A DNA stretch of 64,000 bases from Armatimonadota bacterium (GTDB lineage Bacteria; Armatimonadota; Zipacnadia; UBA1398; JAKPQA01): contig JAKPQA010000090.1 in the NCBI GenBank assembly GCA_029547025.1, positions 1 through 64,000 on the forward strand, read 5' to 3'. The position numbers and the translations under genes are program-made. Positions within the stretch are counted from its first letter, which is position 1, and each line of letters opens with the position of its first letter. Positions 1-64,000 of the stretch are shown in pieces. Under the pieces are notes generated by a model. The model saw nothing but the letters and a program-made list of their open reading frames with translations. It had not been told where the DNA came from and searched no databases.

Positions 1-1464
1 CGGCGACCACGAGGGTGAATACGCCGCCTCTGGCATGTTCGGATACTGGTCCTCGTCCGTAATCACCCGCAAGTCCGTGCCATCCGGCCGCATGAGCGCC
101 AGGTCGTGACGCGTGCCCGCCTCCCGCAGCAGCACGAAAGCAATCCAATGACCGTCGGGCGACCACGCCGGGTCCATCCCCACGATGTCATCGCGCACCA
201 ATCGTCGCTGCTTCGTGTGTATGTCGTAGATCCAGATGCCCGTGATCACACGCCCCGAGCTCTTCTGCCAGAATCCCGAGTACACCACGCGCCGGCCTTC
301 GGGATCCCACGAGAACCGGGTGGAGCGGAGCTGGTCCAGCTCGAGCGCCGCTTTGGTCAGCCCGGTGCCGTCGGCTCTCACAGTGAAGAGCTGCAGGTCA
401 TACTCCTCGCCATCCAGGTAACCCAGCGCGGCGAGAGCCCGCCCATGCGGCGCCCATCGCACCCCGAACACGTCCTGAATCGGCACCGGCACTCGCGACG
501 CAGACTCCCGGGTGTCCGTCCGTCCCGCGACGAGCTCCTCATAGTACCCGCGCGTGTAGTCGCGCCAGCGCCTGAAGAGCTCCTCCTCGTGAATGCCGAG
601 CACCTCGTTACACGCCGAGTCGAACAGCGGGAACTTCGAGTGCTCACGCATGAGGCGCACCAGTGTCTTGTCGCCGCCAAACTCGCGAGCGATGTACGCC
701 ACCAGCGACTGCCCCACGCGGTAGGTGAGCGAGATGTCGTAGATGTCGTCCCAGTCCTCGACCGCCAAACCCGGCAGCTTCGTCACATCATCCTCGAGCA
801 CGGCCGCACGCACGAGCGCGTCGCCCTTGTAGTCATAGGCCTCCGGATCGGGACTCGCGGCCTTCTCCGACACATACTCCGCCAGCCCCTCGAGGAACCA
901 GCCGGGCAGTGTGCCCGAGTTCAGACCCTCCCACAACGTGCTGAACGTCCCGCGACGCACCGCCCAGTAGGTGCAAATGTGAACGAACTCGTGGTACAGC
1001 ACCGAGCGCAGTACGTCATCCCGGTCGCCCCGGGCACCGTAGATGGTCAGGCCGTAGAGCCAGATACGGTGGCTCAGCGGGTACGAACTGCCCGCGAAGA
1101 TCCCCACCGATGTGTAGTCGCTGACGATGATGTCGGTCTTGTCGCCTGGCTCGACCCGCATGATGGCCGTGACGCGCGGGTAGATCCACTCAGCCTCACG
1201 TGCCGTTACCTCGGCCGTGGACTCCATGCCCTGATGGTAGATCACGCGGAAGTGCGCCGTCTCCAGCACCTTCCAGCGGTACTCGCTGTGGTTGAACCCA
1301 TCCGGGAGAGCCGCCCGCGCCGCATGCGAGCTCAGCGCCGCGAGGAAGAGGATGAACACCGCGGTCCAACGGGTGAGGCTCACCACGACCGGCGGGACGA
1401 CGGCGAACCCCACGCCACCCGGGAAGTCGCCGACAGCTCGGCCGCTTGCAGTCCACATACGCAT
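1..1464 (-). CDS. Secreted zinc metallopeptidase (peptidase MA-like) with beta-propeller tail, partial
   Basis: The frame is open from the ATG at 1464 to the window edge, so at least 488 residues are present and the C-terminus is missing. A hydrophobic signal segment lies at about residues 32-50. A gluzincin motif HEFVH is at about residues 158-162, followed by a WFLEGLAEY helix (Glu 192 as likely third zinc ligand), the arrangement of the peptidase MA superfamily. The last 150 or so residues contain PD40/TolB-like propeller repeats (WSPDG, WSWDP-type strands). I infer an exported or periplasmic protease-like protein whose propeller may bind polymer or protein. No Shine-Dalgarno precedes the ATG; a strong sigma-70-type promoter ends 6 bases before it, so the mRNA may be leaderless. 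The long opposite-strand frame is a shadow. Confidence 0.82.
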   Translation of the reverse strand, partial: MRMWTASGRAVGDFPGGVGFAVVPPVVVSLTRWTAVFILFLAALSSHAARAALPDGFNHSEYRWKVLETAHFRVIYHQGMESTAEVTAREAEWIYPRVTAIMRVEPGDKTDIIVSDYTSVGIFAGSSYPLSHRIWLYGLTIYGARGDRDDVLRSVLYHEFVHICTYWAVRRGTFSTLWEGLNSGTLPGWFLEGLAEYVSEKAASPDPEAYDYKGDALVRAAVLEDDVTKLPGLAVEDWDDIYDISLTYRVGQSLVAYIAREFGGDKTLVRLMREHSKFPLFDSACNEVLGIHEEELFRRWRDYTRGYYEELVAGRTDTRESASRVPVPIQDVFGVRWAPHGRALAALGYLDGEEYDLQLFTVRADGTGLTKAALELDQLRSTRFSWDPEGRRVVYSGFWQKSSGRVITGIWIYDIHTKQRRLVRDDIVGMDPAWSPDGHWIAFVLLREAGTRHDLALMRPDGTDLRVITDEDQYPNMPEAAYSPSWSP

Positions 1465-1470
1465 CGCGCC

Positions 1471-1499
1471 ATTATACTGGGGTCGCGGACCTCGCCCAA
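1471..1499 (-). promoter_or_regulatory. Sigma-70-type promoter of the metallopeptidase gene
   Basis: Reading the minus strand, TTGGGC (1494-1499) and a perfect TATAAT (1471-1476) are separated by 17 bases. The predicted transcription start falls almost on the ATG at 1464, and there is no ribosome-binding site between them, which suggests a leaderless transcript. Confidence 0.65.
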
Positions 1500-1630
1500 G
1501 CCGGCCGCCGCGCCAGCGCTTTCGGGACGATGCCGGGCATCCCCTGCCCCCGCAAGGAGTCCCGGCGTCCGACCCGAACACTTACGGGCACAGTCTTGCC
1601 CCACACCGCGTGCGTCTAGAGGAGACCCTG

Positions 1631-2692
1631 ATGGCCAAGAAGCTCAAAGCCGCCGTAATCGGTACCGGCATGGGCCGGTTCCATGCCCGCAGCTACGCCG
1701 CTAACAAGAAAGTCGACCTCGTAGCCCTCTGCGACCTCAACAAGCCCGAGGCCGAATGGCTCGCCGGTGAGCTCGGAGTCCCCCATGTGTTCGACAACTA
1801 CGCCCAGATGCTCGACTCCGTGAAGCTCGATATCGTCAGCGTCGTCGTCCCCAACCATCTCCACGCCCCCATGACCCTCGACGCGCTCGAGAGAGGCATC
1901 CATGTTCTCTGCGAGAAGCCCCTCGCCACCACCGTGGCCGATGGCGAGGCCATGGTCGCCCTGGCCGAGAAGCAGAACCTGCGCCTCATGGTCAACCTCT
2001 GCAGCCGTTTCGACCCCGTCAATGCCACCGTCGCAAAGATGGTCCGCGACGGCGACCTGGGCGAGGTCTACTACGTGCGCGGCGGTATGATGCGCCGCCG
2101 CGGGACTCCCCGCCTCGACTTCGACTCCAGCGGCGACCTCGGCCGCGGCGCCTGGTTCGTCCAGGCCGAGAAAGCGGGCGGCGGCGCTCTCATGGACATC
2201 GGCGTCCATATCCTCGACCTCTGCTGGTGGCTGGCCGGATGCCCCGCCCCCGTGGCCGTCTCCGGCGCTACCTTCCCCGACTTCCGCCAGGCCGAGTTCG
2301 CCAAGCAGAAGGTGCGCGGCGATGTCGACAACGGCGCCGCAGCCACCATCCGCTGCGAGAATGGTGCCCAGATCTTCTTTGAGGCCACTTGGGCCTCCAA
2401 CATGAAGGACGAGCACTACTGCAAGGTCTACGGCACCAAGGCCGGAGCCAGCGCCATGGGCGAAGCCATGTTCTACACCACCAAAGCCGGCAAGCCCGCC
2501 GACAAGCCCATCACACCCATCCCGGGCATCACCAAGGACTCGTACGAGCACTTTGTCGATGCCGTGCTCGACCCGTCCATCGAGCTCAACGCGTCCGGCG
2601 CGGGTGGCCTCACCATCCTCCGAATCCTCGATGCCATCCGCCAGGCCGGCCGGGACGGCGCCGACACCTACCTCTGCGACTGCTGCTGCTGA
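1631..2692 (+). CDS. Gfo/Idh/MocA family NAD(P)-dependent oxidoreductase
   Basis: This 353-residue protein has the family layout: an N-terminal Rossmann fold starting MAKKLKAAVIGTGMGRFH (GxGxxG), the CEKPLATT motif (EKP catalytic lysine) near residue 97, and a C-terminal alpha/beta domain with the GVHILDLCWW active-site segment. Such enzymes oxidise or reduce sugars, inositols or sugar derivatives; the substrate cannot be read from sequence. The ATG at 1631 is chosen because GGAGG lies about 6 bases upstream; an upstream in-frame extension is intergenic and antisense to the metallopeptidase. The protein ends in an unusual CDCCC cluster. A perfect 12-bp hairpin follows the stop, so it is probably monocistronic. 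Confidence 0.9.
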   Translation: MAKKLKAAVIGTGMGRFHARSYAANKKVDLVALCDLNKPEAEWLAGELGVPHVFDNYAQMLDSVKLDIVSVVVPNHLHAPMTLDALERGIHVLCEKPLATTVADGEAMVALAEKQNLRLMVNLCSRFDPVNATVAKMVRDGDLGEVYYVRGGMMRRRGTPRLDFDSSGDLGRGAWFVQAEKAGGGALMDIGVHILDLCWWLAGCPAPVAVSGATFPDFRQAEFAKQKVRGDVDNGAAATIRCENGAQIFFEATWASNMKDEHYCKVYGTKAGASAMGEAMFYTTKAGKPADKPITPIPGITKDSYEHFVDAVLDPSIELNASGAGGLTILRILDAIRQAGRDGADTYLCDCCC

Positions 2693-2717
2693 TCGCTCCC
2701 TTACTTCAAATCCAAGA

Positions 2718-2752
2718 TGGGCCTCGGGAATCCCTCTCCATCCCGAGGCCCA
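2718..2752 (+). terminator. Hairpin terminator after the oxidoreductase
   Basis: TGGGCCTCGGGA and TCCCGAGGCCCA form a perfect 12-bp stem with an 11-base loop, 25 bases after the stop codon. There is no T tract, so it is a terminator-like hairpin rather than a classical intrinsic terminator. Confidence 0.6.
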
Positions 2753-2836
2753 CCACGCCAATAGGCAGGCAATACGCTATGGATTAGCGAATACGGGTAC
2801 CGATGGCACCACGTGCGACGGAAGGGTCGTCCGGCC

Positions 2837-3901
2837 ATGGCGCGGGCAGTTCGGCGCAGAGGCAACCGGGTCTGGATCGACGGTGTGCCCATATTGGGTT
2901 TCGGCCGGGGCATCGAGTGCGCTTACATCGGCGCACTCGCCGCCGCACTCAGCGTCACCGATCACCCCTCACCCTACGCGGAACTCATGGGATTCTCCGG
3001 CCTCGCTTTCCGGGTCCGCTGGTGGGTTTCACCCCAGGAACCTGGAAACCGCGGCTGGTGCCCCTCCACCCCCGTCGGTGAGTTCCCCGAAGAGGGCGAC
3101 GCCATCCAGCGAAACACCGGATGGCGCTTCCGTCCCATCGCCCGCTTCACCCATCCCGGCGGGCCCCACATGGAGGAACTCATCCCCGATATCGTCGCCT
3201 CCATCGACGCCGGCATTCCCGTTCTCGCCTACCCCAGTATCCATAACCTCAACATGGGCACCATCTACGGCTATGACGACGGCGGCGTCGTGTGGCTCCT
3301 CCGCGACTACTTCTCCGTCGATGGCATGACCCTGGTGCCCGCACCGGATCTCGGGCCCGTCGTCCTCATCCCAACTCACTGGGAGCCGCCCCCGCCGCGC
3401 CGGAAGGCCCTCCTCGACTCCATCGCCATGGCCCTCCGCCACTGGGCCCGTCGCCGCGGACCCGACCCGGATGGCCCGTGCTTCTACGGCGCCGACGCCC
3501 TGGGCCAGTGGGCCGCCGACCTCGCCCTCGTCGATGACCCCGCCGCCGGGATCACCGAAGACGAGCGCAACAACCTCTTCTTCGTCAGCTGGTGGAACTT
3601 CTGCGCCCTCGAAGACGCCCGCAGTGCCGCCGTGAGCTTCCTCGAAGCCGCCGCCGCCGACCTGTCTGCAGACGCCACCCAGCACGTCCTCGCAGCGGCC
3701 GAAGCTTATGGGCGCGAGGTCGCAGCCCTCTGCGCCGCTCTCTCCAGCGCCGACGCCTTCCTCGGGCCCTGGACCAGCAAGACCATCGCCGATTGGACCC
3801 CCGCTGTCCGCGCTCGTGAACGCGAGCTCCTCTCCCGCGCCGCGGCCCTCGAAGCCGAAGCCATCGAACACCTGCGGCGTGCGGCCGAGGCGGCCAGCTA
3901 G
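2837..3901 (+). CDS. BtrH-like (papain/C39-fold-like) protein of unknown function
   Basis: This 354-residue soluble protein has no signal peptide or membrane segment. The segments WIDGVPILGFGRG, FRVRWW, EGDAI, the stretch around AGIPVLAYP and IYGYDDGG, and RDYF resemble the N-terminal domain of butirosin BtrH-like proteins, whose fold relates to papain and C39 peptidases. The C-terminal half is alanine-rich and helical. BtrH is an acyltransferase in antibiotic synthesis, but many genomic members have no known role, so no reaction is assigned. The ATG at 2837 is preferred, with GGAAGGG about 10 bases upstream; an in-frame GTG at 2813 is an alternative. It sits 87 bases before thiM on the same strand, possibly co-transcribed. 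Confidence 0.7.
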   Translation: MARAVRRRGNRVWIDGVPILGFGRGIECAYIGALAAALSVTDHPSPYAELMGFSGLAFRVRWWVSPQEPGNRGWCPSTPVGEFPEEGDAIQRNTGWRFRPIARFTHPGGPHMEELIPDIVASIDAGIPVLAYPSIHNLNMGTIYGYDDGGVVWLLRDYFSVDGMTLVPAPDLGPVVLIPTHWEPPPPRRKALLDSIAMALRHWARRRGPDPDGPCFYGADALGQWAADLALVDDPAAGITEDERNNLFFVSWWNFCALEDARSAAVSFLEAAAADLSADATQHVLAAAEAYGREVAALCAALSSADAFLGPWTSKTIADWTPAVRARERELLSRAAALEAEAIEHLRRAAEAAS

Positions 3902-3988
3902 ACCGCATCACAACCAGGCCCGCGCCCAGGAGACGCTCCCACCCGCCTCGAAACAACCGACCACTGATCAACTCCGGGGATGTGACCC

Positions 3989-4777
3989 ATGGTCTGGGAT
4001 GACCTCGCACGCATCCGCGAGCGCGCGCCCCTCGTGCACAACATCACCAACTACGTGGCCATGAACGTCACCGCCAACGCACTCCTGGCCGTGGGCGCCT
4101 CGCCGGTCATGGCTCACGCCGTGGAAGAGGTCGAGGACTTCGCCGCCATGGCCTCGGCCCTGGTCATCAACATCGGCACCCTCAGCCCGGCCTGGATCGA
4201 CGGCATGAGGCACGCCGCTCGCGAGGCCAGGCGCCGTGGCGTGCCCATCGTGCTCGACCCCGTCGGCAGCGGCGCCACCGCCTACCGCACTGCCGCAGCC
4301 GAGATGCTCATCGCCGAAGCCCCACCCACCGTCATCCGCGGCAATGCCTCCGAGATCCTGTCCCTCGCCACGGGCCAGCAGGGTACCCGGGGCGTCGACA
4401 GCATCCACGACACGGCAGACGCCACGCCCGCGGCCAAGCGGCTGGCCGAGCGCCACCAGTGCGTGGTCTCGATGAGTGGCCCCGTGGACGTCATCGCCGG
4501 CGCCGACCGAATCATCCGCGTGCGGAACGGGCACCCCATCATGCCCCGCGTCACCGCCCTCGGCTGCATCGCCAGCGCCCTCACGGGCGCATACCTCGCC
4601 GTGAACCCATCGCCCCTCGATGCCGCCGCACATGCCATGATCCTCATGGGCGTGGCGGGCGAGATCGCCGCCGAGCGCTCTTCTGGCCCCGCCAGCTTCC
4701 AGACCGCCTTCATCGACACCCTCTACGGGATCACCGAGCCCGACCTCGCCGAGCGCGCGAAGGCCGAGTGGCTCTAG
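3989..4777 (+). CDS. thiM: Hydroxyethylthiazole kinase
   Basis: ThiM (EC 2.7.1.50) phosphorylates 4-methyl-5-(2-hydroxyethyl)thiazole with ATP in thiamine salvage and acts in the cytosol. The 262-residue length is normal. The ribokinase-like family motifs are all visible: VHNITNYVAMNVTAN near the start, the LDPVGSGAT segment, IRGNASEI, and the anion-hole region TALGC near residue 192, where the catalytic Cys of the family is found. No other thiamine gene (thiE, thiD) and no TPP-riboswitch-like sequence was recognised around it, so the salvage partners must be elsewhere. It ends facing the GT-C gene. Confidence 0.93.
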   Translation: MVWDDLARIRERAPLVHNITNYVAMNVTANALLAVGASPVMAHAVEEVEDFAAMASALVINIGTLSPAWIDGMRHAAREARRRGVPIVLDPVGSGATAYRTAAAEMLIAEAPPTVIRGNASEILSLATGQQGTRGVDSIHDTADATPAAKRLAERHQCVVSMSGPVDVIAGADRIIRVRNGHPIMPRVTALGCIASALTGAYLAVNPSPLDAAAHAMILMGVAGEIAAERSSGPASFQTAFIDTLYGITEPDLAERAKAEWL

Positions 4778-4946
4778 CGGCCAGAGCCGAGGGGCGAGGG
4801 GCAAGTGCGGGGCATGAAGTGCGCCCCAGGGGTAGACAGAGGTGGGGGCAAGGTCGCGGGTACGCGTCTCTGGGGACCGCGCCGGGCATCCGCGGCAACA
4901 CAGAGCTGGCCGGTGCGCGGAAAGCCCGTACACCACATGGCCCTGT

Positions 4947-4974
4947 CTTGGGGAGGGGCCGCTGGAACCCCAAG
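4947..4974. terminator. Weak hairpin between convergent thiM and GT-C genes
   Basis: CTTGGGG and CCCCAAG can pair across a 14-base loop in the 250-base gap between the two convergent genes. The stem is short and has only two following T residues, so its role as a shared terminator is tentative. Nothing else was recognised in the gap. Confidence 0.3.
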
Positions 4975-5027
4975 TTACCCCAGTGCCGGACCGGGGGCTG
5001 TCAGTCGCTGCCGATAGCCTTTCCCCC

Positions 5028-6365
5028 TCACTTGTAGTAGTCGATGATCTTCGCCCACAGGAACACGTCCTCAAGCCAAGAGCGGGTCCAGGGATTGCAC
5101 AGCGCGTACAACGCCGAGAATGCCGACACCGCCAGGAACGGCACTGCCGCGCGGCGAGCCCACACCATCCGGCCGTAGTACCGCACGCCCATGGCGCCGG
5201 CCAGGAGCCACAGCGGCGTTAGCCAGAACAGCCATCGCAGGCCATTGCACACCCCGCCGTAGTTGTTGGTCCGGATGGTGTAGAGCGTCACCAGCAGCAC
5301 CGAAAGGCACGCGGCCAGCCACTGAAAGGGCTTGTGCGGCGTCTCCCGGTCCCTCATCAGCCCCCACAGGCCCACGGCCGACAGCACGAAGATGGGCGTA
5401 AGGGTGAAGATGCCGTGGTGGCCCAGCAACATGTGGGTGAGGTAGACCAGCTTGGGCTCGTGCTGCGCGTCAATCCCCTTCGGTTGGGTCCAGTAGCTGC
5501 CCTCGTACTGGTAGAGTGCCGAGTCAAACTTCAGATAGACGGGCACGAAGCCTCCGGTGGCCAGGTACTGGGTCCAGAGGAACGCCACACCGAGTACCAG
5601 AGCCGGAGGTAGTGCGAACAGCGCCGTCTGCCTGGGCGCCCGCCACAGGAAATAGGCCAACACCGGAACGGTGAACAACACTCCCGGTACCTCATTGCAG
5701 GCCGCCCACGCCGCTGCAGTGCCGAGCAGGACGAAGTCCCACGGACTGCGCGAGTGATCCGCCTCGATCCGCAGCGCAAAGTAGAGCGTGAACATGACCG
5801 CGAATCCCGCGAAGATGTGGTTATTCAGCGTAGTGCAGTAGCCGGTGAGGTAGGTCCCCACCGCGCCCGCGATGAGCCAGTAGGCCCGCCACCACGGATC
5901 CTCGACGAATCGCTCGACCAGCCTCCCCCAGCACAGGACGAAGAGAAACAATGGGATGATGTTCGTCGTGATGAGGATGATCCGGACAACCGGCGCCGTC
6001 TTCTCCTTCAGGTCCAGGCCCAGCGTGTGCTTGATCAGCCAGTACTCGCCGGCGAGGATCGTCGGCATGAGTGGCGGCTTGCTGGAGTAGAAGTGACCGT
6101 CGGGCCGGCGGATTTTGTCGATGGTGCCCTCCCACGGCGCGCCGTCGATGGCGTAAGTGCCGCGCTCGACGAGGCTCCACACCGTGTTCCAGCGAGACTG
6201 GTCATTCGGGCAGTGAACCGGCCCCGTGTGGAACAGGTATGCCAGCGCCATGGCGGCGGTGACGGAGGCCACGACCCTCACGAGGGACGCGTACGCGGCG
6301 TCGGGGCTCGGGTGGCCGGATCCGGGGCTATGTCTAGTCTGCGGGCGAGTCCGTGGTCTGGGCAA
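5028..6365 (-). CDS. Multi-pass membrane protein, GT-C (GT39/ArnT-like) glycosyltransferase
   Basis: This 445-residue protein has about 10-11 hydrophobic segments, beginning near residue 30. The first extracytoplasmic loop carries acidic and aromatic residues (NDQSRWNTVWSLVERGTY, then a SSKPPL segment) as in GT-C enzymes that use polyprenyl-phosphate sugars. Such enzymes move a sugar from a lipid carrier to lipid or protein at the outer face of the inner membrane. It is the last gene of a three-gene minus-strand operon with a GtrB/DPM1-like GT2 and a UPF0104 protein, which fits: the GT2 makes the polyprenyl-sugar and this protein would use it. The TTG start at 6365 overlaps the GT2 end by 32 bases. 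Acceptor and sugar are unknown. Confidence 0.75.
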   Translation of the reverse strand: MPRPRTRPQTRHSPGSGHPSPDAAYASLVRVVASVTAAMALAYLFHTGPVHCPNDQSRWNTVWSLVERGTYAIDGAPWEGTIDKIRRPDGHFYSSKPPLMPTILAGEYWLIKHTLGLDLKEKTAPVVRIILITTNIIPLFLFVLCWGRLVERFVEDPWWRAYWLIAGAVGTYLTGYCTTLNNHIFAGFAVMFTLYFALRIEADHSRSPWDFVLLGTAAAWAACNEVPGVLFTVPVLAYFLWRAPRQTALFALPPALVLGVAFLWTQYLATGGFVPVYLKFDSALYQYEGSYWTQPKGIDAQHEPKLVYLTHMLLGHHGIFTLTPIFVLSAVGLWGLMRDRETPHKPFQWLAACLSVLLVTLYTIRTNNYGGVCNGLRWLFWLTPLWLLAGAMGVRYYGRMVWARRAAVPFLAVSAFSALYALCNPWTRSWLEDVFLWAKIIDYYK

Positions 6366-7308
6366 TGCTGTAGCGATCCTCCTCGCGCGTTCCCTGGGCG
6401 ATCAGGAGCTCGGCAATGATGCCCAGGGCAACTAACTGGGTTCCCAGCAGCAGGCTCATGAGCGAGTACGTCAGCAGAGGCCGCCCGCCGATGTGGGCCC
6501 CCAAGGCGCGCTCGACGGCCAGGTAGGCCATGCCCACGAATCCCAGCAGGAACGCCACCAACCCCACGCTCCCCAGCAGATGCAGTGGGCGCTGGCCGAA
6601 GCCGGTCAGAAACGTGACTGTCAGGAGATCGAGCAGCCCGCGCACGAAGCGGCGCGCGCCGTATTTCGAGCGGCCATGCAGGCGTGGCCGGTGGTTGATC
6701 TCGAGCTCGCCCACGCGGAACCCGCGCGAGTGCGCCAGCACGGGGATGAAGCGATGGAGCTCCCCGTAGAGACGCAGCTCCTTGACGACCTCGCTCCGGA
6801 AGGCCTTGAAGCCGCAGTTGTGGTCATGAAGGTATACCTTGGTGACACGGCTCACCACGAAGTTGAACAGCCGGCTGGGCCACACCTTGTGCCAGGGATC
6901 ATAGCGCCGGCGTTTCCAGCCCGTCACGGCATCGAGGCCCGAGTCGAGCCGCTCAAGCATCCGAGGCACTTCCGCGGGGTCGTCCTGTAGATCGGCGTCC
7001 AGGGTCACGATGGTATCGCCCGTGGCGCGCTTGAAGGCGGCTCCCAGAGCCGCCGCCTTCCCGAAGTTGCGGCGGAATCGGATCCCGCGGACCCTCGAGT
7101 CGCCAGAGGCCAGGCCCCGGATGACCTCCCAGGTACCGTCGCTGCTACCATCGTCGACGAAGAGGATCTCCAGGTCCAGGAGGTGGGCCTGGGACATTTC
7201 GGTGAGTTCCTCGTAGAGCGGACCGATGCTCTCCTCTTCGTTCAGCGCGGGGACGACGATGCTGACGCGCCGACCCGGCCGCGACGGTGTTCCACTACCT
7301 TCTGCCAT
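6334..7308 (-). CDS. GT2 polyprenyl-phosphate glycosyltransferase (GtrB/DPM1-like)
   Basis: This 324-residue protein begins with a GT-A domain: the VSIVVPALNEEESI strand, the FVDDGSSDGTW motif and the TLDADLQDDP (DxD) motif, then RRNFGKAAALGAAF. Two C-terminal transmembrane segments (about residues 235-320) anchor it. It should transfer a sugar from a nucleotide donor to undecaprenyl or dolichyl phosphate on the cytoplasmic face. The ATG at 7308 is the first start giving the full domain, so the gene overlaps the upstream UPF0104 gene by 67 bases in another frame, and its end overlaps the GT-C gene; translational coupling is likely. Confidence 0.9.
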   Translation of the reverse strand: MAEGSGTPSRPGRRVSIVVPALNEEESIGPLYEELTEMSQAHLLDLEILFVDDGSSDGTWEVIRGLASGDSRVRGIRFRRNFGKAAALGAAFKRATGDTIVTLDADLQDDPAEVPRMLERLDSGLDAVTGWKRRRYDPWHKVWPSRLFNFVVSRVTKVYLHDHNCGFKAFRSEVVKELRLYGELHRFIPVLAHSRGFRVGELEINHRPRLHGRSKYGARRFVRGLLDLLTVTFLTGFGQRPLHLLGSVGLVAFLLGFVGMAYLAVERALGAHIGGRPLLTYSLMSLLLGTQLVALGIIAELLIAQGTREEDRYSIAQTTDSPAD

Positions 7309-8273
7309 GCGAGCATCCCTAGGGCCGTCGCCACCTCCGCGAATACCCAGAGGAGGCGGACGACAAGAGCGGCCACGCCTGCCGGGGCCTTGCCAATGAC
7401 CGGCGTGGCGGCCGCGATCAGCAGCCCCTCGCGCACGCCGAGGCCACCGGGCATAAAGATAACCACAAACCCACCCACCGTGGCTAGAGCCATCCCACCG
7501 GTCAGGGGCAGCAGCAGACCCACCGGGGCGACCTCCGGCGCCGTGGCATTCACGCAGGCCAGTGTGCTCATGCCCAGCAGCACCCACAGCAGGGCGCCCC
7601 TCACCACGCCCCACGCGATGGTGCGACCCGAGCAGTGCAGGACCTCCTGCCCGCGCGCCTGCGGGAAGGGCAGGAGCATGGTGCGCATCAACCGCCGGAA
7701 CACAGCGGGCACCAGAACGCCGGCGAACAGAAGGACGCACCCGGCCGAAGCCGCCACCAGGATGTTCGAGCCGTCGCCGCCGGCGACCGCGAAGCAGATC
7801 AGCGATACAGCCGACCCCACCCCCATGACCAGGAGGGTCTCGTAGAAAGTGGCCGCCGCCGCGGGAGTGAGGTCCCGCCCCTCACGGGTGATGGCGCTAC
7901 AGCGCACCACCACTACCCACGCCTTCCCGGGGACGTACTTAGCCACCTGGCTCAGCCAGTAGGCCGCCATGGCCTTGTGCCACGGTGCCCGCAGGCCCAT
8001 GTCGGCCATGCAGGCGCGCCAGAAGGCGGCGCCCTGGCACATACCGACCGAGTAGAGCACCACGCTGGCGAGGGCCCACGGCCAGCGGATTGTCAGGCCT
8101 TGCCGCTGCTCGCTGGCCCAGAGCCCGGCCACGTAGTGGCCCAGCGCCGCCAGCACTACCAGGGCGAGCAGACCCCGGAGGGTCATCGGCAGCCATGCGT
8201 GGCGGGCCACAGGCGTCGTCGCGGGTTCCGCCTCGGCACGGGCCGGCTGGATCTCGTCTGTGGTATGGCCCAA
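7242..8273 (-). CDS. UPF0104 / lysylphosphatidylglycerol synthase TM-region family protein
   Basis: This 343-residue polytopic membrane protein has about eight hydrophobic segments. It shows the family signatures KYVPGK near residue 115 and PGGLGVREG near residue 285. Members include AglD-type and MprF flippase-domain relatives; several are fused to or located beside glycosyltransferases and are thought to help lipid-linked sugar transfer or flipping, which agrees with the two downstream genes. The start is TTG at 8273 with GGAG about 6 bases upstream. It lies 24 bases downstream of the DUF6785 gene, so all four may share the promoter at 10354-10382. Confidence 0.85.
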   Translation of the reverse strand: MGHTTDEIQPARAEAEPATTPVARHAWLPMTLRGLLALVVLAALGHYVAGLWASEQRQGLTIRWPWALASVVLYSVGMCQGAAFWRACMADMGLRAPWHKAMAAYWLSQVAKYVPGKAWVVVVRCSAITREGRDLTPAAAATFYETLLVMGVGSAVSLICFAVAGGDGSNILVAASAGCVLLFAGVLVPAVFRRLMRTMLLPFPQARGQEVLHCSGRTIAWGVVRGALLWVLLGMSTLACVNATAPEVAPVGLLLPLTGGMALATVGGFVVIFMPGGLGVREGLLIAAATPVIGKAPAGVAALVVRLLWVFAEVATALGMLAWQKVVEHRRGRVGASASSSPR

Positions 8274-8297
8274 CCCATGCTCCGCTCCAGGCGCGCT

Positions 8298-10319
8298 CTA
8301 CTCGGTCACCAGCACGCCTTCCACCGGGTGGAAGTAGAAGTAGAGTGTCCAGAGTAGCAGAATCGCCGCATTGCCCGCGATGAGTCCAAAGGCCGCCGGA
8401 CGGAGCTTGCTGTGGGTCGCCACGCCTCCGTACTTGAGCACGAAGTGCTTGAAGCACCACCCGATGAAGATCGAGAAGCCATAGCGGTCCATCATGAACT
8501 GCGGCCCGAGTGCCGCCGCGTAGGCGAAAGGCTGCAGCGGGAAACGGTGGAACTGCGTGCGCAGCAGGTGAAGCGCCGTCACCACCAACGCTCCGTGAGC
8601 CACTGCCGTGGCGTTCTCGCCCTTGAAAGCCGTCAGACCCTTGGTCAGGTTGTGAATGCTGGCCGGCACCGCATCGGTGGTCCCGCGCGGCCACCAGCCG
8701 AGGGCGTAGTAGCCATTCTCGTAGATCGCCTTCAGTGACGGAGGGTGTGAGGCGAACACGCCCAGGACCAAGGCCCCCACCATCAGCCACAGGGCGCTGC
8801 TCGGGCGAATCGACGCCATCTCGGCCACCTTGAAGCCCTGCATCACGTTGGCCATGGTCATCGACGCCGTGTCCTGGACTTTCCAGCCCATGTAGCACAG
8901 GGCCGTGGTCGCCTGCGGCGAGAGCGGGCGGAAGGCACCGAACGTCCTCGCCACCATCTCCTGCGGTGGGCAGAGGGGTGTCCATACACAAAACAGGCCA
9001 CACTCCGCCACCAGGCGGGAGAGCACGATCATCCCCGCCACGTGCAGGGCCATCATGAGGCCGATCGACAGGGGGGTTCCCCCCGCCGCCACGCCCCACG
9101 CGAGCGTGGTAGCCAGAGACAGCACAACGCCCATCACCGCCCAGCGCGGCGCCAAGGGTTCGTGCGATGAGTCCCCCCTGGCATGGTTCCCACGCGACAC
9201 GGCGCCCTGGAAAGCCTCGGCCAGCGACTTCCGTGCACCCCAGACGCACAGAGCCGCCAACAGCAGGTACGCTCCAATGCCTTGCTGCTGGAGGTATGCC
9301 TGGTGATCGATCAACCCCTGGGTGTCGCGGTAGACGCAGATGAACCGCCGCACCAGCCAGAAGAACCATAAGCTGAACCCGGTTCCCACGGGGATGAGAT
9401 ACGTCGCCCCGATGGTCTCGAAGTAGACCTGGATCGGCAGGTAGTCGAAGTTCGACCACGGGGCTTCGCCGAAGATGACGCCGACGTTCTTGTTCAGGTC
9501 GATGCGCGTAAAGGCGTACGGGTACAGCATCGCCAGCGCGTTCTTGGTGTGCACCACAGCGGGGATCAGCGCCATGCCCCAGAACAGGGGGCTCGTCATC
9601 AGCTTCGGCAGGGCCGCTTTCTCCGACGCGTAGGTCATCAGCTCGATGGGCGCTTGCGCCAGAGGATAGGTCAGGCGCTCCTCGTCCCATCGCCGTCGGA
9701 GCAGCGCCGCCAGGCACACTTGCAGGAACAGGAGTGCCAGCAGATAGGGGGTCCAGAGCAGCAGGGGTCGGACCCAGGGCCGCCACGGGACCGAGGCCCC
9801 CCATGGCATCCCGTGCATGGCCCAGGAGATCACCGGCTGCTCGGCGTTGAAGGGGTCGGCCGGGTCCTGCACGGGGACCATCCAGGGTTTGAGATACGGC
9901 AGCACCTCGGTGCGGTACTCACTGGACGAACCGGCCGCATGGTACTGGGAGCCGATCATCCCGACGTAGAGGTAGGTCACGAGCTGCTGGCCCGGGATGC
10001 CGGCCATTACGAGTACGGCGATGTAGACGAACGCCAGCTGCCCGCGGCCGAAGGGGTGACCCCGCCCGAACCGGCGGCAGAGCGCGTTAGCTACCAGCAG
10101 GATGACGACGGCGAACACGGCGCAGCGCGGCAGGTGCCCGAGGCCGATGAGGTCGTAGTTCACCAGAGCGGACACGGCGCCGCCCACTGCGACGGCGGTG
10201 ACCAGTACGAGAGCAGTGGCGAGAGTGCCGGCGCGCAGACCTTCGCGCGCCGCGGGGGTCTGCCTCGGCGGCGATGCTGGCTTCTGGACTCCCTCAGCCA
10301 CCGGATCCGGCGCTTCCAT
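8298..10319 (-). CDS. OPT-like polytopic membrane protein (DUF6785/DUF6784)
   Basis: This 673-residue protein has at least 12 hydrophobic segments. The pattern matches the paired DUF6785/DUF6784 domains common in Armatimonadota, Planctomycetota and Verrucomicrobiota: NYDLIGLGHLP after the first helix, GIPGQQLVTYLYVGM, RRRWDEERLTYPLAQ, the central FIW-type helices and the C-terminal GYYALGWWPRGTTDAVP region. The family resembles oligopeptide (OPT) transporters but its substrate is unknown; in these genomes it often sits near sugar-catabolic genes. The ATG at 10319 is chosen because GAGGGG lies just upstream and the TTGCCA/GATAAT promoter is 35 bases further; an upstream in-frame extension is intergenic. 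Confidence 0.82.
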   Translation of the reverse strand: MEAPDPVAEGVQKPASPPRQTPAAREGLRAGTLATALVLVTAVAVGGAVSALVNYDLIGLGHLPRCAVFAVVILLVANALCRRFGRGHPFGRGQLAFVYIAVLVMAGIPGQQLVTYLYVGMIGSQYHAAGSSSEYRTEVLPYLKPWMVPVQDPADPFNAEQPVISWAMHGMPWGASVPWRPWVRPLLLWTPYLLALLFLQVCLAALLRRRWDEERLTYPLAQAPIELMTYASEKAALPKLMTSPLFWGMALIPAVVHTKNALAMLYPYAFTRIDLNKNVGVIFGEAPWSNFDYLPIQVYFETIGATYLIPVGTGFSLWFFWLVRRFICVYRDTQGLIDHQAYLQQQGIGAYLLLAALCVWGARKSLAEAFQGAVSRGNHARGDSSHEPLAPRWAVMGVVLSLATTLAWGVAAGGTPLSIGLMMALHVAGMIVLSRLVAECGLFCVWTPLCPPQEMVARTFGAFRPLSPQATTALCYMGWKVQDTASMTMANVMQGFKVAEMASIRPSSALWLMVGALVLGVFASHPPSLKAIYENGYYALGWWPRGTTDAVPASIHNLTKGLTAFKGENATAVAHGALVVTALHLLRTQFHRFPLQPFAYAAALGPQFMMDRYGFSIFIGWCFKHFVLKYGGVATHSKLRPAAFGLIAGNAAILLLWTLYFYFHPVEGVLVTE

Positions 10320-10353
10320 AGGCCCCTCGTTAGCCGCAATCCTGAGCGCGCCG

Positions 10354-10382
10354 ATTATCGCAGCCCCGCGCCCCGGTGGCAA
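10354..10382 (-). promoter_or_regulatory. Sigma-70-type promoter of the OPT-like/UPF0104/GT operon
   Basis: On the minus strand TTGCCA (10377-10382) and GATAAT (10354-10359) are 17 bases apart. The predicted start gives a leader of about 28 bases containing the GAGGGG ribosome site. Confidence 0.6.
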
Positions 10383-10703
10383 CGGCAGACACATGTGCGG
10401 GGAAGGCGGCCTGCGACGGCCCCGGCAACGTGGGCGCAATAGGACTCGCCCACAGTGCCGCGCCGGGCCACCATGGGGACAGAGCCCTGCGCGTAGGCTA
10501 CCGTCTCTGCCGGGAGGCCGTGCCGCGGGGCTCAATCCCCCTGTTGCGGAGGGGCGCCATGGGGGGAACCACGCGCGCTCCAGCGTGGTGGGTCCCCAAC
10601 GCGCCCGATCCTGGGGCTACCGACCCGGGCCGATTGGGGCCCCTCGCCCTGCGGGCGCGTCCCCCATCTGGCCCCTCCACGGAACGTGCTCGGTGCGAGG
10701 GTT
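10383..10703. other. Intergenic, no gene recognised
   Basis: This 320-base stretch lies between the promoter of the OPT-like gene and the terminator of the aldo-keto reductase gene. Frames crossing it are short and biased by GC content only. It contains one strong imperfect hairpin at about 10561-10597, with ACCACGC/GCGTGGT as its core 7-bp stem, of unknown role. Confidence 0.4.
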
Positions 10704-10733
10704 CGGGGCCCGCCGTTCTACCGCCGGGCCCCG
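10704..10733 (-). terminator. Hairpin terminator after the aldo-keto reductase
   Basis: CGGGGCCCG (10704-10712) and CGGGCCCCG (10725-10733) form a 9-bp GC stem, beginning 3 bases after the stop codon at 10737. No T tract follows. Confidence 0.55.
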
Positions 10734-10736
10734 CCC

Positions 10737-11936
10737 CTACCCCACCAACACTCGATGGGCCTGGGCCAGGAGAGCCGGGGTGTCGAGCCCGAAGGGGCAG
10801 GCCTCACGGCAGGTGCCGCACCGCTGGCAGGCCACTGCCGACTGCTCGCGCGGGAGCCCCGCGTACAGTGCCCGCCCCCGGGCGGGTTTGCCCTGGCCCA
10901 AGGCGTACGAGGCGAAGCGGAGCACATCGGGGATGCGGATGCTCGCGGGGCAGTGGCGGGCGCATGCCCCGCAGCTGCGGCAGATGGCAGGCGACGTGTG
11001 GGCCACATAGCGCCGCAGGGCCCGCGCCTCGGGCTCCGTCAGCTCCTGAGCCGAGACGGCGGCGTCTTCGAGAAGTTGCTCTTCGGTCAGCATCTCCGTG
11101 ATGACGGCGGACACGCCAGGGTTTGAGAGTGCCCACTTGAGCATGGCCTGGGCCATGGAAGAGCCCTCGCCAGTGAAAGCCGACAGATCTTGCACCTTCT
11201 CGCACTTGAGGGTCTTCATGGCGATGACACCGACATCGTGCTGGTTGGCCAGCGCGATGAGCTGGGCGATGCCGCATTGGCCGAGGTAGTCCGTGCCCTT
11301 CCCCGACGGCTGGGCATCGAGGTAGGCGTTGTAGGCGATGGTGACCACATCGTAATGCCCGCTCCTGATCGCTGGCTCGAGCACGGCCACGGGGTCGGTA
11401 TGGCAGGTCAGGCCGGCAAACCGGATCTTGCCCTGCTCCTTGAGCGTCCGGAAGGCCTCAAGGATCTCGGCGTCCTGGTGTTCGGTAGCACGCTCGGCGC
11501 CGTGGATCTGAAGGATGTCCAGGTAGTCCGTTCTCATGCGCTCGAGCGTGGCCTCGACGCTGGCCACATAGTCGGCCGCGGCACTCGCCCCGGGCTGGGC
11601 GAAAACCTTGCCGGTGACGTAGAACCGGTCGCGGCGGTCCCGGATCATCTTGCCGACCAGCCGCTCGCAGCTTCCCTCACCGTAGGCGGGTGAGGTGTCG
11701 ACGTAGTTGATGCCCAGGTCCATGGCCTGGCTGAAGAGGGGCTCGTCGGGCGGCGGGCTGCCCCCCAGGCTCACCTCGGACACCATGAGGTCGGTGCGGC
11801 CCAGACGCCGGTAAGCCATCTCGCCGCGGCGCTCGCGGCGGACGGCGGCCTGGGCGGCGGCGCTCAGACCGAAGGCGCCCAACGTCAGGAACCGCCGGCG
11901 TGTCATCGGATGGAAACCAGAACCCGAGTCGCGCAT
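10737..11936 (-). CDS. Tat-exported aldo/keto reductase with two C-terminal 4Fe-4S motifs
   Basis: This 399-residue protein begins with a twin-arginine signal (MTRRRFLTLGAFGLSAAAQA). The aldo-keto reductase barrel follows, with the NYVDTSPAYGEG catalytic Asp/Tyr, Lys in FYVTGK and His in LQIHG. The last 90 residues hold two ferredoxin-type clusters, CRSCGACARHCP and CQRCGTCREACP. Reductases of this build use NAD(P)H or ferredoxin-type electrons; Tat export implies the cofactor is loaded before transport and the enzyme works in the periplasm. The substrate is unknown. The ATG at 11936 has GAGGG 5 bases upstream. It is divergent from the secreted protein gene at 12113 and is followed by its own hairpin. 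Confidence 0.88.
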   Translation of the reverse strand: MRDSGSGFHPMTRRRFLTLGAFGLSAAAQAAVRRERRGEMAYRRLGRTDLMVSEVSLGGSPPPDEPLFSQAMDLGINYVDTSPAYGEGSCERLVGKMIRDRRDRFYVTGKVFAQPGASAAADYVASVEATLERMRTDYLDILQIHGAERATEHQDAEILEAFRTLKEQGKIRFAGLTCHTDPVAVLEPAIRSGHYDVVTIAYNAYLDAQPSGKGTDYLGQCGIAQLIALANQHDVGVIAMKTLKCEKVQDLSAFTGEGSSMAQAMLKWALSNPGVSAVITEMLTEEQLLEDAAVSAQELTEPEARALRRYVAHTSPAICRSCGACARHCPASIRIPDVLRFASYALGQGKPARGRALYAGLPREQSAVACQRCGTCREACPFGLDTPALLAQAHRVLVG

Positions 11937-12112
11937 CAGTATCCCTCGGCTATGCGCCCGGCGGGGAGCGGGGCGACGGAACCCGGGCGACGGGACTGCG
12001 TCTGGCGTACTGTGGGGATCCATGACCGCCACCCCACTCTATGGTATCCTCTGCGGGAGTCGAGGAGACAGGCGTTTGTCTGCTCTTCGAGACGGAAGGA
12101 GCGGCGAGACCA

Positions 12113-13009
12113 ATGACACGACCGGGTTTCGCGCGGGCAATCCCAGTGTGGGGCTTCATGTGCGGCTGCCTCTGGTGGGGGTGCGCCCTCGCCCAGGAAG
12201 AAGCGCCCTCGCCCCGTCCTCCGTCTGATACCGTGCTTCTGCGGTACAAGCCGGCGGTGGGCGATGCGGTCGAGTACCACTTCGACTTTGCCTCGCGCTT
12301 CGACATCGAGGACCGTATCGGCATTCGCTACGATCGGACCGACGTCACGATGCGGGCGCGGGTGAGCCAGAAGGTCACCGAAGTGCGTCCCGACGGGACC
12401 GCGGTGGTGGACACCACCTCGCAGCTGGTGGAGATGACCCCGAAGCCCGACGACGAGTTCGTGCCCATACGTAACCTGATCACCATGGATAACCAGCGCC
12501 GCCTTCTCGAGATCGCGGACGCCCCAGGGGAGAACGCGGTGGAGACCGATGCCGGCTGGCGGGACCTGGTGGTGCAGGCCATGAACAGCCTCAGTTTCCC
12601 CGACGAGCCCATTCGGATCGGCGACCGGTGGGAGCGCACGCACACCCTCACTATGCCCGAGACGGGCACGGTGACCAAGATGGAGGTCAAGAGCCAACTC
12701 ACCGACCGAGTGCCTGACGGCGACCGATGGGTCAGCCTGGTCTCGGCGGAGGCCCAGATCCCGCTGGACCTGCGGACCGGCGATACGCGGGTCGCGGGGA
12801 ACATCGGTCTGCACCTGCGGCTCGAGGTTTTCGAGGATGACGGCGGGCTCCGCTACGTCCGGGGCTGGGGCCGTGGTTCCGCCAAGCCCGACCTGAAGGT
12901 GCGAGTCGCCAAGATAAGGATTCTGGTTGACGACATGCACTTCCAGCGCTTCATGCCCGACGGTAGCCTACTTCCCTCCGTGCGAGGAGAGAACGCGGGC
13001 AAAGAATAG
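12113..13009 (+). CDS. Secreted protein of unknown function
   Basis: This 298-residue protein starts MTRPGFARAIPVWGFMC and has a signal peptide ending near ALAQ (about residue 28). The rest is soluble and beta-rich, with a LRYKPAVGDAVEYHF segment and a repeated pattern of strands around DRVPDGDRWVSL and RVAGNIGLHLRLEVFEDDG. It resembles proteins with DUF6263-type or similar lipocalin-like periplasmic domains, but I do not recognise it with certainty and assign no reaction. The ATG at 12113 is chosen because it gives a clean signal peptide and has GGAAGGAG about 11 bases upstream; an in-frame ATG at 12041 would add 24 residues before it. Confidence 0.78.
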   Translation: MTRPGFARAIPVWGFMCGCLWWGCALAQEEAPSPRPPSDTVLLRYKPAVGDAVEYHFDFASRFDIEDRIGIRYDRTDVTMRARVSQKVTEVRPDGTAVVDTTSQLVEMTPKPDDEFVPIRNLITMDNQRRLLEIADAPGENAVETDAGWRDLVVQAMNSLSFPDEPIRIGDRWERTHTLTMPETGTVTKMEVKSQLTDRVPDGDRWVSLVSAEAQIPLDLRTGDTRVAGNIGLHLRLEVFEDDGGLRYVRGWGRGSAKPDLKVRVAKIRILVDDMHFQRFMPDGSLLPSVRGENAGKE

Positions 13010-13187
13010 GCAAAGACTTACTCCGAAATACCCCAACGCCCCACTCCGGCCAAACTCGTCCTGCCCGCGCACAGGAGACTGCGCGCCTGAGCGGAATCAG
13101 GATCTTGGCGCGTGTGTCGTTTCGCTACCGACCGAACGCACTGCGTGCCGCGCATCTGGCCTTGGCTGGGGTTGACGTGCTAGGGAC

Positions 13188-13205
13188 GGCCCACCCGCGT
13201 GGGCC
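13188..13205. repeat. Inverted repeat just upstream of the phosphorylase start
   Basis: GGCCCAC and GTGGGCC form a perfect 7-bp palindrome with 4 bases between, ending 17 bases before the ATG at 13223 and just upstream of its GGGAGG site. It could be an operator or an RNA hairpin near the ribosome site. Confidence 0.35.
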
Positions 13206-13222
13206 CATGGGAGGCGCATTGC

Positions 13223-15781
13223 ATGCCAAAGGCGTACCGGACCGTCATGGTCTCGCCCTCGCTACCGTCCAGAGTGGAGCCCCTCCGTGGGCTCGCGTTC
13301 GACCTCTCGTGGACGTGGCGGCAGGATGCCATCGAGCTGTTCCAGCGCATGGATCGTGGGGCCTGGGAGAACACGCACCATAACCCGGTGGCGATGCTGG
13401 GTGAGATCCCACAGGAACGGCTCGAGGCGCTGGCGGACGATGAGAGCTTCCTCGAACACCTGGGCCGCGTGGTGGCCGAGACTCACGCGTACCTGCTCGA
13501 ACAGACCTGGTTCGACCGCCACAGCCCTCTGGCCCCCGGCCATCGGATCGGCTACTTCAGCCTGGAGTTCGGCATCTCCGAGTGTCTGCCCATCTACTCG
13601 GGTGGTCTGGCAGTCCTTGCCGGCGATCACCTCAAGAGTGCGAGCGACCTGGGCGTGCCCGTGGCAGCGGTGGGTCTGCTCTATCAGGAGGGCTACTTCC
13701 GCCAGTACCTCAACATCGATGGCTGGCAGCAGGAGGAGTACCCCGAGAACGACTTCGCGAACCTGCCCGTCCAGCCCGCTCTTGGGCCCGATGGCACGCA
13801 GCGCCGGATCACGGTGCAGGTGGGCGATCACGATGTCCAGATTGCCCTGTGGCGGGCCATGGTTGGCCGCGTATCGCTGTACTTGCTGGACACGAACCTT
13901 CCCGAGAACAACCCGTACGACCAGGAGATCACGGCCCGGCTGTACGGGGGCGACCGCGAGGTGCGCATCCGCCAAGAGGTCGTGGCAGGCATCGGGGGGG
14001 TCCGCGCACTCGAGGCCCTGGGGATTCGGCCCACGGTCTGCCACATGAACGAGGGGCACTGCGCCTTCCTGGCGCTGGAGCGCATTCGGCGAGTCATCGA
14101 GACCGAGGGGCTCACCTTTGGCGAGGCGGCCGAGGCGTTGGCCGTGAGCCATGTGTTCACGACCCACACGCCGGTACCTGCGGGCCATGATGTGTTCGAC
14201 CAGACGCTTATGGACCGCTACTTCAGTCACTACTGGCCGCAGCTCGGGCTGACGAGAGAGCAGTTCCTGGGCTTGGGGCGCGAGGACCCCACCGACGCGA
14301 ACTCGCCCTTCAACATGACGGTGTTGGCCGTGCGCCTCTCGACATGGCGCAATGGTGTTTCGGAACTCCATGGGGCTGTGGCCCGCCGTCAGCTCCGGGC
14401 TCTGTGGCCGAACGTGCCTGACGATGATATCCCCATCGACTCGGTGACCAATGGCGTGCATCCTACCTCGTGGATCTCCTACGACATGTCTGGGCTCTTC
14501 GATCGCTATCTGGGGCCGTGGTGGCGAGAGCAGTCGGGCGAGGAGAAGATCTGGCAGGGAATCTACGAGATCCCGGATACCGAGCTCTGGCGGACTCATG
14601 AGAGACGGCGCGAGCGGCTGGTCGCCTACGCCCGGCGCCGGCTCCGGCAGCAACTGATCGCCCGCGGTGCGAGCCCGGCGGAAGTGGCCCAAGCCGACGA
14701 GGTCCTCGATCCGGAGGCGCTGACCATCGGCTTTGGCCGGCGCTTCGCCACCTACAAGCGGGCCACCCTCCTGTTGAGGAACCCCGATCGGCTCATCGAG
14801 CTGCTGGCGAACAAGGACCAGCCTCTGCAGATCGTCCTCGCGGGTAAAGCCCACCCGAACGACCGTCCGGGCAAGGACCTGATTCGCCAGATCGTGCACT
14901 TCGCGCGGCGGCCCGAGTGCCGGGGCCGCATCGTGTTCCTCGAAGACTATGACATGAGTCTGGCGCGGTACATGCTCCAGGGTGTCGATGTGTGGCTCAA
15001 CACCCCGCGGCGGCCGAATGAGGCCAGTGGCACGAGTGGCATGAAGGCGACGATGAACGGGGCCCTCAATGTGAGCATTCTCGACGGTTGGTGGTGCGAG
15101 GGTTACTCGCCCGACACCGGGTGGGCCATCGGCCGGGGAGAGGAGTACCAGGACTTCGACTATCAGGATGATGTCGAGGCCCAAGGGCTGTACGACCTGC
15201 TCGAGAAAGAGGTCATCCCGCTCTTCTACCATCGTGGGGCCGACGGACTCCCCCGGGGCTGGATCGCGCGGATGAAGCACGCCATCCGTCGCTTGACGCC
15301 GCAGTTCAGCTCGAACCGCATGGTCCAGGAGTATGCTGAGAAGTTCTACCTCCCGGCTGCCCAACGGGCCGAGGCCATGAAAGCGGACAACTATGCCCGG
15401 GCACGGGCGCTGGGGCAGTGGAAGCAGAAGGTACGGCAAGCCTGGAGTCAGATCCGCATCGTGGCCGTCGATGACGACCACGGCATGGGTACAGAAGTGG
15501 GCCAGAAGATCACGGTGACCGCTCAGGTTGACCTGGGGCCCCTCACGCCGGAGGATGTCCATGTGGAGCTGTTCCACGGCCGAGTGGATTCCAAGGGCGA
15601 GATCGTGGAGGCCATTAACACCCGCATGCAGTGCATTCAGGATGAGCCCTCACAGCCCCGGGTGTTCCGGGCCGAGATCCAGTGTCGGCAGGCCGGTCAG
15701 CGCGGGTACACGGTTCGAGTGATTCCCGAGCACGAGGATCTGGTGTGTCCCTTCGACATGGGCTTGATCCTCTGGGCGTAG
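13223..15781 (+). CDS. glgP: Alpha-glucan (glycogen/maltodextrin) phosphorylase
   Basis: This 852-residue GT35 enzyme (EC 2.4.1.1) releases glucose-1-phosphate from alpha-1,4-glucan using pyridoxal phosphate. It belongs to the bacterial/archaeal subgroup with a DUF3417-like N-terminus (VEPLRGLAFDLSWTWRQDA), followed by YFSLEFGISECLPIYSGGL. The PLP-binding site EASGTSGMKATMNGALN with its lysine lies near residue 613, and FGRRFATYKRA carries phosphate-site residues. The C-terminal 100 residues add a beta domain typical of this subgroup. The ATG at 13223 has GGGAGG 8 bases upstream. It is followed 6 bases later by the DUF192 gene, then a GT4 gene, suggesting an operon in glucan or glycolipid metabolism. 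Confidence 0.95.
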   Translation: MPKAYRTVMVSPSLPSRVEPLRGLAFDLSWTWRQDAIELFQRMDRGAWENTHHNPVAMLGEIPQERLEALADDESFLEHLGRVVAETHAYLLEQTWFDRHSPLAPGHRIGYFSLEFGISECLPIYSGGLAVLAGDHLKSASDLGVPVAAVGLLYQEGYFRQYLNIDGWQQEEYPENDFANLPVQPALGPDGTQRRITVQVGDHDVQIALWRAMVGRVSLYLLDTNLPENNPYDQEITARLYGGDREVRIRQEVVAGIGGVRALEALGIRPTVCHMNEGHCAFLALERIRRVIETEGLTFGEAAEALAVSHVFTTHTPVPAGHDVFDQTLMDRYFSHYWPQLGLTREQFLGLGREDPTDANSPFNMTVLAVRLSTWRNGVSELHGAVARRQLRALWPNVPDDDIPIDSVTNGVHPTSWISYDMSGLFDRYLGPWWREQSGEEKIWQGIYEIPDTELWRTHERRRERLVAYARRRLRQQLIARGASPAEVAQADEVLDPEALTIGFGRRFATYKRATLLLRNPDRLIELLANKDQPLQIVLAGKAHPNDRPGKDLIRQIVHFARRPECRGRIVFLEDYDMSLARYMLQGVDVWLNTPRRPNEASGTSGMKATMNGALNVSILDGWWCEGYSPDTGWAIGRGEEYQDFDYQDDVEAQGLYDLLEKEVIPLFYHRGADGLPRGWIARMKHAIRRLTPQFSSNRMVQEYAEKFYLPAAQRAEAMKADNYARARALGQWKQKVRQAWSQIRIVAVDDDHGMGTEVGQKITVTAQVDLGPLTPEDVHVELFHGRVDSKGEIVEAINTRMQCIQDEPSQPRVFRAEIQCRQAGQRGYTVRVIPEHEDLVCPFDMGLILWA

Positions 15782-15787
15782 GCCGGC

Positions 15788-16198
15788 ATGTCGCGAAAGA
15801 GACCACGGCAGCGCCGACGGCGTCCCCGCAGCGGGGACGCCGCTCGTGCCTGTGTCATGGACCGAACGGGAGCGCCCCTGGCCGTGAACGTGGTCCGGGC
15901 CGATCGCTGGCTCTCACGCGTCGTGGGACTCATGTTTCGGTCCCGGCTGGAACCAGGGGAGGCGCTGTGGATACCGCGGTGTTCGGCGGTTCACACGTGC
16001 TTCATGAGGTTCCGGATCGACCTGGTGTTCCTGGACGAGTCGCTGCGGGTCACTCGCATCGCCGAATCGGTCGGCCCGTTCCGAGCCCGCTATGGTGGCA
16101 GGCAAGCCAGGTCAGTCCTCGAGCTCGCCGCGGGGACAGCGTCCCGGCTCGGACTCCGTGCGGGCGACCGCGTGAGCGTGACGCGGAGCGATCGCTGA
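15788..16198 (+). CDS. DUF192 (UPF0127) family protein
   Basis: This 136-residue protein carries the DUF192 core: the VGLMFRSRLEPGEALW segment, CSAVHTCFMRFRIDLVFLD, and VLELAAGTASRLGLRAGD. The family forms a small beta barrel of unknown biochemical role, often exported in other bacteria; here no clear signal peptide is visible, the first 25 residues being arginine-rich instead. The start ATG at 15788 is 6 bases after the phosphorylase stop and has only a poor ribosome site, suggesting coupled translation. Confidence 0.85.
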   Translation: MSRKRPRQRRRRPRSGDAARACVMDRTGAPLAVNVVRADRWLSRVVGLMFRSRLEPGEALWIPRCSAVHTCFMRFRIDLVFLDESLRVTRIAESVGPFRARYGGRQARSVLELAAGTASRLGLRAGDRVSVTRSDR

Positions 16199-16211
16199 AG
16201 GGTCTCTGCAG

Positions 16212-17354
16212 TTGAGAGTCGCGATGTTCTCCGAATGCTATGAGCCCACATCGAACGGCGTGGTTGTGTCGATGCAGAGCTTCCTGCGTGAGCTCGAAGC
16301 GCGCGGTCACGAGGTCTTTGTGTTTGCCCCTGCGTACCGGGGCCACCGGGATACGGCACCGCGCGTGTACCGGTTCCCGTCGATACCGACGCCCTTCAAC
16401 CGCGACTATCCACTGGCGCTGCCTTTCCCGCGCCTGCCCCGCGGACTGGAGAGGTGGGGTCTCGATGTCGTACACACCCAGCATCCGTTCACCATGGGCA
16501 AGGCGGGGCGCGAAGCCGGCCGCCGACTGGGCATCCCGGTTGTCTATACCTTTCACACGCTGCTGACCGAGTACACCCATTACGTCCCCTTCTTCCAGGA
16601 TAGCCTCAAGCGGCTTGCCCGGCGCTCGATCCGCCGGTACTGCAACTCGGTCGACCACGTGATCACACCCACACAGGTCGTGGCGGACCTGCTCAGGGAG
16701 TACGGCGTGGAGACACCCGTCACGCCGGTCGCCACGGGCATCGCCATGCCTGAAGCGAGTCCTGGCGCCCGGAGCCGCATCCGGAGCCAGTGGGGGATCG
16801 CGGACGGCGCGTTCCTCGCCATCTACGCCGGCCGGGTGGCCAAGGAGAAGCGGCTCGACATGCTCATCGACGCCTTCGGCCGGGTCCGCGCTCGGGCCGA
16901 GGCGAAGCTGCTGATCGTGGGCGGCGGTCCGGCGGAGGCCGAGATCGCGGAGCGCGTGCGGTCCGCGGGGCTCGCCCCCGATGTGACGCTGACGGGCCGG
17001 ATGCCGCGCGAGGTGCTGCCGGAGTACTATGCCGCGGCGGACGTGTTCGTCTACCCATCGAACACGGACACACAGGCACTGGTGTTGGTTGAGGCCATGT
17101 GCCTGGGGCTGCCATGCGTGGCCGTCCGGGCTTTTGGCCCCGCCGAGGTGGTCACCGACGGGGCGAGCGGGCTCTTGGTGGAGTTTGACGCCGAGGCCCT
17201 GGCCCATGCCGTGGTACGCCTGGCAGACGATCCTGATCTGCGGTCGAGGCTTGCCGCGGGGGCCAGGCGGCGTGCCGCGGACTTCAGTCCCGCCGCGATG
17301 TGCGACAAACTGCTATCGGTGTACCGCCAGGCGGGAGCCAGTACGGGCCTCTAG
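16212..17354 (+). CDS. GT4 glycosyltransferase, diacylglycerol-glucosyltransferase-like
   Basis: This 380-residue GT-B enzyme starts at TTG (16212), with GAAGGG upstream. The N-terminal domain begins [16 protein letters not shown] and has [14 protein letters not shown] and [16 protein letters not shown], a signature seen in 1,2-diacylglycerol 3-alpha-glucosyltransferases and close relatives. The C-terminal donor domain has [16 protein letters not shown] and the E-x7-E type segment [23 protein letters not shown]. It probably glucosylates a membrane lipid at the cytoplasmic face, but alpha-mannosyltransferases of lipid substrates share the pattern. The stop codon overlaps that of convergent rpmB in the tetranucleotide CTAG. 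Confidence 0.85.
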
Positions 17355-17539
17355 GCCTTGGTGACCTTGTTCGCCTTCAGACAAGACGTGCAGACGAGCG
17401 CCCGCCGGGGCGTCTTGCCGTCGAGAATGCGGATGCGCTGCAGGTTGGGCTCCCAGCGCCGCAACGTCTTTCTCGCCGAGTGGCTCACGTTGTGGCCCGT
17501 GATGGCGCTTTTCCCGCAGATCTCACATGCGCGTGCCAT
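17351..17539 (-). CDS. rpmB: Large ribosomal subunit protein bL28
   Basis: This 62-residue protein starts [21 protein letters not shown] and ends with [10 protein letters not shown]. The two CxxC pairs mark a zinc-binding bL28. The ATG at 17539 gives the family's normal length; a longer in-frame extension upstream is intergenic. A TTGCCG/TATGAT promoter lies upstream. The gene stands alone here, without rpmG or other ribosomal genes. Confidence 0.95.
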
Positions 17540-17603
17540 GGCCGATGTGCCTCCCAACACCAAAGGCGCCGCAGAGCCGGACGGCTCGCGGCGGCGAGAA
17601 GAT

Positions 17604-17633
17604 ATCATACCAGACGGAGTGCGCGCGCGGCAA
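17604..17633 (-). promoter_or_regulatory. Sigma-70-type promoter of rpmB
   Basis: On the minus strand TTGCCG (17628-17633) and TATGAT (17604-17609) are separated by 18 bases, giving a leader of about 58 bases before the rpmB ATG. Confidence 0.5.
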
Positions 17634-17822
17634 GGGGCGTTTCCGGCCGCTTGGGGCGGTGCTGCCACCGGACGAGCTGGAGTCCATGCGGGTCCGAAGC
17701 GCTGCTCTCCCTTACCATCCACCCCAGCGGCCAGTGGCGCGGCTGGTGGCCGCATGGATACCAGCCCGACTCCATGCCGCCCCTACGCGTTCGGGGTGCC
17801 CGTGAGCGAGGAGGCTGATTCC

Positions 17823-17894
17823 GTGGCGCCGAATAGCGTGTTGTCGGTTCTGGCTCTGCCGGCCGCTTCGCGCCGTTGTCTACCGTCCCGATAA
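17823..17894 (+). CDS. Possible 23-residue leader peptide
   Basis: A GTG start at 17823 has a perfect AGGAGG 7 bases upstream and encodes a 23-residue peptide (MAPNSVLSVLALPAASRR then CLPSR) ending at TAA. The stop lies 14 bases before the ATG of the large fusion gene, whose own ribosome site GGGAG lies in that short gap. I see this as a candidate leader peptide or translational-coupling ORF; it is not recognised by similarity. The remaining bases 17634-17822 show nothing else. Confidence 0.35.
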   Translation: MAPNSVLSVLALPAASRRCLPSR

Positions 17895-17908
17895 GGGTCT
17901 GGGAGTAC

Positions 17909-20900
17909 ATGGAACCCCTACAGATCCTGCGCCAGTTGCCTTTGTTCGCCGATGTGCCTGAACCGCTCCTCGAAGCCATTGCCAGAGGCGCGTCTTGGCG
18001 GCCGGTCGCGGCCGGTGAGGTGGTGGTTGAGGCCGGCGACCCCGGCGACGCGCTCTATGTGATCAACGACGGCACCGTGGAGATACTGGTGCGGACAGCC
18101 GACGGGATCGCGCCCACGCGCGTCGCCACACTCGGTCCCGGCGAGTGCTTCGGCGAGATGGCCCTGCTGACCGGCGAGCCGCGGTCGGCTACGGTGCGCG
18201 CGCTTACCGACACCACGCTGCTGCGAGTGGCTAGCGAGGACTTCAGCCGGCTGGTGGCCGACGTGTCGGTCTACCAGCGGCTGGTCACTCTCCTGTGCTC
18301 GCGCCTGCGCCGGACCGACGTGCAACTGGAGGAGGCCCAGTGGGCCCAGATGGCGCTCAGCCGGCACTTGCAAGGAGCGCACGCCCATGGCGACACCGAG
18401 ATCCATGGCTCGACGCCCGCCTCGCGAGCCTTGAGAGACGCGATCGAGGCGGCCGCAGCAGCCAGTGGCCCCGTTCTCCTCGAAGGGGAAGCCGGTTCTG
18501 GCAAGAGCCTGGCCGCGTCGCTCATCATCGCCAAGAGCGCCCGCGCCGATGGACCGGTCATCTCGATCGATTGCTCAGCGGCCGGTGTGGATGCCGCGTC
18601 CGAGATCTTCGGCCACGAGGCCGGGACGCTGCCCGGGGCCCGGGCGCGCCATCTCGGGGCACTGGAGCTCTGCGACAACGGCACGGTCATTATTGCGGAG
18701 CCGCATCGGTTGCCCACCATGGTGCAGGAGCGGCTGGTCGGCGCCCTGGAGCGGGGCGTGTTCCAGCGGATCGGGGGCGACGAGGAGCTCCCCCTGAACG
18801 CCCGAGTGATCGTCACCCGCCGGATGGAGCCATCGGCGGCGGTGCCCGCGGTGGACCCTGGCATCGAGGCCCTGTTCTCGGGTGGTCACATCCGCGTGCC
18901 TCCACTCCGCGACCGGCGTCGCGACATCCCGCAGCTGGCCGAGGCGCTCATCGAGCGGCACGCGCGGGATCTGCGGCGCCCCAAGCCAGAGCTCGATCCC
19001 GGTGCCATCGAGCGGCTGCTGAGCTACGAATGGCCGGGAAACGTCGAGGAACTCGATAGTGTTCTGCGACGGGCGGTGGCGCTGTTCGCCGATGATCGCA
19101 TCGAGGCCGATCACATACTGATTCACTTGCCGAGCATTAGCGAAGAGGGCCGGGTAGACCTGTTCCGCATCCCCTTCGTCGCCAAGTTTGTTGGCAGCAG
19201 ATGGTATCCCCTGGCCCTGCAGTTGCCGACGGCCGCGGTGCTGGCTCTCATCGTGTTCGAGTGCTTCTTCGGCCCGCAGACTGGGGAGAACATTGCGCTG
19301 ACCTTGACGTGGCCCATCTGGTGGGCGGCCCTGCCGCTGAGCTTCCTCTTCCTGGGCCGCATCTGGTGTACCATTTGTCCATTCTCGCTCCTCAGCTCGG
19401 TGGTGCAGCGGATCGGATGCCTGAACCTGCCGGTGCCGGCGTTCTTCCGCAAGACCGAGATCTGGCCCATGACCGCGCTGTTCGTGTTCCTGACGTGGGC
19501 GGACGAGTACTGGCATTATCCCGACAAGCCGATGTGGACCGGCGCCGTTCTCGGTTCGGTTCTGGCCGGCACGCTGCTGTTCAGCTTCCTGTTCGAGCGC
19601 CGGGTCTGGTGCCGCTACCTCTGCCCGTTAGGAGGCGTCAATGGCGTCTACTCGACGGCGGCTCTGGTGGAGCTGCGCGCGAACACCGACGTCTGCGCCT
19701 ACCACTGCCGCGCGCACGAATGTGTGTCGAAGGAGCCGGGCCGAGCCTGCCCCATGCTCGAGCGCCCGCTCGCGATGGACACGAACCGCAACTGCAACCT
19801 GTGCATGAACTGCGTGAAGCACTGCCCACATGGGGCGATCCACCTGTTCCTGAGGAGGCCCGGGGCCGAGATCTGGCAGATCCGCACGCCCATGTTGTCG
19901 GCCGGAGTGCTGTGTCTGCTCCTGACGGGTACCATGCTCACGCACGGGCTCTGCAAATACGTGGAGTCCCAGGGGAAGCACCTCATCGACGTGCCACCGG
20001 CCACGTGGCTCGGTTTCACGGCCCCGGCCCAGGAGGGCGCGGCCTGGACGGCAACGTACCTGGCGCTGCTGCTGCTGTCGGTCCTCGCCGGCTGCATCGC
20101 GAGCGCGGTGTCGTCGTCGCGGGAGCGGAAGCCGTGGTCGTCGAACCTGGCGCACTATGGCTTGGCCTTCTCGGTGCTGGCGGTGCTGTTTCACATCACG
20201 CTCGAGGGGGGCGAGCTGATGTCCGAGGGGATCCCCATGCTCCTGGGGCTCCTCGCGGGCTGGATCCACATCGCGCCGCCACCGGGTGGCTTCGACCTGT
20301 TCACTCCGTTCCTCGTGCGGGCCGCGCAGGTGGTGCTCGCTCTGGTGGCCACTGGACTCACAGCGGCAACGGTCGTCTACGTGGCTCGCCAGCGGAACGA
20401 TGGTCCGAGCCGGGCCGGCGCCGGCCCGCACGTGGCCCTGGCGCTGATCATGGGGCTCCTGTTCGTCGGTGCGCTGCTGAAGGCGCCCCTGCCGTCTCCC
20501 GCTCCGCCACCCGAAGAACGCAAGCAGGCGCTCGATGAGCCACCAGCAAGCCCGTCCGAACCGCAGGCGGCCGGAGGAGCGCTTGCGGGAGCTACCGAGG
20601 TCCCGCCAACACAGAAGGACGGGGGGCCGGCTGGCGAGTCGCGCGCGCTGGCTCCGTTGGCCGGGCCCTCCAAGGCCGCGCCGGCTGCTGCGTCCGTGCG
20701 TGGGGCCGAGGCGCCCCGGCCGTCGGCTTCGCCCAAAGCCGCTCCGGCCCCGGCGCCCCTCCCGAAAGCCGGTGGCGCGCGATCGGCGACATCGTTGGGC
20801 AGCGGCTCGAGTGCCGCCCCGAGCGTGAAACCAGCGGCCGAGTCGTCGCGGAGGCCCACTCCGGCCCCGGCGCGTAACGGCGGGGGAGTGCCCGCACCCC

Positions 20901-20965
20901 GCGGAGGAACCGTCCGCAGCGTGGGAGACGAAGCGGCGCTGGACCAGGTCATCCCCACTCAGTAG
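17909..20965 (+). CDS. Fusion: cyclic-nucleotide sensor, AAA+ sigma-54-activator-like domain, NapH/NosR-like membrane polyferredoxin
   Basis: This 1018-residue protein joins domains that are usually separate. Residues about 5-130 are a CRP-type cyclic-nucleotide-binding domain (GECFGEMALLTGEPRSATV, 79-97). Residues about 165-410 are an enhancer-binding AAA+ domain with Walker A GEAGSGKS (193-200), but the sigma-54 loop GAFTGA reads GTLPGA (239-244), the Walker B acid pair reads AE (263-264), and WPGNVEEL (375-382) is kept. From about 430 the protein is integral membrane, with CTICP (487-491), WCRYLCP (567-573) and a ferredoxin motif CxxCxxCxxxCP (629-640), as in NapH, NosR or CcoG, then further membrane helices. 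About 150 Pro/Ala-rich residues form the tail. No DNA-binding helix-turn-helix was found. I infer a membrane redox protein gated by nucleotide or ATP rather than a transcription factor. The ATG at 17909 has GGGAG close upstream. Confidence 0.85.
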   Translation: MEPLQILRQLPLFADVPEPLLEAIARGASWRPVAAGEVVVEAGDPGDALYVINDGTVEILVRTADGIAPTRVATLGPGECFGEMALLTGEPRSATVRALTDTTLLRVASEDFSRLVADVSVYQRLVTLLCSRLRRTDVQLEEAQWAQMALSRHLQGAHAHGDTEIHGSTPASRALRDAIEAAAAASGPVLLEGEAGSGKSLAASLIIAKSARADGPVISIDCSAAGVDAASEIFGHEAGTLPGARARHLGALELCDNGTVIIAEPHRLPTMVQERLVGALERGVFQRIGGDEELPLNARVIVTRRMEPSAAVPAVDPGIEALFSGGHIRVPPLRDRRRDIPQLAEALIERHARDLRRPKPELDPGAIERLLSYEWPGNVEELDSVLRRAVALFADDRIEADHILIHLPSISEEGRVDLFRIPFVAKFVGSRWYPLALQLPTAAVLALIVFECFFGPQTGENIALTLTWPIWWAALPLSFLFLGRIWCTICPFSLLSSVVQRIGCLNLPVPAFFRKTEIWPMTALFVFLTWADEYWHYPDKPMWTGAVLGSVLAGTLLFSFLFERRVWCRYLCPLGGVNGVYSTAALVELRANTDVCAYHCRAHECVSKEPGRACPMLERPLAMDTNRNCNLCMNCVKHCPHGAIHLFLRRPGAEIWQIRTPMLSAGVLCLLLTGTMLTHGLCKYVESQGKHLIDVPPATWLGFTAPAQEGAAWTATYLALLLLSVLAGCIASAVSSSRERKPWSSNLAHYGLAFSVLAVLFHITLEGGELMSEGIPMLLGLLAGWIHIAPPPGGFDLFTPFLVRAAQVVLALVATGLTAATVVYVARQRNDGPSRAGAGPHVALALIMGLLFVGALLKAPLPSPAPPPEERKQALDEPPASPSEPQAAGGALAGATEVPPTQKDGGPAGESRALAPLAGPSKAAPAAASVRGAEAPRPSASPKAAPAPAPLPKAGGARSATSLGSGSSAAPSVKPAAESSRRPTPAPARNGGGVPAPRGGTVRSVGDEAALDQVIPTQ

Positions 20966-21093
20966 GGCAGGGAACTCGCGCCAGGCGCCTCGCGTTGGTA
21001 ATGGTGAACGGGGTCAGGGGACGCTGAGAGGTGACGGGTGCCCTGGTGGATAGAGAGCGACCGGACCCCTGGCGGAGCACTCGCTCTGATCGA

Positions 21094-21128
21094 ACAGGGC
21101 CGGAGGGGACGCACGCCTCCGGCCCTGT
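21094..21128. terminator. Bidirectional hairpin terminator
   Basis: ACAGGGCCGGAGG and CCTCCGGCCCTGT form a perfect 13-bp stem with a 9-base loop between the convergent fusion gene (ends 20965) and the Tat TIM-barrel gene (ends 21153). It lacks T tracts but is the strongest stem in the gap. Confidence 0.6.
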
Positions 21129-21152
21129 GCTGTGTCTACGACTACCGGCCGA

Positions 21153-22043
21153 CTACAGGCTCACGAGCATGCGCAGGTTCACCAGACATCGCCGGATGCA
21201 CTCGATGGGCGGATAGGCATAGCTCTCCTGCTCGACGATGAACCACTCCGTGCCGCCGGTGGTGCGGCAGACGCGGATGATGTCGCGCCAGGGGATGTTG
21301 CCCTCGCCCACGAGCGCCTCACCATTGGTGGGCGAAAACTCCTTCATATGCACCGTGAGTGCCCGCCCCGGGTACTTCTCGAGGAAAGGCAGAGCGCTGG
21401 CGCCACCGATCATGGCGTTGCCCGTATCGAACTGCATCACGACCCGCTGACGCGTGTTCCCGAAGAACGCATCCCACGGCAACGTGCCATCGGGGAACTT
21501 CTGGAACTCCATGGTGTGATTGTGGTAGCCGGTGTACATCCCCAGGGGCTGCAGCTTGGCCGCGATCTCGTTGAAGATCCCTGCGGTCCTCTCCCACGCG
21601 GCTTTGTCGGCCGTGTACTGGCCGCCCAGTCCCGGTACGATGAGAAACTTGTTCCCGATGGTCTTGTGGAACTCGATCGACTTCTCCAGCTCGTCGCCGA
21701 GCAGCGTCTCGAGGCCGACATGCGAACCCGCGACCCGGAGGCCGTTGTCGTCGAGCATGGTGCGGAGCTCTTGGGCCGATCGGCCGTAGTACCCCGCGAA
21801 CTCAACGCCCTCGTAGCCCATCTGGCTGACGGCCTTGAGGACGCCGGGCAGATCCTTGGCGCAGTCGTCGCGGACCGAGTAGAGCTGCACGGCGATGGGA
21901 ATGCGTCGGCGGCACCGAGTTGCGCATGGGCCGGCGGCGAGGACCTGCTTCGCAGCTCCCAGCAGCCCAATGCTGGTTCCCGCCACCAGCGCATCGCGCA
22001 GGAACGCCCGGCGCGTGCTTTGTGGCTGATCGTGATCGCCCAT
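21153..22043 (-). CDS. Tat-exported sugar phosphate isomerase/epimerase-like TIM-barrel protein
   Basis: This 296-residue protein has a twin-arginine signal (STRRAFLRDALVAGTSIG) and then an AP-endonuclease-2-type TIM barrel starting IPIAVQLYSVRDDCAKD. Metal and substrate residues of the family are visible: GVEFAGYYG, the YHNHTMEF motif, QFDTGNAM and EQESY near the C-terminus. Members isomerise or epimerise sugars or inositol derivatives. Export is unusual for such an enzyme and suggests action on periplasmic sugars. The ATG at 22043 is preferred, with GGGGGAG 8 bases upstream. It lies 43 bases downstream of a cytosolic paralogue with clear similarity throughout, so the pair is a tandem duplication. 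Confidence 0.88.
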   Translation of the reverse strand: MGDHDQPQSTRRAFLRDALVAGTSIGLLGAAKQVLAAGPCATRCRRRIPIAVQLYSVRDDCAKDLPGVLKAVSQMGYEGVEFAGYYGRSAQELRTMLDDNGLRVAGSHVGLETLLGDELEKSIEFHKTIGNKFLIVPGLGGQYTADKAAWERTAGIFNEIAAKLQPLGMYTGYHNHTMEFQKFPDGTLPWDAFFGNTRQRVVMQFDTGNAMIGGASALPFLEKYPGRALTVHMKEFSPTNGEALVGEGNIPWRDIIRVCRTTGGTEWFIVEQESYAYPPIECIRRCLVNLRMLVSL

Positions 22044-22086
22044 GGTTGTCACTCCCCCTACAGGCGCCGGGCCGGGGTCCGGCCCG

Positions 22087-22839
22087 CTACTTGCCCATTT
22101 TCCTCAGGTTCTCGAGGCACCTGGCCACGCACTCGAGCGGCGGGAAAGCATAGCTCTCCTGTTCCACAATGTACCACTCGGTGCCCCCGACGGTCTCGGC
22201 CAGTCTGAATGCCTCTTCCCATCGCACATCGCCCTCGCCGATGAGCGCCTGGTCGTTGGTGGCCGAGAACTCCTTGAGATGGAGCGTGGTGGAACGGCCC
22301 GGGTATTTCCCGATGTACGGCTCGGCGTGCGTGCCGCCATGAAGGGCATTGCCGAGGTCGAGCTGCATGATGACGTCGGCACAGGTGTTGCTGAAGAACA
22401 CGTCCCACGGGATCTCCCCGCCCACAGGTGTCCACTCGATGTGGTGGTTGTGGTACCCGGTCTTGAGCCCGTGGGGCTTCAGGTGCGCCGCGATCTCGTT
22501 GAACATGTCCGCCGTTCTGCGCCAGCCGTCGGCATCGGGGCGGTACTCCTCGGGGATCCACGGAACCACCGGGTACTTGCTGCCGAGCTCGAGGTGGAAG
22601 TCGATGGTCGCCTGCAGTTGGTCGCCCATAAGGGTGTCCATGCCCACGTGGGCACCCACGGGCACCAGACCCAGGTCACCGCAGATCTTCTTGAGCTCCT
22701 TGGCCGAGAGTCCGTGATAGCCAGCGAACTCGACGCCATCGTAGCCCATCTTGGCTACGGCCTCCAAACAGCCGGGGAAGTCCTTCGCGCAGTCATCGCG
22801 GATCGAGTAGAGCTGGAGAGCGATGGGGATTCTGGCCAT
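22087..22839 (-). CDS. Cytosolic sugar phosphate isomerase/epimerase-like TIM-barrel protein
   Basis: This 250-residue protein starts MARIPIALQLYSIRDDCAKD without a signal peptide, and aligns end to end with the exported neighbour: GVEFAGYHG, GYHNHHIEW, QLDLGNALHGG, LHLKEFSATND and EQESYAFPP. The metal-binding His, Asp and Glu positions of the family are kept. It may work on the same sugar as the exported copy, in the cytosol. The ATG at 22839 has GAGGAGG 6 bases upstream. A strong hairpin at 22874-22903 separates it from the upstream ArsM-like gene, so its own promoter or attenuation is possible. Confidence 0.88.
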   Translation of the reverse strand: MARIPIALQLYSIRDDCAKDFPGCLEAVAKMGYDGVEFAGYHGLSAKELKKICGDLGLVPVGAHVGMDTLMGDQLQATIDFHLELGSKYPVVPWIPEEYRPDADGWRRTADMFNEIAAHLKPHGLKTGYHNHHIEWTPVGGEIPWDVFFSNTCADVIMQLDLGNALHGGTHAEPYIGKYPGRSTTLHLKEFSATNDQALIGEGDVRWEEAFRLAETVGGTEWYIVEQESYAFPPLECVARCLENLRKMGK

Positions 22840-22873
22840 GCTGGCCTCCTCTGGTCGCGGGTAGTCAATGGAT

Positions 22874-22903
22874 CGCGGCAGCCCGACAGCCGGGCTTGCC
22901 GCG
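22874..22903 (-). terminator. Hairpin between ArsM-like gene and TIM-barrel gene
   Basis: CGCGGC-AGCCCG and CGGGCT-GCCGCG form a 12-bp stem with one bulged T and a 5-base loop. It lies about 100 bases after the ArsM-like stop and 35 bases before the TIM-barrel start, so it may end the first transcript or act as an attenuator for the second. Confidence 0.55.
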
Positions 22904-22999
22904 GGGCAGTGCCGGGTACACAGGTTCCGCGGGGTGCCCGTCGAGCCCTTCCCGTCCGGCCCGCGTTGTGCGGCACGGAGTGGGGGGGAGCTCAAGGCA

Positions 23000-24235
23000 C
23001 TAGCGGCGAGCACCGTCTCGGCCACCGCCTGGCCCCTTGGTGACCGGGCACGCCGCCTGCCGGCCCGTTTTGGCCATGTGCTCCAGGGCCTCCTGCATCG
23101 AGATCCGGTAGACCTCGTACCGGCTGGCGTCCTCGAACACGGTGCGAGCTGTGCTCTCTGCCTCCTCGTAGCTCTCGAAGTAGCCGCGGTAGCGATGGGT
23201 CACGCGGGCTTGCCGGCGGACCCGGCCGTCGGGGGTCAGCCAGACGGCTCGAGCGGCATAGGCTTCTCCCGTAGCGCCGGCCGCTGGCGGCGGCACTGCC
23301 GCAGCCGACCTCGTGAGGCCCTTGGTCTCGGAGGGGCTTCGCGTGGACGGATGCGCCGGATCCCACAGCGGGGCCTGCTCATCGGGGACCTCCTCCGGAG
23401 GCTCCAGGTTGGCGAACATCCCCAGGTACGGCGGCCGCTGGTAGACGCCGAAGGTCTTCTTGCACACCGCGAAGCGCTGGCCACGGCGGATTACGTGGCC
23501 ATCGTCGTCTTCCACGACCTTGAACGGTCCGAGATAGACCACGGCCTGCAGACCATCGCGGCAAATACCCTCCTTGCCCTTGTGGGCCATGATCGCGATC
23601 CGGCGGCATTCGATGCCCTCGAAGACGGCGTCGGGCTCATCGGGCCAGTGCTCGATGGTCAGTCCGTGGAACTTGGCATCCTCCATGGCTGATAGGAGCT
23701 CGAGCTCCTGCATCACGGCCGGCATCGCGGGATCAGCGGCCAGGCGAGCGGGCAACGGTTCGTCGGACACCGCATCATACAGCACGCACGTGCCGCCCCG
23801 GCGCAGGACGCGGTAGAGCTCCTCGATGGCGTGTCGGCGCTCTGCCGGCGGGACACGCCCGAGCACACCTATCGCGATAACCGTATCGGCCGATTCGGCG
23901 GGGATGATCGGGTTCGCTTGGGCGTGCGCTCGAGCTTCCTCGATGACGTCACGCGCTTCGGCCAGGCTTCTGGGTGGCGTCGCCGCCAGTTGAGCCTCGG
24001 CCCGGACTACATCGGTGGAGAGATCACCCGGAGCCGCCCGGAACACCGTGGCCTTGCCGGCCAAGACGGCCGAGAGATGGCGCTCGGCCTCCGCCGTGCA
24101 TGCGGCGACGCGGACCGAACCCCGGGCCCCGGCGGCCTCGGCCGCGGCCAATGCGATGGGGGCAGGGTCATCGGCCAAGACGATGACATCGTCGCCGGCA
24201 CCAATCGTGTCGCGTGCCACCAGGCTCCAGCTCAC
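23000..24235 (-). CDS. ArsM-like SAM-dependent methyltransferase, N-terminally short with extra C-terminal domain
   Basis: This 411-residue protein resembles a subfamily of arsenite methyltransferases. The central part ADTVIAIGVLGRVPP then ELYRVLRRGG and DAVSDEPLPARL matches the post-I region. The second half has VVYLGPFKVVEDDDGH, RRGQRFAVC and a SETKG segment, as in the long C-terminal region of ArsM-like proteins of anaerobes. The SAM-binding motif I is reduced to DTIGAGDD at residues 9-16 and the usual N-terminal region before it is missing. The terminal Cys cluster expected after ETKG is replaced by about 100 residues of another domain. Function as a true arsenite methyltransferase is therefore uncertain. 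GTG 24235 overlaps the lipoyl-protein stop (GTGA). Confidence 0.72.
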   Translation of the reverse strand: MSWSLVARDTIGAGDDVIVLADDPAPIALAAAEAAGARGSVRVAACTAEAERHLSAVLAGKATVFRAAPGDLSTDVVRAEAQLAATPPRSLAEARDVIEEARAHAQANPIIPAESADTVIAIGVLGRVPPAERRHAIEELYRVLRRGGTCVLYDAVSDEPLPARLAADPAMPAVMQELELLSAMEDAKFHGLTIEHWPDEPDAVFEGIECRRIAIMAHKGKEGICRDGLQAVVYLGPFKVVEDDDGHVIRRGQRFAVCKKTFGVYQRPPYLGMFANLEPPEEVPDEQAPLWDPAHPSTRSPSETKGLTRSAAAVPPPAAGATGEAYAARAVWLTPDGRVRRQARVTHRYRGYFESYEEAESTARTVFEDASRYEVYRISMQEALEHMAKTGRQAACPVTKGPGGGRDGARR

Positions 24236-24489
24236 ACCGGTTCGCCTCCCGCGGCTTCGATGGTGCCCAACACTTGGCCGGGACTGATAGGCGTGTCCTC
24301 GGGCACGAGCACCTCTGCGAGCACACCGGCGCACGGGGCCTCCAGCGTGATCGTCGCCTTGTCCGTGTCATAGTCGAGTAGGTCGTCACCGGCTTCCACC
24401 CGGTCGCCGGCGCGCTTGTACCAATACCCGAGCACCGCCGTGCACTCCGTCTCGTGGTCGGGGGCTCGCACCTCGATGCGCTCTCCCAT
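24232..24489 (-). CDS. Free-standing lipoyl/biotinyl-domain protein
   Basis: This protein of about 85 residues is a single biotin/lipoyl-attachment domain. The hairpin DYDTDKATITLEAPCAG holds the modification lysine in the DTDKA context typical of lipoylated E2 domains, and LVPEDTPISPGQVLGTI closes the barrel. There is no catalytic or partner-binding domain. It sits between an aquaglyceroporin and an ArsM-like gene and overlaps the latter by GTGA, so they are surely co-translated. A lipoyl dithiol is a classical ligand of arsenite, which makes a thiol-donor or carrier role imaginable, but that is inference. The ATG at 24489 with GGAG 11 bases upstream is preferred; an in-frame GTG at 24540 would add 17 residues and overlap the aquaporin gene. 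Confidence 0.8.
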   Translation of the reverse strand: MGERIEVRAPDHETECTAVLGYWYKRAGDRVEAGDDLLDYDTDKATITLEAPCAGVLAEVLVPEDTPISPGQVLGTIEAAGGEPV

Positions 24490-24520
24490 GTCGAGCGTCA
24501 CTCCATTCGCGTGGTATGGG

Positions 24521-25345
24521 TCACTGGGCTTGGAGTCCACTCTCGGGCAGACCCGGCCGGATCAGGAGCTCATAGGCACCCGCCCCGACCATGGCTCTGA
24601 CGATGGGCGCGACGATGTAGACATCGAGAAACCCGCCCCCGGCGCCCGGTATGGCGATGGGACCCCACCCGAGGAAGTATGAGACGAGTCGAGGCCCGAA
24701 GTCACGAGCCGGGTTCAGGCCGGCCTGCGTGAGGGGAGCCACAATCGAGATCACGATCGAGACCGTCAGGCCGATGAACGTGGCCACGCTAGTACCCATC
24801 GGACGGCTAGGATTGCGGGTGTCCACCAAGGCGAAGATGAAGAAGGCCAGAAACGCGGTGCCGACCATCTCGCCAGCGAACGCCTGAAGACGAGAGACCG
24901 TGGCATAGGCTTCTGGCGTCGTGCCGGCCGTGGCCGGGTTCGGGAAGTACTCCCCGTACATCATGGCCGAGAGCTCACTGCCCGGGGCGCCGCGCGTGAT
25001 GCCCTTGTCGGATTCGTACTGGGCGATGAAGCCGCAGAAGAGGCTGTACAGCAGAAGGGCTCCCACGATGGCTCCCAGGAGCTGGGACGCCACAAAAGCG
25101 GGAACCTTGCGCCACGGAAAGCCTCGGTAGGCGGCCATGGCGATGCTGACGGCCGGGTTCATGTGGGCCCCGCTCAGGGCGCCCGTGGCGTAAGTGGCCA
25201 CCCCCCAGACCACGGCCACCTGCCAGACCCCTTACTGAGCGCCGCACGCGACGGCTGCATGGACGGACCCGACGCCGAAGAAGACAAGGATGAACGTGCC
25301 CAGAGCCTCGGCGATGCACTGCCGGGCCAAGCGGATCTCCCTCAT
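24521..25345 (-). pseudogene. Aquaglyceroporin (MIP/GlpF family) interrupted by an in-frame TAA
   Basis: From ATG 25345 the frame encodes a typical MIP first helix (RLARQCIAEALGTFILVFFG), reaches ACGAQ and then TAA at 25232-25234 (codon 38). The same frame continues without shift as GVWQVAVVWGVATYATG and the pore motifs SGAHMNPAVS and GLNPARD, to the stop at 24521; without the TAA it would be a normal 273-residue channel. Members conduct glycerol, water, and in AqpS-type cases arsenite. The stop removes helix 1 unless translation restarts at the GTG at 25219. It may be a recent nonsense mutation, a sequencing error, or readthrough. All else looks intact, so decay would be recent. It is the first gene of the lipoyl/ArsM-like cassette. 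Confidence 0.8.
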
Positions 25346-25394
25346 GTGTCACCTGCGAGGGATGAGGTCCGTCCCAGCCGTCGAGGGACGCTCC

Positions 25395-25420
25395 GATATT
25401 CCCATGCTACTGAGAATATC
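25395..25420. promoter_or_regulatory. Candidate operator between aquaglyceroporin and yhaO-like genes
   Basis: GATATTC and GAATATC form a perfect 7-bp inverted repeat with 12 bases between, in the AT-richest spot of the divergent 194-base gap. On the minus strand TTTATA and TAGCAT, 17 bases apart, overlap it as a possible weak promoter for the aquaporin cassette. A dimeric repressor site is plausible; no regulator is encoded nearby. Confidence 0.35.
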
Positions 25421-25539
25421 CGACTGTATAAAGCGTCGGCAGGACTCTGCGGCGCTGTGCTGCGGTCGCCCCGAACAGGAGGATCCTGACGTGCTCTGGT
25501 GCAACACTCCCCGGGGTAACCCGCGGAGGGGACTGGCGA

Positions 25540-26796
25540 ATGCGGTTCATCCACACAGCTGATCTGCACATTGATAGCCCGCTTCTGGGCCTTGAGCGCT
25601 ACGAGGGGGCGCCCGTCGAGCGCATGCGATCGGCGACGCGGCAGGCGTTTCGCAACGTCATTGAGTTGTGCCTCGACTCCCGTGCGCCCCTCCTGCTGCT
25701 CGCCGGGGACGTCTTCGACGAAGACTGGCGCGACTACAACACGGGGCTCTTCTTCATTGGCGAGCTGAACCGGTTGCGCGATGTGGGAACGCAGGTGCTG
25801 ATGGTACGGGGGAACCACGACGCGGCCAGCGAGGTGTCACGCCACCTGACGCTTCCACCTCATGCCCGTCTCCTGTCGGCCGAGGAGGCCGAGACCGTGG
25901 TGCTCGATGACCTCGGCGTGGCGGTCCATGGCGTGAGCTACTCCCGCCGCGAGGTGACCGAGAGCCTCGTTCCCCTGTTCCCCCCACCGGTCGACGGGCT
26001 GACCAACGTCGGTCTCCTCCACGCCAATGTGGGTGCCGCTTCGGGGCACGGCAACTACTCGCCGTGCCGGCTGGACGAACTCGCCGCACTGGGCTATGAC
26101 TACTGGGCGCTGGGCCATGTGCACGAGCGCCAGGTGTTGTCGGCTGAGCCATGCATTGCCTACTCCGGTGTGACCCAGGGCCGCCACGCCCGCGAGCCGG
26201 GGCCGAGAGGGTGTCTGCTGGTCCGCGCGTCTGATTCCGGCCTCGCCGTGGAGCCCTTCGACACCGACGTTGTGCGCTGGGCCGAGCTCACGGTGCGGCC
26301 TGGCGTGGAGGTCGGGTCCGTGGAGGGTCTCCTGGCGATGATCCGCGATCGGCTCGATCAGGAGGCCCGGGCGGCAGAGGGCCGCCTGCTGGCGGCGCGG
26401 GTGACCATCGAAGGCCCCTTCGAGGGTACGGCGGAGCTGTACGACGACGACCGGCGTCAGCAGTTGCTGGCCGAGATCCGTGCCATACCCGACCATCTCG
26501 GGATCGACGCCTGGATCGAGAAGGTGAACTTGCGGACCTCGCCTCTTGTCCCGCTGGACGAGCTCCGGCGCGGCGAGGGTGTGGTCGCTGAGCTGCTCCG
26601 GAGAACCGCGGCCCTGATGCGCGACGACGACGCCCTCCCAGGCATCCAAGAGGCCCTGAGGCCGCTCGTGGAACGCGCCGGGCCGCAGCTTCGCGAAGCC
26701 GGGCTGGACCTCACCGACCCTCGCGTACTCCGGGACCTCGTGGCCCAAGCCGAGGTCGCGTTGACCCTGCACCTTCAGGGGCATTTGTCGTCATGA
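25540..26796 (+). CDS. SbcD/YhaO-like metallophosphoesterase (DNA repair exonuclease)
   Basis: This 418-residue protein has the calcineurin-like nuclease motifs in order: DLHID (residues 8-12), LAGDVFDEDW, RGNHDAAS, LLHANVG and LGHVHE. This is the SbcD/Mre11-type nuclease of the YhaO group, which works with a YhaN/SbcC-like ATPase on DNA ends. The ATG at 25540 has GGAGGGG 8 bases upstream. Its last codon overlaps the next start as ATGA, so the two subunits are translationally coupled. Confidence 0.92.
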   Translation: MRFIHTADLHIDSPLLGLERYEGAPVERMRSATRQAFRNVIELCLDSRAPLLLLAGDVFDEDWRDYNTGLFFIGELNRLRDVGTQVLMVRGNHDAASEVSRHLTLPPHARLLSAEEAETVVLDDLGVAVHGVSYSRREVTESLVPLFPPPVDGLTNVGLLHANVGAASGHGNYSPCRLDELAALGYDYWALGHVHERQVLSAEPCIAYSGVTQGRHAREPGPRGCLLVRASDSGLAVEPFDTDVVRWAELTVRPGVEVGSVEGLLAMIRDRLDQEARAAEGRLLAARVTIEGPFEGTAELYDDDRRQQLLAEIRAIPDHLGIDAWIEKVNLRTSPLVPLDELRRGEGVVAELLRRTAALMRDDDALPGIQEALRPLVERAGPQLREAGLDLTDPRVLRDLVAQAEVALTLHLQGHLSS

Positions 26797-29700
26797 GGAT
26801 CCGGCGGCTGACCATCGGGCGCTTCGGGCACTTTGCTGATGCCGTGCTGCCTCTGGAAACCGGCCCGGAGCGGGGGCTGCGCGTCATATACGGACCCAAC
26901 GAGGCGGGGAAGACGACGGTGCTTCATGCTGTGCGTCACCTCCTGTTCGGGTTCCCCGTGCGTTCGCCGTACAACTTCCTCTACGACTATGGCTCCTTTG
27001 AGCTCACGGCCGAGCTCGAGTTCTCGAGCGGCGAGCGCGCCGAGGTGCGGCGGGTCAAGGGGCAAGGCCAGACTCTGTTCGCCCGCGTGACCGGGACGGG
27101 CGAAGAGGGCGACGAGCGGTGGCTAAGGCGCCGGCTCGGTGAACCCACGGAGGAGCTGTTCGCGAATGTCTTCGGGTTCTCGCTGGCCGAACTGGCGGAC
27201 GAGGAGCGGTCCCTCGGGACTGACGTTCGCGACGCCCTCTACGGCGGCAGTCTCGGGGCGGTGAACCTGGAGGGCATCCGCAAGCGGCTCGCTAGCGAGA
27301 TGGAAGCACTGATGAAGCCCAGCCCGACGGCGACGAGGCCACCGGTGAACGCCGCGCTCAGTCAGTACCGCAAGCTCACGGGCTCGTTGAGCGCGGCCAC
27401 TGTTCAGGCGCCGGCCTTTGAGCACCTCCAGGAGCAGTTGCGCACCGCCGAGAGCGCCGCCAGTGCCTGCCGCGAGCGGGTATCGGCCTTACGGCGGCGC
27501 CAGGCGCTCCTGGACCGCGCCGCGCGGGCGCTCCCCAGGCAGGCGCTCCGCCGGGCCCGGGCGGCGGAACTTGAGAGCCTGGTCGTTCCCCGCGGATTCG
27601 ACACGTCGTGTTCGGCGCGATTCGAGGAAGCCGTTGCCAGGGCCGCAGCACTGGAGCGGGAGCGCGAGCAGCTTGAGCAACAACGTCAGCGAGTGGCCCA
27701 GGAACTCTCCGGGGTCGAGGTGGATACCAGGCTCATGGGGCTCCAGGACCGCATCGTGGCGCTCTTTGGAGGCATGGATCGGGCCCGGGACGCCGAGCGC
27801 GATCTGCCGCTCCGCATCGACGAGCGCGCCGCGCTGGAGCGTCAGATCCAGGATGATCTGACTTCCCTTCGGCCCGGAACGGCTGCGAGCCAACTGAGCC
27901 GCTTCGCGCCGAAAACCCCGCTGCGCCTGCGTTTTGATGAACTGGTCAGGGAAGCCGAGCAGCTCGAGAAACAGCGCCGCGACCGAGCCGGCCGGGCGGC
28001 CGAGTTGCGCGAGCGGATCCGGCTGGCCGATCAGCGCCTGGCCGAACTGGGCCCGGCAGAGGATCTGACAGCCATCGAGGCCCTATTCGAGGAACAGGCA
28101 GAGGATGAAGGCCACCGCCAGGCACTCGAGCAGGGACGCACGTTGCTCAAGCGGCTCGACACCCGGCTGGCGGCGGCGCGGCGCAGACTCGATCCGCCGT
28201 GCTCGCAGCTTGAGACGGCCCACAACCTACTTGTGCCACGCGTTGAGCAGGTCGAGGCAATGGAGCGTGAGTGGGCGGGCATCGACCGGGAGCTCAGCCA
28301 GGCTCAGGACCGCCGGGCCGAAGCCCTGGCGCGCCTGCGAGAGGCCGAGGCCGATCTGCGCGAAGTCGACCAGAAGCACCTACCCACGCCCGAGGGCCTG
28401 ACGGAGGCTCGGGCACACAGGGAACGGGGATGGCAACTCATCCGGCGCGCGTGGCTGGCGGGGGAGGATGTGACCGAGGATGCGGCGGCGTACGCCGACG
28501 ACAGCGACCTGGCCACGGCCTACGAAGCGGCCGTCGCGGCGGCAGATGGTTGCGCCGACGAGCTGCGCAAGCATGCCAACGAGGTCGCTGAGCGCGCACG
28601 CATCGCCCTGGAGCTCGAGCGACGGAAAGAGGCCGCCCGCGCCGCCGACCAGGCCATCCTCGAGGCACAAGAGCGCCGCGAGAAGTGGACGGCCCGGTGG
28701 CGCGCCATGTGGGAGCGTTGCCCCTTCGAGCCGGACAGCCCCACGGTGATGAGAGCCTGGCTCAAGGACCACGCCGCCCTGGTCGAGTTGATGAATGATC
28801 GCGAGGGGCAAGCCCTCGAAGTGGACCGCCACGCCCGGGCCGTGGCCGCGTACGAGGCCCAGGTCCGCCATGCGCTGGACGACGCCGAGGCTCCTCTGGC
28901 CGATCTGCTGCAGCGCGCGCGCCGCCGTCTTGCCGAGCATCGCGAACGCGAAAGCCGCCGGGCAGCCGAGTCTGAGAGGCGCGAGAGCGATGCAGTGGCT
29001 CTCCAGGCCGTCGAGCGCGACCTGGCCCTGCTGGACGAGGAGTCCAGGAAGTGGAACACCCGTTGGTCGGCGGTCACGGACGAGCTCAGCCTTCCGGTCG
29101 GCATCGCGCCTGCCGATGCCGCGAGTACCATCCGCGGCCTGGACGGCACCCGGCAACATGCCGACAGAGTTCGTGAGCTCACCCAGCGCATCGACCAAAT
29201 GGAATCGGCGCTACGGGAGTTCGCAGACGAGGCGGCCGACCTGGCGCGCGCGGCGATGCCGGAAGCAGAGGGCGCTCGGCCTCAGGAGATCGCGGAGCAG
29301 TTGCATGCGGCCCTGCTGCGCACCCTCCAGGCGGCGGAGAAGCGCACACAGCTTCAGGCGAGGCAGGATGATCAGGAGGCGGCCCTGGCCGCCAAGTCCC
29401 TCGAGATCCAGCAGTGGCAGCGCGCCGCTTCAGAGCTCCTGGCCCTCGCCGAGGCGCAAGATGAGGCGGCGTTCCGAGAGGTCGCGGCTCGCGCGGCCCG
29501 GGCCGAGGAGCTCCGGCACGAGATCGACAGGCTCGATCGCGAGCTACGAGAGATTCGCGCCGAGGGTTCCGAGGATGACCTGGACGCACTTCTCGCCCAG
29601 TGTGATCTTGCCGCCATCGTCGATGAGCGGCAGCGCGTCGAAAACGAGCTTGAGGCAGCCGAGGCGGCCGGGGAGAAGGCCAACCAGGAGGTGGGTCAGG

Positions 29701-30287
29701 CCCGGTCCGCCCTCGAACGAATCGATGGCGGAACGGGAGCGGCCGCCATCCGAGAGGACATCCAGGCAACCCTGGCCGAGCTGCGGAGCCATGCGGAGCG
29801 CTACGCCGTGCTCGCCGTGGCCCGGAAACTGCTGGATGATGAGGTCACCCGCTTCGCGGTCCAGCACCAACCCGAACTGCTGACCCGGGCCGGGGCAGTC
29901 TTTGCCCACATGACCGGAGGGCGGTACTCGGGCCTCTCGCGCCTCCTGGACGAGCGAGGTACGATCATGGCCATCCGGCCCGGTGGCGATCAGCTCGCGC
30001 CGTGGCAGCTCAGCACCGGTGCCGCCCAGCAGCTGTACCTCGCGCTGCGTCTCGCATACGTCCAGCACTACTGCGCCCGCTCGGAACCCCTGCCACTCAT
30101 CATGGATGATGTGCTCGTCAACTTCGACGATGCTCGGGCTCGGGCAACTCTTCACACGCTGGCCGAGCTGAGCCCCGAGATCCAGGTCTTGTTCTTCACA
30201 TGCCATCCCCACCTGGTAGAGTTGGCTCGCAGTGTGGTGCCCGGCCTCACGCCGATCGAGATCCCGGCGCCGGTTGGTGGGCAGTGA
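26793..30287 (+). CDS. SMC-like AAA+ ATPase, YhaN/SbcC-like
   Basis: This 1164-residue protein has an N-terminal half-ATPase with Walker A GPNEAGKTT near residue 34, long coiled coils from about 200 to 1010 rich in Ala, Glu and Arg, and a C-terminal half with signature-like STGAAQQLYLALRLAY and Walker B PLIMDDVLVNFDD. This is the YhaN/Rad50-like partner of the upstream nuclease; together they would process broken or hairpin DNA ends. No zinc-hook CxxC is visible in the middle of the coil, which fits YhaN rather than Rad50/SbcC. The stop is 5 bases from that of the convergent metallophosphoesterase gene. Confidence 0.92.
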   Translation: MRIRRLTIGRFGHFADAVLPLETGPERGLRVIYGPNEAGKTTVLHAVRHLLFGFPVRSPYNFLYDYGSFELTAELEFSSGERAEVRRVKGQGQTLFARVTGTGEEGDERWLRRRLGEPTEELFANVFGFSLAELADEERSLGTDVRDALYGGSLGAVNLEGIRKRLASEMEALMKPSPTATRPPVNAALSQYRKLTGSLSAATVQAPAFEHLQEQLRTAESAASACRERVSALRRRQALLDRAARALPRQALRRARAAELESLVVPRGFDTSCSARFEEAVARAAALEREREQLEQQRQRVAQELSGVEVDTRLMGLQDRIVALFGGMDRARDAERDLPLRIDERAALERQIQDDLTSLRPGTAASQLSRFAPKTPLRLRFDELVREAEQLEKQRRDRAGRAAELRERIRLADQRLAELGPAEDLTAIEALFEEQAEDEGHRQALEQGRTLLKRLDTRLAAARRRLDPPCSQLETAHNLLVPRVEQVEAMEREWAGIDRELSQAQDRRAEALARLREAEADLREVDQKHLPTPEGLTEARAHRERGWQLIRRAWLAGEDVTEDAAAYADDSDLATAYEAAVAAADGCADELRKHANEVAERARIALELERRKEAARAADQAILEAQERREKWTARWRAMWERCPFEPDSPTVMRAWLKDHAALVELMNDREGQALEVDRHARAVAAYEAQVRHALDDAEAPLADLLQRARRRLAEHRERESRRAAESERRESDAVALQAVERDLALLDEESRKWNTRWSAVTDELSLPVGIAPADAASTIRGLDGTRQHADRVRELTQRIDQMESALREFADEAADLARAAMPEAEGARPQEIAEQLHAALLRTLQAAEKRTQLQARQDDQEAALAAKSLEIQQWQRAASELLALAEAQDEAAFREVAARAARAEELRHEIDRLDRELREIRAEGSEDDLDALLAQCDLAAIVDERQRVENELEAAEAAGEKANQEVGQARSALERIDGGTGAAAIREDIQATLAELRSHAERYAVLAVARKLLDDEVTRFAVQHQPELLTRAGAVFAHMTGGRYSGLSRLLDERGTIMAIRPGGDQLAPWQLSTGAAQQLYLALRLAYVQHYCARSEPLPLIMDDVLVNFDDARARATLHTLAELSPEIQVLFFTCHPHLVELARSVVPGLTPIEIPAPVGGQ

Positions 30288-30292
30288 CGCGC

Positions 30293-31414
30293 TCACACGA
30301 GGCTCAGAAGGTCTCGCTCCGTGGGCCTCTGGATGGCCGTGCTGCCGCCCAAACGCTTCCGGGCCAGCCATTCCACCGCTCCGTGCCTCATACACACGAG
30401 GTGAGCATAGAGGCTGCTGTAGCCCTGTGCCGTTGTGTAGGCGTCGTCATTGCTGTAGAACAACGCCGTCAGCGATACGAGATTCAGCGCCCCAGCCGTC
30501 CGCCAGGCGTTGAGATGCACGTGGCCCCCGATCACCCACTGCGCGGTAGGGTGCTGCTGTAGAAGCGCAATGATGTCCTCGCCATTGTGCTGGATGAACC
30601 CGGCGCGATAGTCGCTGGGCGGGTACCCCACGCGCTTGAGGTTGCGGTGGATGTACACAAGTCCAGCCGTGTCCCCCAGTGCCGCAAGTTGCGCCCGAAA
30701 CCACTCGAACTGAGGCCCTTCGGTATGGATCTCCTCCGAGTCGAGCACGATGTGGCGAGCTCCCAGGCCATCGAAGGCGTAGCAGAAGCCCATCGTGCCC
30801 ATCCGGGCTCCTTCGTAGCAGGCCAATCCGGACACCGCGTGGAGGAAGGCCTCGCGGTGCCACTCGTGATTCCCCCTCGTGATATGGACCGGCACGTCAA
30901 GTGACGCGAGGATGGACAGAGCCTGCTCGATCTCGTCGGGCTGGCCGTGGTCACTGAGGTCACCGGTGAAGACCACGAAGGCCGGGGCGGGTGAGAGCTG
31001 CCGGATCTCGCGAATTGCCCGCTCGGCTCGCGGCGTAGGCGACACCTCAGCCACAAGGAACTCGAGGCCCGAGTCGCCGAAGGGGGGATACCGCGATTCG
31101 CTGCCTCCCCCAATGTGCATGTCAGAGATGTGCACGAAGTAGTCGGCGTCGGCAGGCAGGTTCCTCGCGAGGAACTGGTTGACCTCAGCCACGCTCTCCG
31201 CTTCGGAAGAGACGTGCGCCGACCGGCGTGATTCCTTGGGGTCGTTGCGCGTCTCGTAAGCGCCCGGAGCCGGGGCCTCGAGGGCAACGTATGCCGCGGC
31301 GTCGCTCGGGGAGGCGTGTGTGGCCGGAGCGCAGCCAGCCACCCAGGGCGGCACGCACAGCGCGGCGGGGGCCAGCGCGGCACTCCTCAGGAACCTCCGT
31401 CGGCTGAGGCCCAC
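30293..31414 (-). CDS. Tat-exported metallophosphoesterase
   Basis: This 373-residue protein begins VGLSRRRFLRSAALAPAAL, a twin-arginine signal that ends near a cysteine (VAGCAPATH), so it may be a lipoprotein. The calcineurin-like motifs follow: HISDMHIGGG, FTGDLSDHG, RGNHEWH, VYIHRN and IGGHVH. It should hydrolyse phosphate esters or diesters outside the cytoplasm; the substrate is unknown. The GTG start at 31414 has GAGGGGG 9 bases upstream; the frame extends further upstream without a usable start. It is the last gene of the exopolysaccharide operon, 56 bases after a DegT aminotransferase gene, and might trim phosphorylated glycans or carrier lipid, which is only inference. Confidence 0.85.
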   Translation of the reverse strand: MGLSRRRFLRSAALAPAALCVPPWVAGCAPATHASPSDAAAYVALEAPAPGAYETRNDPKESRRSAHVSSEAESVAEVNQFLARNLPADADYFVHISDMHIGGGSESRYPPFGDSGLEFLVAEVSPTPRAERAIREIRQLSPAPAFVVFTGDLSDHGQPDEIEQALSILASLDVPVHITRGNHEWHREAFLHAVSGLACYEGARMGTMGFCYAFDGLGARHIVLDSEEIHTEGPQFEWFRAQLAALGDTAGLVYIHRNLKRVGYPPSDYRAGFIQHNGEDIIALLQQHPTAQWVIGGHVHLNAWRTAGALNLVSLTALFYSNDDAYTTAQGYSSLYAHLVCMRHGAVEWLARKRLGGSTAIQRPTERDLLSLV

Positions 31415-31470
31415 TGTCCGCCACCCCCTCTGCCCAATGCCGTGCCCACCGATGTGTGTGAAGTCCCGGC

Positions 31471-32565
31471 CTACGGAACGAAGGACCGGACCGCGTCGAT
31501 CACCGTCGCGATGCCCTCGGTCGAGACCATGGGGTGTACCGGAAGCGCCAGTACAGTCTGGGTGAGCTGGCGAGCGACCGGAAGGTCCACCGTGGCGAAG
31601 CCATCCGCCGCGTAGAAGGGCTGATCCGGGATCACCTTCGGATAGTGGATGGCCGTCGATACGCCGCAATTCGCCAGGTGCTCCTGGAGCGCGGGCCGGT
31701 GATCGGTCTGCACCACATACTGGTGGAACACGTGGACGCAGCCATCACGCTCGGCGGGCACGCGCAGCCACGGGATGCCGCGCAGTCCCTCGGTGAGCGT
31801 CGCCGCATTGCGGCGCCGATGGTCGTTGAGTGCCGGAAGCTTCTCGAGTTGGCACAGCCCGATGGCGGCGGCAATGCTGGTCATCCGGTAGTTGAACCCC
31901 AACGTCTCGTGCTGATACCTCACGCGAGCGCCCTGATCGACGATGATGCGGCAGCGGTCGAGGAGTTCATCGTTGCGGCCGGTGATCATCCCGCCTTCGC
32001 CCGTCGTCATGTTCTTGGTCGCATAGAAACTGAACACGGCCAGATCGCCGACACTGCCCACCGGCACGCCGTTCTCCGAAGCCCCATGGGCCTGCGCGCA
32101 GTCCTCAATGACGAGCACTCCTCGAGCGTGGGCGACCTCCACCATCTGGTGGATCTCACACGGCTGACCGTAGAGGTGCACGGGAATCACCGCACGGATA
32201 CTGGGATCCGCGTCCAGCGCGGCCTCGACGCCCTCTGCCGTGATCATGGCGGTCTCGGGGTCCACGTCGATGAACACCGGCTCAAGCCCCCAGGCCATGA
32301 TGCAGTTGGCCGTGGCGATGAATGAGAATGGCGTGGTAAGCACCTTGGCGCCCCGCGGCAGCCCCAGCGACTGCACGGCAACCAAGAGACCCGACGTGCC
32401 GGATGAACACGCAACCGCCGCATCGCCAGGCAAGCCGCAGAAACGAGCGAATGCCGCCTCGAATGCCCGGACCTTAGGGCCCGCCGCGAGCATCCCCGAG
32501 GCCATGACCTCGGCGACGGCTCGCTCCTCTTCAGGCCCCAGGCAGGGCCGCGCAATCGGGATCAT
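31471..32565 (-). CDS. DegT/DnrJ/EryC1/StrS aminotransferase (nucleotide-sugar)
   Basis: This 364-residue PLP enzyme starts MIPIARPCLGPEEERAV and shows the sugar-aminotransferase pattern: SSGTSGLLVAVQSLG, VFIDVDPETAMIT, VIEDCAQAHGA and the Schiff-base lysine in SFYATKNMTTGEGGM. Such enzymes transfer an amino group from glutamate to a keto-sugar nucleotide, giving amino sugars for surface glycans. The ATG at 32565 has GGAGG 10 bases upstream. It is one of two DegT proteins in the operon; this one is the closer to the classical type. Confidence 0.92.
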   Translation of the reverse strand: MIPIARPCLGPEEERAVAEVMASGMLAAGPKVRAFEAAFARFCGLPGDAAVACSSGTSGLLVAVQSLGLPRGAKVLTTPFSFIATANCIMAWGLEPVFIDVDPETAMITAEGVEAALDADPSIRAVIPVHLYGQPCEIHQMVEVAHARGVLVIEDCAQAHGASENGVPVGSVGDLAVFSFYATKNMTTGEGGMITGRNDELLDRCRIIVDQGARVRYQHETLGFNYRMTSIAAAIGLCQLEKLPALNDHRRRNAATLTEGLRGIPWLRVPAERDGCVHVFHQYVVQTDHRPALQEHLANCGVSTAIHYPKVIPDQPFYAADGFATVDLPVARQLTQTVLALPVHPMVSTEGIATVIDAVRSFVP

Positions 32566-32613
32566 GCAGGCAAGTCCTCCAGAGTCTTCGTGACGAGGGA
32601 GCACTCCGGGCGC

Positions 32614-34221
32614 CTAGAACCACCACTGGGCTCCGGCGGTGAGAGTGGTCGTCGATCGGCGCTGTCCGCCGATATGATCCTCGTTGTCTACTAAGCGCCG
32701 GGTCAGACCAAGGCGCAAGGCCGTGTCGTGCCCCATCTGGCGCGTCCATCGGCACCCCAACAACCACTCCGCCTCCACGTTGGGCCGACTGAGGCCCCGG
32801 CTGGTGGCCTCGAAAAAGGCCTTGGCGGCCCACTTGCCCCCGCTCAGGTAGTCCGCCTCGAGATACCAGCCTCGGGCATCGGGCCCGATCCGGTGTTGCA
32901 GGGGGCGATCGCCGAACATGAAGTCCAGGGAGCTGTACCGGCTCGAGATCCCCATCAGGCGTGATGAGAACGCGTACTCACATCGCGCCCTGAGCCGGTG
33001 ACTACCCAACAGGTCCGGAAGATAGGCTCCGATCAGGTAGCCGCCCTGGTTCTCGTTACTGCCCGGCGCCCCCTGGAACAGGTTCAGCCGCTGAAACAGC
33101 GGGATGCCCGCCAGCCAGTTCTTGACCCCCATGTCGGCCAGGAGGCCGTTGAAGTCTAGCTCGTCCAGCGCTCCCTCAGCGTACAGCTCAATCGACGGGG
33201 ACGCCCGCCAGTATAGCTCCCCATGCATCATGATGTTATCGGTTTCCTGGTACAGCCCGGTCTGGCCCCCAAGGCGTTCTCTCACACCCTGGACCGTCTC
33301 CATGGGGAGCACATAGTACCATCCTGATGGCCAGATCGTCGTCTTTGCTGATTCGGTGAACGCAGCCTCAATCTCGGGCGAAACGCGCTTTTCGATGCGC
33401 CGCACTGCCAGGTACGTGCGCTGGCCATTCTCGAACATCGACGCCAGGCTCGCGTCCACAACGAACCGAGTCCCCGCAATCCGGAATCGATCGCGAAAGC
33501 GCGCTCGATCCAGCGGGTCGGCCAGACCCCCGTAGGTGAACCCGCCCCGCACACCCGGGCCCATCCGAAAAGTGTCCCGGCCCACGTCGGCCTGGAACTC
33601 CGGGCGCCTCCAGGACATGGTCGCCCGTGTCAGCGGCGGCCGGCCGGGGCGGTCCTGGCGCGGTTCGGCCGGCCGATAGCCCAGCTCCACAATGGCGATG
33701 TGCGTGGGTGAGTTCGGGAACGCCGCGAGCCCTGCCTGGGCCCTTCCATACACCGGGGAACCCTCGTCCGATGCGGCCACGCCGGTCTCGGCCTGGCCAA
33801 ACAGCTGGGCCCCCTCGGTCCAGCCGTCGCGCAGGCGAGCCAACGCCTCGGCCACCGGCCTGCCCATCGACTCGAGTTCCCAGCAGAACTCGCCGGCGAG
33901 TGCCGCCAGCCACCGCCGAATCTGCGATTCCTCAAGAGCGCCCGCCCGCGACGCAGCCTCATAGGCCCTCCAGACCATATCGGCCATCTCGCGGGCCGAG
34001 AAGGTGTAGTCGCCGGTGAACCAGACGGGCGACAGCCCCTCGACGGGGATGCTCCGGAGGAGGCAGCGCATGGCGGAGTAGGTCCAGTCGTCCGACGGCA
34101 CCGCTCGGTGCGTGCACTGGGGCTGATCGTCTGCCCTCCCCCCCACTGCACACAGGACCAGCGCCGCCGAGAGCGCACCCACCGGCACTCGGGCCGGGCA
34201 TCGGGATGGCAGCCAGGACAT
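32614..34221 (-). CDS. Wzi-like outer-membrane capsule-assembly protein
   Basis: This 535-residue protein has a signal peptide (ending about GGRADD, residue 33), an N-terminal helical segment (DDWTYSAMRCLLRSIP and FSAREMADMVWRAYE) that resembles an SLH-like or periplasmic anchor, and then a long series of amphipathic beta strands with aromatic girdles (RGWYLEADYLSGGKW, EWLLGCRWTRQM). It ends in an aromatic Trp-Trp-Phe, the outer-membrane barrel insertion signal. Wzi proteins retain capsule at the cell surface. The ATG at 34221 is chosen over a TTG two codons upstream. It confirms a diderm envelope. It follows the lipoprotein gene by 13 bases. Confidence 0.78.
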   Translation of the reverse strand: MSWLPSRCPARVPVGALSAALVLCAVGGRADDQPQCTHRAVPSDDWTYSAMRCLLRSIPVEGLSPVWFTGDYTFSAREMADMVWRAYEAASRAGALEESQIRRWLAALAGEFCWELESMGRPVAEALARLRDGWTEGAQLFGQAETGVAASDEGSPVYGRAQAGLAAFPNSPTHIAIVELGYRPAEPRQDRPGRPPLTRATMSWRRPEFQADVGRDTFRMGPGVRGGFTYGGLADPLDRARFRDRFRIAGTRFVVDASLASMFENGQRTYLAVRRIEKRVSPEIEAAFTESAKTTIWPSGWYYVLPMETVQGVRERLGGQTGLYQETDNIMMHGELYWRASPSIELYAEGALDELDFNGLLADMGVKNWLAGIPLFQRLNLFQGAPGSNENQGGYLIGAYLPDLLGSHRLRARCEYAFSSRLMGISSRYSSLDFMFGDRPLQHRIGPDARGWYLEADYLSGGKWAAKAFFEATSRGLSRPNVEAEWLLGCRWTRQMGHDTALRLGLTRRLVDNEDHIGGQRRSTTTLTAGAQWWF

Positions 34222-34234
34222 GGCCAAGGAACCC

Positions 34235-34861
34235 TCAGTCTCCGTACACTTCCAAGGTTGGCCGCGCGAAGCCGGTCAGCGCGATCCAGTCGAGCGCAAG
34301 CGGATCGGCACTCGACCCGGCGGCCGGCACCCACTGCAGCCACAGGCAGAAGGCAAACTCGGGGTACTGCGTCGGTGCCCCCCCAAAGGCCGACTGGCGA
34401 AGCGCCCGCCGCGCGTACTCTTCACCGGTCACCCCGCGGTCATCGATGGTGCCGGCCACCGCGAACAGGTTCGCGTCGGGAATGGCTTCGCCCGCCTGCA
34501 AGGCCAGGCGCACCACATCCGGCCCTCGGCTGCCGCCGCTCGAGACCGCGATGCGGAGCAACCCCCTCGCCGGCGCGCGACCCGACGCCCGCACCTCCAG
34601 GCTCTCGAAGGTCCGCAGGCCAATGAGCGGCAACCCGTCGGCCGTCATCACGTCCCTGGAGTCCCACGCGAGTTGCGCGAACTGGGGATAGGCGACGGCC
34701 TCAACGGCCTGCCTCTGGATGAGCAGCGCCGAGCTCTGCCCCGCAGAGGTCACCCCGCAGCCCGCCAGAGCAACACCCATCGATAACGCAGAGGCAGCCA
34801 GGCAAAGCCTGGCGATCCGCGGACCCTGCCGCGGCGTGGGACTCCGGCGGTAGGCGTTCAG
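34235..34861 (-). CDS. Lipoprotein of unknown function, probable CTG start
   Basis: The protein of about 208 residues has a lipobox MGVALAGC near residue 34 after a basic N-terminus. The mature part is beta-rich (RTFESLEVRASG, GPDVVRLALQ, DWIALTGFARPTLEVYGD) and not recognised. No ATG, GTG or TTG lies in frame in a sensible place. A CTG at 34861 has GGAG 5 bases upstream and overlaps the stop of the SDR gene as CTGA, the same geometry as the ATGA and GTGA overlaps elsewhere in the window, so I take it as the start. Located next to the Wzi-like gene, it may serve polysaccharide assembly at the outer membrane. Confidence 0.7.
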   Translation of the reverse strand: MNAYRRSPTPRQGPRIARLCLAASALSMGVALAGCGVTSAGQSSALLIQRQAVEAVAYPQFAQLAWDSRDVMTADGLPLIGLRTFESLEVRASGRAPARGLLRIAVSSGGSRGPDVVRLALQAGEAIPDANLFAVAGTIDDRGVTGEEYARRALRQSAFGGAPTQYPEFAFCLWLQWVPAAGSSADPLALDWIALTGFARPTLEVYGD

Positions 34862-36417
34862 TTCATCTCCGCCTCGACGGCCACCGACTCGTCGTTGATG
34901 AGCTTGTCGGCCCAGCCGTTCTGGTGTCCCAAGAGCGAGGCGCCCTCCTCGCTGAGGAACTTGTAGTTGCTGTACCGGGCGTCGCGATAGTCGCGGACAC
35001 GGCCATTGCGCATGGCCTCGATGACCTGGGTGATCCCCTGCTCGAGGCTCCAGCGCGGTTGGAAGCCCAGGGCCTCCCGGATCCGCCGGAAACACACCCG
35101 GTAGTTGCGCCGATCGCCATCGGTGCCCGTGTCGACCAGTTCGGTCGACGGGACGAGAGTCTGGATCATCTCACCGACCTGCTGCAGCGTGTAGTTGTGG
35201 GTATCGGCACCCACATTGAAGACGCGATTCTCGACGACTTCGGGGGGAGCCTCCAGAGCCAGGAGTATGGCCGTGGCGGCGTCATCGACGTGGACGAAGG
35301 GCCGCCACTGGTCGCCCCCATAAAGGGTGATCTTCCCCTCGGTCACCGCCTTGGCCGTCAGCAGGTTGACCACCAGGTCGAAGCGCACGCGGCCCGACAG
35401 CCCGTACACCGTCGCGAAACGCAGGATCACCGGGGCGAAATCACCATTGGAGACCTGCATGAGGACCTGCTCCGACGCCAGCTTACTCCGTGCGTACAGC
35501 GACACGGGCTTCGCGGCCGAGTGCTCGTCCATGAGCTGATCCGACGCGCCATACACCGAGCACGTGCTGGCGAAGACGAACCGGCGAACCCCGCTCCCCT
35601 TGGCCACGTCGGCGATCATGCGTGTTGCCATGAGGTTCACTTCAATGGTCAGATCCGAGTCCAACGCGCAGGCCGGGTCGCCGACGATGGCGCCCAGGTG
35701 GATAACCGCGTCCATGTCCTGAACGGCCTCGACCACCTTATCCACCTGTCGGAAGTCTGCCCGCATGATCTCGAGGTTGGGGTGATCGGCGAACGACTCG
35801 ATGGGCTCCTGACCGTAGAGGAACAGGTCGAGCAGCCGAACGCGGTACCCTCGGTTCAGGAGCTTGGGGACGAGCGATGACCCAATGTAGCCCGCCCCGC
35901 CTATCACGAGAATCGAGTCGATGCCCTTGTCGGGCGGACGGTGCCCCAGACGGGACTCGATGCGGAACAGTGCACGCCACAGCGAGGACCAGACGCGCGA
36001 ACCCGTCAGGAACAGGATGCTGGTCAGGAGCGCGACCAGCAGGATGCCCCGCGGAATCGAGGTTCCTCCCCACACGAGGAACCCCAGGGCGATGGCGACC
36101 AGGTAGGCCAACACAACGGCCTGGGCAACGATCAGGGCCTTGTACCGGCTCCGATAGGTGCGGCCGCGGGTGTAAAAGCCGCTCAGGTAGAACACGACTA
36201 GGCAGACTGGAGTGAGAAGCCAGAACCAGTGTAGGTAGATGCCAAGATAGTCATAGAACCGGGCTGTCGCCGACCCGACGTCGTGGCTCTGCATCAACAG
36301 GTCCCAGAAGAACCGCAGGTCAAGCGAGACCACCAGCGCCGCGTTGACCATCACCGCGTCGGCCACGATGCGGATGCCGATCTCGAACGCCTTCCCGTGA
36401 CGCGCGGGCACCCTCAA
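34858..36417 (-). CDS. Membrane-anchored NAD-dependent sugar epimerase/dehydratase (extended SDR)
   Basis: This 519-residue protein has four hydrophobic segments in residues 1-150, resembling the N-terminal region of polysaccharide enzymes such as WbpM/CapD or initiating transferases. A cytosolic extended SDR domain follows: the nucleotide motif LVIGGAGYIGSSL near residue 170, the catalytic Ser in FASTCSVYGAS and the YARSK Tyr-Lys pair. It should alter a nucleotide sugar, by epimerisation or dehydration, at the membrane. The TTG start at 36417 has GGGGAGG 7 bases upstream, with the stop of the DegT gene lying in between. The conserved basic segment RRIREALGFQP lies near the C-terminus. The SDR type cannot be fixed from sequence alone. 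Confidence 0.85.
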   Translation of the reverse strand: MRVPARHGKAFEIGIRIVADAVMVNAALVVSLDLRFFWDLLMQSHDVGSATARFYDYLGIYLHWFWLLTPVCLVVFYLSGFYTRGRTYRSRYKALIVAQAVVLAYLVAIALGFLVWGGTSIPRGILLVALLTSILFLTGSRVWSSLWRALFRIESRLGHRPPDKGIDSILVIGGAGYIGSSLVPKLLNRGYRVRLLDLFLYGQEPIESFADHPNLEIMRADFRQVDKVVEAVQDMDAVIHLGAIVGDPACALDSDLTIEVNLMATRMIADVAKGSGVRRFVFASTCSVYGASDQLMDEHSAAKPVSLYARSKLASEQVLMQVSNGDFAPVILRFATVYGLSGRVRFDLVVNLLTAKAVTEGKITLYGGDQWRPFVHVDDAATAILLALEAPPEVVENRVFNVGADTHNYTLQQVGEMIQTLVPSTELVDTGTDGDRRNYRVCFRRIREALGFQPRWSLEQGITQVIEAMRNGRVRDYRDARYSNYKFLSEEGASLLGHQNGWADKLINDESVAVEAEMN

Positions 36418-36418
36418 G

Positions 36419-37690
36419 TCAGCGCCTCCCCGTGTCGGCTGTTGCCGCCGCGAGTACCCTGCGGACCGCCCGACAGGCGTCGGCCATGTCGTCGGCCGTC
36501 AACGTTGGGTGGACGAGGAACGCAAGGCTGGTCTCCCCGAGCATGCGGGCGTTCGGCAGCCGGGCTGCCGGCCCCAACGGCTGACCCGTGACCGGATGCG
36601 TTGCCGCGGCGAAGGCGCGTTCCAGGTAGATCTCGCTGCAACTGCCGCTGAAACACGGCACGCCCTCCGCGACGATGGCGTCCCGAATCCGGTCGCGGTC
36701 CCACCCTGAGCGCAGGCGCTCGGGGCACACGAAGGCATACTGCCGGTAGTAGGCGTGCTCGACATCCGCCGGTGGCACGGGGACACGAACCGACGGGAAC
36801 GCCGACAGCGCGTCCTGAAGCAACTTGGCGTTGGCCCGGCGCGCGGCTACCCATCGCGGCAGCTTCGGAAGCTGCACCCGGCCGACCGCCGCCTGCACCT
36901 CCGGCATCCGCCAGTTCGATCCGAAGCGTTCATGGAGCCACCGGAATCCGGGCGGGTGGTCCTTCTCATAGACCGTCGCGTAGTCCTTGCCGTGGTCCTT
37001 GATGCTCCAGGCGCGCTCCCAGACCCCCTGGTCGTCGGTCACCAGCATGCCGCCCTCGCCCGCCGTGGTGATGATCTTGTCCTGACAGAACGAGAACGCT
37101 GCCGCATGGCCCATGGAGCCCACCTGACGACCTCGGTAGACTGCGCCGTGGGCCTGGGCGCAGTCCTCGATCACCCACAAACCGTGCTCCTTGGCAAGTG
37201 CCAGAATGGGGTCCATATCGCACGGCCATCCGGCCAGATGGACGGCCACGATGGCTTTGCTGCGCGGGGTCAGCACGGCGCGAATGGTCTCGGCAGTGAT
37301 ATTCCCCGAGTCGGGGTCAACGTCGGCCATGACGGGAATGGCGCCGCGCATTACGGCACAGCTCGCCGACGCGATGAACGTTCGAGGCGTCGTGATGACC
37401 TCGTCGCCGGGACCGACGCCCAAGGCGAACAGCGCGGCCTCGAGCGCCAAGGTGCCGTTGGCCATGGCCACGGCGTGCCGGCGGCCTAGCGATGCCGCGT
37501 ACTCAACCTCGAAATCACGGCCCTCGCGTCCGGTCCAGTAGTTGACCTTCCCGGAGCGCAGGACTGCCGTTGCCGCAGCGACCTCGTCATCCTCAAACAC
37601 GGGCCACGGCGCCAGCGGGTGGTGGCGTACCGGCGAACCACCCTCGATGGCCAGAGGCCCTTGGCCCTCTTCACACTGGCTAGCAACCAA
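36419..37690 (-). CDS. DegT/DnrJ/EryC1/StrS family aminotransferase
   Basis: This 423-residue PLP protein has the DegT fold: AMANGTLALEAALFALG, TPRTFIASASCAV, VMADVDPDSGNIT, VIEDCAQAHGA and a lysine in FCQDKIITTAGEGGM as the Schiff-base residue. It starts at TTG 37690 (MVASQCEEGQG), with GGGAG about 11 bases upstream; no ATG or GTG gives a sensible N-terminus, and the longer frame upstream runs into the sugar-transferase gene. It likely makes an amino sugar nucleotide in series with the SDR gene 2 bases downstream. Confidence 0.85.
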   Translation of the reverse strand: MVASQCEEGQGPLAIEGGSPVRHHPLAPWPVFEDDEVAAATAVLRSGKVNYWTGREGRDFEVEYAASLGRRHAVAMANGTLALEAALFALGVGPGDEVITTPRTFIASASCAVMRGAIPVMADVDPDSGNITAETIRAVLTPRSKAIVAVHLAGWPCDMDPILALAKEHGLWVIEDCAQAHGAVYRGRQVGSMGHAAAFSFCQDKIITTAGEGGMLVTDDQGVWERAWSIKDHGKDYATVYEKDHPPGFRWLHERFGSNWRMPEVQAAVGRVQLPKLPRWVAARRANAKLLQDALSAFPSVRVPVPPADVEHAYYRQYAFVCPERLRSGWDRDRIRDAIVAEGVPCFSGSCSEIYLERAFAAATHPVTGQPLGPAARLPNARMLGETSLAFLVHPTLTADDMADACRAVRRVLAAATADTGRR

Positions 37691-37746
37691 GGCGAACCAC
37701 TTCTCCCGACAGCCCGGGAGCAACCCCTCCGGACAGCAGTATGGCC

Positions 37747-38502
37747 TCAGGCACCCGAAGCCAGAGGCCCGTCCGTTCCCTGGAACTCCTCGACAGTGGC
37801 CTGCCCGGGTTGGTTGATCCCTTCTCGCCGGAGCACCCTGGCAATCGTCATCAGCAAGATCCTCAAGTCCAACCCAAGAGACCAGTTGTCCACATACCAG
37901 ACGTCCAGAGCAAACCGATCTTCCCAGGATATGGCGTTGCGGCCGTTCACCTGGGCCCAACCCGTCATCCCCGGCATGACCTCATGCCGACGTCGCTGCT
38001 CCGGCGTGTAGCGCTCCAGGTAGTGCATGAACAGCGGCCGAGGCCCCACCAGCGACATGTCGCCCCTCAGGACATTCCACAGCTGCGGGAGCTCGTCCAG
38101 ACTCGTCTGGCGCAGGAAGCGACCCACGGGCGTCAACCGCTCCGCATCGGGCAGTGGGCGCCCCTCGCCGTTCTCTGCCTCCCGCATCGTGCGGAACTTC
38201 AGAACGCAGATAGGTTTCTCCCGGAACCCCGGTCGCACCTGTCGAAACAACACGGGAGCACCCATACTCCTGCGGATCACTACGGCCACGGCCAGCAAAA
38301 CGGGCCCCAGCAGCAGAAGTGCCACTAGGGCCACGCCACGATCGGCTACCCACTTGATGAGCCAGCAGACCCGGCGCAATGGCGCCTCCCCCGTGCTCTG
38401 GGAATACCCAGCGGGCCCGGGCCCGCTGGTGCCTCCGCCGGAACAGACGCCGAGGCGGCCACCCACACTCCCTTTCCGGCGACGCCATCGGCGCTCAGGC
38501 AT
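37747..38502 (-). CDS. Exopolysaccharide initiating sugar transferase (WcaJ/UndPP-sugar-1-P transferase)
   Basis: This 251-residue protein has one membrane-entering hydrophobic helix at about residues 55-80 and the catalytic domain of polyisoprenylphosphate hexose-1-phosphate transferases: VLFRQVRPGF, KFRTMREAE, SLDELPQLWNVLRGDMSLVG, then PGMTGWAQVNGRN and DVWYVDNWS. It attaches the first sugar phosphate to undecaprenyl phosphate and starts the repeat unit. It lacks the extra N-terminal membrane helices of long WcaJ homologues, so it is a short, monotopic form. Confidence 0.93.
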   Translation of the reverse strand: MPERRWRRRKGSVGGRLGVCSGGGTSGPGPAGYSQSTGEAPLRRVCWLIKWVADRGVALVALLLLGPVLLAVAVVIRRSMGAPVLFRQVRPGFREKPICVLKFRTMREAENGEGRPLPDAERLTPVGRFLRQTSLDELPQLWNVLRGDMSLVGPRPLFMHYLERYTPEQRRRHEVMPGMTGWAQVNGRNAISWEDRFALDVWYVDNWSLGLDLRILLMTIARVLRREGINQPGQATVEEFQGTDGPLASGA

Positions 38503-38553
38503 TTGGCGTTACAGGCTACTCTGTGCGGTTACCGTAGTTTACCACCGCGCCCA

Positions 38554-39828
38554 CTATGGCGACAGTTCGGCGCCGCTGCCCGCACCAGAGTCGTCCTGGG
38601 GCGAGTGAGGTGCGATCAGTCCCTCGACGACCCGAGCGAACTCAGCGGCCTGGTCCGCCCGGTTGAAGTGCTCCACGACATGGGCTCGGCCGGCGCGGCC
38701 CATGGCCCGCGCCCGCTCGGGATCAGTCGCCAGCATCCGGATGGCCTTCGCCAGGGCATCGGCAGACCCCGGCCTCGCGTAGACTCCGGCACCCGCCTCT
38801 TCGATCACCTGGCGAATGACCCCATCGATAGCCAGGACTGTCGGCCGCCCCGCCGCCATGTAGTCGAAGACCTTGTTGGGGTACGTTGTGCGAAACATGG
38901 GGATGTCTTGCAGTATGGCCACACACACATCGGCAGCGGCAAGGCACTCGGCGACCTCGGTCTTCGACAGCGTTCCCGTGAAGGTCACATGGGCTATCCT
39001 CAGCTCTCGAGCCAGGGACTCCAAGTTGGCGCGCTCCTTCCCGTCCCCGACCAACAGAAGATGCAGATGAGGGATGTCCTCGAGCTGGGCGACGGCTCTC
39101 AGGAGGGTGGCGATATCGTTGGCCATGCCCAGGGCGCCCGCGTATACCACCACAAACCGGCCTTCCAGCCCCCACCGGGCGCGCGCCTCAGCTCCGTCGG
39201 CATCCGGGTCGAACATGGCCGGGTCCACGCCGTTGGGGATCAACCGGATCTTCGCCGCGGGCACGCCGCGCTCGGTCAGGTAGTCTCGATAGGCGGGCGA
39301 GTTCACGAGGATCAGGTGGGCCCGGCGGTACAGGAAACGCTCGAAGCAGCGTGCGAGCCCAACGAGCACCGGATTCGTGAGAACACCCATGGCGATGGCG
39401 AACTCGGGCCACAGATCCCGAATCTCCAAGAGGAACGGGCACCGGCGGCGCCGCGAGACATACCAGGCCGACAGGGCCTGAGGCAACGGAGGCGACGTGC
39501 CCACGACCAGATCCACAGAACCGACACCCAAGGCCGTGCGAATGGCACTGAGGGTGAATGATATAAACGAAAACAGTCGCCACACGAAGCTGCGATGTAG
39601 TGACGGATGCGCGTACGCGTAGCGGATGCGCACACCCTCGACCACCTGTTCGGTGGAACCCGGTGGATCTTCCGTCGCGGTTTGGCGGCCGCTGAGATAG
39701 CTGAGCGGGCTCGTCACGACGACGAACTCGTGCCCCCGCTGGCTGCAGTGCCGGCCTAGCTCGAAGTGCCGGGTCCCACCTCCCTCGGCGGGCGTGGCGA
39801 AGTTCTGATGAATCAACAGGATCCTCAT
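38554..39828 (-). CDS. GT4 glycosyltransferase
   Basis: This 424-residue GT-B enzyme begins MRILLIHQNFATPAEGGGTR, with the WcaI/WbuB-like segment GTSPPLPQALSAWYVSR and EIRDLWPEFAIAMG, then VVYAGALGMANDIATLL and the donor-site motif with IPNGVDPAMF. It should add a sugar (often a 6-deoxy-amino sugar or fucosamine in relatives) to the growing lipid-linked repeat on the cytoplasmic face. Its ATG overlaps the heparinase-like gene stop as ATGA. The initiating transferase gene follows 51 bases later. Confidence 0.9.
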   Translation of the reverse strand: MRILLIHQNFATPAEGGGTRHFELGRHCSQRGHEFVVVTSPLSYLSGRQTATEDPPGSTEQVVEGVRIRYAYAHPSLHRSFVWRLFSFISFTLSAIRTALGVGSVDLVVGTSPPLPQALSAWYVSRRRRCPFLLEIRDLWPEFAIAMGVLTNPVLVGLARCFERFLYRRAHLILVNSPAYRDYLTERGVPAAKIRLIPNGVDPAMFDPDADGAEARARWGLEGRFVVVYAGALGMANDIATLLRAVAQLEDIPHLHLLLVGDGKERANLESLARELRIAHVTFTGTLSKTEVAECLAAADVCVAILQDIPMFRTTYPNKVFDYMAAGRPTVLAIDGVIRQVIEEAGAGVYARPGSADALAKAIRMLATDPERARAMGRAGRAHVVEHFNRADQAAEFARVVEGLIAPHSPQDDSGAGSGAELSP

Positions 39829-42023
39829 GATGCTTCCAACGAGTCCTCCACAGTGCCCACCCACTCGACCCTCGCGACCAACGGCCCGTCCTCCGCGCCT
39901 GCGCTGACCCGCGCGACCCCTCCCGGTCCCTCGATGGCGAGCGAGCGGCTGGAGGTGGGCGCCACAGGCCACAAGCCCGGGCTGAGGAGAGACCAGAGGA
40001 TGATGGAGTGCGCCTCGACCGTCAAGTCGAACGAAAGCGCCGGCTCCCGGTCGAGGTAGTAGCGGGACCGCCATCCTCGCGGTGACTCCGGGTCGGCCCG
40101 AACCAGACTGCACCGGAACTCCGCCTTCGCAGCGCCATCGACCGGAAGCACTCCCATTTGGACGGCGTAGGGGCCTGACGGGGTCGTCAGGCACAGCTTG
40201 GCTTCGCGGGGTTCGCACTCGTGAGGCAAGTCGGGGCACAGCCAGTGCAACCGGTATGAGTGAGGGCCGGCCGACCTCATGCGGTCGAGGACCAGCCAGC
40301 CCTCGCCGGGCAGCAAGATCACGGCGCGGCGATAGGAGACAGCCGGATGCAGACGACTGTAGCCGTCGTGCGACCCCTCGAGACACGCCAGAAGGCCGCA
40401 AGGCGAACGGCGGACACCGCTGCACGAGCCCCGCACCCAGGGCAGCCAGAGGAACCGTTCGGCGCGCTCCATCTGGTCGCAGCCATCGACCGTGACGGCA
40501 TTGTGGTACGATGTCCCTCCCAGTCCCCCATCCCACGGTGGTGGCTGGTTGTAGCTGTAGGTGCCCGCGTCACATGCGACGTTGGTCCCGCGCCACCAGA
40601 TATCGACATGCAGCACGTCGGCCTGGGCGGGGCGGTGGCGGAATCGCCCGCAGCGGGTGAAGGCCATTCCCTCATTGCTTCGGATGGCGAAGTAGCCACT
40701 CACGAGCGCGCTCGTGTCTCCGACGGCCCGCGCCGTGGGGCCGTCGCATCCCGCGCCTGGCTCGGTGGCGCCGCCGAGCCACCAGCACTCCTCGTCCCAT
40801 GGCCCGTCCTCGTACAGACGGCCGCCCGTGGCCACATGCCATGCTCCCGCCAGCGCCGGCCGGAAGTCCTCGTACCCGCAGTTGCTCAGCGGCAGCACCA
40901 GTGCGCCGTCATTCTGGCCAAAGCACGGCACGCGGCCACTGGTCTCGTCCTGTATCGCTCGCAGGAGAGAGGCCAGACGGCCCAGGCGCTCCCGCGCGAC
41001 ATCGGATAGCGGATGGCCGGCACGGTCGCCCAGGGCCACCGTCCACGAGAGCACCTGCAGCGCCACCCGGTGGTAGTTGGCCGAATGCTGGCTGAACGCC
41101 CCGTCCTCATCGATCAGCTCCCGTGACAGGCGCTCGATCACCCGGTGGCCTCGGGTGAGCCATCGCCGCGCCGCGCGGAACTCAGGGAACACGGCACCGA
41201 GGGTGAAGAGGCCCGCGCCCTCACTGAGTCCGTGGTTGTTCCTCTGGCTCAGCGCATAGCCGATGTTGGCCTCGATGCGCTGACCGGACGCGCCGAGTGC
41301 CTGCAGCATCCGTGCCACCCGGTCAGCCGTGGTCGCTGGGCTGTCCATGAAAGCGTGCAGGGCGAAGGCCCACGCCATCACGCGCAGGCTGACTTCCTGG
41401 CCGCAGGCATAGTGCGGTCCGAGTCCGGGCGGGTTCCGGTCGCACCAGTCCTCGAGTGCCACCCAGAATGCCTCGGCATACCGGTCATCGTGCGTGCGCG
41501 CGTAGGCCCGGGCCAGAGCGTACGCCCAGCCGAAACGGTTCGCCTCCCATACGGCCTTGATATCGGAGGCACCCAGCAGGGGCACTTGGGACCAGTGGGC
41601 CTCGGCGGAGACGCGCGCACCCGTGTAGGGGTCCCTGTGCCAGTCAGGGGGGAAACCCAGTGCGTGCACCGAGTGCTCGAAGAACCGGATGCGGCCGGCC
41701 AGCACGGACTCCGCCAGCTGGATCGACTGAGGTGTCTCCTCTCCCGCGTCCCAGGCCTCGAAACGACCCTTCGCCCCGGTGAGTCGCGCGGAGTCGAACA
41801 GGAAGCGGGACCCCTGGCGTCGACGGTCCAGCAGTGACTCGGGTTCGGCCAGCGACGGGTCTGACAGCACCCGATCGAGCGAGAACGCCTCCCACGGGCG
41901 AGCCGGCGACCGGAGGCGGAGCCAGCCGGATCGACGCGCCAGTTCATACACGCCCCGGTAGGCACACCACCCGATCCCCATATGCCGGGCGATCCCGATG
42001 CCACGCGCGAGCTTACCTGCCAT
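39825..42023 (-). CDS. Heparinase II/III-like polysaccharide lyase or glycan-binding protein
   Basis: This 732-residue protein has the helical toroid first (residues about 80-380, including WALEDWCDRNPPGLGPHYACGQE type repeats and QRNNHGLSEGAGL, with the NxH catalytic-type segment), then a beta-sandwich (VDIWWRGTNVACDAGTYSYN, then YHNAVTVDG). It has no clear signal peptide, which is odd for a lyase; many such genes lie in glycan clusters with unclear role. It may edit or degrade the polysaccharide product. The ATG at 42023 has a poor ribosome site and lies 20 bases after the acyltransferase stop. Confidence 0.85.
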   Translation of the reverse strand: MAGKLARGIGIARHMGIGWCAYRGVYELARRSGWLRLRSPARPWEAFSLDRVLSDPSLAEPESLLDRRRQGSRFLFDSARLTGAKGRFEAWDAGEETPQSIQLAESVLAGRIRFFEHSVHALGFPPDWHRDPYTGARVSAEAHWSQVPLLGASDIKAVWEANRFGWAYALARAYARTHDDRYAEAFWVALEDWCDRNPPGLGPHYACGQEVSLRVMAWAFALHAFMDSPATTADRVARMLQALGASGQRIEANIGYALSQRNNHGLSEGAGLFTLGAVFPEFRAARRWLTRGHRVIERLSRELIDEDGAFSQHSANYHRVALQVLSWTVALGDRAGHPLSDVARERLGRLASLLRAIQDETSGRVPCFGQNDGALVLPLSNCGYEDFRPALAGAWHVATGGRLYEDGPWDEECWWLGGATEPGAGCDGPTARAVGDTSALVSGYFAIRSNEGMAFTRCGRFRHRPAQADVLHVDIWWRGTNVACDAGTYSYNQPPPWDGGLGGTSYHNAVTVDGCDQMERAERFLWLPWVRGSCSGVRRSPCGLLACLEGSHDGYSRLHPAVSYRRAVILLPGEGWLVLDRMRSAGPHSYRLHWLCPDLPHECEPREAKLCLTTPSGPYAVQMGVLPVDGAAKAEFRCSLVRADPESPRGWRSRYYLDREPALSFDLTVEAHSIILWSLLSPGLWPVAPTSSRSLAIEGPGGVARVSAGAEDGPLVARVEWVGTVEDSLEAS

Positions 42024-42043
42024 GAGCCACGGGTCAGCCGAGC

Positions 42044-43237
42044 CTACCCTTCGCCTCCTCCCGGGGAAGCCTCGACCGAAGGCCGTCTCAGCCAGCCGCG
42101 AATCGTTGTGCGCCACACCGACGGCCAGTCGCGCTGCATGAACGGCTTCTCGAACGCCGCGAAGAGACCCGCTGACACGAGGATGACCGGCGGGAACAGC
42201 AGGGCCGTCTGGAATAGAGCATCCGCCCAACGGCCCGGACCGGCCCACAAATGCACGGTCCTTGGGCCGAGTGTCATCAGGATCGCATAGTGGTAGAGGT
42301 AGATCGTGTAGCACATGCCGCCGATGGTCACCAGCCAAGGATTGGAGAAAACCCGGCTTCCGAGTACCCCGCGGAATGCACCCACATAGGCGATGAAGAT
42401 CAGGATCGGTGTCACCAGACCGTCAAGATATGTGCCCGCGATCCAAGGGAACAGAGCCGCCCACGCGAGGCCGGAGAACACATCCCAGAGGAACGTCTGC
42501 TTCGGCTGCTTGTGCCAGTCCACCAGGTAAAGATCGGCGAGCAGGAACCCAACGAGGAAGAATGGCAGCTCGGTGATCAGGTTCCATCCATGCTCGCTCT
42601 CCGGCCGCACCAATGCGGCGCGCAGAGCACCGAACGCCAGAGCCAGTGCAACAATGGCGGCCCGGCGCCGTGACGTGTTCCGGATGGTGAACAGGCGAGA
42701 GATCAGGGGAGCCATGATGTAGAACTGGACCTCGATCTCGAGAGACCATGCCACCGGATTCACCATGGTGCTCGATGTGTCGTAGGCGATGTTGTGGACG
42801 TAGAAGATGCTGGCCAACAGGTGTGGTAGAAGCTGCTGTGCCGACTCCCCAATCAGCACCGTTCGCAGGATGAAGAAGGAGAACAGGTTGATGAAGTAGG
42901 GCGGCTCCAGCCGAGTGACGCGCCGCAGGAAGTATCGTGCGAGCGAGACGGGTCGCTGGCCTGCGATGTGCTGTTCCGCGAAGGGCAGCGCCAGAATGAA
43001 CCCACTGATGCCGAAGAAGAGCTGGACTCCGCAGAATCCCTGCTTGTAGAGGATCCAGAGGGGGTCCTCAGGCCATTGCGCCACCCGGGTGGGCACGAAC
43101 TCTTCAAGCACCCGCGCCGTGTGGAACAGGATGACCACGGCGATGGCGACAAACCGCAGGCCATCGATCTGGGGCACGAAGCGGCCCGTCGAGGTGACGC
43201 GCGATAGTCTAGCGAAGACGCGGTCGAGTATAGCCAT
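42044..43237 (-). CDS. Acyltransferase 3 family membrane protein
   Basis: This 397-residue protein has about ten membrane segments and the family features: IDGLRFVAIAVVILFHTARV (catalytic His), FFGISGFILALPF, and a RRVTRLEPPYFINL segment (family R/K-P loop). It would O-acetylate or otherwise acylate a polysaccharide repeat at the membrane. The ATG at 43237 gives the standard N-terminus. It sits between the methyltransferase and heparinase-like genes within the operon. Confidence 0.9.
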   Translation of the reverse strand: MAILDRVFARLSRVTSTGRFVPQIDGLRFVAIAVVILFHTARVLEEFVPTRVAQWPEDPLWILYKQGFCGVQLFFGISGFILALPFAEQHIAGQRPVSLARYFLRRVTRLEPPYFINLFSFFILRTVLIGESAQQLLPHLLASIFYVHNIAYDTSSTMVNPVAWSLEIEVQFYIMAPLISRLFTIRNTSRRRAAIVALALAFGALRAALVRPESEHGWNLITELPFFLVGFLLADLYLVDWHKQPKQTFLWDVFSGLAWAALFPWIAGTYLDGLVTPILIFIAYVGAFRGVLGSRVFSNPWLVTIGGMCYTIYLYHYAILMTLGPRTVHLWAGPGRWADALFQTALLFPPVILVSAGLFAAFEKPFMQRDWPSVWRTTIRGWLRRPSVEASPGGGEG

Positions 43238-43283
43238 AGACGGAACGCCGGCTGCCGTCCACCTCTCCCTCTGGGCCGCGGGC

Positions 43284-44117
43284 CTATTCGGCCTGGTTAG
43301 GCACGGGCCTTTGCAGTTCGGCCAGAATCTGGTGGGAGATGGGGAACAACCAGTTCTTGCAGAGTTGCGCGTCCAGTGCCCGGACTGGCCGCCAGTCGCC
43401 GGACACCCAGAAGAACGGCGGCAGGGCCACTCCACCGACATGTTCATGGATCCGGAATCCGATAGCCTCCAGCTCCCGGCGAAACTCGGTGGGGGACCAG
43501 ACACGGCGCCGGCGTGGCGGGTAGAGTCTCGGGAGCCATGCCTGGTTGTTTCCGTCGAGGACCGCCAGCCGTGCACCGGGGGCCAAGCCCGGGGTCAGGG
43601 CCGACATCAGACTCGACGTCGGCTGCATCATGTTCAGCGCGAACATGGAGTAGACTCCGGTCAGCGGCGCTAGATCGACGTAGGGGAACGTGAGCGCATC
43701 GGCGGCGTGCAGACGGATATCGAGGGAGCGGCCCACCAGCTCCTCGTAGTACCTCTTGCGCTTCTCGAGGATGCGAAGGGCCAGGGGATCCCGGTCCAGC
43801 GCGGTCACCCGAGCCCCGGCCAAGGCCAGCAGGAGGCTCTGGGTCCCGCAGCCGCAGCCCAAGTCCAGAATGTGCGGCTGTGGCGCTCCGTCCAGAAGGA
43901 ACCGGCCGGCACGCACGAACGTGGCGCAGAAGTGCTGACGAAAGTACGGACGGCGGTAAGCCCGCAGAAGGCCAGCCTCGGCATAGTAGCGGGCCATGTG
44001 CTCACGCTCGCCCGAATCGAGGTGGCCGGACTCGATCTCATCGGAGATCCCCAGGTAGAAGTGCCACGTGGCTTGGGGGTCCCACTGCCCGAAGGCCGGG
44101 AGTCTACCACGGGTCAT
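43284..44117 (-). CDS. SAM-dependent methyltransferase
   Basis: This 277-residue class I enzyme has motif I ILDLGCGCGTQSLLLALAG near residue 85, then VTALDRDPLALRI (acidic end of strand 2) and LAVLDGNNQAW. It has no membrane segment. It could methylate a sugar of the repeat unit or its lipid carrier; the target is unknown. The ATG at 44117 overlaps the upstream beta-propeller stop as ATGA. Confidence 0.85.
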   Translation of the reverse strand: MTRGRLPAFGQWDPQATWHFYLGISDEIESGHLDSGEREHMARYYAEAGLLRAYRRPYFRQHFCATFVRAGRFLLDGAPQPHILDLGCGCGTQSLLLALAGARVTALDRDPLALRILEKRKRYYEELVGRSLDIRLHAADALTFPYVDLAPLTGVYSMFALNMMQPTSSLMSALTPGLAPGARLAVLDGNNQAWLPRLYPPRRRRVWSPTEFRRELEAIGFRIHEHVGGVALPPFFWVSGDWRPVRALDAQLCKNWLFPISHQILAELQRPVPNQAE

Positions 44118-45193
44118 GGCCGCGCGACCGCTTTCGAGCCGCCCGCCTCGCGCGGACGATCGGCCGCGGCCCACTGTGAGATATCGTAGCACAGGCTTGT
44201 TTGGTCCCCCTCAGTACCCAGCGGGCTCAGCCACAGCCATGGGTAACCCCCCGGCCCTGCCGGAAACAGCACCTGGCCGTACTGGAACAGCCGTGCCGAG
44301 AGCCAGTCCTTGGCGAAGCACGCCACCCGCAGCCACCATTCCCCGCCGGGCGAGCCCCACACCACCGCATGACGGTCCGTGTTCACCCGGCTCGGCTCAC
44401 ATACCGTCGAGAAGAACAGCCAATCGCCCGCCTGGCAACCGTAGAACACCGGACCGTCTACCGGGTGGACCACCTCAACACGCCCCGACCGGCGATCGAG
44501 TCGCTGAATGCCGTTACGCTCGGCCGGAGCGTCGGAACCGAAGTACACGGCGCCAGCCGTGAAGAGCGGCTGCACCACCCGCACACGCTGTGAGCCGCCA
44601 ACGACCTGATCGAGGGTAGCAAACCGGTCCGTCGTGCACCAGAGCCCGGCCTCGTGGTCATCGTCCCCCGTGGTGACCCATAGCGCATCGGTCCACGAAT
44701 CGTGGAAGACGCCGTGGATGTGCCGAATGCCCCGAATGGTCCACGCCACGTCCCAGGTGCGGCCCGCATCGTCACTGACCAGCACCCGGCGAGGCGCGCG
44801 CTCCCGGCTCCCCGAGTACTCACCGTAGTATACCCGGCCTTCTGGGGTCACACACATGGCCAACGGCCGCGAGCCGCAGAGCGGAGTGGCGGGCCGTGTC
44901 CATCGGCCTGCCTCCAGGTCGTAGTGGTACACCATTCGGTGGGCAACGACCACCAGGTCGTTCGCACCGACAGCCACGATGTGGTGTGTCTGAGCGCGGA
45001 ACAGCCGGGCCGACCACCGGAATGCGCCGCGGACGCGCCCGGAAGGCGGGAGGGGCACCGTACACAGCGGTGTCCACGAGTTCCCGCCGTCCTCGCTCCG
45101 CGCGATGTGTGGGCCTCGGGCCGACAGGAGCCAGGGGCCCTGGTGCCAGCGGACCACTCCCCGGTGACGCCGGATCGGCAGCGGCTCAGTCAA
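44114..45193 (-). CDS. BNR/sialidase-like beta-propeller protein
   Basis: This 359-residue protein has repeated Asp-box-like strands (RSEDGGNSWTPL, VSDDAGRTWDVAW) of a six-bladed propeller. It lacks a signal peptide and sialidase catalytic residues. Proteins like this occur within glycan gene clusters and may bind sugars; no enzyme activity is assigned. The TTG start at 45193 overlaps the glycosyltransferase stop by 8 bases. Confidence 0.78.
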   Translation of the reverse strand: MTEPLPIRRHRGVVRWHQGPWLLSARGPHIARSEDGGNSWTPLCTVPLPPSGRVRGAFRWSARLFRAQTHHIVAVGANDLVVVAHRMVYHYDLEAGRWTRPATPLCGSRPLAMCVTPEGRVYYGEYSGSRERAPRRVLVSDDAGRTWDVAWTIRGIRHIHGVFHDSWTDALWVTTGDDDHEAGLWCTTDRFATLDQVVGGSQRVRVVQPLFTAGAVYFGSDAPAERNGIQRLDRRSGRVEVVHPVDGPVFYGCQAGDWLFFSTVCEPSRVNTDRHAVVWGSPGGEWWLRVACFAKDWLSARLFQYGQVLFPAGPGGYPWLWLSPLGTEGDQTSLCYDISQWAAADRPREAGGSKAVARP

Positions 45194-46379
45194 GGCGGAT
45201 CAGCCCGCGGCGCTGCATCTCGCTCGTCAGACTCTGAACTCGGGCGGTCCAGGAGTGGTGCGCGTTCACCGCGTCACGCCCCCGCTGCGCCAGTGTCCGC
45301 GCGAGCCCGGGATCGTGCGCCAGCCGCACAATCTGGCGAACCAGGGCATCACCATCCCCCAACGGGTAGAGAAGGCCGTGCTCGCCGTCGCCCAGGGCCT
45401 GGCGGACGCCGGGCGTGTCCGCGGCGACAATCGGGAGCCCTGCCGCCATGTACTCATAGACCTTGGTCGACGATCCAAACGACGTCTCCGGCGCCATGGT
45501 ATAGGCCGCGATGTCGAGGCCAGCGAGGACTCTGGGCATGTCCAGGAAGGGCACTGCTCCGTGGAACAGGATGCCCTCGCACCGCGCCGCGCGGGCCTCC
45601 AGCTCGCCTCGGAGCGGCCCGTCGCCGTATACATGAAGGACTGCCTGGGGAACTTGCCCGCGGACGGCGGCGAAGGTGTCCACCAGAAGCTCGAGACCGT
45701 AGCCCGGTTTGAGGATGCCGGCGTAGCCGATTCGGAGCTCGTCGGGGGTCCGCCGCTCGCGCCAGCACTCGGAGCCAAACCGGCTGGTGTCGACGGCGTT
45801 CGGGACCACCATGGACCGGCGGAATAGCCCCGGACCCAGGCGCGCCCTGACGAGGTCCTGCACCCGTTCCGAGACGCACACGATGAGGTCGCCCATTTCG
45901 AGCGCCCGGCGCTCGATCCACCCCATCCACCACCGGTCCTGGGCGGCGAAGCTGTTCACCTCGATCACCAGGGGAACGCCTTCCAGCGCGCGCCGGAGCC
46001 GGGAGAGCCACGGACAGAATCCAACGGAGTACCGGATGTAGGCGAACAGAGGAGGTGTCACCCGCACTTCATCTCGTGTCGCACGGATGAATGCCGGCGC
46101 CCATCGTTGCCGTTCGAGCGTCGACGAGGACCGGGCCGGGCACAACCGCACCGTCACGCCGTCCCGGTCGAACACGGGGTGGGACTCCTCGGCCAACACG
46201 GTCACTTCGAAGCCGCACTGGGCGAGCCCGCCGATCATTCCGCCCGCATGGGCCACATGCCCCCCCACCCCCCGGTGGTCGGAGAAGAAGCGGGGAATGG
46301 GGAGGAGGTACGCCACGGGATGCCCGGCGTCCGGGGGCGTGGCGCGCACGAAGGCGCTCGAGAGCGTCGCGGCCCGCAT
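45186..46379 (-). CDS. GT4 glycosyltransferase
   Basis: This 397-residue GT-B enzyme has an N-terminal GGHVAHAGGMIGGLAQCG motif and a C-terminal donor domain: RIGYAGILKPGYGLELLV, VYEYMAAGLPIVAADTPG with the family Glu, and YPLGDGDALVRQI. It should extend the lipid-linked repeat. The ATG at 46379 lies 3 bases after the Wzz/Wzc-like stop. Confidence 0.9.
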   Translation of the reverse strand: MRAATLSSAFVRATPPDAGHPVAYLLPIPRFFSDHRGVGGHVAHAGGMIGGLAQCGFEVTVLAEESHPVFDRDGVTVRLCPARSSSTLERQRWAPAFIRATRDEVRVTPPLFAYIRYSVGFCPWLSRLRRALEGVPLVIEVNSFAAQDRWWMGWIERRALEMGDLIVCVSERVQDLVRARLGPGLFRRSMVVPNAVDTSRFGSECWRERRTPDELRIGYAGILKPGYGLELLVDTFAAVRGQVPQAVLHVYGDGPLRGELEARAARCEGILFHGAVPFLDMPRVLAGLDIAAYTMAPETSFGSSTKVYEYMAAGLPIVAADTPGVRQALGDGEHGLLYPLGDGDALVRQIVRLAHDPGLARTLAQRGRDAVNAHHSWTARVQSLTSEMQRRGLIRLD

Positions 46380-46382
46380 CAG

Positions 46383-48482
46383 TTAGGTATACCGCTCCCG
46401 CCGCGCTTCGGGAGCCGCGTTCGCCACCAGCCCCACCACCTGCGCACCTGCCTCCGCGAACCGAGCGGCGGCGTCGGCCAGGCCATCGTGGGGCGTCTTG
46501 TAGACCCGTGCGACAAGCACGACGCGCCCACAGATCCCCGCCAGAAGTGCGGAATCCGCGAAGAGCGAGGCGGGAGGCGAGTCGACAACCACCGCGTCAA
46601 ACTGGCCGCGCAATGCATCGATGGCAGCCCGCGCCGTTGGGGAGGCCAACAGGGTGGCCGGGTGGCTCGCAGCCCGGCCGGGAGGCACGATCCACAGATT
46701 GGGCAAGTCGGTGGCCACGACGACATCTGAAGCGTCCGCCAGGCCGCTCAGGACGTCCGCCAGGCCGGGAGACGTGGCGGCGCCCTCTCCGAGCCACATG
46801 GCGGCAAGAGCGGGCCTGCGGAGGTTCCCATCGATGGCCAGTGTGCGCCGTCCACCGCGCGCGATCGACGCGGCGAGATGGGCGGCCACGGTGGTCCGGC
46901 CGTCCTCGGGGGCCGGGCTGGCCACTAGGACCGTCATGGCTCCCTCTGATTCGCACCGTGCACGCAGCCGAGCCGCCACCGAGTGGAACGTGTCGCTAAT
47001 GGCGAGGGCCTCGAATGACGCGGAGGCACCGTCGGCACCAATGGCCAGGGCCTCGGGGCGACCCGCTCGCGGCACCATGCCCAGACACGGCGCTCCCGCC
47101 GCCGACTCGGCATGGGCCCGCGAGCGAACCGAGTGGTCCAGGGCTTCCGCAGCGCCGACCGCCATGATGCTTAGCAGGAACGCCAGGATGAGGCCGAGCG
47201 TCATGTTGACGACCTTCTTCGGCCTGGACGGCTCCTGCGCTGCCTTCGCCGGCTCGACAAGGCGGATGTTGCTCAGCGTCAACGTCTCGTTGAGCTTCAT
47301 TTCATTATAGCGCGTGACGAGCATCATATAGACTTGGGCGAGGGCGCTCGTCTCCTGCTGCAGGCCGGCAAGCTCGAGCTCGACTTCGGGCAGGGAACTC
47401 ATGCTTCGGCGATGCTTGGCGATCATGGCTTCCTCAGCCGCTTCGCGCGCCCGCGCTGCCCGGCGATCGGACTCCGCTGCCGCGAGCTTGCCCGCGAGAT
47501 CCACGTACACCGGGTTCGTCGAGGTGACTTCAGACTCGACTACGGTGCGCACCGCGTCTTCGAGCTCCCGCTTCACCTGGGCGATACGCTGCTCGAGCTG
47601 CTTCACACTCTCATGCTCGGCCGTGTAGATGGCCTCCTGACCGGCCTTCTCCGTCTCCAGCTCGGCGAGGCGCTGCTCGAGGGAAGTCACCACGGGGTTA
47701 CGGCCGATGGTCGATGCGGACACGTAGGTGGCGCTTTGCTCGCTCAGGCGCCTGCGATACTCGTCAGCGACTTCCTGGGCGGCCACCAGGGCTCCGTGAG
47801 TCTCCGCCTGGTCGGCCAGCATCCGGGTGAGAATGTCCATGCTTGAGCGGGTCTGGGCTTCGACGTCGATGATCTTCCGATCGCGCTTGTAGTCTCGCAC
47901 GCTGTCGCGGGAGTGCTGGAGCTGCTCGCGAACCCGTGCCATCTCGTCCTTGATGTACGCGGCGGCCTCGCTCGATGACTGCCGGTCATACTCGCGGGCC
48001 GCGTCGATATACCGGTTCGCCACCTTGTTGGCCAGGTCGGCGGCCCGGTCGGGGTCTGTGTCGAAGACGGTGATGTCGATCAAGTCGGAGTTGGGTACGA
48101 CACTTGCTTTGACCCGCTTCTTCAGTTCGCGCCACGGCTCGTGGATGCCCAGGCTCTTGGCGGCCTCGACCACCATCGTCTCGCCGATGAGCAAGAGCCT
48201 CTGGGTCTCGACCGAACTCGAGCCGAAGGTGATGCCCAGGAGAGACGGCATACTGCCCAGCGCACCCATGCCGCTGATGGACTTGGGCGACGTGAACTGC
48301 ACCCGGGCCTGTGACTCATACTGTGGTTGGCGGGTGAACACCACAGCGGCCACCAGGCCCACCACCATGACCATCACCAGCGCGATCAAACGGACGCGCC
48401 GGCGACACACAGCCGCGAGGGAGGACAACTGGAGCCCTTGGGGCTCGCCATCGACCGCATACTGGCCTTCGTCTCGTTCCAC
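46383..48482 (-). CDS. Wzz/Wzc-like polysaccharide co-polymerase with degenerate BY-kinase domain
   Basis: This 699-residue protein has two membrane helices (about residues 30-50 and 420-445) around a periplasmic coiled-coil Wzz domain; a C-terminal cytosolic ATPase domain of the bacterial tyrosine-kinase family follows. The kinase motifs are altered: Walker A reads APEDGRTT in place of GPGEGKST-type, Walker A' reads AIDGNLRRP, and Walker B is AVVVDSPP. The C-terminus has only one tyrosine (RRERYT), not the usual cluster. It controls chain length and bridges synthesis to export; kinase activity is doubtful. The start is GTG at 48482. Confidence 0.87.
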   Translation of the reverse strand: MERDEGQYAVDGEPQGLQLSSLAAVCRRRVRLIALVMVMVVGLVAAVVFTRQPQYESQARVQFTSPKSISGMGALGSMPSLLGITFGSSSVETQRLLLIGETMVVEAAKSLGIHEPWRELKKRVKASVVPNSDLIDITVFDTDPDRAADLANKVANRYIDAAREYDRQSSSEAAAYIKDEMARVREQLQHSRDSVRDYKRDRKIIDVEAQTRSSMDILTRMLADQAETHGALVAAQEVADEYRRRLSEQSATYVSASTIGRNPVVTSLEQRLAELETEKAGQEAIYTAEHESVKQLEQRIAQVKRELEDAVRTVVESEVTSTNPVYVDLAGKLAAAESDRRAARAREAAEEAMIAKHRRSMSSLPEVELELAGLQQETSALAQVYMMLVTRYNEMKLNETLTLSNIRLVEPAKAAQEPSRPKKVVNMTLGLILAFLLSIMAVGAAEALDHSVRSRAHAESAAGAPCLGMVPRAGRPEALAIGADGASASFEALAISDTFHSVAARLRARCESEGAMTVLVASPAPEDGRTTVAAHLAASIARGGRRTLAIDGNLRRPALAAMWLGEGAATSPGLADVLSGLADASDVVVATDLPNLWIVPPGRAASHPATLLASPTARAAIDALRGQFDAVVVDSPPASLFADSALLAGICGRVVLVARVYKTPHDGLADAAARFAEAGAQVVGLVANAAPEARRERYT

Positions 48483-48519
48483 GGATCATCCGTTCCACAT
48501 GGGGGCCGGCGGCAGCGAC

Positions 48520-49464
48520 CTACGCCGGGTCCACCTCTACCGTCAGGCCCTCGAACTCGAAGCGGAAGGGTATCACGCGGACCCCCAGCTCGGCCAGCGC
48601 CCCCTCCAGTTCGGCCTTGCCCCCTGCTGCCGAAAGGAACAGGAGGCAGCCGCCCCCCCCCGCACCACACGCTTTCCCCGCCACGGCTCCACGCCGCACT
48701 GCGTGCTCGAAAACACGCTCGATCTGCGCATTGCTGACCGAGGCATGGAGTGCCTGCTGGTACTCCCAGTTCTGGTTCAGCAGTGCACCGAACCGCTCCA
48801 GATCTCCGTTGAGTAGTGCTATACGAACCTCGGCAGCCACCTGGCGCAGGCCGTAGAGCGCCTGAACCGTCGTCGGACTGCCTGAACGATAGCTCTCCCA
48901 CACGTCGTGGTGGATGGTGCTCGAGAGTCTCGGCCGGCCGGTGTAGCACAGTACCAACCGGTCCTCGAGCTCGGCGATGACCCGCGGGTCGAGACGCAGG
49001 CGTTCGACACCGGTGGTGCCGCCAAATGTCAGGTAGTTCACCCCACCAAACGCGCTGGCATACTGGTCTTGCCGTCCTCCCAGGATCCCGAGGATTCGCT
49101 CGAGGTCATAGGCCAGTTCCGCCAGGGTCGCGCGGTCGGCTTCGTTGACAGGCCGGGCCCGGACCAGTGAGAGCCACACTACGTTGAGCGTGGCCGAGGT
49201 GCCCAAGCCTGAGCCGGCCGGCAGGTCTGAGTGGTAGGCCACGGTGATTCCCTCGCCAGGCACCTGCCACTCCCAAGCCCCCGGGGCGTCCGGCGCCGGG
49301 TCCGCCGGCCGCTGGCCGCCATCCATGGTCCGCATGTGCCCGTGCACGTACTTGTCAATGGTCGCGCTGACCACCGCCCCGCCGACACTGTCGGCGAACA
49401 CGGCGACGTCAGTCCACCCGCCCGCAAAGTCGATTCGCACGGGAGCCCTGCTCCGCACGACCAC
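48520..49464 (-). CDS. GHMP-family sugar kinase (heptose-7-phosphate kinase-like)
   Basis: This 314-residue protein has RAPVRIDFAGGWTD at the N-terminus, the ATP-binding loop LPAGSGLGTSATLNV near residue 83 and the C-terminal ACGAGGGGCLLF motif. It resembles D-glycero-D-manno-heptose 7-phosphate kinases (HddA-type) and fucokinase relatives and would phosphorylate a sugar in making an NDP-sugar for the polymer. No matching isomerase or nucleotidyltransferase is in the window. The start is GTG at 49464 with AGGAGG 10 bases upstream. Confidence 0.87.
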   Translation of the reverse strand: MVVRSRAPVRIDFAGGWTDVAVFADSVGGAVVSATIDKYVHGHMRTMDGGQRPADPAPDAPGAWEWQVPGEGITVAYHSDLPAGSGLGTSATLNVVWLSLVRARPVNEADRATLAELAYDLERILGILGGRQDQYASAFGGVNYLTFGGTTGVERLRLDPRVIAELEDRLVLCYTGRPRLSSTIHHDVWESYRSGSPTTVQALYGLRQVAAEVRIALLNGDLERFGALLNQNWEYQQALHASVSNAQIERVFEHAVRRGAVAGKACGAGGGGCLLFLSAAGGKAELEGALAELGVRVIPFRFEFEGLTVEVDPA

Positions 49465-49500
49465 TCGCCATCGGCCTCCTGTTCGCGGCGCCCCGGCCGC

Positions 49501-51570
49501 TCACCGGAACAGATTCAGGAAGTCTGGGATCAGCAACACGTCCTGCAGCAGGGCCTGCGGGTTGAACTTGCCCTTACCCGGCACCATGATGACATCATCG
49601 GGGTAGACCCTCAGATTGTGCGTCTGGTCCCCGCGCTCGTAGTAGGACTTCAGGTCCAGGTCGTAGCGTTTCTCGACGCCGTTCTCGCGCCGTATCAGGA
49701 GCGCGCGATAGTACTCGCCCTTGACGAGGCGCATACCCACGTTCGTGGTCGGCCCCTTGATGCCACCGGCCAGGGCGATGGCATCGATGACCGTGTCGCC
49801 CTCGTGCCATTCATAGAACCCGGCCTTCTCGACGTAGCCGAGGACCACGACGCGATTGCGCGCGAAGGGCACACGGATCTCGACACCGGGGGTGAGGGGT
49901 GGATCACTCTGGCGCAGATCGACTTCCTCTTCTGCCCCCGAGGGCCAGCGGAGCTGGACACGTGAGTCGGAGCCGATGTTGGTGAGGACGCCCCCAGCCA
50001 TCGCCAGGGCGGCTGAGACGGTTTCGCCGGGGCGGTACTCGAAGTAGCCGGGGTCTTTCACGTAACCAGCAACCTTGACACGCCGATCGGCTTCGGGCAC
50101 GACGATCGTGTCGTTCGGCTCCAGGGGAAGGTTGGCCGGGGCATCGATCTCAGCCCGGGTGCGGTCGCGAGCCTCGGCCCCATTGGTGCCACCGGGCTCG
50201 ACCAGGAACCGCAGGTCCATGGGGAGCTTCTCTCCTGTGGCGCGGTAGAGCCAGCAGTGCTCGAGGTCAGCGCCGGTGGTCTGCGTGGGGACCGTTGTTG
50301 GGCGCAGAGGCCCGCCGGCGGCCGCCAGGGCGTCTGAGATCCGGTCGCCGGGCCGGAGGCGGTACCGGCCCTGGCGAGTCACATGACCCACCACTGAGAC
50401 CTCGAGGCGTTCCTCGGGAACGAACACGGTGTCGCCGGGCTCGAGTTGGGGATTCCGCAGCTCCGACTGGACGTCGGCGGTGCGTGAGAGGTCCAGGTTC
50501 AGCGTCCGCCCGTCCCGGCGGGAGAGCACGATGCGCGTGAGATCGCCCCGGGAGCCCTCGGTGGAGCCCACCTGAAGCACTTCGCCCCCCGCCCGGGCCA
50601 GTAGGTCGCTCACGCGATCGCCGGGGCGAAACGAGTACATGCCGGGAGTGCGCACATAGCCCAGAATGCTGGCCTCTCGCTTGGCCGGCGGCACGTAGAC
50701 GAGATCCCCCGATTCGAGGACCGGGTTGTTCGCCGCGCGATCGGCCGGAGCCGCGCCCGCTTCCGATGGCGCCTGAACCGCTTGGAGCAGGTCGACGGTG
50801 AGCACTTCGCCCGAAGCCCGATTCACCGTGACCTGGGCCAGGTCACCAATGAGGCGGCGCTGATCGCCGGATTCCTCGAGGACGCCCCCCGCCATCGCAA
50901 TGGCTTCCGAGAGCGTGGCGCCATCGGGGATCTGGTAGTACCCCGGGGCCCGGACATATCCCAAGACGGAGACCGACGACTCCTGCTCGACGACCAGCGT
51001 ATCGCCGACCTGGATCTCGAGGGTACCCTCGTCGCCAAGGCCGCGCAGGGCGTTCTCGAGACTGACGCTTCGCGATGTGCCGTTCTGGTGGACCAGCCGG
51101 GCGCGCGCTCCAGAGGCTTTCCCGGGACCAGCCAGCACCACGCCCTCGGCCAAGGCCAGGGCTTCTCGCAGCGTGATGCCCTGCCGGAATGTGAATTGTC
51201 CGGGGCGTTTGACCGCGCCGATCACGCTGAACCGGAGCGAGTTGTACTCGCGAACGCGAATGACGACCTGCGGGTTGCGGATCCGCGCGGCCAGGCCCAA
51301 GGCCAGAGCCGACGCCAACTCCTCACACGTCTTCCCCGCGGCTGCCACAAGCCCGATCGTGGGGTACATGATGGTTCCATCGGGGCCGATGATGATGCCG
51401 TCTGCGGGCGGCGAGTAGGCGGGGTCCGGCGCTCCGGCGACTACCACGTCGATCACATCGCCGGGCGCGAGCCGATAAGGACCATCGCCAGGGGCAGCGG
51501 CCGGAGGAGCTTGGGCCACCGCGGCCGCTGTCGCCAACGCCAAGAGGCCTGTCAGAATCGTTGAGCGCAT
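49501..51570 (-). CDS. Wza-like polysaccharide export protein with six SLBB repeats
   Basis: This 689-residue protein has a signal peptide (MRSTILTGLLALATAAAVAQ) with no lipobox, then the poly-export domain (YRLAPGDVIDVVV, IGPDGTIMYPTIG) and a chain of SLBB units. I count six from the repeated GxVxxPGxYxxxxGxTLxxAxAxAGGx pattern starting near residues 117, 205, 310, 400, 510 and 600. Wza normally has two or three; extra units suggest an extended periplasmic tube or ring, or a wider channel. It lacks the C-terminal amphipathic helix of E. coli Wza, so the outer-membrane portal may be another protein such as the Wzi-like barrel. A ribosome site GGAGAG is 5 bases before the ATG. First gene of the exopolysaccharide operon. 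Confidence 0.92.
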   Translation of the reverse strand: MRSTILTGLLALATAAAVAQAPPAAAPGDGPYRLAPGDVIDVVVAGAPDPAYSPPADGIIIGPDGTIMYPTIGLVAAAGKTCEELASALALGLAARIRNPQVVIRVREYNSLRFSVIGAVKRPGQFTFRQGITLREALALAEGVVLAGPGKASGARARLVHQNGTSRSVSLENALRGLGDEGTLEIQVGDTLVVEQESSVSVLGYVRAPGYYQIPDGATLSEAIAMAGGVLEESGDQRRLIGDLAQVTVNRASGEVLTVDLLQAVQAPSEAGAAPADRAANNPVLESGDLVYVPPAKREASILGYVRTPGMYSFRPGDRVSDLLARAGGEVLQVGSTEGSRGDLTRIVLSRRDGRTLNLDLSRTADVQSELRNPQLEPGDTVFVPEERLEVSVVGHVTRQGRYRLRPGDRISDALAAAGGPLRPTTVPTQTTGADLEHCWLYRATGEKLPMDLRFLVEPGGTNGAEARDRTRAEIDAPANLPLEPNDTIVVPEADRRVKVAGYVKDPGYFEYRPGETVSAALAMAGGVLTNIGSDSRVQLRWPSGAEEEVDLRQSDPPLTPGVEIRVPFARNRVVVLGYVEKAGFYEWHEGDTVIDAIALAGGIKGPTTNVGMRLVKGEYYRALLIRRENGVEKRYDLDLKSYYERGDQTHNLRVYPDDVIMVPGKGKFNPQALLQDVLLIPDFLNLFR

Positions 51571-51678
51571 CGTGTCTCTCCATTGGCGCGAAGCCGGTGG
51601 CGGGCGTCAGACCCGCCGGCACGCTGGCCGCCACGGGCCCGAGGGCCAGGGCTTAGCCCGTTGCGGTTCCCTGTCGCG

Positions 51679-51710
51679 CGATGCGTGCCGTTCCCGCTGG
51701 CCACGCATCG
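51679..51710 (-). terminator. Hairpin terminator after the small HTH gene
   Basis: CGATGCGTG and CACGCATCG form a perfect 9-bp stem with a 14-base loop, 10 bases after the HTH-gene stop. A second smaller hairpin (GGCGGG/CCCGCC, 51599-51617) lies in the leader of the SLBB gene. Confidence 0.55.
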
Positions 51711-51720
51711 TCAGACCGCG

Positions 51721-51993
51721 CTAGAGTGGCAGGGTCTCTCCGGGCCCCGCCGCACTCTCTCGCTCACTCAGCTCGCGGCGCATTCGCTCCACCAGGGCCG
51801 ACTGGTCCAGCGGAGCGAGGTTCATCACCCGGAGTGCCCTGCGCGCCGCGCCGGCTTCTCCGACAGTGCCATAGCGCGACGAAGGAAGCCATCGGCGGAT
51901 TGTCGGGATCCCCACACCCGACCACGCCGCCGCCTCCCGGACGCTGCCTCCGTGGGCGATGAAACTCAGCGCAAACCACTTGGCATCGTCCAC
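51721..51993 (-). CDS. Small helix-turn-helix protein
   Basis: This 90-residue protein begins MDDAKWFALSFIAHGG and carries a candidate helix-turn-helix at about residues 17-36 (SVREAAAWSGVGIPTIRRWL). The rest is helical with charged residues. The GTG at 51993 has GAGGG about 9 bases upstream, and a perfect hairpin follows the stop. It lies directly upstream of the exopolysaccharide operon in the same orientation and could regulate it. The function is inferred only from the motif. Confidence 0.55.
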   Translation of the reverse strand: MDDAKWFALSFIAHGGSVREAAAWSGVGIPTIRRWLPSSRYGTVGEAGAARRALRVMNLAPLDQSALVERMRRELSERESAAGPGETLPL

Positions 51994-52328
51994 CTGTAGG
52001 ATCCCTCTCCGGCACCGCGCGCGTACCAGTTTCGGTCTTCATGGCCGGGTTCCCTGTCTGCGCCGACAGATCGGGCTGGGTGGACAGCCGGCGCCGGGGA
52101 CGCCGTACGCGACGAGAGCGTCGCCGACGCCCCCGGCCGAGACGGTTCGCTGAGGGAAGAGCGCAACCTGGGGTTGGCGAACGCCGCGGCAGGAGACGTG
52201 CGGCCAAGCCCCCGTACCGGCACCGGGAAGTCGCGCACGCTGCTCACGGCGTGACGCACCCCGTCCGGCCGGCCGTCGGTATCAGGTCACGAGGTTCGGT
52301 CCGGTGAGCCGCCCACCGTCGCTGGCAG
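51994..52328. other. Intergenic, no gene recognised
   Basis: The 335 bases between the cold-shock terminator and the small HTH gene hold no recognised gene or RNA. A short hairpin GCGACG/CGTCGC lies at 52109-52124. The overlapping open frames are GC-driven and lack a ribosome site. Confidence 0.35.
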
Positions 52329-52343
52329 GCGGGGACACCCCGC
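52329..52343 (-). terminator. Hairpin terminator after the cold-shock gene
   Basis: GCGGGG and CCCCGC form a 6-bp stem with a 3-base loop, 4 bases after the cold-shock protein stop. No T tract follows. Confidence 0.5.
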
Positions 52344-52347
52344 GGGA

Positions 52348-52563
52348 CTACTCGAAGCTTCTGGCCGAACGCTCGACGTTGACCGCGTGTGGGCCCCTTG
52401 GCGAGTCTTCGACCTCGAACTCGACTTCCTCGCCCTCATCCAGCGGTTTGAACCCGCGGCCCTGGATGGCGGAGAAGTGAACGAACACGTCCTTGCTGCC
52501 ATCTTCGGGTGAGATGAAGCCATAGCCCTTCTCATTGTTGAACCACTTGACTTTGCCGCGCAC
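52348..52563 (-). CDS. Cold-shock domain protein
   Basis: This 71-residue single OB-fold protein starts [20 protein letters not shown] and has both RNA-binding motifs, GYGFI (RNP1) and DVFVHFSAI (RNP2). It acts as an RNA chaperone or nucleic-acid-binding protein. The GTG at 52563 is the start because it gives the standard N-terminus; GAGGAG lies about 10 bases upstream. A long A/T-containing leader lies upstream (to about 52640), as is common for csp mRNAs. A tight hairpin follows the stop. Confidence 0.93.
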
Positions 52564-52783
52564 GAGCCCTGCACTCCTCGTGTCAGAATAGGTTGGAGGG
52601 AGGGTTCCGGCTCTCACATTCGGTACCCTCCGTGGACGCAAAAACCGACTGCAGGCCCTCCCGCCTGTGAGTCTGCGGGAAGGCCCCGTGCGTGACCCGC
52701 CGAAGTGAACATGATGCCGGCGGCCGAGGACTCCCGGAACGGGCCCGCCCCGGGGCGAGACCATCTCGTTGTGGAGGGAACTC

Positions 52784-54190
52784 GTGGGACTGATCGTGGG
52801 CGCACTGGGTCATCTGGCGGTGGTCCTGCCGCTCCTGAGCCTCATTGCGGCAATGAGTGGTTGCGGCTCGGGGCAGAACCCGCCCCCTCCCGGCGTCGGA
52901 CTGGGGACGCCGATCCGCACCGCCATCGCGATTGGCCCCGCCGGCTCACCAGAACCGAACCTGACGTCGCTCATCGCGGGACCTCGGGGTCTCGTGTTCG
53001 GCTGCACCGAGGAGAACGGCTGGATCGTCATCCTCGATCCGATCACGGGCAGATCCATGCAGTGGAACGCGGGTCATACGTCGCCGACGCCGACCTCCGG
53101 TGCCTATGAGGGTGACATCACCGATCTGACGGCCTGGGAGGAGTCCGGGCGCATCGTCATCATCGCCTGCCAGGCGTACCCCGCCGCGATCTACCGGTAC
53201 TCGTTCCTGGTGGACGCCTCCGCTACGGGCAGCGCGGCGCTGCCGGAGCCCGGGGACATCAGCGGCGAGTGCGTCTATGAGAACCCCGAGTGGGCCCGGA
53301 TCCACTCGGTAGCCCGCTCCGCGGCGTCCGGCCTGCTCCTGGCAGGGTCGCACCACGGCGAGGGGGCCATCGTCGCCAGTCGTGACGGAGGGTTCACCTG
53401 GGAGATTCTGGACTATATGTCCACCGTGCCGGGCCTGAATGTGGACGGGCTGAAGGCGGTGGAGCACAGCGCGTGGTCGGTCTCGGGCCTGCACTGGATC
53501 GATGGCACCTGGTTCGCATGCCTCTTCAACTCGTTCGTGCTCGAGGCGGAGATCGGGCTGAGCGGCACCCAGCGGCACTACGCCAATGCCGTGTTCTACT
53601 CGCGTGATGAGGGCGCGTCGTGGGCGCTGAGCACGGTAACACGCACGTCGCCGTTGCCGGACACCGTGCAGGCGGCCGTGGATCAGGACCGAGCGAAGGG
53701 CCGGCTGCCTGAGCCGTTCTATGGGCTCATCAACGAGCGAATGCAGAGCCTGGTGCGCGGAACGAACGGTCGGCTGTACGCCACCACCACGTTCGACTAC
53801 ACCACCGACCTCTCGGGCGGCGGGCGTGTCTACGCCTCGGCCGACGGTGGCACGACGTGGACTGAGACGGCACGGCTCGAGGGGTTCACTGACGCGAACA
53901 TCATTGCGCTGCCGAATGGGCTTCTCGTGGCGGGCACGATGACGAAGCTCGAGGAGCTGCCCACCAGTCAGGCCGCGGCCACGGCCGACCTATGGGTCTC
54001 CGACGACAACGGCCAATCCTTCAGTCACTTCGCCACCGTGGCGAGTACGACATCGAAGTCGACGATCCACCCGGGCTTCTACGTGATTGGTGTCGCGTCT
54101 ATGGCCTACGCGTCGGGCCACCTGGTGGTGGGGACCGTGAACGAGTCGGCTGGCGGGAGCGCCGAGATCCTTCTGGTGCCGGTGACCTGA
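52784..54190 (+). CDS. Beta-propeller lipoprotein (BNR-like)
   Basis: This 468-residue protein starts at GTG 52784 (GGAGGG 6 bases upstream) and has a signal with lipobox SLIAAMSGC near residue 26. The mature part contains repeats of Asp-box type ([45 protein letters not shown]) characteristic of a sialidase-like propeller, with no catalytic residues recognised. It stands 58 bases before the Wzy-like gene, so it may be co-transcribed with it and serve the cell surface. A TTG at 52769 is an alternative start. Confidence 0.82.
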
Positions 54191-54248
54191 GGTCGGTTGC
54201 GCGCGCTCGCGAACCATTCCCGATGGCTGAGGAGGCCAGGGCCGCTCG

Positions 54249-55703
54249 ATGCTCGAGGACGGTAGAGCTTACGCGATGGGTGCCGCCGCCATCATGGTGC
54301 TCCTTATCGTGGCCCAGCGGCGCCTGATCTTCTCGCCCAGCGTCCTCGGAGTGTACTGCACGGCGACGTTGATCTTCACCGTTGTCGGCGTGTTGGTCAT
54401 GCCCTTCGTCCGGCCTCACCTGCGCGCCATATTCCCCCGGCTGCTTCTGCAGGGCCTGACGGGCCGCGACTTCCTCTATGCCTACATCATTGTCGTGGGC
54501 GGATTGGCCGTTGTGTTAGCGAGCTACCAGGCCGCGCACGCCATCTCGCATGGGGGGCGATTGTGCCGCCAGGGCCCACGGCTGGTGGGGCGGGTGAAGG
54601 GGAGTGTCCTGGACTTCTCGTTGTCGGCTTTGGTGGTTTGGGCCTCCCTCAGCGCCTTGGTGACGGCAACGATGCTCTTCCAGTACCGGTCGAGCATCAG
54701 GCTGGGTGTTGTGGAGGGGTTCATCGCCGCCAGTCCCGGCGCCGTGTTCACCGTTCGGCGGTCCATCGACAGCAACTATCCGCTGATCCTGATGACCCGG
54801 ACCATCTTGCCGTTCTACTGTGTCGCCGCGTGGTTGGCGTGGCGGGTGACGGGCTGGCGATGGGTTCGGCGGTTCGCCATCGGCATGATCGCCATGTCTC
54901 TCGTGATGCTGTTCTCGATCTTCGCCAAGGGGGCGTTGGTCGCGTACTTGCTGATGCTGGCCGGGCTGGGCGCATGGGGTTACTCGCGGCGGGGATTCCC
55001 GCGCTCGGGCCGCCAGACCGAGGGGTTCTCCCTGCCCACCCGCAAGTTGGCGCTGTACTTCACAGGGGCGTTCGTCGTGCTGTGCCTGTTCTACTATGTC
55101 TCGACGCCCGCGGCCCGGCACGCGGGCAAGGGACCTCTGTCGGCGGTGGGGACGGTGCTGAGCATCTCACTGACGCGCCTCTTCGGACGCTTGGCCCTTG
55201 AGATGCCCATGTACACTCATTTGTTCCCGGACGTGCACGAGCACTATGGGCTGACAAACGTCGGGCTGCTGAACCGGCTCTGGGGAGCCGAATTCTTCCC
55301 GGACACTTTCTACGTGTTTAGCGCATTCTCGGATTCGCCCATCGCCGGCTCGGCCGCCGTCCCTGCCCTGGGTGACTTCTACGGCCAGTTCGGCTTCCTT
55401 GGGTGGTTCATTGGGGCCTGTGTGCTGGGGGTCCTATTGCAGTGCGCCGACTCGATTCTGGTGACCGTCCGGGACCGTCCCAGCGGCGTGCTGCTGGTGG
55501 TGGCCGGCATGACCTTCGCGTACTATCTGACCCAGGCCAACCTGCCTCGAGCCGCGCTGGGCTACGGCGGCGTGCTGTACCTCTTGCAGTGGTTGTCCCT
55601 CGCCCCGGGGTCGCTCAGAGCGATGTGGGTCCGGCCGCGTCGCCCACCGGCGTACCGGCTATCGGCTGCCCGTGGCGGAGCCAGTTCCAGGCCTCCAGCA
55701 TGA
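54249..55703 (+). CDS. Wzy-like polysaccharide polymerase, copy 1
   Basis: This 484-residue protein has about 11-12 membrane segments and a large loop with the conserved stretch HYGLTNVGLLNRLWGAEFF and PDTFYVFSAFSD and GDFYGQFGF, as in oligosaccharide repeat polymerases (O-antigen polymerase/WzyE-like). It would join repeat units on the periplasmic side. It is clearly homologous to the second copy at 57413; the PALGDFYGQFGF region is nearly identical. Its last 89 bases overlap the 3' end of the convergent Wzx-like gene. Confidence 0.75.
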   Translation: MLEDGRAYAMGAAAIMVLLIVAQRRLIFSPSVLGVYCTATLIFTVVGVLVMPFVRPHLRAIFPRLLLQGLTGRDFLYAYIIVVGGLAVVLASYQAAHAISHGGRLCRQGPRLVGRVKGSVLDFSLSALVVWASLSALVTATMLFQYRSSIRLGVVEGFIAASPGAVFTVRRSIDSNYPLILMTRTILPFYCVAAWLAWRVTGWRWVRRFAIGMIAMSLVMLFSIFAKGALVAYLLMLAGLGAWGYSRRGFPRSGRQTEGFSLPTRKLALYFTGAFVVLCLFYYVSTPAARHAGKGPLSAVGTVLSISLTRLFGRLALEMPMYTHLFPDVHEHYGLTNVGLLNRLWGAEFFPDTFYVFSAFSDSPIAGSAAVPALGDFYGQFGFLGWFIGACVLGVLLQCADSILVTVRDRPSGVLLVVAGMTFAYYLTQANLPRAALGYGGVLYLLQWLSLAPGSLRAMWVRPRRPPAYRLSAARGGASSRPPA

Positions 55704-57189
55704 AGGGGCACGGCGCGTAGCGAACCAAGATCGCCGCCCCACCGGCGATGGCAGCGGCCAGGATGCTCACGCCTTCAATGCCGCCGAGTTGGTCGGCCCA
55801 TGTACTCAGCGCATAGAGGGCCGTGCCGACGGCCGCAACCTGAGGAAGGCCCCAGTAGGCCACCGGCTTCAAGTAGTCCCGCGCCCAGATCACGGTCAGG
55901 ATCCCCATCACCCACATGCACGCGGTGATGGCCACGCGCACGGCGACGGGCTGCGCCATGGTCCGCGCGCATGCGTAGTAGACCACCAAGTGCACGGCGA
56001 TGGCCGTGAGCAGTGTGTAGAGGTTATAGGGCGTCTTCCAGCGCATCTCGATCGCCCCGCGGAGGGCGTAGAAGATCGACAGAGGCAGCACACTCCAGCA
56101 GAGAACCGAGAAGTGGGCGCTGGTTCCGGCGATGGTCTCGGGCTTCGCGAGCCACAGCCTGAGCAGCTGATCCCGCCAGGGCACCAGGCCGGCGGTGAAC
56201 AGGACTGAGGCGATGAACGCCATTCCGAACAGCATCTTCACCGCCCGCTCGATGGACGTCTCGTCACCCGACCCCACGTACCGTGCCGTGAGCGCCGACG
56301 TGAGCTTGGTGATGGGGCCCAAGAGGGCATTGAGCACTCTCAGCATCGTGAGGGCGATGAGTAGGCTGCCGGCCTGCTTCGGGTCGGCCCTGAGGAGCCA
56401 CGGGCCGATGATCAGGACGCTCATGTCGAGGCCCGAGATCACGCCCCGGGGTAGGCCATAGGTGATGAAATCGCTGCGGACGTCGCGCCACGGCGGGGCA
56501 TCCCCTCCCCGGGCTCGCCATGGGCTCTGGCAGTACCAGGCTACCACCGCGGCACTCAGAACCGTGGCGCCGACCGCCTGTCCAGCGATCAGGTTGAGGG
56601 GTGTGGAGCGGCTCCCGAGCACCACCAGCAGTCCGAGGAAGAACCCGCCCACCTCCATTCCGGTCACGACGCCCGCCCAGACCATCCGCTGCTCGGCCAG
56701 GAGTGTGGAGTGTGCGATGAGGATGCCGACCATGCTGAGCATGAGCGCCACAGACCACACGACCATGGTGGGCCCGGCCGATGCTCCGGGGAAGCATAGA
56801 CTCGCCAGCATGGGCTGGAACAGGAATGCGGCCGGCAGGATGATGGCCGTGAGGAGCCCCCACACGGCCGCGGCGAAGACGACGTAGCGGCGCTTGGCCG
56901 CTGGGTTCTTGGCGTAGAGTCCGACGTAGCGGATCAGTGTCTGCGACACGCCGAGCTGGGCGAGGCTCGAACCGGTTCCACTGAGGCGCCGGGCGATCAT
57001 CAGCAGCCCCAACGCCTCAGCCGACAGCAGATGGTCCGCCTGGCGGATGGCGAACATCATTGCCGCTGTGCTGAACATCACGGTCGCGTAGTAGACGAGC
57101 AGTCCGGCCCGGAACGCGGTCCGCGACCCGTTCTGAGGCTGGGCGGCCGTGTCTTTGGCCTGCAGGACCATGGGGAGAGGATCACGCAT
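55615..57189 (-). CDS. Wzx-like oligosaccharide flippase, copy 1
   Basis: This 524-residue protein has about 12-14 membrane segments in the MVF/MATE-type order seen in polysaccharide flippases (LLAEQRMVWAGVVTGME, YGLPRGVISGLDMSVLIIG and KLTSALTARYVGSGDE). It should move the lipid-linked repeat across the inner membrane. The ATG at 57189 is chosen; a -10-like TATTAT ends 9 bases upstream with no ribosome site, so the transcript may be nearly leaderless. An ATG at 57171 is an alternative. It shares strong identity with the copy at 58833. Confidence 0.85.
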   Translation of the reverse strand: MRDPLPMVLQAKDTAAQPQNGSRTAFRAGLLVYYATVMFSTAAMMFAIRQADHLLSAEALGLLMIARRLSGTGSSLAQLGVSQTLIRYVGLYAKNPAAKRRYVVFAAAVWGLLTAIILPAAFLFQPMLASLCFPGASAGPTMVVWSVALMLSMVGILIAHSTLLAEQRMVWAGVVTGMEVGGFFLGLLVVLGSRSTPLNLIAGQAVGATVLSAAVVAWYCQSPWRARGGDAPPWRDVRSDFITYGLPRGVISGLDMSVLIIGPWLLRADPKQAGSLLIALTMLRVLNALLGPITKLTSALTARYVGSGDETSIERAVKMLFGMAFIASVLFTAGLVPWRDQLLRLWLAKPETIAGTSAHFSVLCWSVLPLSIFYALRGAIEMRWKTPYNLYTLLTAIAVHLVVYYACARTMAQPVAVRVAITACMWVMGILTVIWARDYLKPVAYWGLPQVAAVGTALYALSTWADQLGGIEGVSILAAAIAGGAAILVRYAPCPFMLEAWNWLRHGQPIAGTPVGDAAGPTSL

Positions 57190-57198
57190 GGTGCACTG

Positions 57199-57204
57199 AT
57201 AATA
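57199..57204 (-). promoter_or_regulatory. -10-like TATTAT directly upstream of the flippase start
   Basis: On the minus strand TATTAT ends 9 bases before the ATG at 57189. No good -35 element is found at the expected spacing and there is no ribosome site. Confidence 0.35.
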
Positions 57205-57412
57205 CCTTCCCATCTGAACTCGCGTCCGAGCATGAGGCGACTCGGCGTCTGGCAGACGGATGCCCACCCAGCTCAGTGTGCGACCGACGTGCCGATTCCT
57301 GCGGGGTCATCTGAGTGCCCGCCGATGCTCGGTGGGCCACGGCCTCGACCCGCGCCGGAGGCCATGGTATACGTGGGAGCCGAAGGACGTCATCTGCGGG
57401 GGGAGGTGAAAA

Positions 57413-58873
57413 GTGGACTTCCTAACCGATGGCAGAGGCTACTCCGTCGGCGCAGCACTCGTTGTCGTTGTCATCATGTTGGCGCAGTGGCGGGTCATCC
57501 TCTCGGCAAGCCTGATCGGGGTCTTCTGTACGGGCACCCTTGTCTTCACCATCGTGGGGCTGCTGCTCATGCCGTGGATGCGCCCCTACCTACCTACCTG
57601 GTTCCCGCGGCTCCAGCTCGAGGCGATCGGGGGACAGGACTATCTGTACGCCGACCTCCTGATGGTGGGCGGACTGGCATTGGTCTTGATGGCCTATCAG
57701 GCATCACACGCGCTCGCGCACCATGGACGTCTCTGCCGCACCGGGCCACGGCTCACGGCACTGATGAGGACCTCCCGTGTGGATTTCTCGCTCCCGGCGC
57801 TCCTCGTGGCAACGCTGGCAGCGCTGGCCGCGAGCGTGGCGCTCATGCTGCAGTACCGTTCGCAGATCGAAGTTGGTCTTGTCGAGGGCTTCCTGGGGGC
57901 GAACCCGCTCGCCATGTTCGTGGCGCGGCGCGAGGTGGGCGAGAACTACGCGTTGTTCCAGCTCGTGCAGAACGTGCTCCCGTACTATGCCGTCGCCATG
58001 TGGCTGGTGTGGCGCGTGACCGGTCATCGACCGATCCGCGGGGCCGCCCTTGTCGCATGCACGGCGGCCGCCGTGATGCTCGTGTTCCTGTTCCAGAAGC
58101 GGCCCCTGCTGGTGTTCCTGCTGATGCTCGGGCTTCTGAGTGCCTGGGGTCCATCGTGGCGGCGCGCGTTGGAGCGTCGGCGGAGGTCGGTGCGGCCTCG
58201 GGCCTCCGCAGTACGAGTCGTGTTGTTCGGGTCGCTGCTGTTCGCATTGCTGTGCGTTCTTTACTTTTTTAGTACTACTGTAGTCCGTGGAGCCCCCGGC
58301 GGGCTGGTGGGTGCAGTCGGCACGCTCGGACAGATCGCGCTGACCCGCGTTGTGGGCCGGCTGGCCTTGCCGGTGCCGATGTACACCCATGTCTTCCCGG
58401 GGATCCATGAACACTACGGGCTGAGCAATGTGGGGTTGCTCGGCCGCCTCTGGGGAGCCGAGTTCTTCCCTGACACCTTCTATGTGTTCAGCGTCTTCTC
58501 GAACAGCGGCATCTCGGGCTCGGCGGCGGTGCCAGCGCTGGGCGACTTCTACGGCCAGTTCGGTTTCACCGGATGGTTCGTCGGCGCTTGCCTTCTCGGC
58601 GTGGCGCTGCAGTGGGGCGACTCGGTCCTGGTGCGGGTGCGCGATCGTCCCAGTGGCGTACTACTGATCATGGCGGCGATGATCTTCGCCTACTACCTGA
58701 CGCAGGCGAACCTACCGAGAGCGTTGCTCGGCTACGGCGGGGTGGTGTTCCTCGCCCAGTGGCTGCTCCTGGCCCCGGCATGCCTGCGCCGGACATGGCG
58801 CCGCACTCGCCCGGTGGCCCAAACGGGCGTTGCTAGCGCCGCCGAAGGAGCCACACCCGCAAGTCGGCGATGA
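57413..58873 (+). CDS. Wzy-like polysaccharide polymerase, copy 2
   Basis: This 486-residue polytopic protein resembles copy 1 over its length: HYGLSNVGLLGRLWGAEFF, PDTFYVFSVFSNSGISG and PALGDFYGQFGF are almost the same. It starts at GTG 57413 with GGGAGG 7 bases upstream. Its 3' end overlaps the convergent second flippase gene by 41 bases. One or both copies may polymerise different linkages. The region 58258-58290 of the helix linker has an unusual AT-rich run (ttctttacttttttagtact). Confidence 0.75.
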   Translation: MDFLTDGRGYSVGAALVVVVIMLAQWRVILSASLIGVFCTGTLVFTIVGLLLMPWMRPYLPTWFPRLQLEAIGGQDYLYADLLMVGGLALVLMAYQASHALAHHGRLCRTGPRLTALMRTSRVDFSLPALLVATLAALAASVALMLQYRSQIEVGLVEGFLGANPLAMFVARREVGENYALFQLVQNVLPYYAVAMWLVWRVTGHRPIRGAALVACTAAAVMLVFLFQKRPLLVFLLMLGLLSAWGPSWRRALERRRRSVRPRASAVRVVLFGSLLFALLCVLYFFSTTVVRGAPGGLVGAVGTLGQIALTRVVGRLALPVPMYTHVFPGIHEHYGLSNVGLLGRLWGAEFFPDTFYVFSVFSNSGISGSAAVPALGDFYGQFGFTGWFVGACLLGVALQWGDSVLVRVRDRPSGVLLIMAAMIFAYYLTQANLPRALLGYGGVVFLAQWLLLAPACLRRTWRRTRPVAQTGVASAAEGATPASRR

Positions 58874-60365
58874 ACGGGCACCTGGCGGACCGAACGAGGA
58901 CCGCCACGCCCGAAGCAGCTGCTGCCGCGGAGGCCGCTGGTCCGGCCGCCCCCCGAACACCCGCGCCCCACAGGTTGACGGCGAAGATGGCCGCGCCGAT
59001 GAGCGCCAGCTGCGGCAGCCCCCAGTATGAGACGGGTCTCAGGTACTGCCGCGTCCACACCATGGTGAGCAGCCCCATGACCCACAGGCTGGCCATGAGC
59101 GAGGCCCGGACGGCAGGCCCCGGTGGCATGTAGCGCGCGAAAGCATAGTAGCCCACGATATGGACACCGATGGCGGCGGCCAGCGTGTACAGGTTGTAGG
59201 GCGTCTTCCATCGCACCTCGATGACGCCGCGCAGAGCGTAGAACACCGTGAGCGGGAGTACGCCCCAGCACAGCACCGAGAAGTGCACCCAGGTACCCTG
59301 GATCGTCTCGTCTTTGGTGAGCCACGACGCGATCAGGTAGCGTCGCCACGGTACGAGCACGGCCATGAACAGCACGGAGCCCACCAGAGCGACACCAAAC
59401 AGCATCCGGACGGCCCGCTCGATCGAACGCTCATCGCCGGAGCCGACGAACCGAGCTGTGAGCGCTGACGTGAGCTTGGTGACCGGCCCAACGAGCGACT
59501 GCACGATCCGCAGGAGCGTCAGGGCCAGCAGCAGGTTACCGGCGTCCTGCGGGTCCGATCGCAGCAGCCATGGGCCGATGACCAGCACGCTCATGTCGAG
59601 GCCGGTGATGATGCCCCTCGGCAGCCCGTAGGTCACGAAGTCGCCGCGGATGGTGCGCCACGAGGCGGCGGCACCGCCTCGCGGCCGCCCTGGTCCAAGG
59701 CAGTACCAGAGGACTACGGCGGCGCTGAGGACCGTAGCGCCGACGGCCTGGTAGGCGACCAGGTTGAGCGGCGTCGATTCGCTCCTGAGCACCAGCAGCA
59801 GCCCGAGCATGAAGCCGCCGTTCTCCATCCCCGCCACGAGCCCGGCCCAGACCATGCGCTGTTCAGCCAGCAGAAGCGAGTGCGCGATGTAGATGGCCAT
59901 GATGCTGAACATCAGCAGCACGGACCACACGGCCATGGCGCCGCCTGCCGACGTGTCCGGGAACCACCAGCCGGCGAGGAGCTCCTGGTAGGCGATGGTG
60001 ATGGGGAGGCAGATGGCGAGCAGCGCGACCCACGCCCAGGCCGCGAAGGCAACATACCGCCGCTTGGTGGCGGGCTCGTCCGCGTGCATCCCCACGTAGC
60101 GGAGTAGCGTCTGCGAGGTCCCGAGCTGCACCAGGTTGGAGCCGGTGCTGCTGAAGCGTCGGGATAGCATCAGCAGGCCTAGCGCCACCGAGGTCAGTAG
60201 GCCATCCGCCATCCGCGTAGCGACCATCATCGAGAGGGTGCCCGCGATCACGGTGGCGTAGTAGGCGGCCAGGGCCACTCGGAACCTCGATCCCGCGGGC
60301 GCGACCGGTGCGCGCTTGGCCCTCTCCGGGCCGGTGGGTCCGGTGTCGTTGGGGTAGCTAGACAT
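58833..60365 (-). CDS. Wzx-like oligosaccharide flippase, copy 2
   Basis: This 510-residue polytopic protein aligns with copy 1 throughout (LLAEQRMVWAGLVAGME, YGLPRGIITGLDMSVLVIG and KLTSALTARFVGSGDE). It should flip a lipid-linked repeat unit. The ATG at 60365 overlaps the bi-domain dehydrogenase stop by 8 bases; a GTG one codon earlier is also possible. This flippase is the third gene of an operon with a heparinase-like protein and the dehydrogenase. Confidence 0.85.
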   Translation of the reverse strand: MSSYPNDTGPTGPERAKRAPVAPAGSRFRVALAAYYATVIAGTLSMMVATRMADGLLTSVALGLLMLSRRFSSTGSNLVQLGTSQTLLRYVGMHADEPATKRRYVAFAAWAWVALLAICLPITIAYQELLAGWWFPDTSAGGAMAVWSVLLMFSIMAIYIAHSLLLAEQRMVWAGLVAGMENGGFMLGLLLVLRSESTPLNLVAYQAVGATVLSAAVVLWYCLGPGRPRGGAAASWRTIRGDFVTYGLPRGIITGLDMSVLVIGPWLLRSDPQDAGNLLLALTLLRIVQSLVGPVTKLTSALTARFVGSGDERSIERAVRMLFGVALVGSVLFMAVLVPWRRYLIASWLTKDETIQGTWVHFSVLCWGVLPLTVFYALRGVIEVRWKTPYNLYTLAAAIGVHIVGYYAFARYMPPGPAVRASLMASLWVMGLLTMVWTRQYLRPVSYWGLPQLALIGAAIFAVNLWGAGVRGAAGPAASAAAAASGVAVLVRSARCPFIADLRVWLLRRR

Positions 60366-62541
60366 CACGGATGATCCAGGCTCGGGTCCGAGCGCTCTGG
60401 TAGCTGCTGACCGCTAGCCAGGTGGCCACGAGCCCCGCTCGAGCGTCGGCGCCAGCCACCGGGTGCGGCCGGCCGCGCACCGCGGCGGCGAACTCCTTGA
60501 GTTCCTCGAGCTGCCCCTTATCGCCGCGGGCTCCGCGACCGGCAGCGGCCCGCCCCCCGAAGCAACGGAGCGTGCGGAAGTCATCGCACACGGCCGCGCG
60601 CCCGTTGCGGAACACCTCGATGTACTCCTTGCCCATACCGGCGTGCCCGAGTGCCGTGTAGGTGATGTGTGCGGTCGATCCATCCGGGTAGCGGACCAGC
60701 ACCTCGCCATTGGGGTTCGTCACTTCGTTGTCGCCGCAGAACATGGCACAGACGGCCTCGGGCTCTTCGCCGACGAACCAGTTGCAGAGGTCGAAGAAGT
60801 GGACACCCTCGCCCAGGAATCGGCCGCCTTCCTCAGCGGTGTTGCTCCAGTGGCCGCCGACGGCACCCACGTTCACGCGCACCGAGATCATGCATGGGCC
60901 CAGGGTGCCGACCGCTTGCCGCATGGCCCGGAGGTAGGGAGAGAAGCGGCGGTTGAAGCCGACTCGGACGATCCGGCCGGCACGTTCAGCGGCGGCCAAG
61001 ACCGCCTGGCCATCCTCCACCGTGGTGGTCATGGGCTTCTCGACGAACACGTGCTTTCCCGCTTCGAGCGCGTCGATGATGATCCGCCCGTGGCTGGCAT
61101 GCCGGGTGGAGATGATCACGGCGTCGATGGCGCGGTCGGCCAGTACGTCGCTGTAGTCGCTCGTGGCCATCTCGGCCCCGATCTTGCGCGCCACGACTCC
61201 GGCCGTCCCTCCGGAACGGCTGGCAACGGCCCGAATGCGGAAGAGACCAGGGAGTCTCCGCAAGTTGGGGATGTGCACGGCCTTGGCAAAGCCACCGACG
61301 CCGATGAGGCCAATACGCAGCGGTGGGTCGGCCGAGGCCGTCCCTGTGGCCCCGGGCACGGAGGCGCGAGGGAACTCGATCCGCCGGGGCGCCGTGGTCT
61401 CCGGCCCGGAGGTCGCGGCTCCATAGTCGAACAGCACACCGTAGGTGCTGGCGTCGCCGGACTTGACGCGGAGGTACGCCTCCCTGGCCTCGGAGACTGG
61501 GTAGGTGGCCGTGATGAGAGGGCCCACGTCTACGGCTCCGCGGGCAAGCAGGTCGAGGAAGTACGCCAGGTTGCGGCCCTCAGTCCACCGCACGTAACCA
61601 TAGGGGTAGTCGTGTCCCTGAATCTCGTACTGGTTGTCGTACCGGCCCGGGCCATAGGAGCAGGACAGGCGCAGTTCGAGCTCCTTGGCATACATCCTCG
61701 AGCGGTCGAGCCCCAGGCCGACGTCGCCCACCACCGAGACCCTGCCGCGCACGCGGCAGAGGTCAAAGGCCAGGTTCACCGGTGCATGGCTCTCGGTTGC
61801 CGCACAGACCACAACGCCATCCAGCCCCCGACCGGCGGTGCGATCCAACACGCGAGCCACGCTGTCGGTGTCCGGCGAGGCCCAGGCGTCAACACCGGGC
61901 ACATTGGACGCGACTCGGGCCCGCTCGGCACTCAAGTCGGTGCCCACCACGGAGTAGCCCATGGCCGCCAGGGCGCGGACACAGATCTGGCCTACCAGCC
62001 CCAGGCCGATGACGCCGACCCACTCGCCCGGAGTTAGTTCGAGTCGCCGGATGCCCTGGATGGCAATGCAGCCCAGCGCGGCGAACGATGCGGCCGACAT
62101 CGGCACTCCGTCGGGGATCCGTGCCACCAGGTTCCGGGGTACGGCCACATACTCGGCGTGGTTCGCCAGTCCCGCGCCCATGCAGGCCACGTGGTCCCCG
62201 ACGCGGTACGGCATGTGGGCGTGGTCGACCTCGACCACTTCGCCCGCACACGAGTAGCCCATCGGTGTGTGGTCGGCGAGCTTGTGCCGGATGATCTCCA
62301 TGGCGCGGGCGTAGCCCTGGTCCTGGGCCAGCTGCCAGGCCTGGTGGATCCGGTCTTTCGAGCCCATGGCCTTCTCGTAGAGGCCCAGCAGGCCGGCGCG
62401 GCGGGTGACGGCGGCGCCCTCGGTGCCGCTACTGATCAGCGAGTAGGCGTTCCGGACGAGCACGGAGTCACGGAGGCGTAACGGTACAGGCACATCGAAC
62501 ACGTCGATCTGCCCGGCCCCCGACATGAACACCTGCTTCAT
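60358..62541 (-). CDS. Bi-domain dehydrogenase: zinc-type MDR plus Gfo/Idh/MocA
   Basis: This 727-residue protein joins an N-terminal medium-chain alcohol-dehydrogenase-like domain (residues about 1-360: YSLISSGTEGAAV, PMGYSCAGEVVEV, GVIGLGLVGQICVRALAAMG) to a C-terminal Gfo/Idh/MocA domain (from about 385: LRIGLIGVGGFAKAVHIPNL, EKPMTTTVEDG and GVHFFDLCNWFVGEEPEAV). This fusion is known in polysaccharide clusters, where it is thought to oxidise and reduce a nucleotide sugar or carrier-linked sugar. The typical catalytic-zinc cysteine is not evident in the first domain. ATG 62541 overlaps the upstream heparinase-like gene as ATGA. Confidence 0.92.
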   Translation of the reverse strand: MKQVFMSGAGQIDVFDVPVPLRLRDSVLVRNAYSLISSGTEGAAVTRRAGLLGLYEKAMGSKDRIHQAWQLAQDQGYARAMEIIRHKLADHTPMGYSCAGEVVEVDHAHMPYRVGDHVACMGAGLANHAEYVAVPRNLVARIPDGVPMSAASFAALGCIAIQGIRRLELTPGEWVGVIGLGLVGQICVRALAAMGYSVVGTDLSAERARVASNVPGVDAWASPDTDSVARVLDRTAGRGLDGVVVCAATESHAPVNLAFDLCRVRGRVSVVGDVGLGLDRSRMYAKELELRLSCSYGPGRYDNQYEIQGHDYPYGYVRWTEGRNLAYFLDLLARGAVDVGPLITATYPVSEAREAYLRVKSGDASTYGVLFDYGAATSGPETTAPRRIEFPRASVPGATGTASADPPLRIGLIGVGGFAKAVHIPNLRRLPGLFRIRAVASRSGGTAGVVARKIGAEMATSDYSDVLADRAIDAVIISTRHASHGRIIIDALEAGKHVFVEKPMTTTVEDGQAVLAAAERAGRIVRVGFNRRFSPYLRAMRQAVGTLGPCMISVRVNVGAVGGHWSNTAEEGGRFLGEGVHFFDLCNWFVGEEPEAVCAMFCGDNEVTNPNGEVLVRYPDGSTAHITYTALGHAGMGKEYIEVFRNGRAAVCDDFRTLRCFGGRAAAGRGARGDKGQLEELKEFAAAVRGRPHPVAGADARAGLVATWLAVSSYQSARTRAWIIRDV

Positions 62542-64000
62542 GGCGTCGCTCGCCCCGCTCCGCGAATGGACAACGAGAGGGTCACCGTCCCACAGATCTG
62601 ATCGGCCAGCTCGAGGACCTCGGCCGGCTCCCGCTGTCCGTACCCAGGGCTCACCTCGCCGTGGCAGGCCGATGCACGCGTGCCGGCCCCCCACTCCACC
62701 TCGGCTACCGCATGGCCGGCTGTATCGTCTGTCACCCATGCCCGATGGCCCTCGATGATCAGTCTCAGGCCGGGCGACAGATGGAGGAAACGCGTCACCT
62801 CATGGGATCCCCCGCAGTGGAGCCGGTCGGACAGCGTGAGTAGTCTAGCACCGGTGTCAAAGCGAAAGTGGCGCGTATGGCGGACCGGGTCGCGGAGCCG
62901 AGCGTAACCCGCGTGCGCCGCAGCCACGCAGACGGCCTCCCCGTCACGAGTGACCGAAACGCTCTCGGGCTTCGCGTCATCGGCAATCCACCAGAGGCCC
63001 GAGAGCTCCGCCATCTCGTGCCCGTCGACGATCAGGCCGTTGTGGGCGGCGGAACCACGGAAGCGGTCGCGTGCCACCGGGTCGGCGGTGTAGCAGTAGC
63101 ATCCGGGGTCCACGACGACGGGCCGGCCATCGAGGGCCAACTCGAAGCTCAGCAGGTCGTTGTGTCCGTGTCCCCCCCGTCCAGCCAGCCCCACCTCGCC
63201 CACGTCGATCCACAGCCAGTCGGTGCCGGCGCGGACGACAACGACTCCTCCCGCTTCGAAGTACTGCAGTTCGAACGCGCCGTCGGCAGCCAGTGCCCGC
63301 CATGACTCGACGCCCTCGGGCCCCAGCAGCCAGGGGACTGCCGCCGAGAGTGAGCTCGAGGCTCCCTTGAGCCGCCCGCACCCGAAGTATGCGGCCCCCA
63401 GCGCGATGAGGGGTGAATGATCGCGAGGAGGGCGGCCGTCGAAGACCAGCACCTGGGCGTCGTCGCCATCGCCCACGCACGGCGCGAGACCATCGGGCCG
63501 GCGGCATGCGGCGCTGTACAGGCAAGCGCGGTGCAGGCGCTCACTGGCTTCAGCACCCCAGGGTACTCCGTGGCGCCCGGAGGCGATGTGTGCCAGCAGA
63601 AACAGCTCAGTGACCAGGCGGTGGTACCCCGTGGCCTTCTCGAAGTTCACCCCGTCAGGCAGGATCTGGGTCGTGGCCTCCGCGGCCAGGTGCCGGGTGG
63701 CATATGCCAGCCATCGGCGGGCCGGGCCATGGACTCGCCGCAGGGCCAGCCCGAGCAGGAGCAGTGCCACGGTGTTCGCCGCATAGTGGTTCTCGCGCAC
63801 ATCGGTATACTCGATGGTTCGCCAGATGAACTCGCCGTGAAGCGCGGCCAGTCGCAGAGCGCGGGCGAACGCCGGGGCGCCCTTCTTCATCGCCGCCAGC
63901 AGGTCGAGCACCAGGACCAGGGATATGGCGCGCATGGAGGCCTCCATCGGGTACCAACCGGTGGAGGCGGCGAAGGGATTCTGGTCTTCCCAGTCGGCCA
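62538..64000 (-). CDS. Heparinase II/III family protein, partial
   Basis: The frame is open from the window edge to the stop at 62538, so the N-terminus is outside; at least 486 residues are seen. The visible start carries NPFAASTGWYPMEASMRAI, the conserved toroid motif, then helical repeats (RENHYAANTVALLLLGLAL, TGYHRLVTELFLL) and a beta-sandwich beginning GGHGHNDLLSFEL, VVVDPGCYCYTADP and SAAHNGLIVDG, typical of heparinase/alginate-lyase-like proteins in glycan clusters. It could process the polymer or act as a modifying enzyme. It is the first visible gene of the operon with the dehydrogenase and the second flippase. Confidence 0.9.
   Translation of the reverse strand, partial: ADWEDQNPFAASTGWYPMEASMRAISLVLVLDLLAAMKKGAPAFARALRLAALHGEFIWRTIEYTDVRENHYAANTVALLLLGLALRRVHGPARRWLAYATRHLAAEATTQILPDGVNFEKATGYHRLVTELFLLAHIASGRHGVPWGAEASERLHRACLYSAACRRPDGLAPCVGDGDDAQVLVFDGRPPRDHSPLIALGAAYFGCGRLKGASSSLSAAVPWLLGPEGVESWRALAADGAFELQYFEAGGVVVVRAGTDWLWIDVGEVGLAGRGGHGHNDLLSFELALDGRPVVVDPGCYCYTADPVARDRFRGSAAHNGLIVDGHEMAELSGLWWIADDAKPESVSVTRDGEAVCVAAAHAGYARLRDPVRHTRHFRFDTGARLLTLSDRLHCGGSHEVTRFLHLSPGLRLIIEGHRAWVTDDTAGHAVAEVEWGAGTRASACHGEVSPGYGQREPAEVLELADQICGTVTLSLSIRGAGRATP

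Follow-up and report, generated by a model that had tools for sequence, protein, structure and literature searches.

ArsM and AS3MT are As(III) S-adenosylmethionine methyltransferases (NF040538, PRK11873). ArsE, ArsF, and ArsG act in organoarsenical resistance (PMC9144182). Other described parts of arsenic handling are AqpS, an aquaglyceroporin encoded in an ars operon of Sinorhizobium, ArsP, which exports organoarsenicals, and ArsD, an arsenic chaperone for which a role as a small thiol carrier of As(III), serving a transporter, has been proposed (PMC6205960). LbpA, a free lipoyl protein with extra cysteines, works in Hdr-like sulfur oxidation; among free lipoyl carriers that act outside the metabolism of 2-oxoacids and glycine, it is the only one we found described (PMC6067878). 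Within an incomplete coverage of the literature, no publication on an ArsM with a lipoyl partner was found.

The window, the whole stretch of 64,000 nucleotides analysed here, lies on contig C291 of the draft genome (6.3 Mb, 369 contigs) of an Armatimonadota bacterium. It carries on the minus strand a MIP-family frame, a lone lipoyl domain, and an ArsM-related protein, in this order (Table 1). With a probability of roughly 45%, we read the locus as a shortened and partly decayed form of an Armatimonadota gene module akin to arsenic-type (ars/arsEFG) operons, with a three-thiol carrier and a noncatalytic partner derived from ArsM. The original prediction had described a closely packed trio on one strand, and order, strand, and the true 4-nt GTGA overlap between the lipoyl stop and the GTG start of the ArsM-related gene (24232-24235) were all recovered. 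An overlap between the MIP and lipoyl genes, on the other hand, requires the lipoyl gene to start at GTG 24540. Considering that the start of the lipoyl homologues corresponds to ATG 24489, this codon is most likely the start of the lipoyl gene, and the junction would then be close without overlap, a gap of 31 nt separating it from the stop of the MIP frame. The cassette is followed directly downstream by two tandem IolE-like TIM-barrel proteins (21153-22052 and 22087-22839, minus strand), the first of them with a twin-arginine-like leader. Further along, a single plus-strand frame (17876-20965) is an unusual fusion of a regulator with a membrane redox part, in which a cyclic-nucleotide-binding domain and the AAA domain of a sigma-54 activator share one chain with a membrane polyferredoxin part (Fer4_5).

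Table 1: Features of the cassette, in positions of the window.
Feature	Position	Strand	Basis
MIP (aquaglyceroporin-type) channel frame, disrupted	24521..25345	-	PF00230 E 3.6e-34 on the intact part; NPA and NPARD motifs
Longest intact MIP ORF	24521-25219	-	Lacks the first helix
In-frame TAA, codon 38 of the MIP frame	25232..25234	-	Sense codon in 11/11 homologues
12-nt in-frame deletion (4 residues of TM2), junction inside the interval	25196..25201	-	Alignment with 11 homologues
Lipoyl-domain carrier	24232..24489	-	PF00364 E 1.2e-12; 85 aa from ATG 24489, 102 aa from GTG 24540
Extra cysteine C33, end of the beta1-beta2 loop	24442..24444	-	Invariant in 10/10 members
Lipoyl-lysine codon, K61 (102-aa numbering), DTDKA	24358..24360	-	Invariant in 10/10 members
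ArsM-derived protein, degenerate methyltransferase, 411 aa, GTG start	23000..24235	-	NF040538 E 5e-26; fold closest to ArsM
Degenerate N-terminal region without SAM motifs I and II	24029..24235	-	17% identity within the four relatives versus 63% among canonical proteins
Retained ArsM C-terminal domain (KGKEGxC, VEDDDGH, AVCKKT)	23309..23593	-	Identity of 56% among the four relatives and of 50% with canonical ArsM
Two conserved cysteines of the retained domain	23561-23563 and 23462-23464	-	
Extra small C-terminal domain	23066..23263	-	Model residues 326-391, mostly high pLDDT

The ArsM-related protein was compared with its homologues by scanning one genome per species in 84,980 species, with the alignment of four relatives as the query. 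Eighty loci were obtained, of which about 76 were canonical ArsM-like proteins from Planctomycetota, Myxococcota, Pseudomonadota, Acidobacteriota, cyanobacteria, and others. One of the loci (L070), with an ArsM of proteobacterial or planctomycete type, comes from an assembly that is probably mislabelled or contaminated, its contig bearing the title Bifidobacterium breve. The canonical relatives keep an N-terminal CC with YGCGDP, the SAM motif DLGSGGGK, GVDxN, SNCVLNLV, and LWSGCISG. This set was lost in the window protein and in three Armatimonadota relatives (L152/L013, L154/L014/L011, and L002/L080), with a trace of SAM motif I kept in L002/L080. The window protein has neither SAM-binding motif I nor II (DLGSGGGK, GVDxN), and the arsenic-binding and catalytic cysteines (N-terminal CC/YGCGDP, SNCV, and WSGC) are absent from it, the WSGC segment being deleted altogether. 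Among the 124 columns conserved in canonical ArsM, 60 were missing from three or all four of the degenerate relatives and 58 were kept, the latter mostly in the stretch that runs from mid-protein into the KGKxGxC..DDDGH..AVCxKT domain at the C-terminus. Against NF040538 the window protein scored 92 bits, below the family cut-off of 500 bits, and the canonical relatives tested, with 342 and 352 bits, likewise fell below it.

In descent and fold the protein belongs with ArsM. Among solved structures, ArsM came closest (E 4e-15) to the AlphaFold2 model of the window protein (pLDDT 87), and the match took in the C-terminal domain; canonical relatives were part of the input alignment, and the model is therefore not independent of canonical ArsM. 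The four degenerate proteins grouped on one side of a branch with an SH-aLRT of 99 and had long branches. The extra C-terminal domain is common to the window protein, L152, and L154/L011 and is absent from canonical ArsM, while the fourth relative (L002/L080) carries a glutaredoxin-like, Uxx-star-related domain; in L080 (7923-9125) the degenerate ArsM ends in this glutaredoxin/Uxx-star-like CxxC domain. The original prediction of an ArsM-like methyltransferase thus stands for ancestry and fold and fails for the motifs. Methylation by this protein is unlikely, because SAM motifs I and II and the arsenic cysteines typical of ArsM have gone. In all four genera, however, the frame has stayed long and open and the C-terminal domain conserved, which suggests that a function, presumably a nonmethylating one, has been kept.

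The lipoyl protein was modelled with lipoyl-type strands (pLDDT 83), and together with the Pfam match and the invariant lysine at the hairpin (DKA) this bears out the lone lipoyl domain that had been predicted. The domain resembled the E2 type best. When 291 genomes of the phylum were searched with a profile, a subfamily of 10 members was found, all with Cys33 and Lys61 and two of them fused to thioredoxin domains. A cysteine at the C33 position was found in 0 of 30 other lipoyl domains matched by the same profile and in 0 of 12 mostly small lipoyl proteins from a search of Planctomycetota. These last proteins (L184-L195), mostly small, free, and without the extra cysteine, are apparently another free-lipoyl family, some of them encoded near lipA, holB-like, and rny-like genes. 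Outside Armatimonadota, no member of the lipoyl-Cys subfamily was found in 284 genomes from the phylum to which G293 belongs, among the 12 loci that ranked above about 30 weaker hits in a 392-genome search around G292, or in 37 genomes carrying canonical ArsM loci. The matches in the 284- and 392-genome searches, taking the best 12 loci of the latter, were E2 enzymes or small lipoyl proteins lacking the cysteine. C33 was placed at the end of the beta1-beta2 loop from the alignment and the predicted strands. In known E2 lipoyl domains the end of this loop is close to the lipoyl-lysine turn, and by analogy with those folds C33 would lie near K61 in the window carrier. LipA and LplA/LipB-type genes are present in the genome, so that lipoylation is possible.

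The MIP frame has the two NPA motifs, MNPAVS and LNPARD, with the glycerol-type D after NPAR, and its nearest solved relatives were GlpF glycerol facilitators. The family assignment of the original prediction was therefore right, but the channel was not found as an intact six-helix frame, broken as it is by the TAA and by the deletion in TM2. When the frame was aligned with 11 homologues of the same phylum (those from the MIP search at E<=1e-20 being 53-67% identical), all 11 kept the four TM2 residues, which were missing in the window alone. Taking into account that the two lesions are separate, decay is likelier than a single sequencing error as the source of the stop, and the window MIP is probably a decaying gene or pseudogene. 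Selenocysteine read-through was ruled out, the codon being TAA and not TGA. No second MIP of the same type was found in this genome at E<=1e-20.

The neighbourhood of these genes was then compared across loci. The lipoyl gene adjoins the ArsM-related gene in all four degenerate relatives, which belong to four genera, all Armatimonadota, and it was beside canonical ArsM in none of about 76 loci, within the flanking DNA examined. This exact match between the degenerate ArsM set and the lipoyl neighbour is the strongest link in the finding. A MIP gene is directly upstream of the lipoyl gene in 4 of the 10 subfamily genomes (window, L136, L139, and L135, where the lipoyl domain comes after a fused thioredoxin domain). 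We estimated random MIP-lipoyl adjacency within 1 kb at about 4e-4 per genome, assuming one such MIP per 5-6 Mb; both adjacencies are more than chance. The window unites MIP, lipoyl, and ArsM-related genes and forms a bridge between the MIP-lipoyl and lipoyl-ArsM versions. The three-gene neighbourhood is therefore conserved in parts, while the exact cassette was seen at none of the other loci compared, and in the window it is damaged.

Other genes recur around the relatives' lipoyl loci. A DGC1-DGC2 pair is upstream of MIP in L135, L136, and L139, and the run DGC1-DGC2-MIP occurs without an adjoining lipoyl gene in L144, L145, and L147-L150. It was also possible to see DUF2180-type small zinc-finger-like proteins beside MIP and DGC genes in L168 (by Pfam) and in L147 and L150 (by eye). 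A NifS-type desulfurase was found at 6 of the 10 lipoyl loci (L137-L140, L152, and L154), and ThiF/ThiS near L137, L138, and L154. In L152 and L154 the ArsM-related gene is followed by one for an ArsP-family permease, which in L154 matches PF03773. For the L011 ArsP the closest permease models were those of SaoE and of a Cu/Zn exporter, neither of them an established arsenic pump. ArsE-family thioredoxin domains (TIGR00412) recur near the lipoyl genes. Regulators near these loci were of MerR, HTH-thioredoxin, or BlaI type, and no ArsR-type regulator was recognised beside the lipoyl genes at the loci examined. ModA-like binding proteins are encoded near the lipoyl genes in L136, L138, and L154, and in two of these proteins the N-terminal part looked thioredoxin-like by eye.

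Beside the window genes no regulator was recognised; the DGC pair, the desulfurase, and MerR are missing around the cassette, and ArsP-type permease, ArsE thioredoxin, and DGC, which appear in varied combinations at the relatives' loci, are absent. The same genome has on contig C1 (L167, 119000-130000) an operon with an SBF-family pump (ACR3-like), ArsR, ArsP, an ArsE-type thioredoxin, and DGC, which indicates that in the phylum ArsR can be found together with DGC, ArsE, and ArsP. This operon also holds thioredoxin and CcdA-like genes.

Gene order and residue conservation show a putative lipoyl-Cys carrier kept near MIP or ArsP-type permeases, DGC, ArsE-type thioredoxin, and NifS-type desulfurase, and kept, in four lineages, beside an ArsM-derived protein that to judge by its motifs has no SAM-binding or arsenic-methylation residues. 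On this basis the module might work as follows. The carrier would be lipoylated, and its dihydrolipoyl dithiol with the nearby cysteine would form a three-thiol site able to hold a trivalent metalloid; As(III) or an organoarsenical would be the likeliest, Sb or Se less so. The ArsM-derived protein would be no methylase but a partner for binding or docking, by means of the cysteine domain kept at its C-terminus, and it and the carrier together would replace methylation in the module. MIP or ArsP, alternating as the membrane step, would move the released species across the membrane. In the genome of the window, where the MIP partner is probably dead, efflux would rest on the separate, ordinary ars operon of contig C1. 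A more specific version, which would be a metalloid carrier system of a new kind, has a desulfurase supply sulfane sulfur beside the three-thiol carrier and the dead ArsM adaptor, with arsenic thiolated or passed to a channel but not methylated; it seems doubtful to us. Of the metalloid-handling system originally proposed, the neighbours fit metalloid and thiol chemistry, while methylation was not supported and the channel is probably a pseudogene here; the invariant extra cysteine strengthens the proposal that the substrate, bound to thiols, is presented on a lipoyl protein, a putative chemistry.

The ArsM ancestry, the aquaglyceroporin, the ArsP-family permease, the ArsE-family thioredoxins, and DGC suggest a metalloid as the putative substrate. 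The points against are the nearest models of the L011 ArsP, the lack of ArsR beside the lipoyl genes, the broken MIP, a C33-K61 proximity taken from known E2 folds, the trio having been found once, and the desulfurase, ThiF/ThiS, and ModA-like neighbours, which are atypical of ars operons. These last genes near the lipoyl loci keep sulfur or selenium trafficking as a serious rival, and it is the main one, even though we hold it to be rather unlikely. A NifS-type desulfurase would load persulfide sulfur or Se onto thioredoxins and an LbpA-like lipoyl-Cys carrier for delivery to ThiS/ThiF or another acceptor, the channel would pass small neutral sulfur species, and arsenic would be the ancestry of one part only. 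Such a role agrees with the desulfurase at six loci, with ThiF/ThiS at three, and with the precedent of LbpA and its extra cysteines (PMC6067878). It leaves ArsP, ArsE, DGC, and the ArsM ancestry without explanation, there is no desulfurase near the window cassette, and the lipoyl domain is E2-like whereas that of LbpA is GcvH-like. An Hdr-type LbpA identity was itself ruled out by the E2-type domain and by hdr genes being unrecognised at the lipoyl loci.

The damage in the window raises another reading, namely, that its whole operon is a decaying relic with no present function, whatever the module does elsewhere. The two lesions in the MIP frame and the missing DGC pair, desulfurase, and MerR agree with it, but the lipoyl and ArsM-derived frames are intact with their conserved residues kept, and we judge it improbable. 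An active ArsM methylating arsenite presented on the lipoyl dithiol, as first proposed, could invoke the ArsM descent and fold and the trace of SAM motif I in L002/L080; with SAM motifs I and II and every methylation cysteine of the family lost in the window protein, it is very improbable, and an active methyltransferase was rejected on the motif comparison with the roughly 76 canonical relatives. The glycerol-related alternative of the original prediction, or a chance grouping in which a glycerol facilitator happens to adjoin a central-metabolism lipoyl gene, is suggested by the GlpF-like MIP and the E2-like lipoyl domain. It found no support in the neighbour genes, since glycerol kinase, GlpD, and 2-oxoacid dehydrogenase genes were not recognised at the lipoyl loci examined, and, given that the MIP-lipoyl adjacency recurs and the extra cysteine is specific to the subfamily, we give it hardly any credit.

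The lipoyl-Cys subfamily with its pseudo-ArsM, a description of which was not found in our incomplete coverage of the literature, would seem to be a hitherto undescribed form of metalloid handling of the arsenic type, in a bacterial group that is poorly known. If this is true, the use of lipoic acid extends to metalloid handling, by way of a lipoyl carrier with a built-in third thiol, and a catalytic ArsM has been converted to a binding partner.

By comparison with the SAO (selenocysteine-assisted organometallic) and Uxx-star systems, the relatives share an ArsP-type permease nearest to SaoE, a weak SaoT match, and the Uxx-star-like domain of L002/L080, with matches that are all far below the family cut-offs. 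The likeness to arsEFG-type and ordinary ars operons is in the ArsE-family thioredoxin, DGC (a putative ArsF counterpart), and ArsP permease recurring near the lipoyl genes; unlike those operons, the lipoyl loci have a diverged DGC pair, a lipoyl carrier, a desulfurase, and MIP, and regulators of MerR/HTH-thioredoxin or BlaI type in place of ArsR. As with AqpS, the window-type MIP is grouped with metalloid-type genes, although arsC and arsR are not adjacent to it and its frame is broken. The carrier would be like the metallochaperone ArsD in its role as a small thiol carrier, and it would use a lipoyl dithiol and a cysteine in place of protein cysteines. With LbpA it has in common a free lipoyl carrier outside 2-oxoacid metabolism and an extra conserved cysteine; it differs in being of E2 and not GcvH type, in having one cysteine at another place, and in the absence of hdr genes. 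The ArsM-derived protein shares with ArsM/AS3MT common descent, the best PDB fold matches, and the C-terminal domain with its two cysteines, and departs from them in having lost the SAM motifs, the catalytic cysteines, and the WSGC segment and in having gained an extra C-terminal domain and a lipoyl partner gene.
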